Source of the DNA: Pectobacterium sp. A5351
GTDB taxonomy: Bacteria; Pseudomonadota; Gammaproteobacteria; Enterobacterales; Enterobacteriaceae
Length of the DNA stretch: 64,000 nt
Assembly: GCF_028335745.1 (NCBI RefSeq)
Contig: NZ_CP116477.1
Location: 620,001-684,000, forward strand
Reading direction: 5' to 3'
Shown: piece after piece, positions 1-64,000 of the stretch
Layout of the letters: every line of letters starts with the position of its first letter
How positions within the stretch are numbered: position 1 is the first letter of the stretch
Notes under the pieces: generated by a model
Database searches by the model: none
What the model saw: only the letters and a program-made list of their open reading frames with translations
Told to the model about the DNA's origin: nothing
Translations under genes and position numbers: made by a program

Positions 1-1860
1 GAAACGCTGATTTCTCGCCTGATCGACCGTCCAATCCGCCCTCTGTTCCCGGAAGGTTTCCTGAATGAAGTTCAGGTGATTGCGACCGTGGTTTCTGTTA
101 ACCCACAGGTTAACCCTGACATCGTTGCCATGATTGGTGCTTCTGCGGCGCTGAGCCTGTCCGGTATCCCGTTCAGCGGCCCTATCGGTGCGGCCCGCGT
201 TGGTTACCTGAACGATCAGTATGTCCTGAACCCAACGACGGACGAGCTGAAAGAGAGCCGTCTGGATCTGGTGGTTGCAGGTACAGAAGGCGCGGTTCTG
301 ATGGTGGAATCCGAAGCCGATCTGCTGAGTGAAGATCAGATGCTGGGCGCAGTGGTATTTGGTCACGATCAACAACAAGTTGTGATTGAAAACATCAACG
401 CGCTGGTTGCCGAAGCGGGCAAACCGAAGTGGGAATGGCATGCGCCAGAAGTGAATGTTTCTTTAGAGCAGCGCGTACAGGCTCTGTCTGAAGCACGTTT
501 GGGTGACGCTTACCGCATCACTGAAAAACAAGAGCGTTATGCGCAAGTTGACGTCATCAAAGCTGACGTTGAAGCCGCTCTGCTGGCAGAAGATGACACG
601 CTGAACGCGGGTGAAATCCAGGAAATCCTGGGCAACGTCGAGAAAAACGTGGTGCGTAGCCGCGTACTGGCTGGCGAACCGCGTATCGATGGCCGTGAAA
701 AAGACATGATTCGTGGTCTGGATGTGCGCACTGGCGTACTGCCGCGTACCCACGGCTCTGCGCTGTTCACCCGTGGTGAAACGCAGGCGTTGGTAACCGC
801 TACGCTGGGTACCGAGCGTGACGCGCAGACCATCGACGAACTGACGGGTGAACGTACCGATCGCTTCCTGCTGCACTATAACTTCCCTCCGTACTCTGTT
901 GGTGAAACCGGTATGGTGGGTTCGCCTAAGCGTCGTGAAATCGGTCACGGTCGTCTGGCTAAGCGCGGCGTATTGGCCGTTATGCCGAAGGCGAGCGAGT
1001 TCCCGTACACCGTACGTGTGGTGTCTGAAATCACGGAATCCAACGGTTCTTCCTCCATGGCGTCTGTCTGTGGTGCCTCTCTGGCACTGATGGATGCGGG
1101 TGTGCCGATCAAATCAGCCGTTGCGGGTATCGCGATGGGTCTGGTGAAAGAAGGCGACAACTTTGTTGTTCTGTCCGACATTCTGGGTGACGAAGACCAC
1201 CTGGGCGATATGGACTTCAAAGTTGCCGGTAGCCGTGAAGGTATCACCGCGCTGCAGATGGATATCAAGATCGAAGGGATTACCCGTGAGATCATGCAGG
1301 TTGCTTTGAATCAGGCCAAAGGTGCACGTTTGCATATTCTGGGCGTGATGGAACAGGCAATCCGCACGCCGCGTGGCGATATCTCTGAATTTGCACCACG
1401 TATTCACACCATCAAGATCAGCACCGATAAGATCAAAGATGTTATCGGTAAAGGTGGCTCTGTGATTCGTGCGCTGACGGAAGAAACCGGCACCACGATT
1501 GAAATCGAAGACGATGGTACTGTGAAGATCGCTTCAACCGACGGCGAAAAAGCGAAACATGCGATTCGTCGTATTGAAGAGATAACTGCCGAAATCGAAG
1601 TTGGCCGCGTGTATCAGGGTAAAGTTACCCGCATCGTTGACTTTGGTGCTTTCGTCGCTATTGGTGGCGGCAAAGAAGGCCTGGTGCATATTTCTCAGAT
1701 CGCCGACAAGCGCGTAGAGAAAGTGACTGACTACCTGCAAATGGGTCAGGAAGTGCCGGTCAAGGTTCTGGAAGTTGATCGTCAGGGCCGCGTGCGCTTA
1801 AGCATCAAAGAAGCAACAGCGCAAACTCAGGAAGCGGCAGCCCCGTCTTCTGAGGAATAA
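1..1860 (+). CDS. pnp: Polyribonucleotide nucleotidyltransferase (PNPase), 5' end cut by window
   Basis: Phosphorolytic 3'-5' exoribonuclease of the RNA degradosome, cytoplasmic. The reading frame is open from base 1; about 87 N-terminal residues lie outside the window by comparison with the 711-residue E. coli protein as I recall it. The remaining 619 residues hold the end of the first RNase PH domain, the helical linker, the second RNase PH domain (ending about window residue 460), a KH domain with '[12 protein letters not shown]' and a C-terminal S1 domain ('[19 protein letters not shown]'). An internal GTG at base 76 is not the real start. nlpI follows after 140 bases, as in E. coli. Confidence 0.98.
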
Positions 1861-1883
1861 CGACTGTTAGAAAACGGTCTTAT

Positions 1884-1915
1884 GGCACCTTGTCTGATTA
1901 TCATGGCAAGGTGCC
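1884..1915. other. Hairpin between pnp and nlpI
   Basis: A perfect 9-bp inverted repeat (GGCACCTTG / CAAGGTGCC) with a 14-base loop lies just after the pnp stop. No T run follows, so it is more likely an mRNA 3'-end stabiliser or processing element than a strong intrinsic terminator. Confidence 0.6.
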
Positions 1916-2000
1916 ACGTCTATCGTAAGGGTATGGATGTCCTTGCGTTGAGCGGTCCGGGACAGGATGTTCATCCAATGTTTGTCTTCGGGAGTGGGAA

Positions 2001-2885
2001 ATGAAGCCTTTCTTGCGCTGGTGTTATGTTGCAACAGCACTCATGCTGGCAGGATGCAGCAACACGGATTGGCGTAAAGACGCAGTATTGGCGATTCCGT
2101 TACAGCCTACTTTACAGCAGGAAGTGATTCTGGCACGCATGGAACAAATCCTTGCAAGCCGGGCATTAACCGATGATGAGCGAGCACAGCTATTATATGA
2201 GCGCGGAGTGCTGTATGATAGTCTCGGGTTACGGGCATTGGCGCGGAATGATTTTTCACAAGCGCTGACGATCCGCCCTGATATTCCAGAAGTTTTTAAC
2301 TATTTGGGTATCTATTTAACGCAGGCAGGCAATTTTGATGCTGCCTATGAAGCGTTTGATTCTGTACTAGAGCTTGATCCAACTTACAATTACGCGCGTT
2401 TAAACCGGGGCATCGCTTTGTATTACGGCGGTCGCTACCTGTTAGCGCAGGATGATCTGCTGGCGTTTTATCGAGACGATCCGAATGATCCTTTCCGTTC
2501 GTTGTGGCTGTATCTTGTGGAGCGAGAAATCAATCCAGAGACGGCCAAAGTTGCGTTGAAGAAACGCTATGACGACGCCAAGAAAGGGCCTTGGGGATGG
2601 AATATTGTCGAATTCTACTTGGGTGGTATCAGTGAAAAAACACTGATGCAGCGTTTACAGGAAGAAGCTACGGATAACACTTCGCTCGCTGAGCATCTCA
2701 GTGAAACTGACTTCTATTTAGGTAAGCACTACCTAAGTCTGGGGGACAAGAACACCGCCTTGGCGCTGTTCAAGCTGACGGTTGCCAACAACGTCCATAA
2801 CTTTGTTGAGCACCGCTATGCATTGTTGGAATTGGCGCTATTAGGCCAAGAGCAAGACGACCTATCAGGATCGGACCAGCAATAG
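2001..2885 (+). CDS. nlpI: Lipoprotein NlpI, TPR scaffold
   Basis: Outer-membrane lipoprotein that acts as an adaptor for the protease Prc and for peptidoglycan hydrolases. The signal peptide ends in the lipobox LMLAGC, with the lipidated Cys at residue 19. Tetratricopeptide-type repeats follow at roughly residues 58-160 ('[13 protein letters not shown]', '[22 protein letters not shown]', '[15 protein letters not shown]'), then a helical C-terminal half. The length of 294 residues equals the E. coli protein. The ATG is preceded by a GGGAGTGGG-like ribosome site. Its place between pnp and deaD is conserved in enterobacteria. Confidence 0.97.
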
Positions 2886-2920
2886 CTGACGAACACGTAA
2901 TCAGCCTGAAAAACTTCGGT

Positions 2921-2949
2921 TATCACCTTCACGGGTGAGGGCTTTTTTG
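2921..2949 (+). terminator. Intrinsic terminator after nlpI
   Basis: A short stem TCACC / GGTGA with a 6-base loop is followed by GG-GC and six T residues (2943-2948). It separates nlpI from the yrbN-deaD transcription unit. Confidence 0.6.
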
Positions 2950-2989
2950 TTCGCTTTTTAATCCAATTTGAGCCGGTTCACACTTTTCA

Positions 2990-3067
2990 ATGAAAATGAC
3001 TGAAAATTTTCACGACGAGTTATGTAGACTGGCCGCCATGTGTAATGAGGCACGTGTACATGACTGA
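2990..3067 (+). CDS. yrbN: Small protein YrbN upstream of deaD
   Basis: A 25-codon frame starting ATG AAA ATG and reading [17 protein letters not shown]..., which matches my memory of the E. coli small protein YrbN ([10 protein letters not shown] core). Its TGA stop lies inside the deaD coding region, so the two genes overlap by 8 bases and translation is probably coupled. The function is unknown. The start could be the first ATG (2990) or the third codon (2996). No clear Shine-Dalgarno sequence is visible. Identification rests on sequence similarity plus identical placement. Confidence 0.8.
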
Positions 3068-4949
3068 TTTAGTAACTTCTTTTGCCGATTTGGGGTTGAA
3101 CACCTCTATCCTTAATGCCCTGACTGATTTGGGCTATGAAAAACCGTCTCCGATTCAGGCGGAATGTATTCCTCACCTGCTGAATGGTCGCGATGTGCTG
3201 GGTATGGCACAGACCGGTAGCGGTAAAACTGCAGCGTTCTCTCTGCCATTACTGAACAACCTGAAACCTGAGCTTAAAGCACCACAGATTCTGGTGCTGG
3301 CACCGACCCGTGAGCTGGCGGTGCAGGTAGCAGAGGCCTGCAATGATTTCTCCAAACACATGCACGGCGTGAACGTTGTCGCACTGTACGGCGGCCAACG
3401 CTATGACGTGCAACTGCGCGCGCTGCGTCAGGGTGCGCAGATTGTCGTGGGTACGCCGGGTCGTCTGCTGGATCACCTGAAACGCGGTACGCTGGATCTG
3501 TCCAACCTGAGTGGTCTGGTGCTGGACGAAGCCGATGAAATGCTGCGTATGGGCTTCATCGAAGATGTTGAAAACATCATGGCGCAGATCCCTGCTGAAC
3601 ATCAGACTGCGCTGTTCTCTGCGACCATGCCAGAAGCGATCCGCCGCATTACGCGCCGCTTCATGAAAGATCCGCAGGAAGTTCGCATTCAATCCAGCAT
3701 TACCACGCGTCCAGACATCAGCCAGAGCTACTGGACTGTGCAGGGTATGCGTAAAAATGAAGCGCTGGTACGCTTCCTGGAAGCGGAAGATTTTGATGCG
3801 GCGATTATTTTCGTTCGTACCAAGAATGCGACGCTGGAAGTGGCTGAAGCTCTGGAGCGTAGCGGTTACAACAGTGCCGCGCTGAATGGTGACATGAACC
3901 AGGCGCTGCGTGAGCAAACGCTGGAGCGCCTGAAAGATGGCCGTCTTGATATTCTGATCGCGACCGACGTTGCGGCGCGTGGTCTGGACGTTGAGCGTAT
4001 CAGCCTGGTTGTTAACTACGATATCCCGATGGATGCCGAGTCTTACGTTCACCGTATTGGTCGTACTGGCCGTGCGGGTCGTGCGGGTCGCGCTCTGCTG
4101 TTTGTTGAAAACCGTGAACGTCGCCTGCTGCGCAACGTTGAGCGCACAATGAAGCTGACTATTCCTGAAGTGGAATTGCCGAATGCTGAATTGCTGGGTC
4201 AACGTCGTCTGGCCAAGTTTGCCGCTAAAGTACAGCAGCAGCTTGAAAGTAGCGATCTGGATATGTACCGCGCGCTGCTGACTAAGCTGCAACCGCAGGA
4301 AGAACTGGATATCGAAACGCTGGCTGCTGCGCTGCTGAAAATGGCGCAGGGCGAACGTCCTCTGATTCTACCACCGGATCCTGTGTTCCGTCCTCGTCGC
4401 GAATTCCGCGATCGTGATGATTCCCGTAGTGATTCACGTGGCGATCGTCGCCGCGATCCGCGCGATTCTCGTGACAGCCGTGACGGTGATCGTCCGCAAC
4501 GTCGTGAGCGTCGTGATGCAGGTGAGATGGAGCTGTATCGCATCGAAGTGGGCCGTGATGACGGTGTTGAAGTTCGTCACATCGTTGGTGCCATTGCTAA
4601 CGAAGGTGATATCAGCAGCCGCTATATCGGTAACATCAAGCTGTTCGCGTCTCACTCGACGATTGAACTGCCGAAAGGTATGCCGGGTGACCTGTTATCA
4701 CACTTTACCCGCACGCGTATTCTGAACAAACCGATGAACATGCAATTGCTGGGTGATGCTCAGCCGCATGAACGTCGTGGCGGTGGCCGTCCTGGTGGCG
4801 AACGCCGTGATGGCGCCGCTCCACGCCGCTCTTTCGGCGGTGGTGAACGTCGTGAAGGTAACGGTGGTGAGCGTCGCGAGCGTTCTTTCAACCGTGATAA
4901 CCGTGATGGTGCTTCACGCGCTCCACGTCGTCGTCCTGCTGACGCGTAA
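3060..4949 (+). CDS. deaD: ATP-dependent DEAD-box RNA helicase DeaD (CsdA)
   Basis: Cold-shock RNA helicase that helps 50S ribosome assembly and the cold-adapted degradosome. The start is taken at ATG 3060 ([13 protein letters not shown]), matching the E. coli N-terminus; a GTG further upstream is not used. Motifs in order: Q motif 'KPSPIQAE', motif I 'AQTGSGKT' (residues 50-57), DEAD in '[10 protein letters not shown]', 'SATMPEA', and motif VI '[11 protein letters not shown]'. An Arg/Asp-rich linker (about 445-490) is followed by the DbpA-type RNA-binding domain and an Arg/Gly-rich tail. The product is 629 residues. The E. coli permease gene mtr that normally follows is missing here. Confidence 0.97.
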
Positions 4950-5004
4950 GCTTCACTTCGGCTTGTTGTAATACAGGCCGTTGTCACAACATCAGCTTCA
5001 ATGC

Positions 5005-5034
5005 AAAACGACCCGTTTCAGGGTCGTTTTTTTT
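5005..5034. terminator. Strong terminator, probably bidirectional, after deaD
   Basis: AAAACGACCC, a six-base loop, then GGGTCGTTTT extended by T to 5034. The A run on the left gives a T run on the minus strand, so the same hairpin can end both deaD and the converging yhbW transcript. Confidence 0.88.
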
Positions 5035-5060
5035 GGCTAAAGCCAATCCATCAACGTGTG

Positions 5061-6068
5061 TTACAGCGTTTGCCGGACATCCATCGCAATTTCAAAAGAT
5101 TGCAGGCGTGCCTGATGGTCAAATATTTGGCCATTGATCATCACTTCATCCGCCCGTGTTTCTCGCAGAAGACTCTGCAATCCATGACGCACCTTGGTGC
5201 GATCGCCAACAATGGACAACCGTAATGCTTGATCCGCGCCAAACTGCTCGGCAGGCGATCCGACCGTGTCGATGTTTTCTACCGGAGCGGGGAGCGGGCC
5301 CGGTGTACCACGGCGCAGGTTGATGAACTGCTGCTGCATCGAGGTAAAGAGGAAACGCGCATCCCGATCGCTCTCTGCCGCAACTACATTGACGCATACC
5401 ATCGCGTAAGGTTTGGCGTGGGTGGCTGAAGGAATAAAGTGCTCGCGATAGAGCCGGAACGCTTCCAGCAACATATCGGGCGCGAAATGGGCGGCGAAGG
5501 CAAAAGGTAATCCCAGTCTTGCGGCCAACTGCGCGCTGTACAGGCTGGAACCCAATAGCCAGATCGGTACGTGTAAACCTTGTCCCGGAACGGCTTGTAC
5601 TGGCTGGCCCGGCTGTGCATCGGCGAAGTAGCGTTGCAATTCCTGCACATCGCGTGGGAAATCTTCAATATCGGCATTCAGGTGACGGCGCAGCGCCATC
5701 ATGGTGCGCTGGTCGGTGCCGGGAGCACGGCCTAATCCCAAATCGATACGGCCGGGATACAGCGACTCCAGCGTACCAAATTGCTCTGCAATGACGAGCG
5801 GCGAGTGGTTTGGCAGCATCACGCCGCCAGAACCGAGACGGATGCGCGCCGTTCCCGAGGCAAGGTAGCCGAGCAGCACGGATGTTGCTGCACTGGCGAT
5901 ACCGGTCATGCTGTGGTGTTCCGCCAGCCAATAGCGGTGATAGCCCCATTTTTCTGTATGTTGCGCCAGATCCAGCGAGCGATGGAAGGCGTCACGTGCT
6001 GTCGCACCTTGCGGAATAGGCGCAAGATCGAGGACGGAAAACACGGCAGCTTGGGAAGGTGTGGACAT
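5061..6068 (-). CDS. yhbW: Luciferase-like flavin monooxygenase family protein YhbW
   Basis: Bacterial-luciferase-fold (TIM-barrel) putative FMN-dependent monooxygenase; the substrate is unknown. It carries the family signature '[20 protein letters not shown]' and '[15 protein letters not shown]', plus '[20 protein letters not shown]'. The start is placed at ATG 6068 ([19 protein letters not shown]), giving 335 residues as in E. coli YhbW and a GTGAG ribosome site. An upstream GTG at 6101 would add 11 unconserved residues. It converges on deaD and shares the terminator between them. Confidence 0.93.
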
Positions 6069-6195
6069 AATATGACTCACTTTGTTGTTCACTGACTCCA
6101 CCCATTCAGTGGATGCTAATGCCGTCAGTCAATGGTGAAAGTCAGATCAGTATGCGGGAATGTCGATGTTATGCGTAATGCAAAGGTGCGGTTGA

Positions 6196-6218
6196 GGGAA
6201 AAGGGCGGCAGACCGCCC
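6196..6218 (-). terminator. Terminator of the ubiUV operon
   Basis: On the minus strand, GGGCGG, a 4-base loop and CCGCCC are followed by TTTTCCC. It lies 15 bases past the ubiV stop. Confidence 0.75.
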
Positions 6219-6232
6219 AGATAGAATGTGGG

Positions 6233-7111
6233 TTACGGGACAAGCTCAAGGCCAGCGACGCGGCGCCAGTAGCCGTTACAATCGGCCTGATTTTCCAGCG
6301 CTAACGGTGCAGTGCCTTGTTCGTTGGCGCGGAATTTATCCAGCATCGCCAGCGTGCTGATATCGTTCGGCGACAGCCGGACAATATCGACCAGATCCCG
6401 CATCGACGTCAGCTCGTTGCCGAGATTGTAGCAATAGCCGCTTTGCGTCTGGATACCATTCAGGACAAAGACCTGTTGGTTCTCCTGCGACAGCATTTTT
6501 CTGCCTTGCGGGTAACTAAGGCAGCAGGTTTCACATTCGTCTTTTGGCCGATCTTCTGAACGCGCGGTGAAGCAGCGGGCGGAATAGGCTAACGGCAAAT
6601 GGCCGTAGCTGAGCACTTCCACTTCAAACTGATGGCGAAAGCCAAGCTCGTCACACTGATTCAGCAGGTTTTGCAGCCAGTCACGGGAAAGCTCGACTGG
6701 CATGCACCAGCGCACCATACCTTGTTTATGCAGCACACGTAGGGTGTATGCGTTGTAGCAGTTGAGCGCGTGTCCGGCGACAAACGGCAGGTTGCGCTCG
6801 GCTGCGATGTTAACTGCACCCAGATCGTTCGCTTCCAGCAAGAACTCGCCGTTTTCCACATAGCGCTTCAGTTCCGTAAGTTCAGACGGAGCTTGTAAGA
6901 GCGCGAGTGTCGAGATCACCACCTGTTTGCCGCTGCTGGCGACTTCACGGGCCACGTTGAACCAGTCTGCCACTTTCATCAGTCGGCGCTTGCTGCACAC
7001 GGTTTCGCCGAGATAGACGATATCGGCGCTGCTGCTTATCGCAGCCTGATAAAATGCCTCGACGTCCTCTTTCGGCCAATAGTAGAGAATATTCCCTAAT
7101 GCGTATTTCAT
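6233..7111 (-). CDS. ubiV: O2-independent ubiquinone biosynthesis protein UbiV (YhbV), U32 family
   Basis: Works with UbiU as an iron-sulfur heterodimer in the anaerobic hydroxylation steps of ubiquinone synthesis. The start is chosen at ATG 7111 (MKYALGNILYYWPKE), behind GGGAGAA, giving 292 residues as in E. coli; an ATG 21 bases upstream overlaps ubiU and is less likely. Cys39 ('GETVCSKRR') and the later 'CETCC' cluster plus 'ARCFTARSEDRPKDECE' correspond to the 4Fe-4S ligands described for UbiV. Eleven bases separate it from ubiU, so the two are cotranscribed. Confidence 0.96.
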   Translation of the reverse strand: MKYALGNILYYWPKEDVEAFYQAAISSSADIVYLGETVCSKRRLMKVADWFNVAREVASSGKQVVISTLALLQAPSELTELKRYVENGEFLLEANDLGAVNIAAERNLPFVAGHALNCYNAYTLRVLHKQGMVRWCMPVELSRDWLQNLLNQCDELGFRHQFEVEVLSYGHLPLAYSARCFTARSEDRPKDECETCCLSYPQGRKMLSQENQQVFVLNGIQTQSGYCYNLGNELTSMRDLVDIVRLSPNDISTLAMLDKFRANEQGTAPLALENQADCNGYWRRVAGLELVP

Positions 7112-7122
7112 ATGTTCTCCCG

Positions 7123-8118
7123 CTACTGCCATTTACGGTGATAAGCGCCGAGCGTGGTCTGCGTGCCTTCGGCCACCGCACCTAACGCGTCCATCCAGGC
7201 CTGCGTTGGCACGAATGTCTCAGGATTGGCGCGGCAGCGATCGATAGCCTGCCGCCATACTTGCGTAATTTGGCTAACATAGGCCGGACTACGCTGGCGA
7301 CCCTCTATCTTCACGGAAGCAATATTGGCGGCCATCAACTCAGGCAGCAGCTCCAGCGTGTTCAGGCTGGTGGGTTCTTCCAGCGCGTGATAGCGCTGCC
7401 CATCAACGAGGTAGCGGCCTTTACACAGCGTGGGATAACCGGCGTTTTCATCATCCTGATAGCGGTCGATCAGAATGTTGTTCAGGCGCGATTCCATGCC
7501 GTTTTCCGTCTGCTGCCAGCGTACAAATCGCGCTGGCGAGCAAGCACCCACGGTATTCGGTGATTCACCGGTCAGATAAGACGAGAGATAACAGCGGCCT
7601 TCCGCCATGATGCACAGGCTACCGAAGGCGAACACTTCGAGCGGCACTGGGCTGGTGCGGGCGATTTGCTTCACCTGATGGATGGACAGCACGCGTGGCA
7701 GAACAATACGTGAAACATCAAAATGACGATGATAAAAACGGATTGCTTCGGTGTTTGTTGCAGAAGCCTGAACCGACACGTGACGCTCGATGTGGGGGTA
7801 GCGCTCGGCGGCATACTCCAGCATGGCGAGATCGGCGAGGATCAGCACGTCGGCTCCGATTTGTGCCGCCATGTCCACAGCACGTTGCCAGCGCTGGTAG
7901 CCGTCCGGGTGAGCAAACGTATTGATGGCGATATGCAGTTTACGCCGATGGCGGTGCACGTATTCGCGTGCTTCCTGGAGTTTCTTATCGGTAAAATTCA
8001 GCCCGGCAAAATGACGTGCGTTGGTGTCGTCCTTCAGGCCGATATAGACCGCATCTGCGCCATTATCGATGGCCGCTTTCAGTGCCGGCAGGTTGCCGGC
8101 GGGGCAAAGCAATTCCAT
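7123..8118 (-). CDS. ubiU: O2-independent ubiquinone biosynthesis protein UbiU (YhbU), U32 family
   Basis: Peptidase-U32-fold partner of UbiV; binds a 4Fe-4S cluster and is needed for anaerobic ubiquinone hydroxylation. The start is at ATG 8118 (MELLCPAGNLPALKAAIDNG), giving 331 residues, identical in length to E. coli. The frame stays open 38 codons upstream, but that part is unlike the family. Visible signatures are 'ADAVYIGLKDDTNARHFAGL', the U32 motif 'EVFAFGSLCIMAEGRCYLSSY' and 'GACSPARFVRW'. It is the first gene of a two-gene operon divergent from ubiT. Confidence 0.96.
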   Translation of the reverse strand: MELLCPAGNLPALKAAIDNGADAVYIGLKDDTNARHFAGLNFTDKKLQEAREYVHRHRRKLHIAINTFAHPDGYQRWQRAVDMAAQIGADVLILADLAMLEYAAERYPHIERHVSVQASATNTEAIRFYHRHFDVSRIVLPRVLSIHQVKQIARTSPVPLEVFAFGSLCIMAEGRCYLSSYLTGESPNTVGACSPARFVRWQQTENGMESRLNNILIDRYQDDENAGYPTLCKGRYLVDGQRYHALEEPTSLNTLELLPELMAANIASVKIEGRQRSPAYVSQITQVWRQAIDRCRANPETFVPTQAWMDALGAVAEGTQTTLGAYHRKWQ

Positions 8119-8493
8119 ACACAATCCTTCATTAATCCCTTCGGTGCCGTCGCGGCTCGTACGATCAATGATGTTTAGACTGACGATCGCTGTTGATGAC
8201 GGCGTTCTGCCATCACCCCTACGGGCTGTCACGAGCGATGCTGAAAATCGTTTACGACGATTTTTATCAGTCGATGAATGTTGTTAACGATTGGGAATCT
8301 TAATTAACCCATCAGGTAAGGACTTTGATTTAAGGCAGTTTATGGTGCTAATCGTCGCGCAAGGACAAAATCTGTTGGGCATAATCGGATAACCGACTAA
8401 ATTATTGACATAGACCTCTTCCGCTCGCGGTGGATGTGGCAAAATGTTTGCAGATTATCTGAACAGTCAGATTGCTTTAAGAGGAGTACGCCA
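8119..8493. promoter_or_regulatory. Divergent control region ubiUV / ubiT
   Basis: 375 bases without a convincing gene. It must hold the promoters of ubiUV (minus) and ubiT (plus). A half-site TTGAT at 8325-8329 could belong to an FNR box, the regulator known for these genes in E. coli, but the second half (GGCAG in place of ATCAA) is poor. A TTGACA at 8404-8409 lacks a good -10 at standard spacing. The ribosome site AAGAGGAG at 8479-8486 decides the ubiT start. Confidence 0.45.
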
Positions 8494-9018
8494 GTGTTGG
8501 AAAAACTACGAGCGCAGATTGTGCGTCAGGGACCGAGCTTATTAGGTAAGCCACTCAAGTTCACTCCCTTTGCGCTACAGCGTCAGGTTTTGGAACAGAT
8601 GTTGGGCTGGCAGTTCCGTCAGGCGCTGGAAGAGGGCGATCTGGCATTTCTCGAAAGCCGCTGGCTGAAAATTGAGGTGCGCGACGTTGGCCTGCAATGG
8701 TTTATGACGCTGCGCGATGGTCGTCTGGTGGTGAGCCATGACGAGACGCCCGATGTCAGCTTCAGTGCAGACGCGAACGATCTGATTTTGATCGCCGCGC
8801 GTAAAGAAGATCCCGATACGCTCTTTTTCCAGCGTCGTCTGCGCATTGAGGGTGACACCGAGTTAGGTTTGTATGTGAAGAACCTGATGGATGCCATTGA
8901 GCTGGAAGCCATGCCCGCGCCGCTGCGTATTGGCTTGCTGCAACTGGCTAATTTTGTGGAAGCCGGTTTACAGGAGGGCGCAGTGCAAACGACGAATCAC
9001 GCGCCAGTATCATGTTAG
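8494..9018 (+). CDS. ubiT: Ubiquinone biosynthesis accessory factor UbiT (YhbT), SCP2 domain
   Basis: Lipid-binding SCP2-family protein needed for ubiquinone synthesis without oxygen, thought to deliver the hydrophobic intermediates. The start is GTG 8494 (reads MLEKLRAQIVRQGPSLL), seven bases after GAGGAG and aligning with the E. coli start MLDKL. This gives 174 residues, the E. coli length. The SCP2 core runs from about residue 40 to 145 ('DVSFSADANDLILIAARKEDPDTLFF', 'GDTELGLYVKNLMDAIELE'). The last 7 bases overlap yhbS, so translation is coupled. Confidence 0.95.
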   Translation: MLEKLRAQIVRQGPSLLGKPLKFTPFALQRQVLEQMLGWQFRQALEEGDLAFLESRWLKIEVRDVGLQWFMTLRDGRLVVSHDETPDVSFSADANDLILIAARKEDPDTLFFQRRLRIEGDTELGLYVKNLMDAIELEAMPAPLRIGLLQLANFVEAGLQEGAVQTTNHAPVSC

Positions 9019-9554
9019 TTCGGGTGGAAATCCCCGTCGATGCCGCAGGGATCGACAGCTTATTGCGCCGTGCTTTTCCAACGGGAGCGGAAGCGGATCT
9101 GGTTCACCAACTGCGTGAAGACGGCTTATTGACGCTCGGCGTCGTGGCAACCGATGATGAAGGCGGCGTAGTGGGCTACGCGGCATTCAGCCCGGTGCTG
9201 ATCGACGGTGAAGATCGACAGTGGGTGGCGCTTGCGCCGCTGGCGGTAGAAGAGAGCCTGCGCCGACAGGGCGTGGGAGAGAAGCTGGTTTACGAAGGGT
9301 TGGATGCGCTGAATGAATTTAGCTACACCGCTGTCGTCGTACTGGGCGAGCCAGCGTACTACTCTCGCTTTGGTTTCGTTCCGGCGACAGAGCACCAACT
9401 GCATTGTCGCTGGCCAGACAGTGAGTCTGCTTTTCAGGTCTACCCACTGGCGGATAACCATGTTGTCGGCGAAGGGCACTCTGAGAGCGAAAGCGGCTTT
9501 GAAAGCGCGAGCGGGTTGGTTGAATACGCCGAACCGTTTAACCGCTTTCTCTAG
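9012..9554 (+). CDS. yhbS: GNAT-family N-acetyltransferase YhbS
   Basis: Putative acetyl-CoA-dependent acetyltransferase of unknown target. It has the GNAT fold with acetyl-CoA loop 'RRQGVGEKLVYEGL' (about residues 84-97), preceded by 'VALAPLAVEESL', and later 'YYSRFGFVPA'. It is 180 residues, about 13 longer than E. coli YhbS because of a Ser/Glu-rich insert ('GHSESESGFESASG') near the C-terminus. It is translationally coupled to ubiT, hinting at shared expression but not shared function. Confidence 0.93.
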   Translation: MLVRVEIPVDAAGIDSLLRRAFPTGAEADLVHQLREDGLLTLGVVATDDEGGVVGYAAFSPVLIDGEDRQWVALAPLAVEESLRRQGVGEKLVYEGLDALNEFSYTAVVVLGEPAYYSRFGFVPATEHQLHCRWPDSESAFQVYPLADNHVVGEGHSESESGFESASGLVEYAEPFNRFL

Positions 9555-9565
9555 TTGATAGCATA

Positions 9566-9865
9566 TCAATACATCGTGTCTGAAATGCATAGCGTCTGAG
9601 GCTGGTCTTGTACCAGCCTTTCTTTTTGGCTTTTGCTCAACTGCTTAATGCGATATTCCAGCTTGAGTGCGTCTGAGCGATCGCCCGCCAGACAGTGAAA
9701 CACCAGCGTCAGCTCCCCTTTGCCCCGTAGCGCTTTCGCCCCTTTTCCCGTTTGATGTTGATTCAGGCGGCGGCTGACATCCGTCGTAATACCCGTGTAC
9801 AGCGCCCCAGCGACCGTGCGCAGTATGTACACATACCAGTGAGGAGGGTTGGAATATTTCATCAT
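9566..9865 (-). CDS. yhbQ: GIY-YIG nuclease-domain protein YhbQ (UPF0213)
   Basis: Small single-domain protein with GIY-YIG endonuclease fold. The motif appears as 'WYVYILRT' and '[29 protein letters not shown]', with '[16 protein letters not shown]' near the end. The start is uncertain: ATG 9865 or 9862 fits the family (about 99 residues), while a GTG at 9895 would add ten residues. No strong ribosome site precedes any of them. It converges on yhbS with an 11-base gap. Confidence 0.9.
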
Positions 9866-10374
9866 GAGGTCTGGTTCGGGGGAGATATTAATCACGATAG
9901 TCGCCCTACATGTAAGAGTGCGATAGCCATATATTTATCATAACGATCGGTGCAGAGAAAAGTAAGCACAGGGTAACGTATTGATGTGGAGTCCCCATTC
10001 AGAATGCGATAACACACTATGATTAGCTCAGAGTGGTCGATAGGATGAATTACTTTGAGTGACAAAAATCACATATAATCACTATCTATTGCATTTCTCT
10101 TACATCAAGTGTGAATGAATGCACAAAATAGTCCGGCATGGCGTGTTCAAATGTCTGACGGGTTCACGTTTTTAAGCCGTTTCTTTCGGTGTTGAAATCA
10201 TCACAGGATGAAGGGTAGAGGAAGGCTGATTGCGGTGAGAAGGATCTCGGTGCCGCTACAGGTTGTTTCTCCTGAGCGCTATCTTCAAGGAACCAAGTCC
10301 GCTCGCCAAACGTGCTGGTTTACACCAGTTAATGTTCAGGGCCGGTTAGACCGGCTGACGAGTTGGAGAGTTGT
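9866..10374. other. Non-coding interval yhbQ to deoC
   Basis: About 500 bases with no supportable gene. It holds the CRP/CytR control region listed separately, a long deo leader (about 215 bases if transcription starts near 10159) and a GC-rich hairpin (GCCGGT, 3-base loop, ACCGGC, 10341-10355) just before the deoC ribosome site. Confidence 0.7.
10058..10125 (+). promoter_or_regulatory. deo promoter control region: two CRP sites flanking a CytR-like box
   Basis: Distal CRP site AGTGA-N6-TCACA at 10058-10073 and proximal site TGTGA-N6-GCACA at 10110-10125. Their centres are 52 bases apart, close to the 53-base spacing known for E. coli deoP2, where CytR binds between two CRP dimers. A TTGCATT octamer-like CytR half-site sits between them at 10089-10095. 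From this layout transcription should start near 10159; the -10 there is not obvious. Regulation by cAMP-CRP and CytR is inferred from the pattern. Confidence 0.78.
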
Positions 10375-11154
10375 ATGACCAAGCTGATCATGGCCGCGCA
10401 GCGCGCGCTGACGCTGATGGATTTAACCACGCTGAATGAGGACGATACGGATGAAAAAGTGACGGCACTCTGCCGTCAGGCAAACAGCCCGGCAGGAAAA
10501 ACGGCTGCTATCTGTATCTATCCACGTTTTATCCCCCTGGTGAAAAAGCTCCTGCGTGAGCAGGGTACGCCAGATATCCGTATCGCGACGGTGACCAATT
10601 TCCCGCACGGCAATGATGATGTTGAGATTGCGGTTGCAGAAACCAGAGCGGCGATCGCCTACGGTGCCGATGAAGTCGATGTCGTGTTCCCTTACCGTGC
10701 ACTGCTCGCAGGCAACGCGCAAATCGGTTTTGAGCTGGTGCAGGCGTGCAAAACGGTGTGTCAGGATGCCCATGTGCTGTTGAAAGTGATCATCGAAACG
10801 GGCGAATTGAAACAGGATGCGCTGATTCGTCAGGCGAGTGAAATTGCCATTGATGCGGGTGCGGACTTCATTAAAACCTCAACCGGTAAAGTGCCCGTGA
10901 ATGCGACGCCAGAGAGCGCGGCGATCATGTTGAAAACGATCCGCGATAAAGGCGTAGGCGAGCGCGTTGGTTTTAAAGCGGCTGGCGGTGTGCGTAACGC
11001 GGAAGATGCCGCTATTTATCTGCAACTGGCGGACGATATCATGGGCGCTGAATGGGTGACGGCGCAGCATTTTCGCTTTGGTGCCTCCAGTTTACTGGCC
11101 AGCCTGCTGACCACGCTTGGCCATGCCGCTACCGCTCCACAGGGCAGTTACTAA
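10375..11154 (+). CDS. deoC: Deoxyribose-phosphate aldolase
   Basis: Cleaves 2-deoxyribose-5-phosphate to acetaldehyde and glyceraldehyde-3-phosphate, the last step of deoxynucleoside catabolism. The start is ATG 10375 behind GGAGAG, giving 259 residues, equal to E. coli DeoC. The class I aldolase Schiff-base lysine lies in '[11 protein letters not shown]' (Lys167), with the proton-relay Lys201 in '[10 protein letters not shown]' and Asp102 in '[10 protein letters not shown]'. It is the first gene of deoCABD. A 128-base gap to deoA contains a hairpin (CGCAGC-5-GCTGCG, 11233-11249). Confidence 0.97.
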
Positions 11155-11282
11155 TCACGTGCAGACGGTGCACGATTTTATTCGTGACAACCTTTTGTTT
11201 ATAAAAATATTTTTCACAACAGCACAGGCATTCGCAGCGATAGGCTGCGGAGCCATATCTGAATTCATCAGGAGTACAGACC

Positions 11283-12611
11283 TTGTTTCTGATTCAGGAA
11301 ATTATTCGTAAGAAGCGTGACGGCAAAGCACTGAGTGAAGAAGAGCTTCGCTTCTTTATCAACGGTATTCGTGACAATACCGTCTCCGAAGGCCAGATTG
11401 CGGCTCTGGCGATGACCATTTATTTTCATGACATGTCGATGGATGAACGCGTGGCGCTGACGCTGGCGATGCGTGACTCTGGCACGGTGCTGGACTGGAA
11501 AAGTCTGAACCTGAACGGCCCGCTGGTGGACAAACACTCTACTGGCGGCGTGGGGGATGTCACGTCGCTGATGCTGGGGCCGATGGTCGCTGCCTGCGGG
11601 GGCTACGTCCCGATGATCTCTGGGCGTGGTTTAGGCCATACCGGCGGCACGCTGGATAAGCTCGAAGCGATTCCGGGACTGGATATCTTCCCTAACGATG
11701 ACGATTTTCGTCACATCATCCAGCAGGTTGGCGTTGCGATTATTGGGCAGACCTCCTCGCTGGCTCCGGCGGATAAACGCTTTTATGCCACGCGTGATAT
11801 TACCGCCACGGTCGATTCAATCCCGCTGATCACCGCGTCGATTCTGGCGAAGAAGCTGGCTGAAGGGCTGGATGCGCTAGTGATGGACGTTAAAGTGGGG
11901 TCCGGGGCGTTTATGCCGACCTATGAATTGTCCGAACAACTGGCGCAGGCGATTGTCGGCGTCGCGAATAACGCGGGGTGCCGCACCAGCGCGTTGCTGA
12001 CTGACATGAATCAGGTGCTGGCCTCTAGCGCAGGCAACGCGCTGGAAGTGCGGGAAGCCGTGCGTTTCCTGACGGGTGAGTGCCGCAATCCGCGTCTGTA
12101 TGATGTTACTATGGCGCTCTGTGGCGAGATGCTGCTGGCGGGCGGGTTGGCAAACTCGGCGGACGAGGCACATTCACGTCTACAGGCCGTGTTGGATAAT
12201 GGAAAGGCGGCTGAAATCTTTGGCCGCATGGTTGCCGCACAGCACGGTCCGGGCGATTTTGTCGAACGCTATGATCGTTATCTGCCAGTGGCGACATTAA
12301 GTAAACCGGTGTTCGCGACGCGTGAAGGCATCGTGACCGCAATGGATACCCGCGCGTTGGGAATGGCGGTTGTATCGCTGGGCGGCGGCCGTCGTCAGGC
12401 TACCGATACGATCGATTACAGCGTCGGCTTGGATAGCATGATCAGTCTGGGTGAGCGCGTTGACGCGCAGCGCCCGCTGGCGGTGATCCATGCCAATACG
12501 GAAGCGCAATGGCAGCAGGCAGCGAATGAGGTTCGCGCCGCGATCCAACTGGGCGACACGGCGCCAGAAAAGACCCCAAGGGTCTATCGTCGGGTGAGTG
12601 CAGAAGCGTGA
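11283..12611 (+). CDS. deoA: Thymidine phosphorylase
   Basis: Phosphorolysis of thymidine or deoxyuridine to the base and deoxyribose-1-phosphate. It starts with TTG 11283 ([14 protein letters not shown]), as E. coli deoA does, after AGGAG. The 442 residues carry the phosphorylase signature '[20 protein letters not shown]' and phosphate-binding 'KHSTGGVGD'. The product feeds DeoB then DeoC. Confidence 0.97.
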
Positions 12612-12699
12612 TCGCCAGAGTGGGTTAGTGATTGTTTTGAATTGATGTTCCCCTGCCTGTAGGCAGGGCGTTAGCGCAGAGCTGCGCGGGAGAAAAAGA

Positions 12700-13923
12700 A
12701 TGAAACGTGCATATATTATGGTTCTTGACTCGTTTGGTATCGGCAGCAGTGCTGATGCAGAGCGTTTTGGCGATGTGGGTTCGGATACGCTGGGCCATAT
12801 CGCTCAGGCGTGTGCGGCAGGAACGGCGGATAAAGGGCGCAGCGGCCCGCTGCATTTGCCGAACCTGAGCCGTCTGGGGCTGGGGAAAGCCGCTGAGGCC
12901 TCAACGGGAACGTTCCCGGCAGGATTGGATGAAAACGCGGACATCATCGGTGCTTACGCGCACGCCAGTGAAATCTCTTCGGGTAAAGATACGCCGTCAG
13001 GTCACTGGGAAATTGCCGGTGTGCCTGTCCTGTTCGACTGGGGCTATTTTAAAGATGAAGAAAACAGTTTTCCGCAGGAGCTGCTGGATAAACTGGTAAA
13101 ACGCGCCAATCTGCCGGGCTATCTGGGCAACTGCCACTCTTCCGGTACGGTGATTCTGGATCAACTGGCCGAAGAGCACATGAAAACCGGCAAACCGATT
13201 TTCTACACCTCTGCGGATTCCGTGTTCCAGATTGCCTGCCATGAAGAAACGTTCGGTCTGGATAAGCTGTACGAGCTGTGTGAAATCGCCCGCGAAGAGC
13301 TGACCGAAGGGAATTACAACATCGGGCGCGTGATCGCACGTCCGTTTATCGGCGACAAACCCGGCAACTTCGAGCGTACTGGCAACCGTCACGATCTGGC
13401 CGTTGAACCGCCAGCGCCGACCATTCTGAAAAAGATGGTGGAGGAAAAAGGCGGTGAAGTGGTTTCGGTCGGTAAAATTGCGGATATCTACGCGCAGGTC
13501 GGTATCACGAAGAAAGTGAAGGCGACCGGCATCGATGCGCTGTTTGACGCCACGCTGAAAGAGATGGATAGCGCGGGCGACAACACTATCGTGTTTACCA
13601 ACTTTGTTGATTTTGATTCCGCCTACGGCCACCGTCGCGATATTCCGGGCTATGCTGCTGCGCTGGAGCTGCTTGACCGTCGCCTGCCAGAAATGCTGTC
13701 CCGCGTGAAAGGCGACGACATCCTGATTCTGACGGCTGACCACGGCTGTGACCCAAGCTGGCACGGCACCGATCACACCCGCGAGAACGTCCCGGTGTTG
13801 ATCTATGGCCCGAACGTGAAGCCGGGTTCATACGGCCACCGTGAAACCTTCGCCGATATCGGGCAGACGGTTGCGGCCTACTTTGGCCTGTCGCCTATGG
13901 ACTACGGTAAATCGATACTGTAA
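12700..13923 (+). CDS. deoB: Phosphopentomutase
   Basis: Interconverts (deoxy)ribose-1-phosphate and -5-phosphate, linking DeoA/DeoD to DeoC. Alkaline-phosphatase superfamily metalloenzyme with two metal ions. Visible metal and active-site segments: 'MVLDSFGIG' (Asp10), '[12 protein letters not shown]' with the phosphorylated Thr, '[12 protein letters not shown]', 'TADHGCDP' and 'GTDHTREN'. 407 residues, same as E. coli. An 8-bp hairpin (12651-12668) precedes it in the deoA-deoB gap. Confidence 0.97.
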
Positions 13924-13968
13924 AACACACCGTTTTTACGTGAACTTGATTAATTAAGGAATAAACGC

Positions 13969-14688
13969 ATGGCTACGCCACATATTAATGCAGAAATGGG
14001 TGATTTCGCTGACGTAGTACTGATGCCGGGTGACCCGCTGCGTGCTAAGTACATTGCAGAAACCTTTCTGGAAAATGCCCGCGAAGTGAACAACGTGCGT
14101 GGCATGTTAGGGTTCACGGGGACCTACAAAGGCCGTAAAATTTCAGTAATGGGCCACGGTATGGGTATCCCATCCTGCTCAATCTATGCGAAAGAACTGA
14201 TCACCGAATTCGGCGTGAAGAAGATCATTCGCGTGGGTTCCTGCGGCGCGGTACGTGAAGATGTACAACTGCGCGACGTGGTGATCGGTATGGGCGCCTG
14301 TACGGATTCCAAAGTGAACCGCATGCGTTTCAAAGATCACGACTACGCGGCGATTGCCGATTTCGACATGGTGCGCAATGCCGTTGATGCTGCCAAAGCG
14401 CGTGATGTTTCTGTGCGCGTAGGTAACCTCTTCTCCGCCGATTTGTTCTACACGCCAGACCCGCAGATGTTCGACGTGATGGAAAAATACGGCATCCTGG
14501 GTGTGGAAATGGAAGCGGCTGGCATCTACGGCGTCGCGGCAGAGTTCGGTGCGAAAGCGTTGGCCATCTGTACCGTTTCTGACCACATTCGTACCGGCGC
14601 ACAGACTACCTCGGAAGAGCGTCAAAACACGTTCAACGAGATGATCGAAATCGCGCTGGAATCCGTTCTGCTGGGCGATAACGAGTAA
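13969..14688 (+). CDS. deoD: Purine nucleoside phosphorylase (DeoD type)
   Basis: Hexameric high-molecular-mass PNP that phosphorolyses purine (deoxy)nucleosides. 239 residues as in E. coli. Signatures: '[19 protein letters not shown]', phosphate-site 'VGSCGA', '[13 protein letters not shown]' and catalytic Asp in '[10 protein letters not shown]'. Preceded by TAAGGA. Last gene of the operon. Confidence 0.98.
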
Positions 14689-14697
14689 TATCACACG

Positions 14698-14727
14698 AGC
14701 CCGGACATTCACTCCGGGCTGTATTTT
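14698..14727 (+). terminator. Terminator of deoCABD
   Basis: Perfect 8-bp stem AGCCCGGA / TCCGGGCT with a 7-base loop, followed by GTATTTTCC. Confidence 0.75.
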
Positions 14728-14767
14728 CCTGTTGTTTACTCACATCGTTTCTTTCAAACGGTTCCCT

Positions 14768-16516
14768 TCAACTCTTTCCGTAAGATACCTGTGAGATGTC
14801 TGTCTCTGGTGGCGTAATCGAATGATCGATCGCGTAGCTCTCGGCTTCCTCTATTTTCTCTGGCGCGAGTGGCGTTAAGCGTATCTGATGTGTGAAGCAG
14901 GCCAATACCGCAGGCTGATGGCTGACGGCCAGCACAATAGTGTGCGGTAGCACAATCCTGATTTGCTCTAACAACTGAATTGCCGCTGCGTCATCGAGCT
15001 GGCTGGTGGCTTCATCCAGACAAAGTAGCGCCGGGCGCAGCAGTAGTGCACGGGCGAGTGACAGGCGCTGTTGTTCGCCGCCTGATAGTTTCCTGCTCCA
15101 GTTTGCTTTGTCGTCCAGACGCGGAATTAACGCGGTCAGTCCGGTTTGTTCCAGCACCGCGATCGTCTGCGCGGTATCCGCTAGCGGTGCCTGCGGGTAA
15201 CACAGCACCTGACGTAGCGTGTCCTGCGGCAAATAGGCTTTTTGCGGCAAAAACAGTGTGCGGCCTACAGGGAAATGCCAGTCTCCTTGCGAAACTGGCC
15301 ACAATCCCGCCAGAGCACGCAGCAGCGTGGTTTTCCCCGTGCCGCTGGCTGCGCTGAATGCCGCCCATTCGCCAGACTGAAGCCTGAGCGTCAGCGGCGC
15401 GAAATACGGCGAACCATCGGGGCGCGGTACGGACAGCGCGTTGATGTGCAGAGCATGGCCTTCATGACGTGGTGCCTCTGGTACAGGTAATTGCTGTAAG
15501 CGGTGCTGGAATTCCCACAGTCGCTCAATCGTGGAAGACCATTGAACCAGTTGGCGATAGGCATCGATAAACCAGCCAAAAGCATCCAGTACATAGCCGA
15601 AGGCCGATCGCGCCTGCATAATCGCCCCGAGGCTAACCTGACGAGCGAGAAACAGCGGCAGGGTAGCGAAAACCGGGATAATCAGGCTGAAGCGGAAATA
15701 GCTGGTCGTAAAGCTTTCCAGACGGAATTCCCGTGCCATTAGGCGCTGCCAGTTTTGCACAATGGGCAGGAAGTGTTGCCGCATTCGCTGTTGCTCAGCG
15801 TCGCTCCCCTGATAAAACGCAATTTGCTCGCTGTTATCCCGTACCCGCAGCAGCGTGGCCCGATAGTCGGCCTCCGTCCGCTGACGCTCAATGTTCAGCT
15901 TGTGCAGACGGTGGCCTAGCAGGTGTGTTATCACGCTCGCCAGTACGGCGTAAATCAGTGCGATCCACACCAGATAGCCGTGTATCGTGATGCTGTAGCC
16001 GCCTAATGTGAAGGTATGGACGCCGGACAGTTGCCAAAGAATGGCGATGAAGGAGAAAAAGCGGGCGGTATTTTTCAGCAACGAGAGGAGGAGTTCGAGG
16101 CTTTGCTCTATCAGCAGGCGAATATCCTCCGCGATACGCTGGTCGGGGTTATCTAGCCCTGCGCTGAGCCGATAGTGGGCGTGATTGCGCAGCCAGTTCT
16201 GTTCATACTGGTGGGTCATGGTATCGCGCCAGCGGATAATTAGCTGTTTCTTGAGCCAGTTGCCGCAGATGATCACCAGCACGAACAGTAGCGTATAGGC
16301 CAGATAGCGCACGGCCATATCGTAGATTGAGGCGTGCTGAAAGTAGTCGGCCAGCGCGTCGTAAAAGTCCCGACTCCAGTTGTTGTACTGCACGCTGATC
16401 CACACGACGGAGAGCGTCAGGCTCATAATCAGCAGCAGTAACAGCCAGAGCAAGGTTGCACGCGTGGTCAGCCAGAAAGGCGCGACCAGCGTATAAAAGC
16501 GTTTAAGTGTTTGCAT
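14768..16516 (-). CDS. ABC transporter, fused membrane and ATPase domains, SbmA/BacA-YddA type
   Basis: Half-transporter of 582 residues, expected to dimerise in the inner membrane. The N-terminal part (to about 330) is a multi-span domain of the SbmA/BacA class ('SVQYNNWSRDFYDAL', 'WRDTMTHQYEQNWL', 'NPDQRIAEDI'). The ATPase domain has Walker A 'AASGTGKTT' (the usual first Gly is Ala), signature 'LSGGEQQRLSLARALL' and Walker B 'ALLCLDEATSQLDD'. It sits 48 bases downstream of a TonB siderophore receptor and after a hairpin (16533-16556), so it is probably in the same iron-regulated operon. Export of a siderophore, or import or processing of one, is inferred; the substrate is unknown. Confidence 0.85.
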   Translation of the reverse strand: MQTLKRFYTLVAPFWLTTRATLLWLLLLLIMSLTLSVVWISVQYNNWSRDFYDALADYFQHASIYDMAVRYLAYTLLFVLVIICGNWLKKQLIIRWRDTMTHQYEQNWLRNHAHYRLSAGLDNPDQRIAEDIRLLIEQSLELLLSLLKNTARFFSFIAILWQLSGVHTFTLGGYSITIHGYLVWIALIYAVLASVITHLLGHRLHKLNIERQRTEADYRATLLRVRDNSEQIAFYQGSDAEQQRMRQHFLPIVQNWQRLMAREFRLESFTTSYFRFSLIIPVFATLPLFLARQVSLGAIMQARSAFGYVLDAFGWFIDAYRQLVQWSSTIERLWEFQHRLQQLPVPEAPRHEGHALHINALSVPRPDGSPYFAPLTLRLQSGEWAAFSAASGTGKTTLLRALAGLWPVSQGDWHFPVGRTLFLPQKAYLPQDTLRQVLCYPQAPLADTAQTIAVLEQTGLTALIPRLDDKANWSRKLSGGEQQRLSLARALLLRPALLCLDEATSQLDDAAAIQLLEQIRIVLPHTIVLAVSHQPAVLACFTHQIRLTPLAPEKIEEAESYAIDHSITPPETDISQVSYGKS

Positions 16517-16564
16517 AATGGATTGGGCGATGGCCTGCCAGCCGAGGTTGGCAGGCGCATTCGC

Positions 16565-19060
16565 TTAGAAATCCCACTTCGCGGTCAGCATGAAATTGCG
16601 TGGGTCGCCGTAATAGTTGTTGCCGCTACGATGGCGGTTGTTCAGGTTTAAGAAGTAAGTTTTATCTGTCAGGTTATTGCCCACCAGATTGAAGCTCAGG
16701 TTCTTGCTGTACTGATAGCGGACATTGGCGTTAAACAGCGTATAGCCGCCCTGATGCAGGCCAAAAACGCGGTTTGGATAGGTTTGCGTATCGCTCTGTG
16801 CCGTCATCCCAGCGCCAACCGTCCATTGATTCAGATGACCAGGCAGATTGTATGAGGTGTAGAGCTTGAACATATGCTGCGGCGTACGTGGGCTGAACTG
16901 TGCGGCTCTTTCACTGGCGCTGCCTTCAAGATATTTACTGTTGGTCAGGGTGTAACCCGTCTGAATCTGCCAACCTTCAGCCAGTTTCCCCGTGACATCC
17001 AGTTCTACCCCTTGGCTGCGTACCTTACCTTCAGCACGGGAACAACCGCTATTGGGATCTCGGCAAACGGAACTGTCTGCTTCGGCGAGCGCACGGTTGG
17101 ACTGAATAATGCGGAACAGTGCCAGTGAAGCATTCAGATCGCCGTCAAAAAACTCGCCCTTCACGCCGGTTTCATAGTTGGTGCCGGTAATGGCGGGCAG
17201 CAAATTGTTGTTTTTGTCACGTGCACTCTGAGGTTTATAGATTTCAGCATAGCTCAGATACCAAGTGTAGTTGTCAGCAAAGTCCCACAGTAGGCCGCTA
17301 TAAGGTACAAATTGATCGCGAACGTGCAGGCTACTGTATTCCTTGTCGCTAGTATTGCGCTGGTTATCGTAATAATAGTCGTAGCTATAAGCGCTGTAGC
17401 GGCCGCCGAGGATCAGTTTCCAGTCATCGGCCAACTCCCAACGTGTGGTGGTAAACAGCCCACGCTGATAAATATTATATTGTTCTCTATAACGGGCACT
17501 GTAGAGACTAAGGTTCGACCAATCGGGCTCTGCGACTGAGTTGGGATCCCAATTATAGATATTGGCACTGGTGGTGTTCGCAATACGGCCAATGGCGTTG
17601 TCGAAGTTCTCTTTCTGATAGTCACCGCCGAACACCAGTTCGTGGCTACGTCCCAATAACTCAAACGGACCACTTACACTGAGGTTATAGCCCCATTGAT
17701 CGCTCTTGTTGTCATAGTGCAGAGCATTGTTTAATCGACTGACACCCGTAGTGGGATCGACGCCTGCTGTTCCATTCATAATACCGATATAACGTTCTTT
17801 AGACGTGCCGTGTGTATAGTTAAGCGCGCTCTTGATAGCCCAGTTGTTCTCAAAGTTATGTTCGAATTCAGCAAATGGATTGATCTTTTCAAAGTTAATT
17901 CGGTTCCAACTGGCACCCAGAAAGGTTGAGCGAGGTAGGTTTAAATTACGTTTATCAGTGCCAAATGGAACACCATAAAGATCGGGTACCACATCGGTTT
18001 TTTGCCAATTAATTCCTGTAGTGAAGGTAGTATTGGGCGTGATGTCCCATGCAAGTGTGCCAAATAGCACTTTGCGCTCGCTGCCAACGTAATCGGTGAA
18101 GCTCTGTTTATCCTGATAAACGCTAACCAGACGACCACGTACGCTGGCGTCGTCATTGAGTGGGCCAGAAACGTCTATTTCATTACGGTAGTTATCCCAA
18201 CTTCCGACGCTAGTACTCGCAGATGCCTGAAAATCATAGGTAGGTTTTTTACGAACCAGATTGACTGTGCCGCCAGGTTCACCGCTACCCTGTGTGAGAC
18301 CAGAAGCACCGCGTAGCACTTCAACACGGTCATAAATAGCCAGATCGGGTGATTCACTTGTCGACTGGCTGGCATTCATCACGCTGTTTTGTGATGACAG
18401 ACTGACACCATTCTCTTTGATATTATCCATCGCGAAAGCACGTGACTCGTATTTCACCTGAAAGCTGTTCTGATTGACCACGTTAATGCCGGTGGTTTGC
18501 TTCATGGCCTCATCCAGAGAGGTCATATTCTGATCATCCATGCGCTGGCGCGTCACAATGCTCACCGACTGCGGTGTTTCTCGCGGTGACAGATTCAACT
18601 GCGTTGCGGTGTTCATGCTGCGCGTGGTGTAGGACTGAGTGCTTTCGGTCACGCCATTGCGGTTGACGCCCGCAACCACCAGCATTTCATCTCCCTGCGC
18701 TATTCTCTGCAAGCGCCAGACGCCGTTAGGCTGCGGAATCACCTGAAGCCCGCTTCCGGCGAGCAATGCCGAAAACCCGCCATCCACGCTGTAGTTTCCT
18801 TGCAGTGACGGCCCGGCTTTTCCTGTCGCCAGTTGTGCATCGCCGACCAGATACACGCCTGACTGGGCAGCAAACTGGTTTAGCTGCTGGTTAAGCGGTC
18901 CGGCAGGAACTGCGTAGGTTTTGGTTGCTGCCGCGGCTGTCGTTTCCGCTGCGACTGCGGTGGAATGAGTGAGCAACGGTGCGCCGCACAGCAGCAGGTG
19001 AACGGCGATTGCCAGTTTGGAAGGAGCGCGCGGTGTAGAGAAAAATGGAATCAATGCCAT
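16565..19060 (-). CDS. TonB-dependent siderophore receptor with STN signalling domain
   Basis: Outer-membrane ferric-siderophore receptor of the FecA/FpvA/FoxA transducer type, 831 residues. A long N-terminal export signal ends near residue 38. The STN domain (about 47-115, 'YAVPAGPLNQQLNQFAAQSGV') would signal to the FecR-like protein. A TonB box 'DEMLVVAG' follows, then a plug with 'RETPQSVSIVTRQRMDDQ' and 'VEVLRGASGLTQGSGEPGGTVNLVRK', and a beta barrel ending in the typical terminal Phe ('LTAKWDF'). The siderophore cannot be read from sequence. It is downstream of fecI- and fecR-like genes on the same strand. Confidence 0.93.
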   Translation of the reverse strand: MALIPFFSTPRAPSKLAIAVHLLLCGAPLLTHSTAVAAETTAAAATKTYAVPAGPLNQQLNQFAAQSGVYLVGDAQLATGKAGPSLQGNYSVDGGFSALLAGSGLQVIPQPNGVWRLQRIAQGDEMLVVAGVNRNGVTESTQSYTTRSMNTATQLNLSPRETPQSVSIVTRQRMDDQNMTSLDEAMKQTTGINVVNQNSFQVKYESRAFAMDNIKENGVSLSSQNSVMNASQSTSESPDLAIYDRVEVLRGASGLTQGSGEPGGTVNLVRKKPTYDFQASASTSVGSWDNYRNEIDVSGPLNDDASVRGRLVSVYQDKQSFTDYVGSERKVLFGTLAWDITPNTTFTTGINWQKTDVVPDLYGVPFGTDKRNLNLPRSTFLGASWNRINFEKINPFAEFEHNFENNWAIKSALNYTHGTSKERYIGIMNGTAGVDPTTGVSRLNNALHYDNKSDQWGYNLSVSGPFELLGRSHELVFGGDYQKENFDNAIGRIANTTSANIYNWDPNSVAEPDWSNLSLYSARYREQYNIYQRGLFTTTRWELADDWKLILGGRYSAYSYDYYYDNQRNTSDKEYSSLHVRDQFVPYSGLLWDFADNYTWYLSYAEIYKPQSARDKNNNLLPAITGTNYETGVKGEFFDGDLNASLALFRIIQSNRALAEADSSVCRDPNSGCSRAEGKVRSQGVELDVTGKLAEGWQIQTGYTLTNSKYLEGSASERAAQFSPRTPQHMFKLYTSYNLPGHLNQWTVGAGMTAQSDTQTYPNRVFGLHQGGYTLFNANVRYQYSKNLSFNLVGNNLTDKTYFLNLNNRHRSGNNYYGDPRNFMLTAKWDF

Positions 19061-19210
19061 GAAAATTCGCCTTCTGACTCAGAGTAAAAATGGGTGGTTT
19101 TACTGTGAATCGAACGGCAGCGGAGAAAGGGGAACTCAAAAGAGAAAATTTTTTGGCTGTATCCCCAAAAACGGTATTCAAAAAAGTGGTATCCAAAAAA
19201 GGCGGGGATA

Positions 19211-20188
19211 TCAGCGCGGCTCGACGGTCACCCACCACGGAAAACGCTGATGGATGCGAACCGGGAAAGTCTGTTCCAGCATGTTCAGTGCCATGTCGGT
19301 GTCAGTTAAGGGGAAGGTGCCCATCACGCGTAAATCAGCGATGGCGGGCTGGCATGCCAGATAGCCGTGGCGGTAGCGAGACAGTTGCGCTACGACCTCG
19401 CCCAGCGGCATGTTGTCTGCCTGTAGTACGCCGTGTGCCCAGCCGGCATCGTTCTGCTGATTGGGCTCGATGTCCCCCTGACCGTTGGTGTTAAAGCGCA
19501 GGTGATAGCCTGCGTTGACCCGACGTGCGGCGGCAGCGTATCTGGCGCTGACGTCGACGGCGTGTTGGTACACGGTAAGCGTGGTGGTATCCGATGCCTG
19601 CGCGACGCTGAAACGCGTACCCAGCGCCTGCAAGCGTCCTTGCGCGGTGGTGACAAAGAAAGGACGGGGGTCGGCGGCGGTATCAATCAGAATGTCCCCC
19701 GCTAGCAGGGCGATTTCCCGACGCTGGTCGCTGTAACGGATATCAATCGCGCTGGCGGTGTTCAGCCATAGCCGGGTGTTGTCCGGTAAGATCAGCGATT
19801 TGATTTCACCCACTGCGCTGTGATGATCGGCCGTCATCGCCAGCAGCGAATTTTTTAGCGGCGTATGGCGGTAAGTCAGCCAAGACAGCAGTGAACCCGT
19901 GCTGAGTAGGGCTGCGAGTTTGAGCGCGCGGCGGCGCGTCATCGGCTCAGATTGGTGTAGCAGCGCATTCAGCGCGGGTTGCTGACCTTCACCACGCAGC
20001 GGCTGGAAGCGTTGGCTGACCGTGAGCACGTATTCCCAGGCATGGCGATGTTCCTCGCTTTCCTCCATCCAGCGCTGCCAATGGTGGTAGTACTCATCGC
20101 CAGGTTCCCGATCGCACAGTTGAGCGTACCACTCTGATGCCTGCTGCAAGGCAATAAAGCTGGGTTTGTTCAGGCTGGGGTTATTCAT
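19211..20188 (-). CDS. FecR-family anti-sigma / sigma regulator
   Basis: Inner-membrane protein that relays the receptor signal to the ECF sigma factor. The cytoplasmic N-terminal DUF4880-type region has the conserved 'ASEWYAQLCD' and 'RHAWEYV'. An 'RRRALKLAALL' membrane segment follows near residue 85-105. The periplasmic FecR domain shows 'LILPDNTRLWLNTASAIDIRY' and 'REIALLAGDILID' with 'PFFVTTAQGRLQALGTRFSV'. 325 residues. Its ATG overlaps the end of the sigma gene by 4 bases (ATGA), so the two are coupled. Confidence 0.92.
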   Translation of the reverse strand: MNNPSLNKPSFIALQQASEWYAQLCDREPGDEYYHHWQRWMEESEEHRHAWEYVLTVSQRFQPLRGEGQQPALNALLHQSEPMTRRRALKLAALLSTGSLLSWLTYRHTPLKNSLLAMTADHHSAVGEIKSLILPDNTRLWLNTASAIDIRYSDQRREIALLAGDILIDTAADPRPFFVTTAQGRLQALGTRFSVAQASDTTTLTVYQHAVDVSARYAAAARRVNAGYHLRFNTNGQGDIEPNQQNDAGWAHGVLQADNMPLGEVVAQLSRYRHGYLACQPAIADLRVMGTFPLTDTDMALNMLEQTFPVRIHQRFPWWVTVEPR

Positions 20189-20727
20189 GAATGAACGGCC
20201 CGGCAGTCCGCGCCTATCTCTGCCTCCAGCAGCACACAGTGCAACATAGCCTGCGCCATGTATTTTTTCACCATGCGTTCGGAAACGCCCAGCGCCTCGG
20301 CAATCTCCCGATAGGGTAATCCCTGTACCTGCGCCATGATGAACGCGGCGCGCACCTTCTCGGGCAGCGCGCGCAGCATGGCATCGACCTGATACAGCGT
20401 TTCGAGAATGATGTTGCTGTCTTCCGCTGACAGCGCAACCGGCTCCGGCTGTTCGGCAAGCGAGGCGAGCCAGGCGCGCTCAATTTCCCGTTTGCGCCAG
20501 AGGTCGACACACATGCCCTGTGCCATCACGCTCAGATAAGCCCGCGCTCCCGCGTGGTTGTCGAACTGGCGTGGCTTTAACAGCAGGCGTACAAACACAT
20601 CCTGCGCCAGATCGGCCGCATCGCACAGATTTCCCAGCCGTTTGCGCAATAGCCCCTGCAACCAGCCATGATGCTGACAATAGAGCTGATGCATATCTGC
20701 TGAGGTATCGATATTGGCTGATGACAT
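20185..20727 (-). CDS. FecI-type ECF sigma factor
   Basis: Extracytoplasmic-function sigma factor expected to transcribe the downstream receptor operon when the siderophore is present. Region 2 shows 'DAADLAQDVFVRLLLKP' and 'ARAYLSVMAQGMCVDLWRKREIE'; region 4 is a helix-turn-helix, 'LPYREIAEALGVSERMVKKYMAQAM'. 180 residues. The start at ATG 20727 has no clear ribosome site; an internal Met at residue 12 is an alternative. A Fur-like box lies upstream. Confidence 0.92.
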   Translation of the reverse strand: MSSANIDTSADMHQLYCQHHGWLQGLLRKRLGNLCDAADLAQDVFVRLLLKPRQFDNHAGARAYLSVMAQGMCVDLWRKREIERAWLASLAEQPEPVALSAEDSNIILETLYQVDAMLRALPEKVRAAFIMAQVQGLPYREIAEALGVSERMVKKYMAQAMLHCVLLEAEIGADCRAVHS

Positions 20728-20780
20728 GTCTGATGCCTGAAATGAAACGATAGGAGGTCAAATTTCAGGCAGATTTTAAT

Positions 20781-20799
20781 TGAGAATGATTTTTATTTC
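20781..20799 (-). promoter_or_regulatory. Fur-box-like sequence upstream of the fecI-like gene
   Basis: TGAGAATGATTTTTATTTC, close to the 7-1-7 Fur consensus (TGATAAT-G-ATTATCA) in its left half and weaker in the right half. Placed 54-72 bases before the sigma gene start, which fits iron repression of the sigma-regulator pair. Confidence 0.6.
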
Positions 20800-20897
20800 A
20801 ATGCTAAGGAAAATGTGGGTACTGCTGGAAGGGGAAAGGTGAGGGAGTGTTTCGCAATGTGTGGGCGGCAGGGCGTGGTGCGGTTCAACGATATCAG

Positions 20898-20924
20898 AAG
20901 AGGCCGGCCTTAATGCCGGCCTCT
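20898..20924 (-). terminator. Terminator-like hairpin after the discoidin-domain gene
   Basis: GAGGCCGGC / GCCGGCCTC, 9-bp GC-rich stem with 6-base loop, 11 bases past the stop of the minus-strand gene. The T tract after it (TTCTGAT) is weak. Confidence 0.6.
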
Positions 20925-20934
20925 CGCGATAACG

Positions 20935-21414
20935 TTACTTAATCGCTTGAGCAGGAACCTGCGCAGCGCTATTAAAGCTGATCTCGTTTATCGCGCTCCA
21001 TTTGTTCACATCGGTGCCAAACGTATCCAGTTTGAAGAATTTGGCTTTAACGGCTGGAAAGGTGAATTTTTCACCGTCTTTGGCATTGCTGGAGGTGACC
21101 AGATTGTCAGCCAGCTTTTTCCAGGTTTTACCGTCGGTGGAGTAGGAGACGGAGAACTTCAGTTTACGCTCGTCCGCTTTGAAAGGAACAAGAACAAAGT
21201 TCTCAACTGATTGTTCTTTATCCAGTTCTAATTGAACCCAGCTCTCACCGTTTGCCGCCCAGCGTGTTTTGACGTCGCCATCGGCAATGTTGGCAGGCTT
21301 GTGGCCTTTGTCTGAATCATAAGAGGAGGCGGTTACCGCCGTTACTTGTACCGCATAAGCGGAAAGAGAGAATAAGCCGCACAGGAGCGTCGTAGCCAGA
21401 GTGTATTTTTTCAT
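20935..21414 (-). CDS. Exported discoidin (F5/8 type C) domain protein
   Basis: Predicted secreted or periplasmic 159-residue protein; no named function recognised. The start at ATG 21414 is chosen because it follows GAGGAATAAT and begins a classical signal peptide (MKKYTLATTLLCGLFSLSAYA, cleavage after residue 21). The rest is one carbohydrate-binding-like discoidin fold: 'ASSYDSDKGHKPANIADGDVKTRWAA', 'WVQLELDKEQSVENFVLVPF', 'FSVSYSTDGKTWKKL', 'FFKLDTFG' and 'WSAINEISF'. There is no catalytic domain, so it is probably a glycan-binding protein. Confidence 0.82.
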   Translation of the reverse strand: MKKYTLATTLLCGLFSLSAYAVQVTAVTASSYDSDKGHKPANIADGDVKTRWAANGESWVQLELDKEQSVENFVLVPFKADERKLKFSVSYSTDGKTWKKLADNLVTSSNAKDGEKFTFPAVKAKFFKLDTFGTDVNKWSAINEISFNSAAQVPAQAIK

Positions 21415-21617
21415 ATTATTCCTCGTAGATAACGGATAAACCATGCCATGCCTGCAAACCAGAAACATGAAATGGAACGTGATTGTAATAAAAAAGAAAC
21501 AAAGGTTTATTTACGAGGATCACGTTGTAGGGATCTTTTTGTCGAAAAAAAACGCAGAGCGGGATGGGGCGCACATTATGGCACCCGCCGAGTGGCGAAT
21601 GCCGTAGGCAAAAGGTG

Positions 21618-22061
21618 TTAGCCGAGCGGCAGCGCCATGAGAATCGCGTCTTCCCTGCCTTGTGCCGTGGGGTAATAATCGCGGCGCACGGAGACTTCGT
21701 TAAAGCCCAGACTTTCATAAAGCGCAATGGCGCGTGCGTTTGACTCGCGTACTTCCAGCCACAGCGTCAGAATGCCACGTCGCTCCATTTCGTCGATCAG
21801 GTATTCCAACAGCTGGCGACCCAAGCCCTGACGCTGATAATCGGGATGCACGGCGATGTTGAACAGCGTCGCTTCATCCAGCACGACCTGCGTGATGGCG
21901 TAGGAGGCAAGTTGCCCGTCATGGCTCAGCTTGATGTTGAAATAACGTTCCCCCTGATTGCTGACAAACGTTTTTTCCGTCCAGGGAAAGGCGTGGCTGG
22001 CTTGTTCAATTTTAAAGGCTTGTGCCAGATCGGCTGGCGTCAGAGAAGATATCGTGTTCAT
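21618..22061 (-). CDS. rimI: Ribosomal protein S18-alanine N-acetyltransferase
   Basis: GNAT enzyme that acetylates the N-terminal Ala of ribosomal protein S18. The start is ATG 22061 (MNTISSL), matching E. coli, giving 147 residues and a 50-base overlap with the end of holD. The acetyl-CoA site is 'HPDYQRQGLGRQLLEYLID', with 'ALYESLGFNEVSVRRDYYP' near the end. The holD-rimI overlap is conserved in enterobacteria. Confidence 0.96.
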   Translation of the reverse strand: MNTISSLTPADLAQAFKIEQASHAFPWTEKTFVSNQGERYFNIKLSHDGQLASYAITQVVLDEATLFNIAVHPDYQRQGLGRQLLEYLIDEMERRGILTLWLEVRESNARAIALYESLGFNEVSVRRDYYPTAQGREDAILMALPLG

Positions 22062-22443
22062 GTTCACAGATCTGCTGCCATAACGCCCGTTTGGCGTCGG
22101 CATTTTGATAAAGTTCGGAAAGCTTAGGGCTGGAAAGCTGAATACCCTGTAGCGCAATGGGGGCTGCGATGCCTAACCGCCAGCTATGGCAGCGTGCGTC
22201 GGCGGGCAGCATCTCGAGCTGCTGCGGCGTCAGCCGATAGGCTTGTGCAGGGGTCAGCGCCAGACTGTGCAGGACATCGGCCAGCAGCGGTTCATCATCG
22301 GCCAGCGGCTCGGCGGAGACAATCACCAGACGCACCTGTACGGGCAGACTGACGGCGATTTCGCCTTGCAGCACAGTCGGGCGACGCAGCGTCCACTGCG
22401 TAATTCCCAGTTGCTGTAGCAGCCTGTCACGTCTTGATTCCAT
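22012..22443 (-). CDS. holD: DNA polymerase III subunit psi
   Basis: Clamp-loader accessory subunit that bridges chi (and so SSB) to the gamma/tau complex. 143 residues; N-terminus 'MESRRDRLLQQLGITQWTLRRP' and 'LQGEIAVSLP' match E. coli psi, as does 'LWQQICEHEHD' at the end. It overlaps rimI by 50 bases and is divergent from rsmC. Confidence 0.95.
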   Translation of the reverse strand: MESRRDRLLQQLGITQWTLRRPTVLQGEIAVSLPVQVRLVIVSAEPLADDEPLLADVLHSLALTPAQAYRLTPQQLEMLPADARCHSWRLGIAAPIALQGIQLSSPKLSELYQNADAKRALWQQICEHEHDIFSDASRSGTSL

Positions 22444-22602
22444 GCGTTATCCTGTCTGGCGGGCGAGAAAATGTGTCGTGCCTATGCTAACAAACCCCGT
22501 CAGACTGCGCCAACGTCGGTGCGGTTATTTCCTCTCCGCGCTGCAACTTCGGGGGCGAAGCGTATATAATCCCCCGCTCAATGATTAAGGAGCCGTAGCC
22601 CG

Positions 22603-23649
22603 ATGTCCGCATTAACCCCCGCCAGTGAAGTCATACTGCGCCACAGTGACGAATTTCTTTCACGCCGTGTTCTGTTTGCCGGTGATTTGCAGGATACCCT
22701 GCCTGCGCAATTTGAGGCGGCGTCGGTGCGTGTCCACTGCAACCAATATCACCACTGGCAGCAGATGGCAAAGCCACTTGGGGAGAATGCTCAATACGGT
22801 CTGGTGGCGGATACGGCGCTGGTGGCGGATAGCGACACGCTGATTTATTATTGGCCGAAGAGCAAACAGGAAGCGGAATTCCAGTTGCGTAACCTGCTGT
22901 CCCTGCTGCCGGTTGGCGCGGAAATCTTCGTGGTTGGGGAAAACCGCAGCGGCGTGCGCAGCGCCGAAACCGTGCTGTCTGACTTCGTCGAGTTGGTGAA
23001 AATCGACAGTGCACGCCGCTGCGGGCTTTACCATGGTCGAATCGATAAGCAGTCCAGCTTCACGCTGGATGACTGGTGGGATGAGTATGTGACGGATGGC
23101 GTGATCGTCAAAACGCTTCCGGGCGTCTTCAGCCGTGATGATCTGGATCCGGGCAGTCGACTGCTGCTGTCTACGTTTGAGCCGCACATGAAAGGCAAAG
23201 TGCTGGATATCGCCTGCGGGGCGGGCGTGCTGGCATCGGTGCTGGCGAAGCAGTCGCCGAAAATCCGTCTGACGCTGAGCGATGTCAGCGCGGCGGCGGT
23301 GGAGTCCAGCAAAGCTACGCTGGCGGCGAATGCGTTAGAAGGCGAGGTGATTGCGAGCAACGTCTATTCCGACATTAATGGCCGCTTCGATATGATTGTC
23401 TCCAATCCGCCATTCCACGACGGCTTACAGACTAGCCTGCAAGCCGCGGAAATGCTGATTCGTGGTGCGGTATCCCATCTACCGGTTGGCGGGCAGCTAC
23501 GTATCGTCGCTAACGCCTTCCTGCCTTATCCCGCGCTGCTTGATGCGGCGTTTGGTAGCCATGAAGTGCTGGCGCAAACCGGACGCTTCAAGGTGTATCA
23601 GGCTACCGTGGGTCGCCCGCCGCGTACAGGCAGTAAAGGTCGTCGGTAA
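22603..23649 (+). CDS. rsmC: 16S rRNA (guanine1207-N2)-methyltransferase
   Basis: Methylates G1207 of 16S rRNA using S-adenosylmethionine. 348 residues with an inactive N-terminal methyltransferase-like domain ('[14 protein letters not shown]') and the catalytic C-terminal domain: motif I '[16 protein letters not shown]' and motif IV '[10 protein letters not shown]'. ATG 22603 follows TAAGGAG. It ends 4 bases from the converging aldo/keto reductase. Confidence 0.96.
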
Positions 23650-23653
23650 TATT

Positions 23654-24646
<993 letters not shown>

Positions 24647-24759
24647 TGTCATCTTCCTCATCTCGTTGGCAGTGGGAGCAGTCTGGTTGTTTATCCAGAA
24701 AAGATAAATACCGCTTTTTATGCAACACTATTCAAAAATAACCAACAATGGTGGCCGCG

Positions 24760-25665
24760 ATGGATCATATTCAGGCGATGCGGGTTTTTGTGCGAATTGT
24801 CGAATTGGGTAGCTTCAGCCGGGCGGCGGAGCGACTGACGCTACCGCGTGCGACGGTGAGCAACACCATCAAACAGCTTGAAGGGCGGCTGGGGGTTCGT
24901 TTGCTGCAACGCACGACCCGTCAGGTACAGATCACCGATGAAGGGCGTATTTATTACGACCGCTGTTTGCAATTGCTGGCGGAAATTGAAGAGATCGACA
25001 TGCTGTTCACGCAGCAAAAGCAGCAGCCCGTGGGTAAAGTACGGGTGGATATGCCGCATTCGCTGGCGCGGGAGATTGTCGTGCCAGCGCTGGGAGAATT
25101 CTACGCGCGTTATCCGCAGGTGACGCTGATGCTGAGCGCCAACGATGCGGCGATTAATGTGCTGCGTGAAGGCGTTGACTGTGTGTTGCGAGCTTGGCAG
25201 ACGGACGACGAGACGCTGGCGACCCGCCATTTACCGTCAATGCCGCAGATTACCTGTGCGTCGGCCGACTATTTGGCGCGCTATGGCGTGCCGCGTTCGC
25301 TCGATGAGCTAGCGGGACATCGCATGGTCGGGTATTTCTCCCTGCGCACTGAATATCTTTATCCGCTGGAATTCATGTCGGGTGACGAGTGCATTACGCG
25401 TATGTTGCCCAGTCCGTTTCAGGTTAACGGCACCGATGCCTACATTGCCAGCGCCTGTGCCGGATTGGGGATTATTCAGGCACCGCGTCGCGGTTTACGC
25501 CCATTTCTGGAAAGCGGGGAGCTGGTTGAGATCCTGCCGGAAATGCCGCCGCCCGCGATGCCGCTTTATGTGATGTATGCGCCCGGCCGTTTTCTCGCAC
25601 CGCGGATTCGGGTGTTTATAGAATGGCTTGATGAACTCTTTACGCGCCACGCCGCAGCGAGATGA
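24760..25665 (+). CDS. LysR-family transcriptional regulator
   Basis: N-terminal winged HTH ('MRVFVRIVELGSFSRAAERL', 'PRATVSNTIKQLEGRLGVRLLQRTTR') and an effector-binding domain of the CrgA/PP2 subclass. The start is either ATG 24760 (MDHIQAMRVF, family-like) or ATG 24748 four codons upstream; the ribosome site is weak for both. 301 residues from 24760. Divergent arrangement with the aldo/keto reductase suggests it regulates that gene. Confidence 0.88.
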   Translation: MDHIQAMRVFVRIVELGSFSRAAERLTLPRATVSNTIKQLEGRLGVRLLQRTTRQVQITDEGRIYYDRCLQLLAEIEEIDMLFTQQKQQPVGKVRVDMPHSLAREIVVPALGEFYARYPQVTLMLSANDAAINVLREGVDCVLRAWQTDDETLATRHLPSMPQITCASADYLARYGVPRSLDELAGHRMVGYFSLRTEYLYPLEFMSGDECITRMLPSPFQVNGTDAYIASACAGLGIIQAPRRGLRPFLESGELVEILPEMPPPAMPLYVMYAPGRFLAPRIRVFIEWLDELFTRHAAAR

Positions 25666-25706
25666 TGATTTTTGCAGCAAACCCCGCATTCCAGAGGAAA
25701 TAATCA

Positions 25707-25734
25707 TTGACGTGAACGCGAAAACCTCTAGAAT
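25707..25734 (+). promoter_or_regulatory. Promoter of the tRNA-Leu cluster
   Basis: TTGACG (-35), 16-base spacer, TAGAAT (-10), followed by a C-rich discriminator typical of stringently controlled stable-RNA promoters. Confidence 0.75.
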
Positions 25735-25768
25735 TCGCCCCCGTAGTGATATTGCGTAAAGCAGTGTT

Positions 25769-25855
25769 GCGAAGGTGGCGGAATTGGTAGACGCGCTAGC
25801 TTCAGGTGTTAGTGTTCTTACGGACGTGAGGGTTCAAGTCCCTCTCTTCGCACCA
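25769..25855 (+). tRNA. tRNA-Leu (anticodon CAG), copy 1
   Basis: 87 bases with encoded CCA, class II long variable arm, anticodon CAG in the TTCAGGT loop, GGTTCAAGTCC T arm. Sequence matches the enterobacterial leuV/leuP/leuQ type. Confidence 0.98.
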
Positions 25856-25927
25856 ACATCACTACGACGGTTCTGGTTTGTCGAACCACAGCAGTCATCA
25901 GTATTGCATAAGCAGCATGACAACATT

Positions 25928-26014
25928 GCGAAGGTGGCGGAATTGGTAGACGCGCTAGCTTCAGGTGTTAGTGTTCTTACGGACGTGAGGGTTCAAGTCC
26001 CTCTCTTCGCACCA
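25928..26014 (+). tRNA. tRNA-Leu (anticodon CAG), copy 2
   Basis: Identical to copy 1 over all 87 bases and separated from it by a 72-base spacer. Encoded CCA. Confidence 0.98.
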
Positions 26015-26075
26015 TGTCATGATGAATTTAGCGAATAAAGCTGGTTTACCGCATAAGACAAACAACGTTTTCAGT

Positions 26076-26162
26076 GCGAAGGTGGCGGAATTGGTAGACG
26101 CGCTAGCTTCAGGTGTTAGTGTCCTTACGGACGTGAGGGTTCAAGTCCCTCTCTTCGCACCA
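26076..26162 (+). tRNA. tRNA-Leu (anticodon CAG), copy 3
   Basis: 87 bases with encoded CCA; differs from copies 1 and 2 by one base in the variable arm (GTCCTTAC in place of GTTCTTAC). Spacer of 61 bases from copy 2. Confidence 0.98.
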
Positions 26163-26281
26163 CAGATTTTTTCTGTATCTTCCTGATTTTCTTTCCTGCT
26201 TATTCTGTTCTTTCTTTTCTCTCTATCGGCCTTTTCCGCGTTTATTGATCTTTCTGAGTCAGTTCACCGTTCCGTATTGGT

Positions 26282-26572
26282 TTACATCGTCGTCATATTA
26301 AACGTGACGGAGAGTGCTGCCAGTCCGCCAGCCAGCGCAATGCAGGATGGCAGCAATAAATAGTGGCGTAAGCGTTGATGAAACAGCATGACAAGCGTCG
26401 CCAGTAGCGCGATGGCGATAATCACTTTCAGGTGCGTCAGGTTAAGATCGAGTAGTGCTAATAGCGGCATGATGGCACAAGGCAACAGCACGCCCCAGGC
26501 GCTCGACAAATGCTTCCCCATACACCAACTCACGCTCCATAGCCCGCAGGCTGTGATCATTGCTGTCAGCAT
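26282..26572 (-). CDS. yjjZ: Small inner-membrane protein, YjjZ-like (DUF1435)
   Basis: 96-residue hydrophobic protein with about three membrane segments; 'SSAWGVLLPCAIM' and 'RLRHYLLLPSCIALAGGLAAL' resemble DUF1435 proteins as I recall them. Function unknown. In E. coli yjjZ also lies beside the leuQPV leucine tRNAs, which supports the call. The start is ATG 26572, 5 bases after GGTGG; an upstream TTG (26587) is unlikely. A strong Fur-like box lies just upstream, so iron repression is expected. Confidence 0.75.
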   Translation of the reverse strand: MLTAMITACGLWSVSWCMGKHLSSAWGVLLPCAIMPLLALLDLNLTHLKVIIAIALLATLVMLFHQRLRHYLLLPSCIALAGGLAALSVTFNMTTM

Positions 26573-26591
26573 TTTTCCACCCGTCAAAAGT

Positions 26592-26610
26592 GATAATGAT
26601 AACTAATATC
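26592..26610 (-). promoter_or_regulatory. Fur box upstream of yjjZ
   Basis: GATAATGATAACTAATATC, a near match to the 19-bp Fur consensus, 20 to 38 bases before the yjjZ start codon and therefore overlapping its likely promoter. Confidence 0.78.
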
Positions 26611-26678
26611 ATATAAGAATTTATATCAATTACTAGTTTTTTGACGAGCAGATTGGCGGAATTTTCTTCATCAAGGCA

Positions 26679-27581
26679 TTAATTGGGATAGGGGTTGCTC
26701 AGATACTGGCGTATCAGGTGGATCATATTCACGATAGTGGGCGATCGTTCATGTTTACGCCAGATAGCCGCAATTTGTGTATGGATTTCGGGCATGCCGA
26801 TGTCATGATAGGTCACGTTATCGGCCTTAATGCAGGCAAGTGATTCTGGTACGAGCGTGACGCCGAAGCCTGCGGCGACCATTCCTACCGTTGCCGTGAG
26901 CTGCGGGGCAAAGGGACTGGGTCTGGGGCCATAGCCTGACAGATAGCAGGTGCGGATAATCATATCGTGCAGCCCTGGACACACCTCGCGTGGGAAAATA
27001 ATCAGTGGCTCCTGACGTAGTTCGCTGAGCGAGACCTGCGTTTTATGGCTAAGTGCATGCCCTGCGGGTAATACCAATTTCATGGACTCTTTTGCCAAAA
27101 TCTCCCCATTAATCTCATCACTGAGGTCGCAAGGTAAGCGCAGAAAGGCGATGTCAATATGGCGTTCTTGCAGTGAAGTAATAAGCGTTGCCGGATTTTC
27201 TTCCTTCGGTAGCGGTTGCACATTCGGATACTGTTTACAGTAACAGTGCAGCAGGGTAAGCACTGTTGGGTGGAACATGGCAGACGGGGAGAAGCCTACG
27301 CTCAGGCTACCTTTTTCACCTCGCGCAATGCTTCTTGTCCGCGCGATCGCCGAATCGGTGAGTTGCAGAATCCGACATGCATCTTCATAGAACGCCTGTC
27401 CCGCCTCCGTCATTTCTACACCGCGTGTCAGCCGTTTGAACAGTGGTGTCCCGATCTCCTGTTCGAATTTCTTGATTTGCTGGCTGAGAGGTGGCTGTGA
27501 CATCCCCAGACTTTCTGCTGCACGCGTGAAATGTCGTGCCTGGGCAACGGCGACAAAATAGCGCAGATAACGTAGCTCCAT
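26679..27581 (-). CDS. budR: LysR-family regulator of acetoin/butanediol synthesis (BudR/AlsR)
   Basis: LysR activator: HTH 'RHFTRAAESLGMSQPPLSQQIKKFEQEIG', effector domain with 'SVGFSPSAMFHPTVL' and 'AGFGVTLVPESL'. 300 residues; ATG 27581 follows GGAG. Divergent from budA with a 129-base gap, the arrangement of Klebsiella-type bud loci, where BudR activates budABC in response to acetate. The regulatory role is inferred from family and placement. Confidence 0.88.
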   Translation of the reverse strand: MELRYLRYFVAVAQARHFTRAAESLGMSQPPLSQQIKKFEQEIGTPLFKRLTRGVEMTEAGQAFYEDACRILQLTDSAIARTRSIARGEKGSLSVGFSPSAMFHPTVLTLLHCYCKQYPNVQPLPKEENPATLITSLQERHIDIAFLRLPCDLSDEINGEILAKESMKLVLPAGHALSHKTQVSLSELRQEPLIIFPREVCPGLHDMIIRTCYLSGYGPRPSPFAPQLTATVGMVAAGFGVTLVPESLACIKADNVTYHDIGMPEIHTQIAAIWRKHERSPTIVNMIHLIRQYLSNPYPN

Positions 27582-27710
27582 TTACGTAACTCCATATGTT
27601 TCCGATCTTGAAATAGCCTTAATTGCATATTGGAATTTTGTTCTCTCCCGCGTCAATCTTTATCTAAATATTAGTAATGTTTAAGTAATTGGTGCGGTGA
27701 GAAGGAAGGT

Positions 27711-28493
27711 ATGAAAACGAATGTCAGTGAACAATCCTGTGAGGAAGCCTTTGCCAGCTATGCTTATGATTTTCGGCAGCAGTATGCAGACAGCGTTATT
27801 TATCAGACCTCATTAATGAGTGGGCTAATAAATGGTGTCTATGAAGGTAGCCGAACGATGGCCGAACTGCTGGAGCATGGTGATTTTGGATTAGGAACAT
27901 TTAATAGTTTGGATGGGGAACTGATTGCATTAAATAGCCAGATTTTCCAACTGTTATCCGACGGCAGTGCACGGGCAGCGAAGCCGGATCAGAAAACGCC
28001 GTTTGCGGTCATGACGTTCTTTCGTCCGACGGAAACGATCCGCTTTGATCATTGGACGTCGCGCGAAGAGATACATCGCCAGATCGACGAAATTGTGGGA
28101 ACGGATAACTTGTTCTGCGCGTTGCGGATTGACGGGAATTTTCGCTGCGTTGAAACCCGCACCGTTCCTCGTCAGTGCCGGCCTTATAAACCGATGCAGG
28201 AGGCCATTGAAGGACAACCGACATTTCATTTTGAACACCGTAATGGCAGCGTTATCGGTTTTCGTAGCCCAGCTTATACCCAGGGAATTAATGTTGCGGG
28301 TTATCACGAACATTTCATTACTGACGATCGCCAGGGCGGCGGCCATATTCTGAATTATGACGTCGAACACGGCACGCTAACGTTTGGTGTGGTTGCCAAA
28401 CTGATCATCGATCTGCCTCAGGATCGGGAATTTCTCAATGCCGATCTGTCCTCAGAAAACCTCAATAGCGTCATCAAGTCAGTAGAGAGCTAG
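27711..28493 (+). CDS. budA: Acetolactate decarboxylase
   Basis: Converts 2-acetolactate to acetoin in the butanediol pathway, which limits acid production during fermentation. Zn ligands are visible as 'GYHEHFITDDRQGGGH' (three His), with 'TVPRQCRPYKPM' and 'GFRSPAYTQGINV' also typical. 260 residues; AAGGAAGG ribosome site. budB begins 22 bases later. Confidence 0.96.
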   Translation: MKTNVSEQSCEEAFASYAYDFRQQYADSVIYQTSLMSGLINGVYEGSRTMAELLEHGDFGLGTFNSLDGELIALNSQIFQLLSDGSARAAKPDQKTPFAVMTFFRPTETIRFDHWTSREEIHRQIDEIVGTDNLFCALRIDGNFRCVETRTVPRQCRPYKPMQEAIEGQPTFHFEHRNGSVIGFRSPAYTQGINVAGYHEHFITDDRQGGGHILNYDVEHGTLTFGVVAKLIIDLPQDREFLNADLSSENLNSVIKSVES

Positions 28494-28514
28494 TCATTTC
28501 ATCGGAGTCATGTC

Positions 28515-30194
28515 ATGGAAAAGTCCACCGAACAGCAAAGCTGGAGTAGCGGAGCCGAGCTGATTGTAAAACACCTGGAAGCGCAGGGCGTAAAGCATAT
28601 TTTTGGTATTCCCGGCGCTAAAATCGATCGCGTGTTTGATGAGCTGGAAGACTCGACAATTCAAACGATCCCGGTACGTCATGAGGCGAACGGCGCGTTT
28701 ATGGCGGCGGCGATAGGCCGTCTCACGGGAAAAGCGGGAGTGACGCTGGTGACATCCGGCCCCGGCTGTTCCAATCTGGTCACCGGGCTGGCAACGGCAA
28801 CCGCAGAAGGTGATGCGGTCGTGGCATTGGGCGGGGCGGTTAAGCGGGCGGATAAGCTCAAGCTGACACACCAGAGTCTGGACACCGTTAGCCTGTTTCA
28901 ACCGGTCAGTAAATTCAGTGCGGAAATTACGGCATCCAGCGCGATTTCTGAAGTGCTGGCGAATGCTTTCCGGGCAGCGGAAAGCGGCCGTCCAGGGGCG
29001 GCATTTGTCAGCCTGCCGCAGGATATCGTCAATGAACCGGCTAGCAGCCCGGTGCTGGCCTGCCCACATTTACCGCTGTTAAATGGTGCACCGCATAGTG
29101 ACGTTGCCGAGGCGGCTAAACGGCTGCGGCAGGCTAAAAATCCGGTGTTGCTGCTCGGATTAATGGCCAGCCAGCAGGAAAATGCACAGGCGCTGCGTCG
29201 TTTTTTACACCGCAGCCAACTGCCGGTTACCAGCACGTATCAGGCTGCTGGCGTGATCGACCAGCAGCAGTTCGATCACTTTGCCGGACGCGTTGGGTTG
29301 TTCAACAATCAGGCCGGGGATAAGTTGCTGCAACAGGCAGACGTGATCGTTACCGTAGGCTACAGCCCGATTGAGTACGATCCGGTGTTATGGAATAGCG
29401 GCAAAGCAACGCTGATCCACATTGACGTGCTGCGGGCTGAGATCGACAGCGCCTATCACCCTGATATCGAGCTGCTCGGGAATATCGCGATGACGGTGGA
29501 TGCGTTGAATGCGTGTATCAGCGAGCCAGTGATCTTATCGGCGGGCACGCAGGCCGTATTACAAGATCGTCAGCGCCAGCGTCACGATCTCAGTACGCGC
29601 GCTATCAACATGGCAGGATTTGCGATCCACCCTCTGCGTCTGGTGCGGGCGATGCAGGATATTGTCAACGAGGATGTCACGCTGTGTGTCGATATGGGGA
29701 GTTTCCACATCTGGCTGGCGCGTTACTTGTATAGTTTCCGGGCGCGACAGATTCTGATGACCAATGGCCAGCAGACCATGGGCGTGGCGCTACCGTGGGC
29801 GATAGCGGCATCACTGGTGCAGCCTGGCAAGAAAGTGGTATCCGTTTCCGGCGATGGTGGGTTTATGCAGTCCAGTATGGAGTTGGAAACAGCGGTGCGC
29901 CTGAAAAGCAATCTTCTGCATATCATCTGGGTGGATAACGGCTATAACATGGTGGAAATCCAGCAAATCCATAAATACCATCGCCCAGCAGGCGTGGCAT
30001 TTGGGCCGATTGATTTCAAGGCGTATGCGGAAGCGTTTGGCGCGAAAGGGTTTGCGGTGGAATCCGCGGATGAACTGGTCAGCAAACTTCGTCAGGCGAT
30101 GGATGTTGACGGCCCTGCCGTGATTGCGATTCCGGTTGATTATTCCGATAACCACTGGTTGATGGAGAATCTAAATATTAGCGTGCTGATTTGA
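28515..30194 (+). CDS. budB: Catabolic acetolactate synthase
   Basis: Thiamine-diphosphate enzyme condensing two pyruvates to 2-acetolactate; the catabolic, FAD-independent type. 559 residues: '[17 protein letters not shown]', catalytic Glu in '[19 protein letters not shown]', and the ThDP/Mg motif '[17 protein letters not shown]' ending 'WVDNGYN'. No butanediol dehydrogenase (budC) follows in this window, so the last step is encoded elsewhere or absent. Confidence 0.96.
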
Positions 30195-30242
30195 TATGTC
30201 GGGATCGCGGCTGTACGCTGGTATCTATTAATATTATTTACA

Positions 30243-30272
30243 CTGTCTGCCCAGAGGAGTCTGGACAGACAG
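30243..30272. other. Inverted repeat after budB
   Basis: CTGTCTG-C-CCAG, 6-base loop, CTGG-A-CAGACAG: two stacked stems of 7 and 4 bp. No T run on either side, so termination is possible but not assured; it may serve the converging minus-strand gene as well. Confidence 0.55.
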
Positions 30273-30368
30273 TAAAAGAGTAATATCCAGGAAAGTATTC
30301 ATGTTAAGGGCTAACATTTTTCTGTTTTTTATGAAAAAAAGCTCATTCAATAGTTATTAAACAGTGTG

Positions 30369-30758
30369 CTACCTTTCTCCATAAGTGTACTCAATCTTGT
30401 GAATTGTTGATTTGAATCCATGATTTGGAAAAGTTCTCTGTGGCTGTGATAAATAACTATCAGCTAACGCTTTAGCCGCAGTTTGGTAAAACTTTTCTTG
30501 GTTTTTATTATACCAAGGGTCATCATGCGGGTTGGGGCTGAATTTGTAGGTTTGATCACGTGTACCCGCCATGATACGAATCCCACGGTTAGTACCATAT
30601 TTTTGCTCTGCATAAGTAAAATCAACTCCACTATTTTGGTAGTTTTTTAGCGTTCCTTTGACATCCGCCGCGAATGCGTTGTCGGCAGTAAACGTCAAAA
30701 ATAGAAATGCCGATGCAACAATAGAACGTTGCAATAATGTATTAATGTTTTTTTACAT
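30369..30758 (-). pseudogene. Small exported protein, stop at codon 2 (start-proximal nonsense)
   Basis: The intact part encodes a signal peptide (...RSIVASAFLFLTFTADNAFA, cleaved before ADVKG) and about 99 mature residues with no family I recognise ('GTRDQTYKFSPNPHDDPWY', 'FPNHGFKSTIHKIEYTYGER'). The natural start appears to be ATG 30758 behind AGGATAAAAACT, but the second codon is TAA (30753-30755), in frame with AAA AAC ATT AAT.... One base change (TAA for AAA) would restore MKKNINTLLQ.... The only other starts are a TTG at 30734 or ATT at 30746, neither with a ribosome site. It is therefore probably silent or poorly expressed, unless reinitiation occurs. Confidence 0.65.
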
Positions 30759-31504
30759 AGTTTTTATCCTATGTGATTTTTAACAGGGAGAATCACATTT
30801 AAAATCTAGATGAGCATCTGAGTTTATGCAATTAGCAGTCAGATTCTATTAACTGTATTTTCTTGGTTTACTAATAAATAGCAGCTTTAACTTTATAACC
30901 CAATCTATTATCTCGATCGTCATTTTAAGTAATATTAATTTTTCATGTAATTATTAATTTAATGCTGCGTGACGATATTTTTTACACCTTAATCCTCGTC
31001 ATACTTCAAGTTGCCTGTGCGTTGGCCGATTAAATTCGTTTCAGACGAATTTGATCTTTTAGCGCGTGCTGCCACATAGAAAAGACGCCTGAGAGACGGC
31101 TCACAAAATCGTGATGACGGCGACATAAGGAAGAGAGTACAGCAGGGGGCCATTGCCGGATTTTGATTGAAAAAATCTAATTTAGCGTTGTTTTTATCAT
31201 TAGATTATCTAATTTGAATGGTGTTCTTACGTGGGGGGCATTTCCTGAGTTATCCAGCTTTAATGCCATTAATTTGTGATTTTTGCTGATTTAAATAAAT
31301 TATATGCTGTATTTTGTATATTATTAAGAATATTACGCTGCTTTGTTTTTTGTGGACGATTCGACTTTCTTCGCCTTATATATAATTTATCTTATGCCTG
31401 AGGGTGTGGTTTAACCTGCGCTTCGGTGGTAAGTTCAGTCAGAAGATATCGTTTGCGCAGTGTGTTTTATCGCCTGAACACCGTGCGCTGAAGAGGGATG
31501 AAGA
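30759..31504. other. Long AT-rich non-coding interval and gcvT leader
   Basis: About 745 bases without a supportable gene. Contents: a 33-base stretch (30994-31026, around CATACTTCAAGTTG and GTGCGTTGGC) that resembles a short interspersed repeat I remember from Yersinia-Pectobacterium intergenic regions; an 8-bp hairpin AAATTCGT/ACGAATTT at 31032-31052; three GcvA-type CTAAT boxes (separate entry); then a leader to gcvT. AT-rich tracts would suit Lrp binding. Confidence 0.55.
31177..31213 (+). promoter_or_regulatory. Putative GcvA binding sites (CTAAT motifs) upstream of gcvTHP
   Basis: CTAAT at 31177-31181, its complement ATTAG at 31199-31203 and CTAAT again at 31209-31213. CTAAT is the conserved core reported for GcvA sites in E. 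coli gcvTHP. They lie about 290-330 bases before the gcvT start, comparable to the far-upstream GcvA sites of E. coli. The pentamer is short, so chance is possible in this AT-rich tract. Confidence 0.5.
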
Positions 31505-32620
31505 ATGGCAAAGCAGACCCCGTTGTACCAACAACATCTGGCCGATGGCGCCAAAATGGTGGATTTTCACGGCTGGATGATGCCGCTGCATTACGGTTCC
31601 CAACTGGATGAGCACCATATTGTGCGTCGAGAAGCTGGCATGTTTGACGTCTCCCACATGACTATCGTCGATTTGCACGGTGTGAGAACGCGTGAATTCT
31701 TGCGTTACCTGCTGGCGAATGATGTCGCCAAACTGACACAGCCGGGCAAGGCGCTTTATACCGGCATGCTGAATGCTTCCGGTGGCGTCATCGACGATCT
31801 GATCGTTTATTTTCTCACGGAAGATGATTTCCGGCTGGTCGTGAATTCAGCAACGCGAGAAAAAGATCTCGCCTGGATCGGGCAACATGCCGCACCGTTC
31901 GGGGTTGAAATCCGTGAGCGCGACGATCTGGCGCTGGTCGCGGTACAAGGTCCGCAGGCGCAGGAAAAAGTGCAAGAATGCCTGAAGGCGAAAGGCTTGA
32001 ATGATGCAGACGTGGCAGCGGTAGCCAGCATGAAGCCGTTTTTTGGCAAGCAGGCGGGGGATTTCTTCGTAGCCACGACGGGTTACACGGGCGAAGCCGG
32101 TTATGAAATTGCGCTGCCGAGTGAGCAGGTGGTCGACTTCTGGCAGCAACTGCTGGCCGCGGGCGTGAAGCCATGCGGACTGGGCGCACGCGATACGCTG
32201 CGGCTGGAAGCCGGAATGAACCTCTATGGTCAGGATATGGATGAGAGCATTTCGCCACTGGCGGCCAACATGGGCTGGACGATCGCCTGGCAGCCGGAGG
32301 ATCGCCAGTTTATCGGGCGTGAAGCACTAACGCATCAGCGTGAAAAAGGGACCGATCAACTGGTTGGTTTGGTGCTGACGGAAAAAGGCGTATTGCGCAA
32401 TGATTTACCTGTGCGCTTTACTGATAGTGATGGCGTGATGCGCGAAGGGGTCATCACCAGCGGATCGTTCTCGCCAACGCTTGGCGTGAGCATCGCGCTG
32501 GCGCGTGTTCCGGTGGGGATTGGTGAACAGGCAATTGTGCAGATTCGTAACCGCGAACTGCCCGTCCACGTGACCAAGCCCGGCTTTGTTCGCGCCGGAA
32601 AAGCCATCGTTCAGTATTAA
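31505..32620 (+). CDS. gcvT: Glycine cleavage system T protein (aminomethyltransferase)
   Basis: Transfers the methylene group from the aminomethyl-lipoyl H protein to tetrahydrofolate and releases ammonia. 371 residues. Signatures: '[24 protein letters not shown]', '[13 protein letters not shown]', '[14 protein letters not shown]' and '[23 protein letters not shown]'. First gene of gcvTHP; ribosome site AGAGGG. Confidence 0.97.
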
Positions 32621-32679
32621 TAGCAGCTTGCCTGTAAAGATAAGCGCACGGGATTAACGACTTTAGGAAAGGGGACGCA

Positions 32680-33072
32680 ATGAGCAATGTACCAGCAGAA
32701 TTAAAATACACCACGTCGCATGAATGGGTATTGCACGAGGGCGGCGGTATCTACAGCGTGGGTATTACCGAGCACGCGCAGGAACTTTTGGGTGACATGG
32801 TTTTTATCGATTTACCTGAAGTGGGTACGGTCGTCGCCGCAGGCGATGACTGCGCAGTGGCGGAATCGGTAAAAGCGGCGTCGGATATTTATGCGCCCAT
32901 CAGCGGTGAGATCGTGGAAATCAACGAAGATCTGGAAAGCTCCCCTGAACTGGTCAACAGCGCGCCTTATGCCGATGGCTGGCTGTTCCGCATCAGAATT
33001 TCTGATGAGTCTGATTTAGACGAACTGCTTGATGCCGAAGCCTATCAGGCGTCGCTAGAAGAAGACGAGTAG
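32680..33072 (+). CDS. gcvH: Glycine cleavage system H protein
   Basis: Lipoyl carrier that shuttles the aminomethyl group between P, T and L proteins. 130 residues; the lipoylated Lys is in '[19 protein letters not shown]', preceded by '[21 protein letters not shown]'. AAAGGGGA ribosome site. A strong hairpin with T run lies directly after its stop, before gcvP. Confidence 0.98.
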
Positions 33073-33078
33073 TTATCG

Positions 33079-33110
33079 CGCCCCCGGTTTTGCTGAACCG
33101 GGGGCGTTTT
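33079..33110 (+). terminator. Terminator-like hairpin inside the operon, between gcvH and gcvP
   Basis: CGCCCCCGGTT, 6-base loop, AACCGGGGGCG, then TTTTGTTTT: an 11-bp GC-rich stem with T run that looks like a true intrinsic terminator or attenuator. It would lower gcvP transcription relative to gcvTH unless gcvP has its own promoter. Confidence 0.82.
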
Positions 33111-33150
33111 GTTTTATGCGCCCGCGTCGTCTTTCAGCGCGGCAGCGATC

Positions 33151-33195
33151 ACGATTGATGCGAGCACGATTAATGCAGGCACGATTGATCAAGGA
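33151..33195 (+). repeat. Three tandem 15-bp repeats before gcvP
   Basis: ACGATTGAT, ACGATTAAT and ACGATTGAT begin at 33151, 33166 and 33181, an exact 15-base period, with related spacers GCGAGC and GCAGGC. The last copy runs into the gcvP ribosome site AAGGAAAG. The period is a multiple of three, and the stretch is open in the gcvP frame, so it can be translated if an upstream start were used, but homology does not support that. Confidence 0.85.
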
Positions 33196-33205
33196 AAGTA
33201 CTGTA

Positions 33206-36076
33206 ATGACCCAGACACTCAGTCAACTCGAACATGACGGCGCGTTTATCGAGCGCCATATCGGCCCTTCCGTCAGCCAACAGCAGCACATGCTGTCGGT
33301 GGTGGGCGCAACGTCGCTGGACGCGCTGATCCGCCAGATTGTCCCGGTGGATATTCAATTGCCCAGCCCGCCAGCGGTAGGAGAGGCGGTGACGGAACAT
33401 GAAGCGTTAGCTGAACTGAAGGCCATTGCAGGACGCAATCAACGTTATAAAAGCTATATCGGTATGGGCTACAGCGCGGTGCTGATGCCACCGGTAATTT
33501 TGCGCAACGTGCTGGAAAATCCAGGCTGGTACACCGCCTATACGCCGTATCAGCCGGAAGTCTCTCAGGGGCGTCTTGAAGCGCTGCTGAATTTTCAGCA
33601 GGTCACACAGGATTTAACGGGTCTGGACTTGGCCTCCGCCTCGTTGCTAGATGAAGCGACCGCGGCGGCGGAAGCGATGGCGATGGCAAAACGCATCAGC
33701 AAACTCAAGCAGGCTGAGCGTTTCTTCGTTGCAGACGACGTGCATCCACAAACGCTGGATGTAGTGCGTACCCGCGCGGAAACCTTTGGTTTTGAGATTG
33801 TCGTCGGTAAAGCTGAAGAGGCGCTGAAAGACGATGCGGTGTTTGGCGTACTGCTGCAACAGGTGGGGACGACGGGCGAACTGCACGATTACAGCGACCT
33901 GATGGCCGCACTGAAAGCACGTAAGGTCGTCACCTGCGTGGCCTCGGACATCATGGCGCTGGTGCTGCTAACCGCGCCGGGCAAGCAAGGTGCAGACATT
34001 GTCTTCGGTTCCGCACAGCGCTTTGGCGTGCCGATGGGTTACGGCGGGCCACACGCGGCCTTCTTCGCCTGTCGCGACGAGCATAAACGTGCGATGCCGG
34101 GACGTATCATCGGCGTGTCGCGCGATGCGGCAGGCAATACTGCGCTGCGCATGGCGATGCAGACGCGTGAACAGCATATTCGCCGCGAGAAGGCGAATTC
34201 CAATATTTGTACCTCGCAGGTGCTGCTGGCCAATATTGCTGGGATGTACGCGGTATTCCACGGGCCGGAAGGGCTCAAACGTATTGCAGGACGCATCCAC
34301 CGTCTGACCGATATTCTGGCGGCGGGGTTAATGCAGGGTGGCCTGCTGTTGCGCCATCGCAGCTGGTTCGACACGCTGACCATTGAAGTTGCGGACAAAG
34401 ACGCAGTACTGAGTCGGGCATTAAGTTTTGGCATCAACCTCAGGGCTGATTTGGCAAGCGCCGTGGGCATCACGCTGGATGAAGCGACCACGCGTGAAGA
34501 CGTGCTGGCGCTGTTTGCGGTGTTGTTAGGTGACGATCACGGGTTGGATATCGAGGCGCTTGATGCGGCTGTTGGTCAGCAAGCTGCGACGATCCCTGCC
34601 GGGCTGGTACGTCACGACGCGATCCTGTCGCATCCGGTGTTCAACCGCTATCACAGTGAAACCGAGATGATGCGCTACCTGCACCGTCTGGCGCGTAAGG
34701 ATCTGGCGCTGAATCAGGCGATGATCCCGCTGGGTTCCTGCACCATGAAGCTCAACGCGGCGGCGGAAATGCTGCCGATTACCTGGCCGGAATTTGCCGA
34801 ACTGCATCCATTCTGTCCGCCGGAACAGGCGCTGGGTTATCGTCAGATGATCGAACAGCTATCGGGCTGGTTGGTTCAACTGACGGGCTATGACGCGATT
34901 TGTATGCAGCCCAATTCGGGTGCGCAGGGCGAATACGCGGGGCTGCTGGCGATCCGTCGCTATCATGAAAGCCGCAATGAAGCGGGTCGTCATTTCTGTC
35001 TGATTCCTAGCTCTGCCCACGGTACGAACCCGGCATCGGCGCAGATGGCGGGGATGGACGTGGTGGTGGTCGCCTGTGACAAGCAGGGCAATATCGATCT
35101 GCACGATCTGCGTGAGAAAGCGCAGGCAGCGGGCGAGCAGCTTTCCTGCATCATGGTGACCTATCCATCCACTCACGGCGTCTATGAAGAGACGATCCGC
35201 GAAGTGTGCCAGATCGTGCATCAATACGGCGGCCAGGTGTATCTGGACGGCGCGAACATGAACGCGCAGGTTGGTATTACGACGCCGGGCTACATTGGCG
35301 CAGATGTATCGCACCTGAACCTGCATAAAACCTTCTGTATTCCGCACGGCGGCGGCGGGCCGGGCATGGGGCCGATTGGCGTGAAAGCGCATCTGGCGCC
35401 GTTTGTACCGGGTCATCAGGTGGTAAAAATGGCTGGTGTATTGATGGAGCAGGGCGCGGTATCGGCGGCGCCGTTCGGTAGTGCTTCAATTCTGCCGATT
35501 AGCTGGATGTACATCCGCATGATGGGGGCGGAAGGGCTCAAACAGGCCAGCCAGATGGCGATCCTGAACGCCAACTACATTGCGACGCGCTTACAGCAGG
35601 CCTATCCGGTGCTTTACACTGGCCGTGACGGTCGCGTGGCGCACGAGTGCATTCTGGATATTCGTCCGCTCAAAGAGAGTACCGGCATTAGCGAGATGGA
35701 TATCGCCAAGCGCCTGATCGACTACGGTTTCCATGCGCCGACCATGTCGTTCCCAGTCGCGGGCACGCTGATGGTGGAGCCAACGGAATCGGAAAGTCAG
35801 GTAGAGATCGATCGCTTTGTCGACGCGATGCTGGCGATCCGTGCCGAAATCAACCGTGTTGCACAGGGCGAATGGCCGCTGGATGACAACCCGCTAGTGA
35901 ACGCGCCGCACACACAGACAGAGCTGGTGGCTGACTGGACGCATCCGTACAGCCGTGAGCTAGCAGTATTCCCTGCCGGCAGCGAACACAAATACTGGCC
36001 GAGCGTGAAGCGTCTGGACGACGTTTACGGTGACCGTAATCTGTTCTGCTCGTGTGTGCCGATGAGCGAGTATTAA
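33206..36076 (+). CDS. gcvP: Glycine dehydrogenase (decarboxylating), P protein
   Basis: Pyridoxal-phosphate enzyme that decarboxylates glycine and passes the aminomethyl group to lipoyl-GcvH. The start is ATG 33206 ([20 protein letters not shown]), as in E. coli; the frame is open 30 codons further upstream through a tandem repeat. 956 residues. The PLP lysine is in '[20 protein letters not shown]'; also '[17 protein letters not shown]' and '[17 protein letters not shown]'. Confidence 0.97.
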
Positions 36077-36096
36077 TAAGCTCGTTGTGAATATTG

Positions 36097-36135
36097 GCCT
36101 CGCATGTGTTTTAACGCATGCGAGGCTAAATTTAT
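36097..36135 (+). terminator. Terminator of gcvTHP
   Basis: Perfect 10-bp stem GCCTCGCATG / CATGCGAGGC with 10-base loop, followed by TAAATTTATTT. Confidence 0.8.
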
Positions 36136-36214
36136 TTGGTTCTGCGGAGAATTTTAAACTAATATCAGAAGTAGCTTTTGGTTTATTCAATCATTCCTCA
36201 ATATTCAGCATCTC

Positions 36215-36634
36215 TTATTTATAATAAGAGAGTGAATTAAGCTGTCTTTCATTGAGTGACTGAAATTTGCTTTCCGTTATTTTTATAATAGTGGGTAATA
36301 ACTTCTTAATTTTTTCATGACCATCTGGCTTAATAATCGCAATAACTTGAATATGTAGGGGATGAATATTGTGTATCGCAAACACCAAAAAGTTATCGCT
36401 TACTCTGTGGTGAAGAAGCTGTGATGCAGGCCACGGAGTATCTTCTCCTGGAATGCGAATGTGAGATTTATAAATCCCAGAAAGGGTAGATTGAGATGAG
36501 CGTTCAAAGCCACCCATTTTTCCAAGGTAAGCAGAGACTTTGCCGTTGTTTTTATAATTTGCTAACGCTTTAGCAAAGAAGTTTTCCAATTGACCAGCGG
36601 CGGCATCAACAAGAATGCTTACGCGGTTTTCCAT
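36215..36634 (-). CDS. Putative YafO-family toxin (ribosome-dependent mRNA interferase)
   Basis: 139 residues. From residue 27 on the pattern follows E. coli YafO as I remember it: 'YKNNG' (27-31) for YKRDG, a 'SHIRIP...TPWP' block (57-69) for AHIHLANENNPFP, 'DNFLVFAIHN' (80-89) for the strand HLVYCQG, and 'IAIIKPDGH' (98-106) for IAILKPEPH, then a basic C-terminal helix. YafO cleaves translated mRNA on the 50S subunit. The start is ATG 36634 behind GGAG, overlapping the upstream gene by 16 bases, which implies translational coupling. Local sequence is AT-rich compared with the gcv and transporter genes on either side. The family call comes from pattern memory, not a search. A toxin without its usual YafN partner is unusual. 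Confidence 0.6.
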   Translation of the reverse strand: MENRVSILVDAAAGQLENFFAKALANYKNNGKVSAYLGKMGGFERSSQSTLSGIYKSHIRIPGEDTPWPASQLLHHRVSDNFLVFAIHNIHPLHIQVIAIIKPDGHEKIKKLLPTIIKITESKFQSLNERQLNSLSYYK

Positions 36635-37218
36635 GTTGGCGGCTCCATGCCAAGTCTTTTGTGACTGTCTTCAACTGACTTCTTGAAAGCTGCTAATTCT
36701 TCATCACTAAATTCTTCTGCTTCCTCATGCTCAAGAGGAATAAATTGAGCGCCGAGAGTGGCTACGCCCATTGTCAGCTTCTTATATTCAATGAACGTGT
36801 TGATCGCGTGGTTTTTCATTGTCATAAGCGTGGCGAGATGTGGCAACCAGGCTTTGTTATTTTCGGCAACAAAGAAGGTATAAAGAAGCCTCGTTATGCC
36901 ATGATCTATCTGATTGGCCTGATCGTTTAGCTTGTCGATGTCACTGAGATGAATGTCTAGTGCTGCAATGTCCTCATCGGTTCCATTGCTAAGGGTATCG
37001 ATAAACGCTTTATATTTTTCACAGTTTTTTTCAACGGGTGCCATGACGTTGTAGATGACTTTCAGTGCATCGGCGGCTTGTTTTTTGGAGATAGAACCCC
37101 TGTGACTTCTGTCAAAGTCAGATATGGATCGCTCAATAGGCTGAGACACGTTATTGAAAACGCTCTCTATCTTATCCGGCCCTTGGTTGACGATAGCCAT
37201 AGCTTCAAGCCCTAGCAT
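36619..37218 (-). CDS. Unknown 199-residue partner, candidate atypical antitoxin
   Basis: No family recognised. The sequence looks all-helical: 'ISKKQAADALKVIYNVMAPVEKNCEKYKAF', 'DIHLSDIDKLNDQANQIDHGITRLLYTFFV' and 'TLMTMKNHAINTFIEYKKLT' are amphipathic helix candidates, with an acidic tail 'EHEEAEEFSDEELAAF'. It lacks a Phd/YafN-type N-terminal DNA-binding fold and is twice the length of YafN. ATG 37218 follows AAGGAATC. It is first in the operon and overlaps the YafO-like gene by 16 bases, the antitoxin-then-toxin order usual for type II systems. That it neutralises the toxin is an inference from this layout. Confidence 0.6.
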   Translation of the reverse strand: MLGLEAMAIVNQGPDKIESVFNNVSQPIERSISDFDRSHRGSISKKQAADALKVIYNVMAPVEKNCEKYKAFIDTLSNGTDEDIAALDIHLSDIDKLNDQANQIDHGITRLLYTFFVAENNKAWLPHLATLMTMKNHAINTFIEYKKLTMGVATLGAQFIPLEHEEAEEFSDEELAAFKKSVEDSHKRLGMEPPTWKTA

Positions 37219-37373
37219 GATTGATTCCTTATAATTTTACAGGTTAAAAATGATACAGCAAAGTTAAACACTCTTCCCAGCCGTATTTTTAGTAACTTCG
37301 AGCCTTCCCGCAAATCGTCTGCCAACGTAGAGATAAATCCTTCGCGTGCATATTTTCCCTATCCGAAAACAAA

Positions 37374-37402
37374 CTGTCATTAAACTGACGCCCCACTGAC
37401 AC
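37374..37402 (+). promoter_or_regulatory. Putative PhoB box (three 11-bp direct repeat units)
   Basis: CTGTCAT, CTGACGC and CTGACAC start at 37374, 37385 and 37396, an exact 11-base period, the spacing of PhoB half-sites (consensus CTGTCAT plus four bases). The first unit is perfect and the others keep CTGnC. It lies 54-82 bases before the first transporter gene. A possible -10 is TAGGGT at 37413-37418. PhoB control fits an operon for organic phosphate uptake. Confidence 0.6.
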
Positions 37403-37455
37403 GCTAGCGTTCTAGGGTAAGGCCTCTGTGTTTCACACTGAGCGGCCTTTGAGTT

Positions 37456-38328
37456 ATGCGTGCAAAATGCTTTCCCTATCTTGTGCTGTTGCCGACGCTG
37501 GTTTTTTTGCTTGCCTTCACCTATTTCCCCCTGCTGCGCTCGGTTATCGACAGCCTGTATGACACCCGACTGAATGCCGATACGCCGCTGTTCGTCGGGA
37601 TGGATAATTTTGTGCGTCTGGTGCAGGACGCGGTGTTCTGGCAGGCCTTGCTGAACAACATGCTGTATATCCTGATGACGGTGGTGCCCGGCGTGCTGCT
37701 GGCGCTGTTGCTCGCGGTGCTGCTGTGGGAAAACACACGCGTTAACCGCTGGCTGCGTACTGCTTTCTTCTTTCCGATGATTATTCCGCTGGTGAGCGCC
37801 GCAACGCTGTGGCTATTCATCTTTATGCCGGGGCTGGGGCTGCTGGATTACTATCTGGCGAAGGTGTTCGGCCCGATGAACAACAACTATCTCGGCATGA
37901 GCGACAGCGCGCTGGTGGCAGTGAGCGTCATCGGTATCTGGAAATTCGCCGGTTACTACATGCTGTTTTTTCTCGCTGGTCTGCAAGCCGTTTCTGCTTC
38001 CGCCCGTGAGGCAGCACTGATGGAAGGCGCTTCACAGCGTCAGGTATTTTTCTACGTTACGTTGCCGCTACTGCGGCCAACCATCGCTTTTGTGGTCACT
38101 ATCGCCTTTATCTACGCCATTACCCAGATCGACCATGTCGCCGTGATGACGCGCGGCGGGCCGAATAACGCGACGACTGTGCTGCTCTATTACATCCAGG
38201 ATCTGGCGAATGATACGCACGATCTGGGCAAAGCCTCCGCGGCCACCTTCCTGACGCTGGCGATGCTATTCGTCTTTTCCATGATGAATCTGAAAGTGCT
38301 GGAGAAGGGGGCACATTATGAGCGCTGA
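37456..38328 (+). CDS. ABC transporter permease, UgpA/MalF type
   Basis: Inner-membrane permease of 290 residues with about six membrane spans beginning at residue 5 ('YLVLLPTLVFLLAFTYFPLL'). The permease EAA loop that docks on the ATPase is 'SAREAALMEGASQRQVFFYVTLPLLRP'. The start at ATG 37456 has no evident ribosome site and sits just after a hairpin (AAGGCC 37419-37424 / GGCCTT 37444-37449). It overlaps the next permease by 11 bases. Five genes (permease, permease, gpdQ, ATPase, binding protein) form one operon. Confidence 0.9.
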   Translation: MRAKCFPYLVLLPTLVFLLAFTYFPLLRSVIDSLYDTRLNADTPLFVGMDNFVRLVQDAVFWQALLNNMLYILMTVVPGVLLALLLAVLLWENTRVNRWLRTAFFFPMIIPLVSAATLWLFIFMPGLGLLDYYLAKVFGPMNNNYLGMSDSALVAVSVIGIWKFAGYYMLFFLAGLQAVSASAREAALMEGASQRQVFFYVTLPLLRPTIAFVVTIAFIYAITQIDHVAVMTRGGPNNATTVLLYYIQDLANDTHDLGKASAATFLTLAMLFVFSMMNLKVLEKGAHYER

Positions 38329-39217
38329 AAATCAGATCGTTGATGTTCAGAACGTGAAAAGTCCACGCATTGAAAGCCGAAGCGTGATCAACCCGCTTCG
38401 TATCACGACGCGTTTCACGCTGCCGCTGCTGCTGATTTGCGCCGCGTTACTGTGGGTCAGCCCGTTTATCTGGATGCTGTCTGCATCCGTTAGCACCAGC
38501 AGCTTCGGCGTGGACATGGCTTCACTGCTGCCGCGTCTCCCGCTCACGCTCGATAACTTCCGCGAGGCGTGGGACAGCGCTAACTGGCTACAGCTTTATA
38601 CCAATACGCTGATTTTTGCGGTCGGCACGTTTCTGGTGCAACTGGTGACGATCACCACGGCGGGCTACATCTTTGCCTATCACGAATTTCGCGGCAAAAC
38701 GCTGCTGTTTTACCTGTTGCTGATTCAACTGATGATCATGCCCGTCGTCATGATGGTGCCAAACATGATGACGCTCAAACAGCTCGGCCTGCTCAATACC
38801 CTGACTGGTGTGATGATGCCGTATTTCGCCTCGGCGTTTGGCGTGTTTTTGATGCGTCAGGCATTTCTCAATATTGCCAAAGAGATCGAAGAAGCCGCGT
38901 TGATGGAGGGCTGCCGCTGGTGGCAGGTGGTGTTCCACGTCCTGATCCCGATGACCTGGCCGTCGATTCTGGCTTTCGCCACGGTCAGCATTACTTATCA
39001 CTGGAACGAATATCTCTGGCCGCTGATGGTGCTCAACGACCCCGACAAACAGGTGCTGACCATCGGGCTGGTGTCGTTCGCTATGGGCGCGGAGTCCGGC
39101 GGGCAGTGGGGATTGATCTGCGCCGGTACACTGCTGGTGTGCTTGCCGTTGATGGTGGCTTTCGTGTTGTTCCAGAAGCAGTTCCTGAGCAGCTTCGGCT
39201 TCTCGGGCATTAAGTGA
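38318..39217 (+). CDS. ABC transporter permease, UgpE/MalG type
   Basis: Second permease, 299 residues, with a cytoplasmic N-terminal 30 residues, about six spans, and EAA loop 'IAKEIEEAALMEGCRWWQVVFHVLIPMTWP'. It ends 'QKQFLSSFGFSGIK', typical of MalG-family permeases. It starts within the previous gene (11-base overlap), so translation is coupled. A 35-base gap separates it from gpdQ. Confidence 0.92.
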   Translation: MSAENQIVDVQNVKSPRIESRSVINPLRITTRFTLPLLLICAALLWVSPFIWMLSASVSTSSFGVDMASLLPRLPLTLDNFREAWDSANWLQLYTNTLIFAVGTFLVQLVTITTAGYIFAYHEFRGKTLLFYLLLIQLMIMPVVMMVPNMMTLKQLGLLNTLTGVMMPYFASAFGVFLMRQAFLNIAKEIEEAALMEGCRWWQVVFHVLIPMTWPSILAFATVSITYHWNEYLWPLMVLNDPDKQVLTIGLVSFAMGAESGGQWGLICAGTLLVCLPLMVAFVLFQKQFLSSFGFSGIK

Positions 39218-39252
39218 ATCGCCAACGGGCTAAATAACGATGAGGTGGTTGT

Positions 39253-40077
39253 ATGTTGCTGGCACAGATTTCCGATCTGCATTTTCGCAGTGAGGGACGC
39301 AAGCTCTATGAATTTATTGATATTAACGGGGAAAATGCCAAAGTCATTAATCAGCTCAACGCGCTGAGCGAGCGGCCGGACGCGGTAGTGATTAGCGGCG
39401 ATATCGTCAACTGCGGCAGTCCGCAGGAGTATCAGGTGGCACAACGTGTGTTACAGATGCTGGATTACCCGATGTACGTGATTCCGGGTAATCACGATGA
39501 CAAGCAGCATTTCCTCAACACGATGCGTCCGCTTTGTCCGCAATTGGGCGATGATCCTGAGAACATCCGCTATGCCGTAGATGATTTCCCGATGCGCCTG
39601 CTGTTCATTGACACCAGTCTGGCCGGACAGGCGAAAGGCTGGCTGACGCCGTCCACGCTGGGCTGGTTAGAGCAACAATTGCAGGATTATGCCACGCGTG
39701 AAACGGCGATCTTTATGCACCATCCACCGCTTCCTTTGGGATCGGCACACATGGATCGGATCGCCTGCGAAAACGGGAGCGAGCTGCTGACGCTGATCGA
39801 ACGTTTCCCGCAGCTTACGCGGATCTTCTGCGGTCATACGCACCGTTTGATTATGACGCAGCATCGGCAGGCGATTATTGCCACGGTGCCGGGCACTGTC
39901 CATCAGGTGCCGTATTTCTACTATGACGACACGTCGTACTACAACCTGGAACCCGCCAGCGTAGTCATGCACCGCTATGTGCCGGTCACCGGGCTGGTCA
40001 GCTACAGCCAGTCGATCGCCTCGAACTCGGGGCCTTACCTCTATGATCCGCGTATCAGCTGTCCGGTGGATGCGTAA
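39253..40077 (+). CDS. gpdQ: Glycerophosphodiesterase GpdQ (binuclear metallophosphoesterase)
   Basis: Hydrolyses glycerophosphodiesters such as glycerophosphocholine and glycerophosphoethanolamine to glycerol-3-phosphate plus alcohol. 274 residues, the length of the characterised Enterobacter aerogenes GpdQ, and all metal ligands known there are at the same positions: Asp8 and His10 ('ISDLHF'), Asp50 ('SGDIVNCG'), Asn80 ('PGNHDD'), His156 ('MHHPPLP'), and His195 and His197 ('CGHTHR'). No signal peptide, so cytoplasmic. Its place inside an ABC uptake operon says the substrate is imported whole and then cleaved. Its stop overlaps the ATPase start (TAATG). Confidence 0.93.
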
Positions 40078-41165
40078 TGGCCGTGATTCAACTACGAAAT
40101 ATCAGCAAACGCTTTGAGCACACGCAGGCGCTGGCATCGCTGTCGCTGGATATCGCTGATGGCGAATTTCTGGTGCTGGTCGGGCCGTCCGGCTGTGGCA
40201 AAAGTACGCTGCTGCGTATGCTGGCCGGATTGGAAGATGTCAGCGACGGACAAATCTTGCTGGGTGATGACGACATTACGACATGGAGCCCGAAGCAGCG
40301 TAATTTCTCGATGATTTTCCAGAACTATGCGTTGTTTCCGCACCTGACGGTCGAGCAGAACATCACGTTCGGGATGCGGATGCGCGGTGAGCCGAAAGCG
40401 GACTATCCACAGCGTGTGCAGCGCGTTGCCAGCCTGCTTCAGCTTGAGCCACTGCTGAAACGCAAACCGGGAAAACTGTCCGGCGGTCAGCGGCAGCGTG
40501 TGGCGATGGCGCGGGCGATCGTACGCGATCCGCATTTATTTCTGATGGATGAGCCGCTATCGAATCTCGATGCCCGTCTGCGCAGCGATGTGCGGGACGG
40601 CATTATGGATCTGCATCGGCAGTTGAAAACAACCACCGTTTACGTCACGCACGATCAGATCGAAGCGATGACGATGGCGGACAGAATCGCCGTGCTCGAT
40701 CGTGGCGTGCTGCAACAGGTTGGCACGCCGGAGCAGCTGTATTCTCACCCGGCTAACGTCTTTGTCGCCGGATTTATCGGCACACCCGCGATGAATATGG
40801 TGATGCTGCCTTGTGCTGATGGGCAGGCATTTCTACAGGCATTGTCCGTGGCGCTGCCCGTCAGTGAAGAAACGCGTTCATTAACCAGTGTGCTGCTCGG
40901 GATCCGCCCTGAGCATATTACCGAACACGCCGCGTCAGACGGCGACTTGTCATTGTCGGGAACGGTGAAGCAACGGGAGCTATTTGGTGCGGAGTATCTG
41001 ATCCATGTGGATACGCCGTTGGGAAATATTCGCTACCGTCGGCCCAATCGCGATGGCGTGCCGGATGTCGGCGCACCCATTGTGCTTCATTTTTCACCGC
41101 AGGATTGTCATTGGTTTTCCGGGCAAACCGCCCGTAATTTATCCCAGGAGAAAAGAAATGCGTAA
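40077..41165 (+). CDS. ABC transporter ATPase, UgpC/MalK type
   Basis: 362 residues. Walker A 'GPSGCGKSTLLRMLAGLE', Q-loop 'MIFQNYALFPHLTVEQNI', signature 'LSGGQRQRVAMARAIVRDP', Walker B 'LFLMDEPLSNLDARLR', H-loop 'VTHDQIEAM'. The C-terminal part is the MalK-type TOBE regulatory domain ('LGIRPEHITE', 'VKQRELFGAEYLIHV'). Its start overlaps the gpdQ stop by one base; its end overlaps the binding-protein gene by 8 bases. Confidence 0.95.
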   Translation: MAVIQLRNISKRFEHTQALASLSLDIADGEFLVLVGPSGCGKSTLLRMLAGLEDVSDGQILLGDDDITTWSPKQRNFSMIFQNYALFPHLTVEQNITFGMRMRGEPKADYPQRVQRVASLLQLEPLLKRKPGKLSGGQRQRVAMARAIVRDPHLFLMDEPLSNLDARLRSDVRDGIMDLHRQLKTTTVYVTHDQIEAMTMADRIAVLDRGVLQQVGTPEQLYSHPANVFVAGFIGTPAMNMVMLPCADGQAFLQALSVALPVSEETRSLTSVLLGIRPEHITEHAASDGDLSLSGTVKQRELFGAEYLIHVDTPLGNIRYRRPNRDGVPDVGAPIVLHFSPQDCHWFSGQTARNLSQEKRNA

Positions 41166-42465
41166 GCCCCGTATGATGGCGCTGGCGATAGCCTTGCTGA
41201 TGTCCGGCCCCGCGCTGGCGAAAGAGAGTATCGATTTTATGTTTCCCGCGCCGGTTGATGGCAAGCTGACGATGGAAATGACACGCATCATCAAAGAGTA
41301 CAACCAATCGCAGGATCAGGTTGACGTGCGTGGGATCTTCACCGGCAATTACGATACGACCAAAGTGAAAGCAGAAGCGGCTGCCAAAGCGGGCGATCCT
41401 CCGGCGCTGGTAATTATGTCGGCAAACTTCACCGCCGATCTGGTCATCAAAGATGAAATCCTGCCGATGGATGAGTTGTTTAAATACGGCAATGAAAAAG
41501 CCACGCCTTTCCTGACTAAAAACTTCTGGCCTGCGCTGCATCAGAATGCGCAGGTGATGGGCGTGACTTACGCGATCCCGTTCCACAACTCGACGCCGAT
41601 CCTCTATTACAATGAAGACATGCTGAAGAAGGCTGGCTTTAACGAACCGCCGAAAAATTGGGATGAAGTGGTTGCCGTCGCGAAGAAACTGACTGATCCG
41701 GTGAAAGGGCAGTGGGGCATCATGATTCCGTCCACGAATGATGATTACGGCGGCTGGATGCTGTCTGCGCTGACGCGTGCCAACGGCGGGGCGTATTACA
41801 ATGCCGACTATCCGGGGGAAGTGTATTACAACACGGCATCGACTAAAGGTGCGCTCCAGTTCTGGCGCGATTTAGTGTACCGCGACAAAGTCATGCCCGC
41901 TGGCGTGCTGAATTCCAAACAGATCAGCGCCGCATTTTTCTCCGGCAAGCTGGGCATGACGATGCTGAGCACCGGTGCGCTGGGCTTTATGCGGGAAAAC
42001 ACCAAAGATTTCCAGCTTGGTGTGGCGATGATGCCGGAAAAAGAGCGCCGCGGTGTCACCATCGGCGGGGCGAGTCTGGTGAGCTTCAAAGGGATTTCCG
42101 AAGCGCAGAAGAAAGCGGCCTGGCAATTCATGAACTATCTGGTTAGCCCAGAAGTCAGTGGCAACTGGAGCCGTTTTACCGGCTACTTCGCCCCGCGCAT
42201 GGCAGCCTACGACCTGCCGGAAATGAAGGATTATCTGGCGAAAGATCCGCGTGCAGCCATTGCACTGTCGCAACTGCAGTATGCCCATCCGTGGTACGCC
42301 ACCTATGAAACGGTCGCGGTGCGTAAAGCGATGGAAAATCAACTGGCGGCGCTGCTAAATGATCCGGCGAAAAAGGTTGATGACGCTGCCGCTGCTGCAC
42401 AAAAAGAGGCGGATGGCATCATGAAGCCTTACGTGGATAAAACGGCGTTGCGAGACGTGAAATAA
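41158..42465 (+). CDS. Periplasmic solute-binding protein, family 1 (UgpB-like)
   Basis: Binding protein for the upstream ABC system. The start is ATG 41158, after CCCAGGAGAAAAG; the frame is open further upstream inside the ATPase gene. The signal peptide ends 'MSGPALA-KES' near residue 21. The mature part (about 414 residues) shows the family-1 pattern: 'TMEMTRIIKEYNQSQ', 'AAKAGDPPALVIMSANF', 'YAIPFHNSTPILYYNEDML' and 'TLMSTGALGF'-like 'GMTMLSTGALGFM'. The substrate is inferred to be a glycerophosphodiester or glycerol phosphate from gpdQ in the operon and the Pho-like box; a sugar cannot be excluded because an alpha-galactosidase gene lies next door on the other strand. Confidence 0.92.
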   Translation: MRKPRMMALAIALLMSGPALAKESIDFMFPAPVDGKLTMEMTRIIKEYNQSQDQVDVRGIFTGNYDTTKVKAEAAAKAGDPPALVIMSANFTADLVIKDEILPMDELFKYGNEKATPFLTKNFWPALHQNAQVMGVTYAIPFHNSTPILYYNEDMLKKAGFNEPPKNWDEVVAVAKKLTDPVKGQWGIMIPSTNDDYGGWMLSALTRANGGAYYNADYPGEVYYNTASTKGALQFWRDLVYRDKVMPAGVLNSKQISAAFFSGKLGMTMLSTGALGFMRENTKDFQLGVAMMPEKERRGVTIGGASLVSFKGISEAQKKAAWQFMNYLVSPEVSGNWSRFTGYFAPRMAAYDLPEMKDYLAKDPRAAIALSQLQYAHPWYATYETVAVRKAMENQLAALLNDPAKKVDDAAAAAQKEADGIMKPYVDKTALRDVK

Positions 42466-42471
42466 GGACAT

Positions 42472-42504
42472 CCCACCCCGTTGATACTGGCTCAACGGGG
42501 TGGG
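42472..42504. terminator. Strong hairpin between converging genes
   Basis: Perfect 13-bp stem CCCACCCCGTTGA / TCAACGGGGTGGG with 7-base loop, 6 bases past the binding-protein stop and 6 bases past the alpha-galactosidase stop. Flanking T tracts are short on both strands; it probably serves both operons. Confidence 0.8.
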
Positions 42505-42510
42505 AAAAGG

Positions 42511-44655
42511 TTAATTGCCTGCGTTTTCCTTTACTGCGGACAGACTGACCAGAATGGCGGTTTCCGGCGTCAGAATGGGAAGAGCAAGTCCGGCCTGCAT
42601 CAGCCAGTCGCCAGAAGCCACAATCGGCTGACTTAACCAAGGTGGGAGTTCACGCATGGTGCTGCCGCCTTCGCGTACCGTTTTGATTTCCGGGCCATCC
42701 AGCAGTTTGACTTCATAACGCGTGTCGGATAGCAGACCGGAGAAGCGCAGCGTACCCGCCAGAGAATAATTCGGCATACGCAATTGGGCAATCTGAAAAA
42801 CGGCGTGCTGCCGATCGTGGCTGACCACGCCAGAGACCTGTGTGGCATTGTCCGGCATATCGACTCGCCAGGTGGTACCGCTATGCAGCAGCGAGCGCAG
42901 CGTTTTATGCAACTGAATATAGTGGCGATAGCCTTCCAGTTCGTCGTCATCGGCCTTTACGGGATCCAGCTCGATGCCCATGTGGCCGAACAACGCGGTC
43001 AGCCCGCGAAAGGCAAGGGTATGACGCCGATACGTGGCGTGGCAGCGGGCATGCCCGATGTGCTGCCCCATTACCTCCGGTGGGAAGAAGTAGCTCATAC
43101 CGCGTTGGATCGTCTGGCGCTCCAGCGCGTCGTTGTTATCTGACACCCAGAAACGCTGGGTGCGCTCCAGCACGCCGTAGTCGATGCGACCGCCGCCGGA
43201 GGCGCAGGATTCAAATTCGACATGGGGAAAACGCTGGCGCAGGGTATCGAGCAGACGATAGAACTGATGGGTTTGCGCATCGGCGGCCAGACGACCTTCG
43301 TGGGCGGGCTGTACTAGTTCGCGGTTCATATCCCATTTCACATAATCGATAGGGTGTTCACCTAACAACCAGCTCAGTCGCTCCAGCAGATAAGCGAAGG
43401 CATCGGGATGATTTAAATTCAGCACGTACTGGTAGCGCCCCGTTGGCTGCGCGTAGCCGGGCAATTGCAGTACCCAATCGGGATGGGCGCGGAACAGGTC
43501 GGAATCGGGGTTAATCATCTCCGGTTCGACCCAGATGCCGAATTCCATCCCTAGCGCTTTGACATGCTCAATGACTGGCATCAGCCCGTTCGGGTATTTT
43601 TCCTCGTCCAGATACCAGTCGCCCAGTGCGGCTCTGTCGTGATGGCGACCGCGGAACCAGCCGTCGTCGATAATGAAGCGCTCTACGCCGACGTCGGCGG
43701 CCTTGCTTGCCATTTGCATGATGTAGTCAGGGTTGTGATCGAAATAGATCCCTTCCCACGTATTGAGGTGTACCGGACGCGGTTTATCGCCGCTGAATTG
43801 GATCAGGGACTGACGCAAGAAGGTGTGATAACGCTGGCTCATGCCGTTCAAACCGGTATCGGAGAAGGCGGCGTAGACCCACGGCGTGGTGAGGGATTCT
43901 GACTGCGCCAGCGTGATTTCGCCCGGCAAATACAGGGCTTCAGCCTGCACGACGCGGCGTCCGTCCGTTTTAATATCGGCACGCAGACGGTGGTTGCCGC
44001 TCCAGCCTAAATGCACGCCCCAGACTGCACCATGCTGCTCGTTGAACGCGGATTCTCCGAGGATAAACGCGGGGAAATACTCGTGGGAGCTTCTTCCGCG
44101 ACGGCTTTCCTGAATAAAACCACCGTGCTGTAACGTGAGGCGGTGAGTCTGAAATTCACGCAGCCAGCGACCGTGAAACGCCATGACGTCGCTTGCCCGT
44201 TCCGGAATGGGCAGGGTGACGGCGAGGCGCTGTACTTGCCAGGCATCATCGTGCAGGTTCTGTAGCGTGTGACGCAGTTGCAGGACATCGGTTTGTAGAT
44301 CCAGACGCAGTTCGCTGGTCAGGCGCAGCCCGGCCTGCGCATCGTCCGCCGTGATGATGAGCGTATTGTCCTGAACGTCTGCCTGCGTCGTCGTGAAAAT
44401 CGGCGCGGCGTCGTAGCCTGAACGGTGCCCTTCAATACCCGGTGAACCAAACTGGCCACGCCCGTATTCCATCGCCAGCGTCAGAGGAAGATCCACATCC
44501 AGACGACCGTTTGCAACAGGGCGTTGCAGCGACACGATATCTTCTGGCGAAAAACCACGTAACCGTGGCCCCCAGTAGAGAATTTCCGCCGCCGGAGCAC
44601 AGCGAACGATGACATCGCACTGCGCGCTGGTTAATTGAACAATATCACGCACCAT
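42511..44655 (-). CDS. Alpha-galactosidase, glycoside hydrolase family 36
   Basis: Cytoplasmic enzyme (no signal peptide) that releases alpha-linked galactose from melibiose, raffinose-family sugars and similar plant oligosaccharides. The start is ATG 44655, 8 bases after GGGAG (a TTG 15 bases upstream is less likely), giving 714 residues. GH36 marks: nucleophile Asp in 'YVKWDMNREL', acid/base Asp in 'WVSDNNDALERQTIQRG', plus 'FIIDDGWFRGRH' and 'SCASGGGRIDYG'. Two LacI-type operators lie in front of it, and the repressor gene is immediately upstream. No dedicated sugar transporter is adjacent. Confidence 0.95.
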   Translation of the reverse strand: MVRDIVQLTSAQCDVIVRCAPAAEILYWGPRLRGFSPEDIVSLQRPVANGRLDVDLPLTLAMEYGRGQFGSPGIEGHRSGYDAAPIFTTTQADVQDNTLIITADDAQAGLRLTSELRLDLQTDVLQLRHTLQNLHDDAWQVQRLAVTLPIPERASDVMAFHGRWLREFQTHRLTLQHGGFIQESRRGRSSHEYFPAFILGESAFNEQHGAVWGVHLGWSGNHRLRADIKTDGRRVVQAEALYLPGEITLAQSESLTTPWVYAAFSDTGLNGMSQRYHTFLRQSLIQFSGDKPRPVHLNTWEGIYFDHNPDYIMQMASKAADVGVERFIIDDGWFRGRHHDRAALGDWYLDEEKYPNGLMPVIEHVKALGMEFGIWVEPEMINPDSDLFRAHPDWVLQLPGYAQPTGRYQYVLNLNHPDAFAYLLERLSWLLGEHPIDYVKWDMNRELVQPAHEGRLAADAQTHQFYRLLDTLRQRFPHVEFESCASGGGRIDYGVLERTQRFWVSDNNDALERQTIQRGMSYFFPPEVMGQHIGHARCHATYRRHTLAFRGLTALFGHMGIELDPVKADDDELEGYRHYIQLHKTLRSLLHSGTTWRVDMPDNATQVSGVVSHDRQHAVFQIAQLRMPNYSLAGTLRFSGLLSDTRYEVKLLDGPEIKTVREGGSTMRELPPWLSQPIVASGDWLMQAGLALPILTPETAILVSLSAVKENAGN

Positions 44656-44701
44656 GAGGAAGGCTCCCAATTACAACCTGATTAGTGCCTATTAGTGAAA
44701 T

Positions 44702-44736
44702 CTTAAACGTTTAAGTCATCAACTTAAACGTTTAAG
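44702..44736 (-). promoter_or_regulatory. Two identical LacI-family operators upstream of the alpha-galactosidase gene
   Basis: The perfect 14-bp palindrome CTTAAACGTTTAAG occurs at 44702-44715 and again at 44723-44736. Centres are 21 bases apart, two helical turns, so two repressor dimers can bind the same DNA face. They lie 47-81 bases before the start codon, inside or next to the promoter. The AAACGTTT core is typical of LacI/GalR regulators. Confidence 0.88.
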
Positions 44737-44884
44737 AAATGTGATTTTGTTAAAAAAATCGTTACGGAAAGAAGAGCAGTTGCGATGAAGATGTGAAGGA
44801 TGTCTCGCTGGCGGCGGGTGCCAACAAACCCACCGATAGCATTTCTACCGATAGAACGGTGAAAGGCGACAGAGGGGGAATAGA

Positions 44885-45889
44885 TTAAGCGGGAAAGCTT
44901 GTTTTACCCACGCGTAACGTCGGCTGCCATAACACCTGCAAATTTTCTACGGTTTCCCCTGCGATAAGCGCCTGCGTCATGTTGGCAATCTGTTCACCGA
45001 CCTGCTCACGCGTCTCCTGCTGTATAGCGGTCACGTTGAGGTCGGTCAGGCTATCCTGCGGCAAGCCGTCATACATCACTAACGCGATAGGGTGTGAATC
45101 AGAAAGCCGGCCCGCTTGCTGTAATGCGGCAACCGCGCCGTCGCCGTGGACGTTGCCATCGATCACCAGCGCGGTGGGCGGTTCAGGCAGCGCCAGAAGG
45201 TCGAGCATAGCCTGATATCCCGTGCGACGCGTGGGGTTGACACAACGCAGATAGGTTTCGTGAAACGGCAGGCCATGGCGTTGCAGAGCATCGCGATAGC
45301 CCTGACGACGCTGCATGATGAACGCCTGCGGATGATCTTCACTTAACATGGCGATACGGCGATGGCCGAGCGCGATCAGGTGTTCGGTCGCCAGCGCCAT
45401 GCCCGCGTGATTGTCAAAATCGAACCAGGCGTATGGGTGGGGGAGCTGACTGCGCCCCAGCGCCAGAAAAGGTACGTTGTGGCGTTGCAGGAGCGCCAGC
45501 CGCTCGTCCTGTTCGCACGTATGCGCCACAATCAGCGCATCAATGCGGTGGCTGGCGATCAGTCGGGCTGCGCCTTGGCAGGCGTCTTGCTCGTCAGCCA
45601 GCAGGAGAAAATCGACCTCATGCTGTGCCAGCTTGTGGCTGATCGCGCCAATCATCTCAAAAAAGATATCGTTACTCAGAGAGGAGGCGTAGGGATAGAC
45701 CAGCCCGACAGCGTTGCTTTTACCCATTTTCAGGCGACGCGCGTGGGTATTGGGACGATAACCGATACGTTCTGCTTCTTCCTGAATACGTTGGCGTGTG
45801 GCGTCGGAGATATCCCGATGACCGTTCAGCGCACGGCTCACCGCCGCCACGGACAAACCCAGATTATTCGCGATTGTTTTTAACGACAT
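44885..45889 (-). CDS. LacI/GalR-family repressor, probably of the alpha-galactosidase gene
   Basis: 334 residues from ATG 45889 (MSLKTIANNLGLSVAAVSRAL), 7 bases after AGGAG. HTH and hinge: 'SVAAVSRALNGHRDISDATRQRI' and 'IGYRPNTHARRLKMGKSNAVGL'. The sugar-binding domain resembles RafR-type regulators ('YDGLPQDSLTDLNVTAIQQ', 'LQVLWQPTLRVGKTSFPA'). It precedes alpha-galactosidase on the same strand with the twin operators in the gap, so control of that gene is very likely. The inducer is unknown. Confidence 0.92.
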   Translation of the reverse strand: MSLKTIANNLGLSVAAVSRALNGHRDISDATRQRIQEEAERIGYRPNTHARRLKMGKSNAVGLVYPYASSLSNDIFFEMIGAISHKLAQHEVDFLLLADEQDACQGAARLIASHRIDALIVAHTCEQDERLALLQRHNVPFLALGRSQLPHPYAWFDFDNHAGMALATEHLIALGHRRIAMLSEDHPQAFIMQRRQGYRDALQRHGLPFHETYLRCVNPTRRTGYQAMLDLLALPEPPTALVIDGNVHGDGAVAALQQAGRLSDSHPIALVMYDGLPQDSLTDLNVTAIQQETREQVGEQIANMTQALIAGETVENLQVLWQPTLRVGKTSFPA

Positions 45890-45943
45890 CACCCTCTCCT
45901 GACGTGAATGCCCGGCGACGGGGCGTCTATCGGGAAAATCGAA

Positions 45944-46552
45944 TTATAGCAACCAGCCTTTGGCTTTGGCGTCGTCCAGATGCTGCTTCAGGTAGTGCCA
46001 TAGCTCTGGGTTGATCGTGGCGATGAATTCGGCGCGTTCAAGAACCTGTTCCAGACGAATGCCGTTTTCTACCCAGCTTTGCCCGCCGTTGTAAAGATTC
46101 ATCAGCATCGGCATGACGCGATCGAGCATCATGGCGAACTGGGCGCTGGGCGTTTCGTTGGCTTCGTACTCTTCCCACAGATCGTGGAATCGTTGACGCT
46201 GCGGCTCCGGCAGCAGGCCAAAGATGCGGGCGGCGGCAGCGACTTCCTGATCGTGAATCGCCAGACGAGCGGAAAGATCGTAAACGATCACATCGCCAGC
46301 ATCGATTTCGACGATGTCGTGAATCAGCGCCATTTGGATTACGCGCTGGATATCTACGCCTTCACCTGCATAAGGTGACAGCGCCATCGCGGCGACGGCA
46401 AAATGCCAACTGTGTTCGGCAGAATCTTCGTGACGTTCGCTACCGATGATCTTGTTACGGCGCTGCACGCTTTTTAACTTATCGATTTCTATCAGAAAGC
46501 CGAAGACATCGGTCATGGAACCGAAATTCAGCGTGGATAGGGAAGATGACAT
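45944..46552 (-). CDS. HD-domain hydrolase, HDDC2/YfbR-like nucleotidase
   Basis: Putative metal-dependent 5'-(deoxy)nucleotidase. HD signature: His in 'SERHEDSAEHSWHFAVAAMAL', then 'ALIHDIVEIDAGDVIVYD' with the HD pair. The start is ATG 46552 (MSSSLSTLNF), 10 bases after AGAGG; an ATG 30 bases upstream is possible. 202 residues. It differs from E. coli YfbR but shares the HD layout of human HDDC2-type proteins. The physiological substrate is not known from sequence. Confidence 0.85.
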   Translation of the reverse strand: MSSSLSTLNFGSMTDVFGFLIEIDKLKSVQRRNKIIGSERHEDSAEHSWHFAVAAMALSPYAGEGVDIQRVIQMALIHDIVEIDAGDVIVYDLSARLAIHDQEVAAAARIFGLLPEPQRQRFHDLWEEYEANETPSAQFAMMLDRVMPMLMNLYNGGQSWVENGIRLEQVLERAEFIATINPELWHYLKQHLDDAKAKGWLL

Positions 46553-46930
46553 GAAACGCTTACCTCTTGCAGTGAAAACCAAAACGATATGTGGTGAAAA
46601 CGACAGATTAAGGTGCTGTGAGCGTCAGAACCGGATAGCCGCTCATGCGAATAACCGGTAAAAACGGCAGAGCCCTTCAAAAAACAGGGAGATATCGAGG
46701 TCGATTATTGTAGGGGATGTCGCGCGAGATTGACATGTATGATTGCACTCTGAATCAGAGAGAACAGGGAGGATAATTATTTTAGCTTACACGTGTACAC
46801 TGAAACTATTCTCAGTTACTCTGCTCAAAGGTTAAACACCTGCGCCAGCGTCTCCTGCATGAAAATGGGAAAGGCAAGGCGGATAAGGTCAGCACGCGAC
46901 GTGTACGGTTGAATACTGCGGAATCGATTG
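46553..46930. other. Non-coding interval with a palindrome, HD gene to hemolysin-III-like gene
   Basis: 378 bases without a supportable gene; divergent promoters of the HD-domain gene and of yqfA must lie here. A perfect 10-bp palindrome TACACGTGTA is at 46788-46797, flanked by AT-rich DNA and preceded by a GGAGGATAATTATTTTAG tract. Its binding protein is unknown. Confidence 0.4.
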
Positions 46931-47578
46931 ATGTCAAAAAATGCACAGATGCCGGATTACTCTCTGGCAGAGGAAATTGCGAACAGCATAAGTCATGGAA
47001 TCGGTGTGATTTTCGGGATTGTGGGTCTGGTTTTATTACTGGTTCAGGCGGTCAACAATGACGCCGGCAGCGTGGCGATTACCAGCTACAGCCTGTATGG
47101 CGGCAGCATTATCCTGCTGTTTTTGGCCTCGACGCTGTATCACGCGATTCCCTCTCAGCGTATTAAGCCGTGGCTGAAAAAATTCGACCACTGTGCCATC
47201 TACCTGTTGATTGCCGGAACCTATACGCCGTTTTTGCTGGTGGGGCTGGATTCACCGTTGGCGCATGGTCTGATGGTCGTTATCTGGGGAATGGCGCTGT
47301 TGGGTGTGATCTTCAAACTGGCGTTTGCCCACCGTTTTGAAGTGCTGTCATTGATTACCTATCTGGTGATGGGCTGGCTGTCGCTGGTGGTGATTTATCA
47401 GATGGTGATAAAACTGGCAGCAGGGAGCGTGACGCTGCTGGCGGTGGGCGGCGTGGTGTACACGCTAGGGGTGATTTTCTACGCCTGCAAGCGTATTCCC
47501 TATAATCACGCAATTTGGCACGGGTTCGTGTTGGGCGGCAGCGTCTGCCACTTTCTGGCGATTTATCTTTATATTTGA
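46931..47578 (+). CDS. yqfA: Hemolysin III / PAQR family inner-membrane protein YqfA
   Basis: Seven-transmembrane PAQR-family (COG1272) protein of unknown activity. 215 residues from ATG 46931. Conserved metal-site-type motifs: '[16 protein letters not shown]', '[11 protein letters not shown]', '[19 protein letters not shown]' and the C-terminal '[23 protein letters not shown]'. 'Hemolysin' is a historical name only. Confidence 0.93.
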
Positions 47579-47589
47579 GCCTGCATAAA

Positions 47590-47616
47590 GCGCATGAACC
47601 CGTTTGGCTCATGCGC
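47590..47616. terminator. Hairpin between converging yqfA and ygfZ
   Basis: GCGCATGA / TCATGCGC, 8-bp stem with an 11-base loop, followed by AGTATCATTCTC. It can act on both transcripts; T tracts are weak. Confidence 0.6.
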
Positions 47617-47631
47617 AGTATCATTCTCGAA

Positions 47632-48633
47632 TTAATCCGTTATTTCATACGGCAAAGGTTGAACTGTGAGTTGGCTGTCGGCATCTTCGCGTACGCGCAG
47701 GACGTTCTCCGCGGTGAGATCGTTATTCAACACGGCCTGTACCCACACCTCTCCGTTCTGCAATTGGCTGGCGGCCAGTACCGTACCGGTACGGCGCCAA
47801 TTCTCGCCGAGCTGTAATTCGAGATCGTCCCCCGCTTGCGGGAGCTGATTGGCCTTACCTGCCAGCCAGTAAAGCGCACGCTTGTTCGCCCCACGATATT
47901 TTGCACGAGCCACCATTTCCTGACCGGCATAGCACCCTTTGCTGAAGCTAATCCCATTTAATGCCTGTAAATTAGTCGCTTGCGGGATGAACTGCGCACT
48001 GTTTGCGTTGTCAATGATGGGTTGGCCTGCTTCTATATCCAGCGTCAGCCACTGGCGGCTGTCGTTCAGACGGACTTTATCGCCGAGCTGCTCAAGCAGC
48101 GAAGCGCTTTGCTCAGGCGACAGCACCAGCAGGAAACGTTCTGCGGGATGGGCAAAATGCAGTAAGGTTGCCCCTTCGTGCTGCACGACAGGGTGATCGG
48201 CGTCTGGCAACTGGCTAAAGGCAGAGGCCAGCAGTTCACGGATGCCTGCACCTGCCGCGCCCAGCAGTACGGCGTTGTCGTCCGGTGCGATGGTGGTTTT
48301 CGAGAAAACGGCGTATTTTTTCAGTTCGCTAAGCTGAGTGTCGCGTAGGTTACGACGCTCAATGAAAGCAAAGCCTTCGCCGTGATGGAACAGACGCAGG
48401 TTGCTCCACATTTTCCCTTTCGCATCGCAGTGCGCGCAAAGGACATGCCGATCGTCAGCAAGCGCGCTGACATCAGCGGTGACCTGCCCCTGAAGGTATT
48501 TGACGGTATCCGGCCCAACCATCGTGGCCAGCGCCCAGTCATCCAACGAGATGAGCGTGGCGGCCAGTTGGTCTGAAGCCAATGGGGGTTGTGAGGCAAA
48601 AGGACGTTGATGAGCCGTATGTTGGTTAACCAT
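47632..48633 (-). CDS. ygfZ: tRNA-modifying / iron-sulfur repair folate protein YgfZ
   Basis: Tetrahydrofolate-dependent protein that supports MiaB-type tRNA thiolation and other Fe-S enzymes. GcvT-like fold. The signature Cys motif is '[21 protein letters not shown]', with '[14 protein letters not shown]' and '[14 protein letters not shown]'. The start is ATG 48633 ([13 protein letters not shown]), after AGGATTGTACT; upstream starts within the same frame are unlike the family. 333 residues. Divergent from sdhE, as in E. coli. Confidence 0.95.
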
Positions 48634-48868
48634 ATAGTACAATCCTGCGCTAAGGGCGATACCCGAATGGCTTAATGGTAAAAGAGCGCTCAGGGTTTGC
48701 AAGTGGTTATTCACGCAGCGTTATTGCATAGCACTCCCTGATGCTGTTCGGCACACTCGGCGCGGTGCACGCTGGTAAACTATGTCAAAATGTTACTATT
48801 AGTTGATGCCCGCTACCGGAATCGGAGTACACTAGCGGCACGTTGCGATAACAAGGTGGACATGAAAC

Positions 48869-49135
48869 ATGGAGATCGATAATAAATCACGCATTCATTG
48901 GGCATGCCGCCGTGGTATGCGCGAACTGGATATCGCGATCATGCCGTTTTTTGAGCATGACTATGACACACTCAGTGACAGCGATAAGCGCACGTTTGTA
49001 CGCCTGTTACAAAGCGACGATCCCGATTTATTTAACTGGCTGATGAACCACGGTGAGCCGAAAGACGGAGAGCTGAAACGCATGATTTCTCTTATTCAGA
49101 CGCGAAATAAAGATCGTGGCCCAGTGGCAATGTGA
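48869..49135 (+). CDS. sdhE: Succinate dehydrogenase FAD assembly factor SdhE
   Basis: Small protein that promotes covalent flavinylation of SdhA and FrdA. 88 residues. The essential RGxxE motif is '[16 protein letters not shown]', with '[10 protein letters not shown]' and '[12 protein letters not shown]'. Overlaps cptA by 20 bases; the sdhE-ygfX pair is conserved. Confidence 0.97.
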
Positions 49136-49529
49136 TCTTCGCGTTTCCTGGCGCATGCAACTGTTGTCATTGGTTGTGCATGGCCTCTTAGTATTGCTCA
49201 TTCTTCTGGCACCGTGGCCGGACGGCTATGCTTGGCTGTGGCTGTGCCTGGTCACGATGGTGATGTTCGGTTTTATCCGTAGCCAAAGGAATATCAAATC
49301 CCGACAGGGGGAAATCGTTCTGCTCAGCGAAACGACCCTGAACTGGCGGCAGCAGGAATGGCAGATCGTCAAACGACCGTGGTTGCTGAAAAATGGCGTG
49401 TTGCTGTCATTGCAGACCGTTAACGGTAAAGACAGACAACAGCTTTGGCTGGCATCGGACAGTATGGGCAATGACGAGTGGCGTCATCTGCGTCAGCTTC
49501 TTTTGCAGCAGAAATACTGGGCGAGATAG
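49116..49529 (+). CDS. cptA: Membrane protein YgfX / CptA
   Basis: Small inner-membrane protein, 137 residues, two N-terminal spans ('[20 protein letters not shown]', '[16 protein letters not shown]') and a cytoplasmic domain '[21 protein letters not shown]'. It starts at GTG 49116 inside sdhE, so it is coupled to it. Described in E. coli as a toxin of an atypical TA pair acting on MreB/FtsZ, and in Serratia as an SdhE-linked factor; the TA role is debated. Confidence 0.92.
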
Positions 49530-49597
49530 TCGCGCGTTAGAGATATTTTTTATTTGGTCATCGTCTGGCCGTACTTTGAAATTGATTGGATATACTG

Positions 49598-50533
49598 ATG
49601 ACTAAGCTCGCAGTGCAAAAAAATGGTCTGCATCCTCGTAATCGCCATCGCGATCGTTATGATTTTCCCGCGCTCAAACAGAGCTATCCTGCGCTGACTC
49701 CGTTTGTCACGGTGAATGCCTACGGCGATGAGTCAGTGGACTTTGCCAATCCCGAAGCGGTGAAAGCGCTGAATCAGGCGCTGTTGCAGCATTTTTATCA
49801 GATTGAACACTGGACGATTCCGTACGGTTTTCTGTGCCCGCCGATTCCAGGCCGTGCCGACTATATTCACCATCTGGCTGACTTGCTGGCGGAAGATAAC
49901 CGCTCGGTGGTACCACGCGAGGCTTCCGTGCTGGATATCGGCTGCGGCGCTAACTGCATTTATCCGCTGATTGGGTATCGCGAATACGGCTGGCGTTTTA
50001 CCGGCAGCGAAATTAATCCACTCGCAATGAAAGCGGCCAATCAGACGATTGAGGCGAATCCCGGTTTGAATCGCGCGATTCGCCTGCGTCGTCAGAAAAG
50101 CAGCAAAGCGATACTCGCGGGTATTATTCACAAGAACGACACGTTTGATGCGGTCATGTGTAATCCACCGTTCCACGCTTCCGCTGAGGATGCGCGTCAG
50201 GGAACGCAGCGCAAACTGCATAATCTGGGGCTGGATAAGCGCTCACCGCTGAATTTCGGCGGCCAGCAGGATGAGCTGTGGTGTGAGGGTGGCGAGTCGG
50301 CGTTTATTGGCCAGATGATCAAAGAGAGCGCCGGTTTTGCCCGTCAGTGCCTGTGGTTTACGTCGCTGGTGTCGCGCAAAGAGAACCTGCCGGAGATTTA
50401 TCGCGCACTGGAAGCGGTTGATGCGGAAAAGGTCAGAACCATCGAGATGGCGCAAGGCCAGAAGCAAAGCCGATTTGTCGCGTGGAGTTTCCTTGATACT
50501 ACCGCGCGTACCCGCTGGTTACAAAAGCGCTAA
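49598..50533 (+). CDS. rlmF: 23S rRNA (adenine1618-N6)-methyltransferase
   Basis: Methylates A1618 of 23S rRNA. The start is ATG 49598 ([20 protein letters not shown]); an in-frame TTG 12 bases upstream is less likely. 311 residues. SAM motif '[16 protein letters not shown]', catalytic '[19 protein letters not shown]', and '[12 protein letters not shown]'. Confidence 0.95.
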
Positions 50534-50548
50534 GCCACTTCAACGAAT

Positions 50549-50575
50549 GCGGATACCCGTAACAAAGGTATCCGC
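50549..50575. terminator. Hairpin between converging rlmF and lipoprotein gene
   Basis: GCGGATACC / GGTATCCGC, perfect 9-bp stem with a 9-base loop between two converging genes. No clear T tract, so termination is likely but unproven. Confidence 0.55.
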
Positions 50576-50582
50576 GCACGTG

Positions 50583-50906
50583 TTATTCGACGGTAACCGT
50601 ATCCGGTTCCTGCTGGGTCACCTTCAACGATGTTCCCTGAATCGCCATAAACACCGCTTCCCGTCGGGTCAGATAGCCTTTGACGGGATGCGGTTTAATC
50701 GCGCCCGTCAGCGCAGTATCGGTGATAATGCCACAGCCCGTTGCGTGTGCGATTTGCTGTGCCGTCTCATCAAACCTTGAAAAATCGATAGCATAATATT
50801 GTGGGACATCGCATTTGCCGCCCAGATTTCTGGCGTATTGCTGCGTGCCTGTTTGAGTACAACCTGCAAGCAACAACCCCGCGACCGCTATGAGTAACCT
50901 TTTCAT
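50583..50906 (-). CDS. Small lipoprotein made of a lone STN-like domain
   Basis: 107 residues; signal peptide with lipobox LLAGC (Cys16). After a short linker, 'IDFSRFDETAQQIAHATGCG', 'TGAIKPHPVKGYLTRREAVFMAIQGTSLKVT' follow the pattern of the secretin/TonB short N-terminal (STN) domain, which normally sits at the front of larger outer-membrane proteins. The start is ATG 50906, 28 bases downstream of fldB and on the same strand, so probably cotranscribed. Function unknown; the domain call is from pattern memory. Confidence 0.72.
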   Translation of the reverse strand: MKRLLIAVAGLLLAGCTQTGTQQYARNLGGKCDVPQYYAIDFSRFDETAQQIAHATGCGIITDTALTGAIKPHPVKGYLTRREAVFMAIQGTSLKVTQQEPDTVTVE

Positions 50907-50934
50907 CGTGCTTACCTCTGTTGAGTCGTACTTT

Positions 50935-51453
50935 TTACAGTAATGACGCCATTTCTTGCAGGATCTGTTCGCACCACTGTTCCAGACGTTCATCGCTGAG
51001 ATCGTATTGGTTCACTTCGTCCAGCGCCAGCCCGACAAAGTGTTTTCCGTCAGCGGCCAGTGGCTTTGGGCTGATGAAATCATAGCCTTCTGTCGGCCAG
51101 TACCCAATGAATGTGACACCCAGCGGCAGCAGTTGTTCATGCAGCATGCCCAGCGCATCAAGGAACCATTCGCTGTAGCCAAGCTGGTCGCCCATGCCGT
51201 AGAGCGCCACCACTTTTCCTTTAAGGTTTAGCGTCGCTAATTGATCCCAGATGTTCTCCCAGTCTTCCTGAATCTCACCGAAATCCCAGGTTGGGATGCC
51301 GAGAATCAACGTACTGTAGTCTTCCATACGCTGAGGTTCGACATCCTTAATGTTGTGCAGATCTACCAGTTCTTCACCCAGAATGTCGCGAATTTTTTCC
51401 GCCGCCATTTCGGTGTAGCAGGTGCTTGAGCCGTAAAACAGACCGATTTTCAT
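50935..51453 (-). CDS. fldB: Flavodoxin 2
   Basis: FMN-binding electron carrier, 172 residues. FMN phosphate loop '[18 protein letters not shown]', then '[19 protein letters not shown]' and '[21 protein letters not shown]'. In E. coli fldB is SoxRS-induced; no Sox box was identified here. xerD lies beyond one intervening gene (in E. coli fldB and xerD are adjacent and divergent). Confidence 0.95.
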
Positions 51454-51582
51454 AGTGAGTGCTTATAAACAATTTTTATCAGTAAGGGCATGTTCGCTTC
51501 AGGCCACAGAGATAACGTGGCGGGCGAATGATGCCGCAGGATGTCGGTATTCTAAAAGGAGAACAGGAGTAAGGAAAGGTGC

Positions 51583-51604
51583 AGTGAGGGCCAAGGCCCT
51601 CACT
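51583..51604 (-). terminator. Terminator-like hairpin after the yhjE-like gene
   Basis: AGTGAGGGCC-AA-GGCCCTCACT, a near-perfect GC-rich palindrome 11 bases past the stop. On the minus strand GCACCTTTCCTTACTCC follows, a weak T-rich tail. Confidence 0.65.
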
Positions 51605-51614
51605 GAGGAGACGT

Positions 51615-52940
51615 TTATCCCAGAGACTGGTGACGTGTTTCTCTGGTCGCCAGCAGGGCAATCAGCGTCAGTGACGCCATAGCGGCCAGATAAACACCGA
51701 CGTAGAACAGGCCGTAGTTAGCCGTCAGCCACGCTGCGATATAGGGGGCGACCGATGCACCCAGAATTGACGAGACGTTATAGGAGAATGATGCGCCGGT
51801 GTAGCGCACTTCCGTCGGGAACAGCTCTGGCAGCAGGGCGCCCATTGGGCCGAACGTCAGCCCCATGATGCTCAGACCCAGCACCAGAAAGCCCATTACC
51901 AGCGCCTGATTACCTGAGCCGAGCATGTAAGGGAACAGCATAGCGAAGACGATCATGAGGCAGGTGATGGTAATCATGGTCTTGCGGCGGCCAAAAGCAT
52001 CAGCCAGATAGCCTGCGACCGGCACCATCAGACCAAAGCCGATCACCGCAATCATCAGCATCAATAGGAAGCTGTTACGCGAGAAGCCAAGCCCCTTAGG
52101 TTCTGGCGTCGTTCCGTACGTCATGGAGTAAACGGTCATGATATAGAACAGCGTGTAGGTCGCCAGCATGATGAAGGTGCCGAGGATTGTGACTTTCATA
52201 TGCTTGCTAAGCAGCGTTCCCAGCGGCATACGCACTTGTTTGCCAGCTTTGACCGCTTTGGTAAAGACTGGGGCTTCATGCAGAGAGATACGGACATACA
52301 GGCCAACCAGCACCAGTGCGGCGGACGCGACGAACGGCACGCGCCAGCCCCAGGTCATGAACTGCTCTTCCGTCAGCAGCCAGGACAACAGCAGGAAGGT
52401 ACCGTTCGCGAAGAAGAAGCCAATCGGTGCGCCAAGCTGGGGGAACGACCCGTACAGCGCACGTTTATGGGAGGGGGCATTTTCGGTCGCCAGCAGCGCC
52501 GCGCCGCCCCATTCACCACCCAGCCCCAGCCCCTGACCGAAGCGCGCCAGTGCCAGCAGAATCGGTGCAAAAATCCCAATGGTTTCGTAGGTCGGTAACA
52601 GCCCAATCAGAACGGTTGAAACCCCCATGGTCAGCAGAGAAGCGACCAGCGTAACTTTACGTCCGACACGGTCACCGAAGTGACCGAAGACTGCCGAACC
52701 GATAGGGCGGGCGACAAAGGCAATCGCAAAGGTCGCTAGCGACTGTAGCGTCGCGGCCGTCGGGTCGCCCTGTGGGAAGAAAATGTGCGGGAAAACCAAC
52801 ACCGCAGCAGTGGCATAGATATAAAAATCGAAAAATTCGATAGCGGTGCCAATGAGTGACGCAACAATCACTTTGTTGCGTGAGTTTACGGGTGGGGTTT
52901 CCGCTTCGGCATCGAGAGTGGGAGTGACGGTGGCTTGCAT
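51615..52940 (-). CDS. yhjE: MFS transporter, metabolite:H+ symporter family (YhjE-like)
   Basis: Inner-membrane transporter with 12 predicted spans, 441 residues, nearly collinear with E. coli YhjE as I recall it. Family motifs: 'GTAIEFFDFYIYATAAVLVFP', 'GHFGDRVGRKVTL', 'GLGLGGEWGGAALLATENAP', and 'PELFPTEVRYTGASFSYN'. Substrate unknown; relatives carry shikimate, proline/betaine or alpha-ketoglutarate. It is inserted between fldB and xerD, which are neighbours in E. coli. Confidence 0.92.
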   Translation of the reverse strand: MQATVTPTLDAEAETPPVNSRNKVIVASLIGTAIEFFDFYIYATAAVLVFPHIFFPQGDPTAATLQSLATFAIAFVARPIGSAVFGHFGDRVGRKVTLVASLLTMGVSTVLIGLLPTYETIGIFAPILLALARFGQGLGLGGEWGGAALLATENAPSHKRALYGSFPQLGAPIGFFFANGTFLLLSWLLTEEQFMTWGWRVPFVASAALVLVGLYVRISLHEAPVFTKAVKAGKQVRMPLGTLLSKHMKVTILGTFIMLATYTLFYIMTVYSMTYGTTPEPKGLGFSRNSFLLMLMIAVIGFGLMVPVAGYLADAFGRRKTMITITCLMIVFAMLFPYMLGSGNQALVMGFLVLGLSIMGLTFGPMGALLPELFPTEVRYTGASFSYNVSSILGASVAPYIAAWLTANYGLFYVGVYLAAMASLTLIALLATRETRHQSLG

Positions 52941-53251
52941 AATGTTTCTTTATTTTAACAACACGAACAGCCATTCTACGCACAGAAAAATTGGCTTTTC
53001 AACGTTGATTGAGTAAGGGCAATGCCAGTCGGCACGCGGCTTCAAGGAGCCTGTTCCGATATATTATCGATACATAAAATATAATGTGCCACAGCCTGAT
53101 TTTTGCCGGAGAATGTTATGGCGATGTTGAAGTTCACGGAATATGTGAGATCGCACACAATTCTGTTTGCGTGAGAATACGGTCTTGATGAAGATGTAAA
53201 GTCGCCGCTTCATCGGCATAATATTGCCAATCAGTGAAGAGGGACACGGCG
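52941..53251. other. Non-coding interval yhjE-like / xerD with a possible tiny frame
   Basis: 311 bases between divergent genes. A TATAAT at 53080-53085 and a 18-codon frame at 53118-53174 (GGAG then MAMLKFTEYV...) are the only notable items. The tiny frame may be chance; it has a good ribosome site but no homologue I know. Confidence 0.3.
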
Positions 53252-54151
53252 ATGCAAGAACACGATCAGGCACTTATCGAGCAGTTTCTCGATGCGCTGT
53301 GGCTGGAAAGAAATCTGGCCGAGAATACGCTGGCGTCTTATCGGTTGGATTTGCGAACGCTCGCGGAGTGGCTTGCACATCATGATAACGGCTTATTGCA
53401 GGCGCAGGCGCTCGATCTTCAGGCATTTCTCGCCGATAGGGTTGATGGCGGCTACAAGGCGACCAGTTCAGCCCGTTTGTTGAGCGCGATGCGTCGCTTC
53501 TTCCAGTACCTTTATCGGGAAAAGCGGCGCAGCGACGATCCCAGCGCGGTGCTATCGTCCCCGAAACTGCCGCAGCGTTTGCCCAAAGATTTGAGCGAGG
53601 CGCAGGTGGATGCGTTGCTCAACGCGCCAAGCATTGAACAACCGCTGGAATTACGCGATAAGGCCATGCTTGAGGTATTGTATGCGACGGGGCTGCGTGT
53701 TTCCGAACTGGTCGGTTTGACGATGAGTGATGTCAGCCTGCGGCAGGGCGTGGTACGCGTGCTGGGAAAAGGCAATAAAGAACGACTGGTGCCGCTTGGT
53801 GAAGAAGCGGTGTATTGGATCGAGTATTATCTGGAACATGGTCGCCCGTGGCTGCTGAATGGGCAAACGCTGGATGTGCTGTTTCCCAGCAACCGCGCCC
53901 GGCAAATGACGCGCCAGACGTTCTGGCACCGCATCAAGTATTATGCGGTACTGGCGTCGATTGATAGCGAAAAGCTCTCGCCGCACGTCTTACGACACGC
54001 GTTTGCTACCCATTTATTGAACCACGGCGCGGATTTACGGGTCGTACAGATGCTCTTGGGGCATAGCGATCTTTCCACGACGCAGATTTACACCCATGTG
54101 GCGACGGAGCGGCTGAAGCAGCTGCATCAGCAGCACCATCCGCGCGCGTAG
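53252..54151 (+). CDS. xerD: Tyrosine recombinase XerD
   Basis: With XerC resolves chromosome dimers at dif under FtsK control. The start is ATG 53252 (MQEHDQALIEQFLDALW), after GAAGAGGG; the in-frame GTG 18 bases upstream overlaps that ribosome site. 299 residues. Catalytic residues: Arg in 'ATGLRVSELVGL', Lys in 'GKGNKERLVP', 'HVLRHAFATHLL', His in 'LLGHSDLSTTQIY' and the nucleophile Tyr there. First of the conserved xerD-dsbC-recJ-prfB-lysS series. Confidence 0.97.
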   Translation: MQEHDQALIEQFLDALWLERNLAENTLASYRLDLRTLAEWLAHHDNGLLQAQALDLQAFLADRVDGGYKATSSARLLSAMRRFFQYLYREKRRSDDPSAVLSSPKLPQRLPKDLSEAQVDALLNAPSIEQPLELRDKAMLEVLYATGLRVSELVGLTMSDVSLRQGVVRVLGKGNKERLVPLGEEAVYWIEYYLEHGRPWLLNGQTLDVLFPSNRARQMTRQTFWHRIKYYAVLASIDSEKLSPHVLRHAFATHLLNHGADLRVVQMLLGHSDLSTTQIYTHVATERLKQLHQQHHPRA

Positions 54152-54291
54152 GGATAGCGTAACCAATCGAGTCATTATACAGAGTAACAGGATGTTATCT
54201 GGCTGGCGGGATTTCCCGCTTACTATCACGGCGCATCGTTGTCACAAGCGATTTGCTGCGGACAATGTTGCGAAAACACAGGATTGATGAA

Positions 54292-55008
54292 ATGAAAAAA
54301 GGGTTATTACTGCTTTCTTTACTGGTCGCGACGGCAACCAATTTTGCCCACGCCGATGATGCCGCGATCAAACAGACGTTGACGCGTCTGGATATGCAGG
54401 GGGCGGAAATCCTGCCTTCGCCGATGGCGGGCATGAAAACGGTGATTACCGACAGCGGCGTGCTGTACATCAGTGAAGACGGCAAGCATTTGCTGCAAGG
54501 TCCGCTTTATGACGTGAGCGGCACCATGCCAGTCAACACCACCAATAAGATCCTGATCGGCAAGATGGATGCGCTACAGGAACAGATGATTGTGTATAAA
54601 GCCGCACAGGAAAAACACGTTATTACCGTTTTCACTGACATTACCTGCGGCTATTGCCACAAATTGCATGAGCAGATGAAAGATTACAACGCGCTGGGCA
54701 TTACCGTGCGCTATCTGGCTTTCCCGCGTCAGGGTATGAAATCGCCAGCCGCGAAAGATATGCAGTCCATCTGGTGCGTGGCCGATCGCAATAAAGCGTT
54801 TGATAGCGCGATGAAGGGTGACGCGATTTCGCCAGCAACGTGTAAAACCGATATCGCCGCGCATTATCAACTGGGCATTCAGTTTGGCGTGCAGGGGACT
54901 CCCGCCATTGTGCTGCAAGACGGTTTGGTTGTGCCGGGATACCAAGGGCCGAAAGAAATGCTGGCGATGCTGGAAGCACATAAAGCCTCCAAGAAAACCG
55001 GCGGTTAA
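54292..55008 (+). CDS. dsbC: Thiol:disulfide interchange protein DsbC
   Basis: Periplasmic disulfide isomerase, V-shaped dimer. The start is ATG 54292 (MKKGLLLLSLLVATATNFAHA, signal cleaved after residue 21); 238 residues. Active site CGYC in 'TDITCGYCHKLHEQM', second structural disulfide Cys in 'IWCVADRNKAF' and 'SPATCKTD', cis-Pro in 'VQGTPAIVL'. Confidence 0.97.
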   Translation: MKKGLLLLSLLVATATNFAHADDAAIKQTLTRLDMQGAEILPSPMAGMKTVITDSGVLYISEDGKHLLQGPLYDVSGTMPVNTTNKILIGKMDALQEQMIVYKAAQEKHVITVFTDITCGYCHKLHEQMKDYNALGITVRYLAFPRQGMKSPAAKDMQSIWCVADRNKAFDSAMKGDAISPATCKTDIAAHYQLGIQFGVQGTPAIVLQDGLVVPGYQGPKEMLAMLEAHKASKKTGG

Positions 55009-55014
55009 TGCTAC

Positions 55015-56778
55015 GTGGATATGATTACCCAACTCCGTCGGCGTCCGCTGGCGGAGGACATTGATTTACCCGACACCGTTCCGCCTTTGCTGCGCCGCCT
55101 CTATGCACAGCGCGGCGTGAAAGGTGCGCAGGAGCTGGAACGTAGCCTGAGCGGTTTGCTCAATTACCGGTTGTTAAGCGGGATTGATAAAGCGGTCGAT
55201 TTGCTGCAACAGACGCTGGCCGAGAAGCGCTGCATGGTCATCGTCGGCGATTTTGATGCCGATGGTGCTACCAGCACCGCGCTCACCGTATTAGCGCTGC
55301 GCAGTATGGGCGGCGTGAACGTGAAATATCTGGTGCCGAACCGTTTTGAAAACGGCTACGGGCTCAGCCCGGAAGTGGTGGCGCAGGCCGCCGCGCTGGG
55401 TGCTGAAGTGATTGTGACCGTGGATAACGGGATCTCTTCTCTCGCGGGGGTCGAGGATGCTCATCGGCGTGGTATTGCCGTGCTGGTGACCGATCACCAC
55501 CTGCCGGGTGAAATTCTGCCTGACGCTGACGCCATGATTAATCCCAATCTGCCCGACTGTCAGTTTCCCTCCAAGGCACTGGCTGGCGTAGGCGTCGCGT
55601 TTTACCTGATGATGGCGTTGTTCGTGCGCCTGCGTGATAGTGACTGGTTTACACAACCCTTTTTTACTCAACAGGGGCTGGCGAAACCGAATCTCACCGA
55701 ATTACTGGATTTAGTGGCGCTGGGCACGGTCGCTGACGTGGTGCCGCTGGATGCCAACAACCGGATTCTGGTCGCGCAGGGGCTAAATCGCATTCGTGCA
55801 GGCGAATGTCGTCCGGGTATTCGGGCGCTGCTGGAAGTGGCGAACCGCGATGCCAGTCAACTGGTCTCCAGCGATTTAGGCTTTGCGTTAGGCCCACGGC
55901 TGAACGCCGCCGGGCGATTACATGACATGAAAATCGGTGTCGAGTTGCTGCTCAGCGATGACATCGTACAAGCACGTATCCTTGCCAACGAACTGAATGA
56001 CATGAATCAGGACCGGCGGGAGATCGAACAAGGGATGCAGGCAGAAGCGCTGCGCCTGTGTGAATCGCTGGAACGCACCCGTGATTCACTGCCTTACGGC
56101 CTGGCGATGTACCACCCGGAATGGCATCAGGGCGTTGTCGGTATTTTGGCGTCGCGTATTAAAGAACGTTTCCATCGCCCAGTGATTGCCTTTGCTCCCG
56201 CGGGCGACGGCATGCTGAAAGGGTCAGGGCGTTCCATTGCTGGCTTGCATCTGCGCGATGCGCTGGAACGGCTGGATACGCTGTATCCCGGAATGATACA
56301 GAAATTCGGCGGGCATGCGATGGCAGCAGGACTATCGTTGCATGAAGATCGGTTTGAGGATTTCCGTCAGCGCTTCGGCGAACTGGTTGGCGAATGGCTC
56401 GATCCGTCTCAGCTTGAAGGCGTCGTCTGGTCTGATGGTGAACTGCTGCTGCCGGAACTGGATTTGCTCTCAACGGCAGAAATGCTGCGCTACGCGGGGC
56501 CGTGGGGTCAGTCATTCCCTGAACCGACGTTCGATGGCTGCTTCCGTATTCTGCAACCTCGCCTACTCAAAGAGCGCCATTTGAAAGCGATGTTCGAACC
56601 GATTGGTGCAACAGGGAAGGTGCCGCTGTTAGATGGCATCGCGTTTAATGTCGATACCACCATTTGGCCGGATCCGAGCATTAAAGAAGTGGAAATGGTG
56701 TATCGGCTGGATATTAACGAGTTTCGCGGTAAACGTTCGGTGCAATTGATGATTCAACATTTGTGGCCGCGCGCGTGA
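55015..56778 (+). CDS. recJ: Single-stranded-DNA-specific 5'-3' exonuclease RecJ
   Basis: Recombination and repair nuclease of the DHH family. It starts with GTG 55015, since this places 'QLRRR' at the same distance as in E. coli RecJ (also GTG); ATG 55021 is the alternative. 587 residues. Motifs: 'VGDFDADGATSTAL', 'TVDNGISS', 'VTDHHLPGE', 'LGTVADVVPLD', 'GPRLNAAGRL', 'KGSGRS' and DHHA1 'FGGHAMAAGL'. Only 6 bases after dsbC. Confidence 0.96.
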   Translation: MDMITQLRRRPLAEDIDLPDTVPPLLRRLYAQRGVKGAQELERSLSGLLNYRLLSGIDKAVDLLQQTLAEKRCMVIVGDFDADGATSTALTVLALRSMGGVNVKYLVPNRFENGYGLSPEVVAQAAALGAEVIVTVDNGISSLAGVEDAHRRGIAVLVTDHHLPGEILPDADAMINPNLPDCQFPSKALAGVGVAFYLMMALFVRLRDSDWFTQPFFTQQGLAKPNLTELLDLVALGTVADVVPLDANNRILVAQGLNRIRAGECRPGIRALLEVANRDASQLVSSDLGFALGPRLNAAGRLHDMKIGVELLLSDDIVQARILANELNDMNQDRREIEQGMQAEALRLCESLERTRDSLPYGLAMYHPEWHQGVVGILASRIKERFHRPVIAFAPAGDGMLKGSGRSIAGLHLRDALERLDTLYPGMIQKFGGHAMAAGLSLHEDRFEDFRQRFGELVGEWLDPSQLEGVVWSDGELLLPELDLLSTAEMLRYAGPWGQSFPEPTFDGCFRILQPRLLKERHLKAMFEPIGATGKVPLLDGIAFNVDTTIWPDPSIKEVEMVYRLDINEFRGKRSVQLMIQHLWPRA

Positions 56779-56884
56779 ACGGAATACGGTGGGCAGAAAG
56801 TCTATAAACTGGGCGTTTTATCCGCTAGAATGGCGGGTTACATCATTCCGTTGTCAACGACTTAACGTAAGAATATAAAAAATC

Positions 56885-57983
56885 ATGTTTGAAATTAATC
56901 CGGTAAAAAACCGCATTCAGGATCTGTCTGAACGTAGCGCCGTTCTTAGGGGGTATCTTTGACTATGATGCCAAGAAAGAACGCCTTGAAGAAGTAAACG
57001 CCGAACTGGAACAGCCTGATGTCTGGAATGAGCCTGAACGTGCTCAGGCATTGGGAAAAGAACGCTCCTCGCTGGAAGCCATCGTAGACACTATCGATCA
57101 ACTGACTCAGGGTCTGGAAGATGTGGCTGGTCTGCTTGAGCTCGCGGTGGAAGAAGACGACGAAGACACCTTTAATGAGACGTCGGTAGAACTGGACGCG
57201 CTGGAAAATAAATTAGGCCAGCTCGAATTCCGCCGCATGTTCTCCGGCCAGTACGACAGTGCGGATTGCTACCTGGATATTCAGGCGGGTTCTGGCGGTA
57301 CGGAAGCGCAGGACTGGGCCAGCATGCTGGTGCGTATGTACCTGCGTTGGGCGGAAGCCAAAGGGTTTAAAACCGAAATTATTGAAGAGTCAGACGGTGA
57401 CGTGGCCGGTACGAAATCCGCCACCATCAAGATCATCGGTGACTATGCATTTGGCTGGCTGCGTACCGAAACCGGCGTACACCGTTTGGTGCGTAAGAGC
57501 CCGTTCGATTCCGGCGGCCGTCGCCACACCTCATTCAGCTCCGCGTTCGTCTACCCGGAAGTTGAGGACGATATCGATATCGAAATCAATCCGGCAGACC
57601 TGCGTATTGACGTTTACCGCGCATCCGGTGCGGGTGGTCAGCACGTTAACCGGACAGAATCTGCGGTGCGTATTACCCACATGCCTACCGGTATTGTCAC
57701 GCAGTGTCAGAACGACCGTTCCCAGCATAAAAACAAAGATCAGGCGATGAAACAGCTGAAAGCCAAGCTGTACGAGTTTGAGATGCAAAAGAAAAATGCT
57801 GAGAAACAGGCGATGGAAGACAACAAATCTGATATCGGCTGGGGCAGCCAGATTCGTTCCTATGTTCTGGATGATTCGCGCATCAAAGACTTACGTACCG
57901 GAGTGGAAACACGTAACACTCAGGCCGTACTGGATGGCGATCTGGACAAATTTATTGAAGCAAGTTTAAAAGCGGGGTTATAA
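56885..57983 (+). CDS. prfB: Peptide chain release factor 2, programmed +1 frameshift
   Basis: Recognises UAA and UGA stop codons. The gene starts at ATG 56885 ([17 protein letters not shown]), runs 25 codons to an in-frame TGA (56960-56962), then continues in the +1 frame from GAC 56961 to 57983. Total product 365 residues, the E. coli length. The anticodon-like tripeptide SPF is in '[16 protein letters not shown]' and the catalytic GGQ in '[14 protein letters not shown]'. The residue equivalent to E. coli position 246 is Ala, not the Thr of strain K-12. lysS starts 9 bases later. Confidence 0.98.
56948..56963 (+). promoter_or_regulatory. prfB autoregulatory +1 frameshift site
   Basis: AGGGGG internal Shine-Dalgarno, TAT spacer, slippery CTT followed by TGA and C: the classical RF2 recoding signal. 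Low RF2 lets ribosomes slip from CTT to the overlapping TTT and read GAC. Confidence 0.97.
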
Positions 57984-57991
57984 GAATTCAC

Positions 57992-59509
57992 ATGGCTGAA
58001 TCACAATCACAGGGTGCCGATCAGGCGCAGGATCTGAATAACGAATTAAAAACGCGTCGTGAGAAGCTGGTGGCGCTGCGTGAAACCGGGATTGCCTTCC
58101 CGAATGATTTCCGCCGTGACAGCACGTCCGATCGTCTGCACGCTGAGTTCGATGCCAAAGAGAACGAAGAGCTGGAAGAACTGGGCATCGAAGTGACCGT
58201 TGCGGGCCGTATGATGACCCGTCGCATCATGGGTAAAGCCTCTTTTGTGACCTTGCAGGACGTCGGTGGCCGTATTCAGCTGTATGTTTCCCGCGACGAT
58301 CTGGCGGAAGGCATCTATAACGAGCAGTTCAAGAAATGGGATCTGGGCGATATCCTGGGCGCGCGCGGTAAGCTGTTCAAAACCAAAACTGGCGAGCTGT
58401 CTATCCACTGTACCGAACTGCGTCTGCTGACCAAAGCGCTGCGTCCGCTGCCGGATAAGTTCCACGGTCTGGCCGATCAGGAAACCCGCTATCGTCAACG
58501 CTATCTGGATCTGATTGCCAACGACGAGTCACGCAATACCTTCCGCATTCGTTCCAAAGTGATGGCGGCGATCCGTAGCTTCATGGTCGATCACGGCTTT
58601 ATGGAAGTCGAAACGCCAATGATGCAGGTGATCCCTGGCGGCGCGTCTGCCCGTCCGTTCATCACGCACCATAATGCGCTGGACATCGACATGTATCTGC
58701 GCATCGCGCCGGAACTGTACCTGAAGCGTCTGGTTGTGGGTGGTTTTGAGCGTGTGTTCGAGATCAACCGTAACTTCCGTAACGAAGGCGTTTCCCCGCG
58801 TCACAACCCTGAATTCACCATGATGGAACTTTATATGGCGTATGCCGATTATAAAGACCTGATTGTGTTGACGGAAAACCTGTTCCGTACGCTGACGCAG
58901 GACGTGCTGGGCTCGACGACGGTGGAATACGGCGACCAGACATTCGACTTCGGTAAGCCGTTCGAGAAGCTGACGATGCGCGAAGCGATCTGCAAATACC
59001 GTCCTGAAACCAACGTTGCCGATCTTGACGATCTGGAGAAAGCGACCGCGATCGCACAGTCTCTGGGCATCAAGATCGAGAAAAGCTGGGGCCTGGGCCG
59101 TATCGTTACCGAGATCTTCGAAGAAACAGCAGAAAGCAGCCTGATCCAACCGACCTTCATCACTGAATATCCAGCTGAAGTGTCGCCGCTGGCACGTCGT
59201 AACGATCAGAACCCAGAAATCACCGATCGCTTTGAGTTCTTCATCGGCGGCCGTGAAATCGGTAACGGCTTCTCCGAGCTGAATGATGCCGAAGATCAGG
59301 CAGAGCGTTTTGCTCAGCAGGTGAATGCGAAAGACGCGGGCGATGACGAAGCGATGTTCTACGACGAAGACTACGTGACCGCACTGGAGCACGGCCTGCC
59401 GCCAACAGCAGGTTTGGGTATCGGTATTGACCGTATGGTGATGTTGTTCACTAACAGCCACACCATCCGCGACGTGATCCTGTTCCCGGCGATGCGTCCA
59501 CAGAAGTAA
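57992..59509 (+). CDS. lysS: Lysyl-tRNA synthetase, class II
   Basis: Charges tRNA-Lys. 505 residues: anticodon-binding OB-fold (about 65-150, '[22 protein letters not shown]'), class II motif 1 '[21 protein letters not shown]', motif 2 '[20 protein letters not shown]', motif 3 '[14 protein letters not shown]'. Cotranscribed with prfB. Confidence 0.98.
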
Positions 59510-59550
59510 GGCAGAGAAAGTCAGCCTGATATTGTTGTCATGCTTTATTG

Positions 59551-59578
59551 AACCGGTGCAACTGCACCGGTTTTTTTT
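59551..59578 (+). terminator. Terminator of prfB-lysS
   Basis: AACCGGTGC, 4-base loop, GCACCGGTT, then T to 59578. Strong intrinsic terminator. Confidence 0.92.
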
Positions 59579-59848
59579 ATTATCGACAAAGGTCGTCGAG
59601 CGGTAATAACGGATAGATCGTAAAGACGCTGTAAACACATCCCTGTGCGCTCGGCTTGCGCCATCCATGGCGCAAACGCTTTACTCTTCTATTCCGTTAC
59701 TACCGTTTTTTTTCGGCGAATGGGTTTACTAACTATCAGGCACGACATAACCACGTTTTACTTCCGCATTCTTGCCGTCATTCTGTGATTGTCGCCCGAT
59801 GGGGGAAGATGCTATTTTCGGGCATTCATTCACTGCCGGAACACTATC
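59579..59848. other. Non-coding leader before the AraC-family gene
   Basis: 270 bases with no supportable gene between the lysS terminator and the AraC-type start. Presumed promoter of the regulator; I see no clear consensus elements. Confidence 0.4.
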
Positions 59849-60604
59849 ATGATAACGTACCGCGATGCCTGGTTCGAACTGGCGCTGTTAACCAACGGCC
59901 GCAGTTTTCCACGGCATACGCACGATGAGTTCGTCATCAGCGCCAATCTCAGCGGGTTGGAGACGGTTTGGCTGGATGGAGAGACCTTTGTTGTCACTAA
60001 TGATATGGTGACGACCTACAATCCCGATCAGCTACAAGGCAGTGATAATGCGTTTGACCGTTGGCAGTGTGCATCGCTGTACGTGCATCCGCAGGCGTTC
60101 GAGCATTATTTTCACCAAACTTTTCGGTTCTCACGGGGCAGGAATCCATCGCCGCAATTGGCGTCTGAGCTAAAACAGTTGGTCATCTCTGATGTGGACG
60201 ACAGCACACGTCAGGAACGCATTATCCTGTTGTTGGCTGCGTTGATGGAAAACCAGCATCCTATGCCGTCTCAGGTGCAGCTCAAAGAAGCAGAGCGGAT
60301 CACGCGGATCAAAGACGGGTTGCTGAACGATCTCAGCGATGTTCCCACACTCGATCAACTCGCGCAGCAGGAAAATCTGTCAGTCGCCCATCTGGTACGC
60401 TCGTTTAATCAGGCGGTTGGCTTGCCGCCGCTGGCATGGCTGATGCAGCGACGCATGTGTAAAGCGCGGGAACTGCTGCGGCAGGGGACTGCGATTAGTC
60501 AGGTCGCGGGCGATGTCGGGTTTGCCGATCAGGCGCATTTCACGAAAGCCTTCAACCGCTATAACGCCATGACGCCGGGGCAGTTCCGCCGTATCAATTT
60601 TTGA
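59849..60604 (+). CDS. AraC-family transcriptional regulator
   Basis: 251 residues from ATG 59849 (MITYRDAWFELALLTNG); upstream in-frame codons are unlike the family. N-terminal cupin-like sensor ('FPRHTHDEFVISANLSG', 'DMVTTYNPDQLQGSD'). C-terminal double HTH: 'PTLDQLAQQENLSVAHLVRSFNQAVGLPPLAWLMQRRM' and 'ISQVAGDVGFADQAHFTKAFNRYNAMTPGQFRR'. It directly precedes a LysE-type exporter gene (62-base gap), a common regulator-exporter pair; amino-acid sensing is inferred. Confidence 0.9.
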   Translation: MITYRDAWFELALLTNGRSFPRHTHDEFVISANLSGLETVWLDGETFVVTNDMVTTYNPDQLQGSDNAFDRWQCASLYVHPQAFEHYFHQTFRFSRGRNPSPQLASELKQLVISDVDDSTRQERIILLLAALMENQHPMPSQVQLKEAERITRIKDGLLNDLSDVPTLDQLAQQENLSVAHLVRSFNQAVGLPPLAWLMQRRMCKARELLRQGTAISQVAGDVGFADQAHFTKAFNRYNAMTPGQFRRINF

Positions 60605-60666
60605 CAATACAGCGTGTCCTTTGAGCTCTAGACTCGCGTTATTGCTTATTGTTCGAAGGGAATGCC

Positions 60667-61350
60667 ATGCTGTTGGTTGTGTTTACGGGGATGCTGCTAT
60701 CCCTGTCGCTGTGTCTCGATTTGGGGATGGTCAATACCGCGATTATTAACCGTGGGCTGCGGCATGGACCGCGCTCGGCGTTTTATATCGGGCTGGGATC
60801 CTGTTTCGGCGATCTGTTTTATGCCACGCTGTCGGTACTGGGTCTGGCGGTCGTCTTTAATCTGACTCCCGTGCGCTGGGTGCTGTGGATTGGCGGCGGG
60901 CTGATTCTGATCTGGATGACGTTCAGTATGGCGCGCGCAGCATGGCGTGACTATCAGGTTAAACGCTTCGCCGACCTTTCTGCGACAGCGAACGGGGCGG
61001 ATTTTACTGCGCCACCTGCCCGCTATACCGAGTTTTTCAGCGGCGTCGGCATGGCGCTGGCGTCACCAACGGCGTTACTGTGGTTTGCGGCGATTGGTGG
61101 CACCATTATCGCGCAGTCTACCGATGGCTCAGCCTTCATGATTAGCCTGTTTCTGCTGGGCTTTTTCGTGGGCGGCGTGCTGTGGACGTTCTTCCTTGCC
61201 GCGCTGGTGAAGTACGGTCAGCGACTGCTGAAAGAGCGTATCTCATTCTATTGCAGCCTGCTCTCCGCGCTGCTATTTGCCTACTTTGCCTGGCACGTTA
61301 TTTCCAATGGGTATGAGACGCTGTTTCTGCCGCTCTCTACGGCTGCATAA
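60667..61350 (+). CDS. LysE-family amino-acid exporter
   Basis: Inner-membrane protein of 227 residues with about six spans. It starts at ATG 60667 after AAGGGA; a TTG 18 bases upstream is less likely. LysE-like features: 'LSLCLDLGMVNTAIINRGLRHGPRSAFYIGLGSCFGDLFYA' and 'GVGMALASPTALLWFAAIGG'. The substrate is unknown (amino acid or related compound). Downstream, GTTGCCG (61370-61376) and CGGCAAC (61392-61398) form a stem overlapping the tRNA-Gly promoter. Confidence 0.9.
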   Translation: MLLVVFTGMLLSLSLCLDLGMVNTAIINRGLRHGPRSAFYIGLGSCFGDLFYATLSVLGLAVVFNLTPVRWVLWIGGGLILIWMTFSMARAAWRDYQVKRFADLSATANGADFTAPPARYTEFFSGVGMALASPTALLWFAAIGGTIIAQSTDGSAFMISLFLLGFFVGGVLWTFFLAALVKYGQRLLKERISFYCSLLSALLFAYFAWHVISNGYETLFLPLSTAA

Positions 61351-61386
61351 CTGGCTAAAACATCAACATGTTGCCGGGTTTTTTAC

Positions 61387-61414
61387 TTGCTCGGCAACGG
61401 CATAGCGCTATAAT
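61387..61414 (+). promoter_or_regulatory. Promoter of tRNA-Gly
   Basis: TTGCTC (-35), 16-base spacer and a perfect TATAAT (61409-61414), 18 bases before the tRNA. Confidence 0.75.
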
Positions 61415-61431
61415 GCCATTCGCTTCTCTGT

Positions 61432-61505
61432 GCGAGTGTAGTTCAATGGTAGAACGGCAGCTTCCCAAGCTGCATACGAGGGTTCGATTCCCTTCACTCG
61501 CTCCA
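61432..61505 (+). tRNA. glyU: tRNA-Gly (anticodon CCC)
   Basis: 74 bases with encoded CCA; anticodon CCC in the CTTCCCAAG loop; T arm GGTTCGATTCC; acceptor GCGAGTG / CACTCGC. Matches the enterobacterial glyU type. Its 3' end is the likely attachment site of the integrative element whose remains follow. Confidence 0.97.
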
Positions 61506-61629
61506 AACACACTTCTCTCAATGTCTACCCAAATCCAATAAATCCAGTAACCACAAGGCTTTCCACGATTTCTCAGTCGATTTCTCAGTCGTTCAGGGAA
61601 AACCCGCGTCTATCTAAATCTACCGGTCA

Positions 61630-61715
61630 ATGTGTATAGTAATGTGTATAGGGCAGGATGAAATCTGAAATCCTATACACATTTGCTCTCAACACAGGTA
61701 GGAAACTATACACAT
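61630..61715. repeat. Four copies of a 10-bp motif before the integrase: candidate arm-type sites or operator
   Basis: ATGTGTATAG occurs at 61630-61639 and 61642-61651 (12-base period), and its inverted form CTATACACAT at 61673-61682 and 61706-61715. The last copy overlaps the integrase start codon. Paired direct copies facing paired inverted copies are typical of integrase arm-binding or autoregulation sites. Confidence 0.7.
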
Positions 61716-62148
61716 GCCGCTTACAGACCTTGAGATCCGCCGTGCCAAGCCAGAAGACAAGTCCTACACCAAAAACGATGGTCATGGTCTTTCACTACTG
61801 GTTGAACCTAACGGATCGAAGGGATGGTGTTATCGTTACCGTTTCGATGGCAAAGCAAAATTGTTGTCACTTGGGACTTACCCCACCATTTCTTTAGCTG
61901 AAGCCAGACAGAAACGCGACGAGGCCAAGAAACTGGTTGCCGCAGGCATCAATCCCAGCGAAGTGCGTAAAGAGGTAAAACTGGCTAAGGAGGGACGCCT
62001 TGGCAACACCTTTGAGGTGATCACCAGAGAATGGTATCAAAAACGGGTAGATCGCTGGTCTGAGTCTTATGGCGCAGAAATGATGAATTATGCACACCTG
62101 ATACCTAAATGTAAATTATTTAGGCTGGTTCAGCCCGAATCAGAATGA
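61714..62148 (+). pseudogene. Truncated tyrosine-recombinase integrase (P4-like, N-terminal arm domain only)
   Basis: 144 codons starting MPLTDLEIRRAKPEDKSYTK: the DUF4102 arm-binding domain ('GHGLSLLVEPNGSKGWCYRYRF', 'LSLGTYPTISLAEARQKRDEAKKLVAAGI') and the beginning of the core-binding domain ('TFEVITREWYQKRVDRWSESYG'). Relatives are about 400 residues; here homology stops near residue 124 and the frame ends in unrelated sequence ('HLIPKCKLFRLVQPESE'). The catalytic RHRY domain is absent. It directly follows tRNA-Gly, the usual place for such integrases. A short inverted repeat (CCTAAAT / ATTTAGG, 62104-62124) marks the break. Confidence 0.88.
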
Positions 62149-62427
62149 TTAAGTTGGTTTTTAACGATTTTTATTTTGTAAAGTATATTCTCGGTTTTTT
62201 AATATATGTGACACCGATACTTTTTTGTAAAGTATTTCATGAATTTTTTAATAAAAACAAAATTACGAGCCATTTAATTGATCACTATTCAATGAATATA
62301 TTTTATGTAAATTTAATATTCCACTGTAAATATATTTTTACGGAGTGCTTGATTTTTAATTTAATGGTGATATTTATACTTTGTCAGGATGACAAAATTA
62401 ATCATTTTAATGCAAGGATGCATAGTT

Positions 62428-62838
62428 ATGAAAAAAATAAATATGAGTTTAATGGAAAGGTATCTGCTGTTGCTGGACAGGTTCGTTGACAAACTCGATG
62501 AATCGGGCTTTTCAGAAGCAGAAATCACTGAGCAGTCTTATCTTTTTTGTGCCGGATTTTATATTAAATATCAGCAGGACATAGAAAATCTGACATTTTC
62601 AAACTGAGATGTGGTGCTAAGTTTTTTACTTCTCTCTTACTATTCTCATATCGAAAAAATCAGTGATGATTTGATTGATAAAGCCCGTCTGAATAAAGTC
62701 TTTCTTTCCATCATCAGTTTCATCACCAACAACGGTGGAAGAACCGAACGGATCTACGTGCATGAGAAAAAGAAGTATGACGCCAACAAGCTGATAAGAG
62801 CTTCAACGAGCGTTAAGAGAAGTAGTTGTAGGATGTGA
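62428..62838 (+). pseudogene. Unknown small frame with one internal stop
   Basis: ATG 62428 follows AGGATGCATAGTT and opens 59 codons (MKKINMSLMERYLLLLDRF..., 'SGFSEAEITEQSYLFCAGFY') to TGA at 62605-62607. The same frame then stays open another 76 codons to 62838 ('YYSHIEKISDDLIDKARL', 'NNGGRTERIYVHEKKKYDANKL'). Either a 59-residue gene followed by non-coding DNA, or a roughly 135-codon gene broken by one nonsense codon. No family recognised. AT-rich, part of the element remnant after tRNA-Gly. Confidence 0.4.
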
Positions 62839-62862
62839 TGAAAAAGCCCGTAGTTTCGTGGA

Positions 62863-63342
62863 CTGAACCCAAAAATCGGTGCAGACTGGATGCTCAAAGG
62901 GCAACAGAAACGTATTACTACGCCGGGACATAATCAAAAGTATTATCTGGCAGGAGCACTGCATTCGGATACGGGACGGGTCCATTACGTTGGCGGCAGT
63001 AAAAAGTGTTCTGATTTATTTATCAATCTGTTAGAGACGTTACGACGGACATATCGGCGAGCGAAAACCATTACGCTGGTCGTTGATAACTACATCATTC
63101 ATAAAAGCCGCAAGGTGGAACGGTGGCTGGAAAAAAATACGAAGTTCCGGTTGTTGTTCCTGCCCACGAATTCGCCGTGGCTGAATCCAATCGAGTTGCT
63201 CTGGTTGTCGTTACACGAAACCATAACGCGTAACCATCGGTGCCGATATATGCGGCAGTTACTGGAACAGGTAAAGCTATTTATGAATGCCGCTTCACCA
63301 TTCCCCGGCAATCAGCATGGTCTGGCTAAAGTGGAGCGGTAA
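62863..63342 (+). mobile_element. IS630-family transposase remnant, 5'-truncated
   Basis: Homology begins at CTG 62863 ('LNPKIGADWMLKGQQKRITTPG') and runs to TAA 63342. It keeps 'LVVDNYIIHKSRKVERWL' (second catalytic Asp) and 'FLPTNSPWLNPIELLW' (catalytic Glu) of the DDE domain, but lacks the N-terminal HTH and first catalytic Asp (full-length is about 340 residues). An in-frame TAG (62851-62853) lies just upstream of the join. An internal ATG at 62890 could start a 150-residue product without activity. No terminal inverted repeats were identified. Confidence 0.85.
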
Positions 63343-64000
63343 TATGCGAAGCTATTTAGATGATTTTTCTAGGCCATCTGGCGTAATCATTTTTTCATCA
63401 TTCAATAAGCTGTTATTAAGCGGGAAAGTTTTTTTCTGGAGCTAACGTACCATTATCCATACGAAAATCTCCTGTTGTTATTTGTCTGCTCCAATAAAGA
63501 GCGATAGGGTAAATTCGATATGTCGTGTCTGAATGGTGTAACAGGCAGGGGAATACGGCCCCTGAATGTTGGTATGGCAATTCATGGTTTTACTGTGTTC
63601 TTTGGGTTATTTGATTTTTATATATTTAATTTTTAATTATCAATGTATTGTTTTTATTCCCCTATTTCTTTAAATAAGGATTGTGAATTATAATTAGTTA
63701 AAAATGTTTTTATAGTTTCTGTTTTTATACGTTAAAGATAGTGTGGGTACTATTTAAATAATAGTGTTAATAAATTGATTGAAATCAGGTTAATCTATTT
63801 TATTAGACGATGGTTTTTGTATTATTCTTTTATCAATTATTTCGAACGGATGCATCCACGGCAATGAAAAAGAATAATATCCCTCTACATCATGCGAGTG
63901 ACATGGGGGCAAGAAGCGGGGGAATAATTAAGGCCAATCTCCATTTAAGAATATTGGCCTGTAGTTATGAGGATGAGTGATGAGAATGAGTTATGGAAAT
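63343..64000. other. AT-rich tail of the element remnant, no supportable gene
   Basis: About 650 AT-rich bases to the window end. On the minus strand AGGAGATTTTCGT precedes ATG 63460 and a 14-codon frame (MDNGTLAPEKNFPA, stop 63416-63418); a one-base shift at the A7/CCC stretch would extend it to TAG at 63369 ('NNSLLNDEKMITPDGLEKSSK'). This may be a decayed small gene. Beyond 63480 I see only AT-rich DNA with no clear frame. Confidence 0.4.

Follow-up and report, generated by a model that had tools for sequence, protein, structure and literature searches.

YafO is normally preceded by YafN, a Phd-type antitoxin of about 97 residues. In a 64,000-nucleotide stretch of DNA from Pectobacterium sp. 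A5351 (hereafter the window, meaning the whole stretch analyzed), a sequence-only reading had noticed a YafO-like toxin gene behind a gene for a different, wholly helical protein, which raises the question of whether this protein takes the place of YafN. Both reading frames are present on the minus strand as that reading had described them, with the partner gene (36619..37218; 199 residues, all-helical prediction, phrog_18235) upstream, the toxin gene (36215..36634; 139 residues, PF13957) downstream, and the toxin start within the last codons of the partner. The frame overlap of 16 bases (36619..36634, minus strand), which is also found in eight Pectobacterium copies, phage CUS-3, the loci L036-L039, and E. 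coli NU14, suggests that translation of the two genes is coupled. The AT-rich composition was likewise borne out, with GC contents of 37.6% for the toxin gene and 44.2% for the partner gene versus 53.1% for the window.

On the 5' side of the partner gene, a candidate ribosome site and promoter were recognized by eye within bases 37219..37268 (minus strand), which are almost identical in an alignment of the eight Pectobacterium copies. A promoter scan found four candidates versus a shuffled mean of 2.9, and the promoter seen by eye was absent from its list. The neighbors of the pair, named by eye from their translations, are a gcvP-like ORF at 33116-36076 and, on the other side, an ABC-type permease ORF at 37456-38328. 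A strong terminator-like hairpin of 16 pairs (36094-36129) directly follows gcvP. No integrase or phage gene was recognized by eye among the ORFs within 33000-41000.

The likeness of the downstream product to YafO was confirmed by a significant match of the 36215-36634 protein to the Pfam family PF13957 (YafO_toxin) over residues 26-121, with 50.2 bits at a cut-off of 25 and an E-value of 2.9e-13, and phrog_1651 among the phage protein families was matched with 107.7 bits. The NCBI YafO equivalog model, which requires 153 bits, scored the toxin at only 22 and thereby marks it as divergent within the family. Of ten strongly conserved YafO columns, eight are identical in the toxin and two carry minority residues. 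The same genome has a canonical-type yafN-yafO at another site (L001), and its YafO aligns with the window toxin at 18% identity. The AlphaFold model of the toxin (pLDDT 93.2) is predicted to have the fold of the RelE superfamily (BECR). RelE/HigB/YoeB-type entries were at the top of the VIA list for the structural candidates of the toxin, with many of them present; among the 50 Foldseek matches listed, there was no RelE-type entry, and a sequence search of the PDB with YafO gave no match. The pI of the toxin is 9.62.

The partner, in turn, matched no family significantly in Pfam (best 0.012), NCBIfam (best 0.16), or PADLOC, and it matched phrog_18235 at near full length (310.8 bits, residues 3-199 of 199). 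Weak matches to phrog_1014 (0.0026), phrog_19403 ("head protein", 0.009), and Pfam Ric8 (0.012) were set aside as chance. In agreement with the sequence-only reading, its AlphaFold model (mean pLDDT 81.4, pTM 0.69) contains helices only, and its tail is acidic, with a pI of 4.63 for the final 50 residues and 5.15 for the whole protein. Foldseek gave no match in the PDB at E <= 0.001 and no significant match in the viral library; the viral proteins A0A346G3T0 and A0A248SJE7 were aligned with the partner at a Foldseek probability of 1.00 and TM values of 0.49-0.60. The five matches from a sequence search of the PDB (E 0.03-0.66) were not convincing. No DNA-binding family was detected with Pfam, NCBIfam, or PADLOC, and there was no significant fold match in the PDB or the viral library. 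The proposed absence of YafN also held, as Pfam gave no match to PF02604 (PhdYeFM), and hhalign detected no kinship with the genome's own YafN-like protein (probability 0.2%).

Named relatives of the partner with 85-91% identity are from Pectobacterium, and distant ones align with it at 13-28% identity. Five columns of the partner alignment are invariant, including P194 and W196 near the C-terminus. One relative of 206 residues (P0038) has IERSISDFDRSHSGSISK in common with the window's subgroup, is divergent elsewhere, and is perhaps a mosaic.

As the partner carries no family name, it is the better probe for co-occurrence, and loci were collected with the partner or its relatives, plus one first reached via the toxin. 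A YafO-type frame lies directly 3' of the partner in 28 of 28 distinct loci, which amount to fewer than 28 independent cases because some of the viral contigs are near-copies of one another. Homologues of both genes thus stand side by side throughout, in eight Pectobacterium genomes, phage CUS-3, the Flyfo siphovirus (reached via the toxin and also via a partner relative), a phage-like plasmid of S. flexneri, and 17 viral contigs, namely four and 13 further ones that were reached with two distant relatives. The toxin also adjoins the distant partners whose loci were read. Among 5,426 E. coli genomes, the CUS-3 type occurs in 44, with both genes in each of the 20 matches listed, and the plasmid type in 37, with both genes in all 37. 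Together with the significant YafO match, this co-occurrence goes against two of the outcomes by which the sequence-only reading would have been refuted. The pair also shows one feature of type II systems, two adjacent, co-directed genes that are inherited together, in all 28 loci.

The idea that the module is unique to Pectobacterium sp. A5351 was rejected, as CUS-3, Flyfo, the S. flexneri plasmid, the 17 viral contigs, and the two E. coli sets have the pair. These phage, phage-like plasmid, and viral-contig homes support a phage history and, with it, the proposed mobile nature of the module; in Flyfo, the window-type module is located behind the tape measure gene. The window partner gave no match in plasmids or, as a single-sequence query, in viral contigs, the Flyfo partner had no match in viral contigs, and the L040 pair was not found in E. 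coli genomes. Across 394 genomes of the order, the partner alignment returned the window and one 19-bit match within a 1420-residue frame, which was taken as chance. In one viral contig (L048:4962-5573), a partner gene next to an intact toxin is broken across reading frames, by sequencing error or real loss.

The gcvP stretch is present in 25 of 25 Pectobacterium genomes, eight of which have the pair, always 3' of gcvP. Judged by eye, 16 of the 17 genomes without it have another ORF of at least 60 residues there, and in the remaining one (L073) the permease comes directly next. This side of gcvP (L055-L078) is variable, with acetyltransferase-like, short-chain dehydrogenase-like (both by eye), and other genes elsewhere in Pectobacterium. 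For the 28 pairs that can be formed from the eight copies, a simple Nei-Gojobori count gave median dN/dS values of 0.16 (0.10-0.56) for the partner and 0.08 (0.02-0.27) for the toxin, indicating that both proteins are kept by purifying selection. In the PL152 copy (L006:6585-7004; L006, L011, and L063 are one and the same copy), the partner is intact and the toxin frame is interrupted by an in-frame stop.

To place the pair within the YafO family at large, we used the toxin family as a query in samples of the order (16/394 genomes), the class (5/369, including the window's genome a second time), and one further family (13/140), which yielded 34 distinct YafO places. Directly upstream of YafO, nine places have a YafN-like gene, one has the window type, 18 have another long type (about 150-220 residues), and six have a short ORF (53-82 residues); the long and short classes were assigned by length and by eye, and several of the 18 long-partner places are near-copies. 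L087, which has a broken partner frame only, was counted as long because it is almost equal to L027. All nine YafN-like genes match PF02604 at E <= 0.03, three of them above the cut-off. No Pfam family was found at E <= 0.02 for ten partners of the other long type, including four phage proteins and a Klebsiella phage protein, or at E <= 0.1 for two short upstream ORFs. Canonical-type YafO matches with an internal stop were seen at L017 and L018, with intact YafN-like genes alongside.

The other long type occurs in six phage regions (three of Pseudomonas, two of Escherichia, and one of Klebsiella), and in HK639 it follows the tape measure gene and one for a lipoprotein. Near their start, 18 of 19 long partners have a best 12-residue mean hydropathy of 1.1-2.5 and the nineteenth has 0.8; the value for the window partner is 1.07. 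Many long partners have a charged and then a hydrophobic stretch near the start, resembling a signal peptide, where it has to be considered that in seven of the 19 the start was moved to an internal methionine, a choice that favors the signal-like reading. Such starts, seen in L023, L028, L029, L079-L084, L086, L089, and the phages L093, L094, and L096, would not be expected of a protein that counteracts an RNase in the cytoplasm. The short ORFs 5' of YafO (L026:1179-1358, L030:1198-1395, L031:1265-1426, L034:1152-1331, L088:1140-1388, and L090:1197-1394) are basic and possibly represent a further partner type; those of L030, L088, and L090 have a common ending like MTIDDLM..MGI.

In a tree of 43 selected YafO proteins, from which near-copies had been dropped and which has five long end branches, the 11 toxins with the window partner type form one group (99/92) whose nearest neighbors are eight toxins with the other long type (88/83); support for the YafN group is weak (37/25). 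The four partner classes require six changes on this tree versus a shuffled mean of 21.1, which indicates that the lineages of partner and toxin travel jointly, a few swaps aside. Single hhalign comparisons of the window partner with the other long type gave 0.4, 1.0, and 0.1%. Group against group, the two long types reached 5.9% (P 0.0064), a score attained by none of 60 column shuffles and not by the reversed profile, and subgroups of the two types compared alone gave 0.1-1.4%. Two subsets of the other long type scored 11.8% and 1.4% against each other, and the two subgroups of the window's type scored 88%. The signal between the two long types is weak and could be due to helical periodicity rather than to homology.

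The order of the genes, their overlap, and the constant presence of an RNase-type toxin next to the partner all point to an antitoxin, and we infer that this is the role of the partner, which makes a good candidate for a new type of antitoxin. The locus is thus quite likely a phage-spread type II toxin-antitoxin module in which a helical antitoxin replaces YafN and binds and silences the toxin. By analogy with E. coli YafO, the toxin would be an RNase of the RelE superfamily that stops growth by cutting mRNA. The partner would be translated first, as an acidic helix-bundle protein, and with the toxin start located in its last codons, the antitoxin should be made ahead of the toxin, which it most likely binds and silences. 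As it has no recognized DNA-binding domain, the partner is probably no repressor of its operon, unlike YafN-type antitoxins. Once the partner is lost or degraded, the toxin would be free to cut mRNA, and the benefit of such an arrangement may be stability of the element or defense.

The helical protein could instead be a phage accessory (moron) protein, such as a membrane-associated one, with the toxin held otherwise, e.g., by RNA, or inactive. The modules of Flyfo, the S. flexneri plasmid, and HK639 are indeed located among tail or baseplate genes, long partners of the other type have signal-like starts, and the N-terminus of the Flyfo-type subgroup is hydrophobic (best 12-residue mean 1.55-2.23). 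However, the antitoxin-first order, the overlap, and the complete pairing, which extends to a chromosomal site without a recognizable phage gene in 33000-41000, argue against an accessory protein, and we regard it as unlikely. That the Pectobacterium copy is a decaying, functionless prophage remnant is very improbable given the low dN/dS medians of both genes over 28 pairs and the two intact frames of the window, even though the toxin frame is interrupted by a stop in one of the eight copies (PL152) and the pair is absent from 17 of 25 genomes. Finally, the partner shares gene position and order with YafN and might be considered a distant, rebuilt member of the YafN/Phd family. This is scarcely credible for a protein whose model consists of helices only, which does not match PhdYeFM as all nine YafN-like genes do, and for which hhalign returned the 0.2% given above.

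If the helical protein is the antitoxin, as we favor, one RNase family has several unrelated antidotes, and the nameless YafO neighbors of many phages and prophages become testable. Signal-like partners would then pose the question of where such toxins are held. In a wider and tentative picture, which we consider possible rather than probable, YafO would be a partner-swapping, largely phage-spread family with YafN, at least one and perhaps two unrelated long antitoxins, and a short-peptide type, and toxins with signal-like partners might be checked at the membrane and freed upon export or membrane disturbance, e.g., phage attack. The toxin itself belongs to a known family; what appears to be new is the partner, a likely antidote of a seemingly undescribed kind.

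This novelty has to be seen in relation to earlier records. No paper describing the 199-residue partner was found in the open-access literature searched, and within this scope the claim of an undescribed module stands for the partner protein; it does not stand for the pair, which is already contained in the CUS-3 record (CP000711). For E. coli, the available parts of a survey count six toxin clusters and 13 partner clusters for YafO_toxin, with a proportion of 0.08 known (PMC10790755), so unmatched YafO partners had already been tallied there, without description in these parts, which further limits the claim. Because annotation commonly treats YafO as one half of yafNO, copies with other partners look like orphans. 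Excerpts of Pectobacterium papers refer to prophage-borne YafO and to pairs named yafN/yafO or YafO/YafM (PMC6192338, PMC10991766), and for P. parmentieri to a prophage YafO with YafN only on a plasmid, where the excerpt states no evidence of mutual complementation (PMC6192338). E. coli YafO is described, in the sections available, as an RNase that stops growth and cuts translated mRNA (PMC2814082), and part of a later study casts doubt on its strict dependence on the ribosome (PMC8546651).

Among known systems, the modules of the RelE/HigB/YoeB superfamily share the predicted fold of the window toxin. Their known antitoxins as a rule have Phd, HTH, RHH, or similar DNA-binding domains, whereas none was recognized in the window partner. 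In Escherichia phage PhiR40_1, YafO also follows a long protein, here of 179 residues (L094:222-761), but this partner has a signal-like start, and its type reached the 5.9% mentioned above in hhalign against the window's type. The depositor named it "YafM antitoxin", for which no paper was found in the open-access literature, and the records of PhiR40_1 and PhiR55_1 name a YafO. E. coli yafN-yafO has a YafO-family toxin, the antitoxin-first order, and a short overlap in common with the window pair; it differs in that YafN is a 97-residue Phd-type protein and the window partner a helical one of 199 residues without detectable kinship, and in that the window toxin is a divergent YafO, at 18% identity to the genome's canonical copy. 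A further close counterpart, ECRS218_0007/0008 of phage CUS-3 (phrog_18235 and phrog_1651), is the same pair with 65.3% and 74.1% identity and the 16-base overlap, but it is located in a phage beside mnt-type regulator genes and is annotated as hypothetical proteins only.
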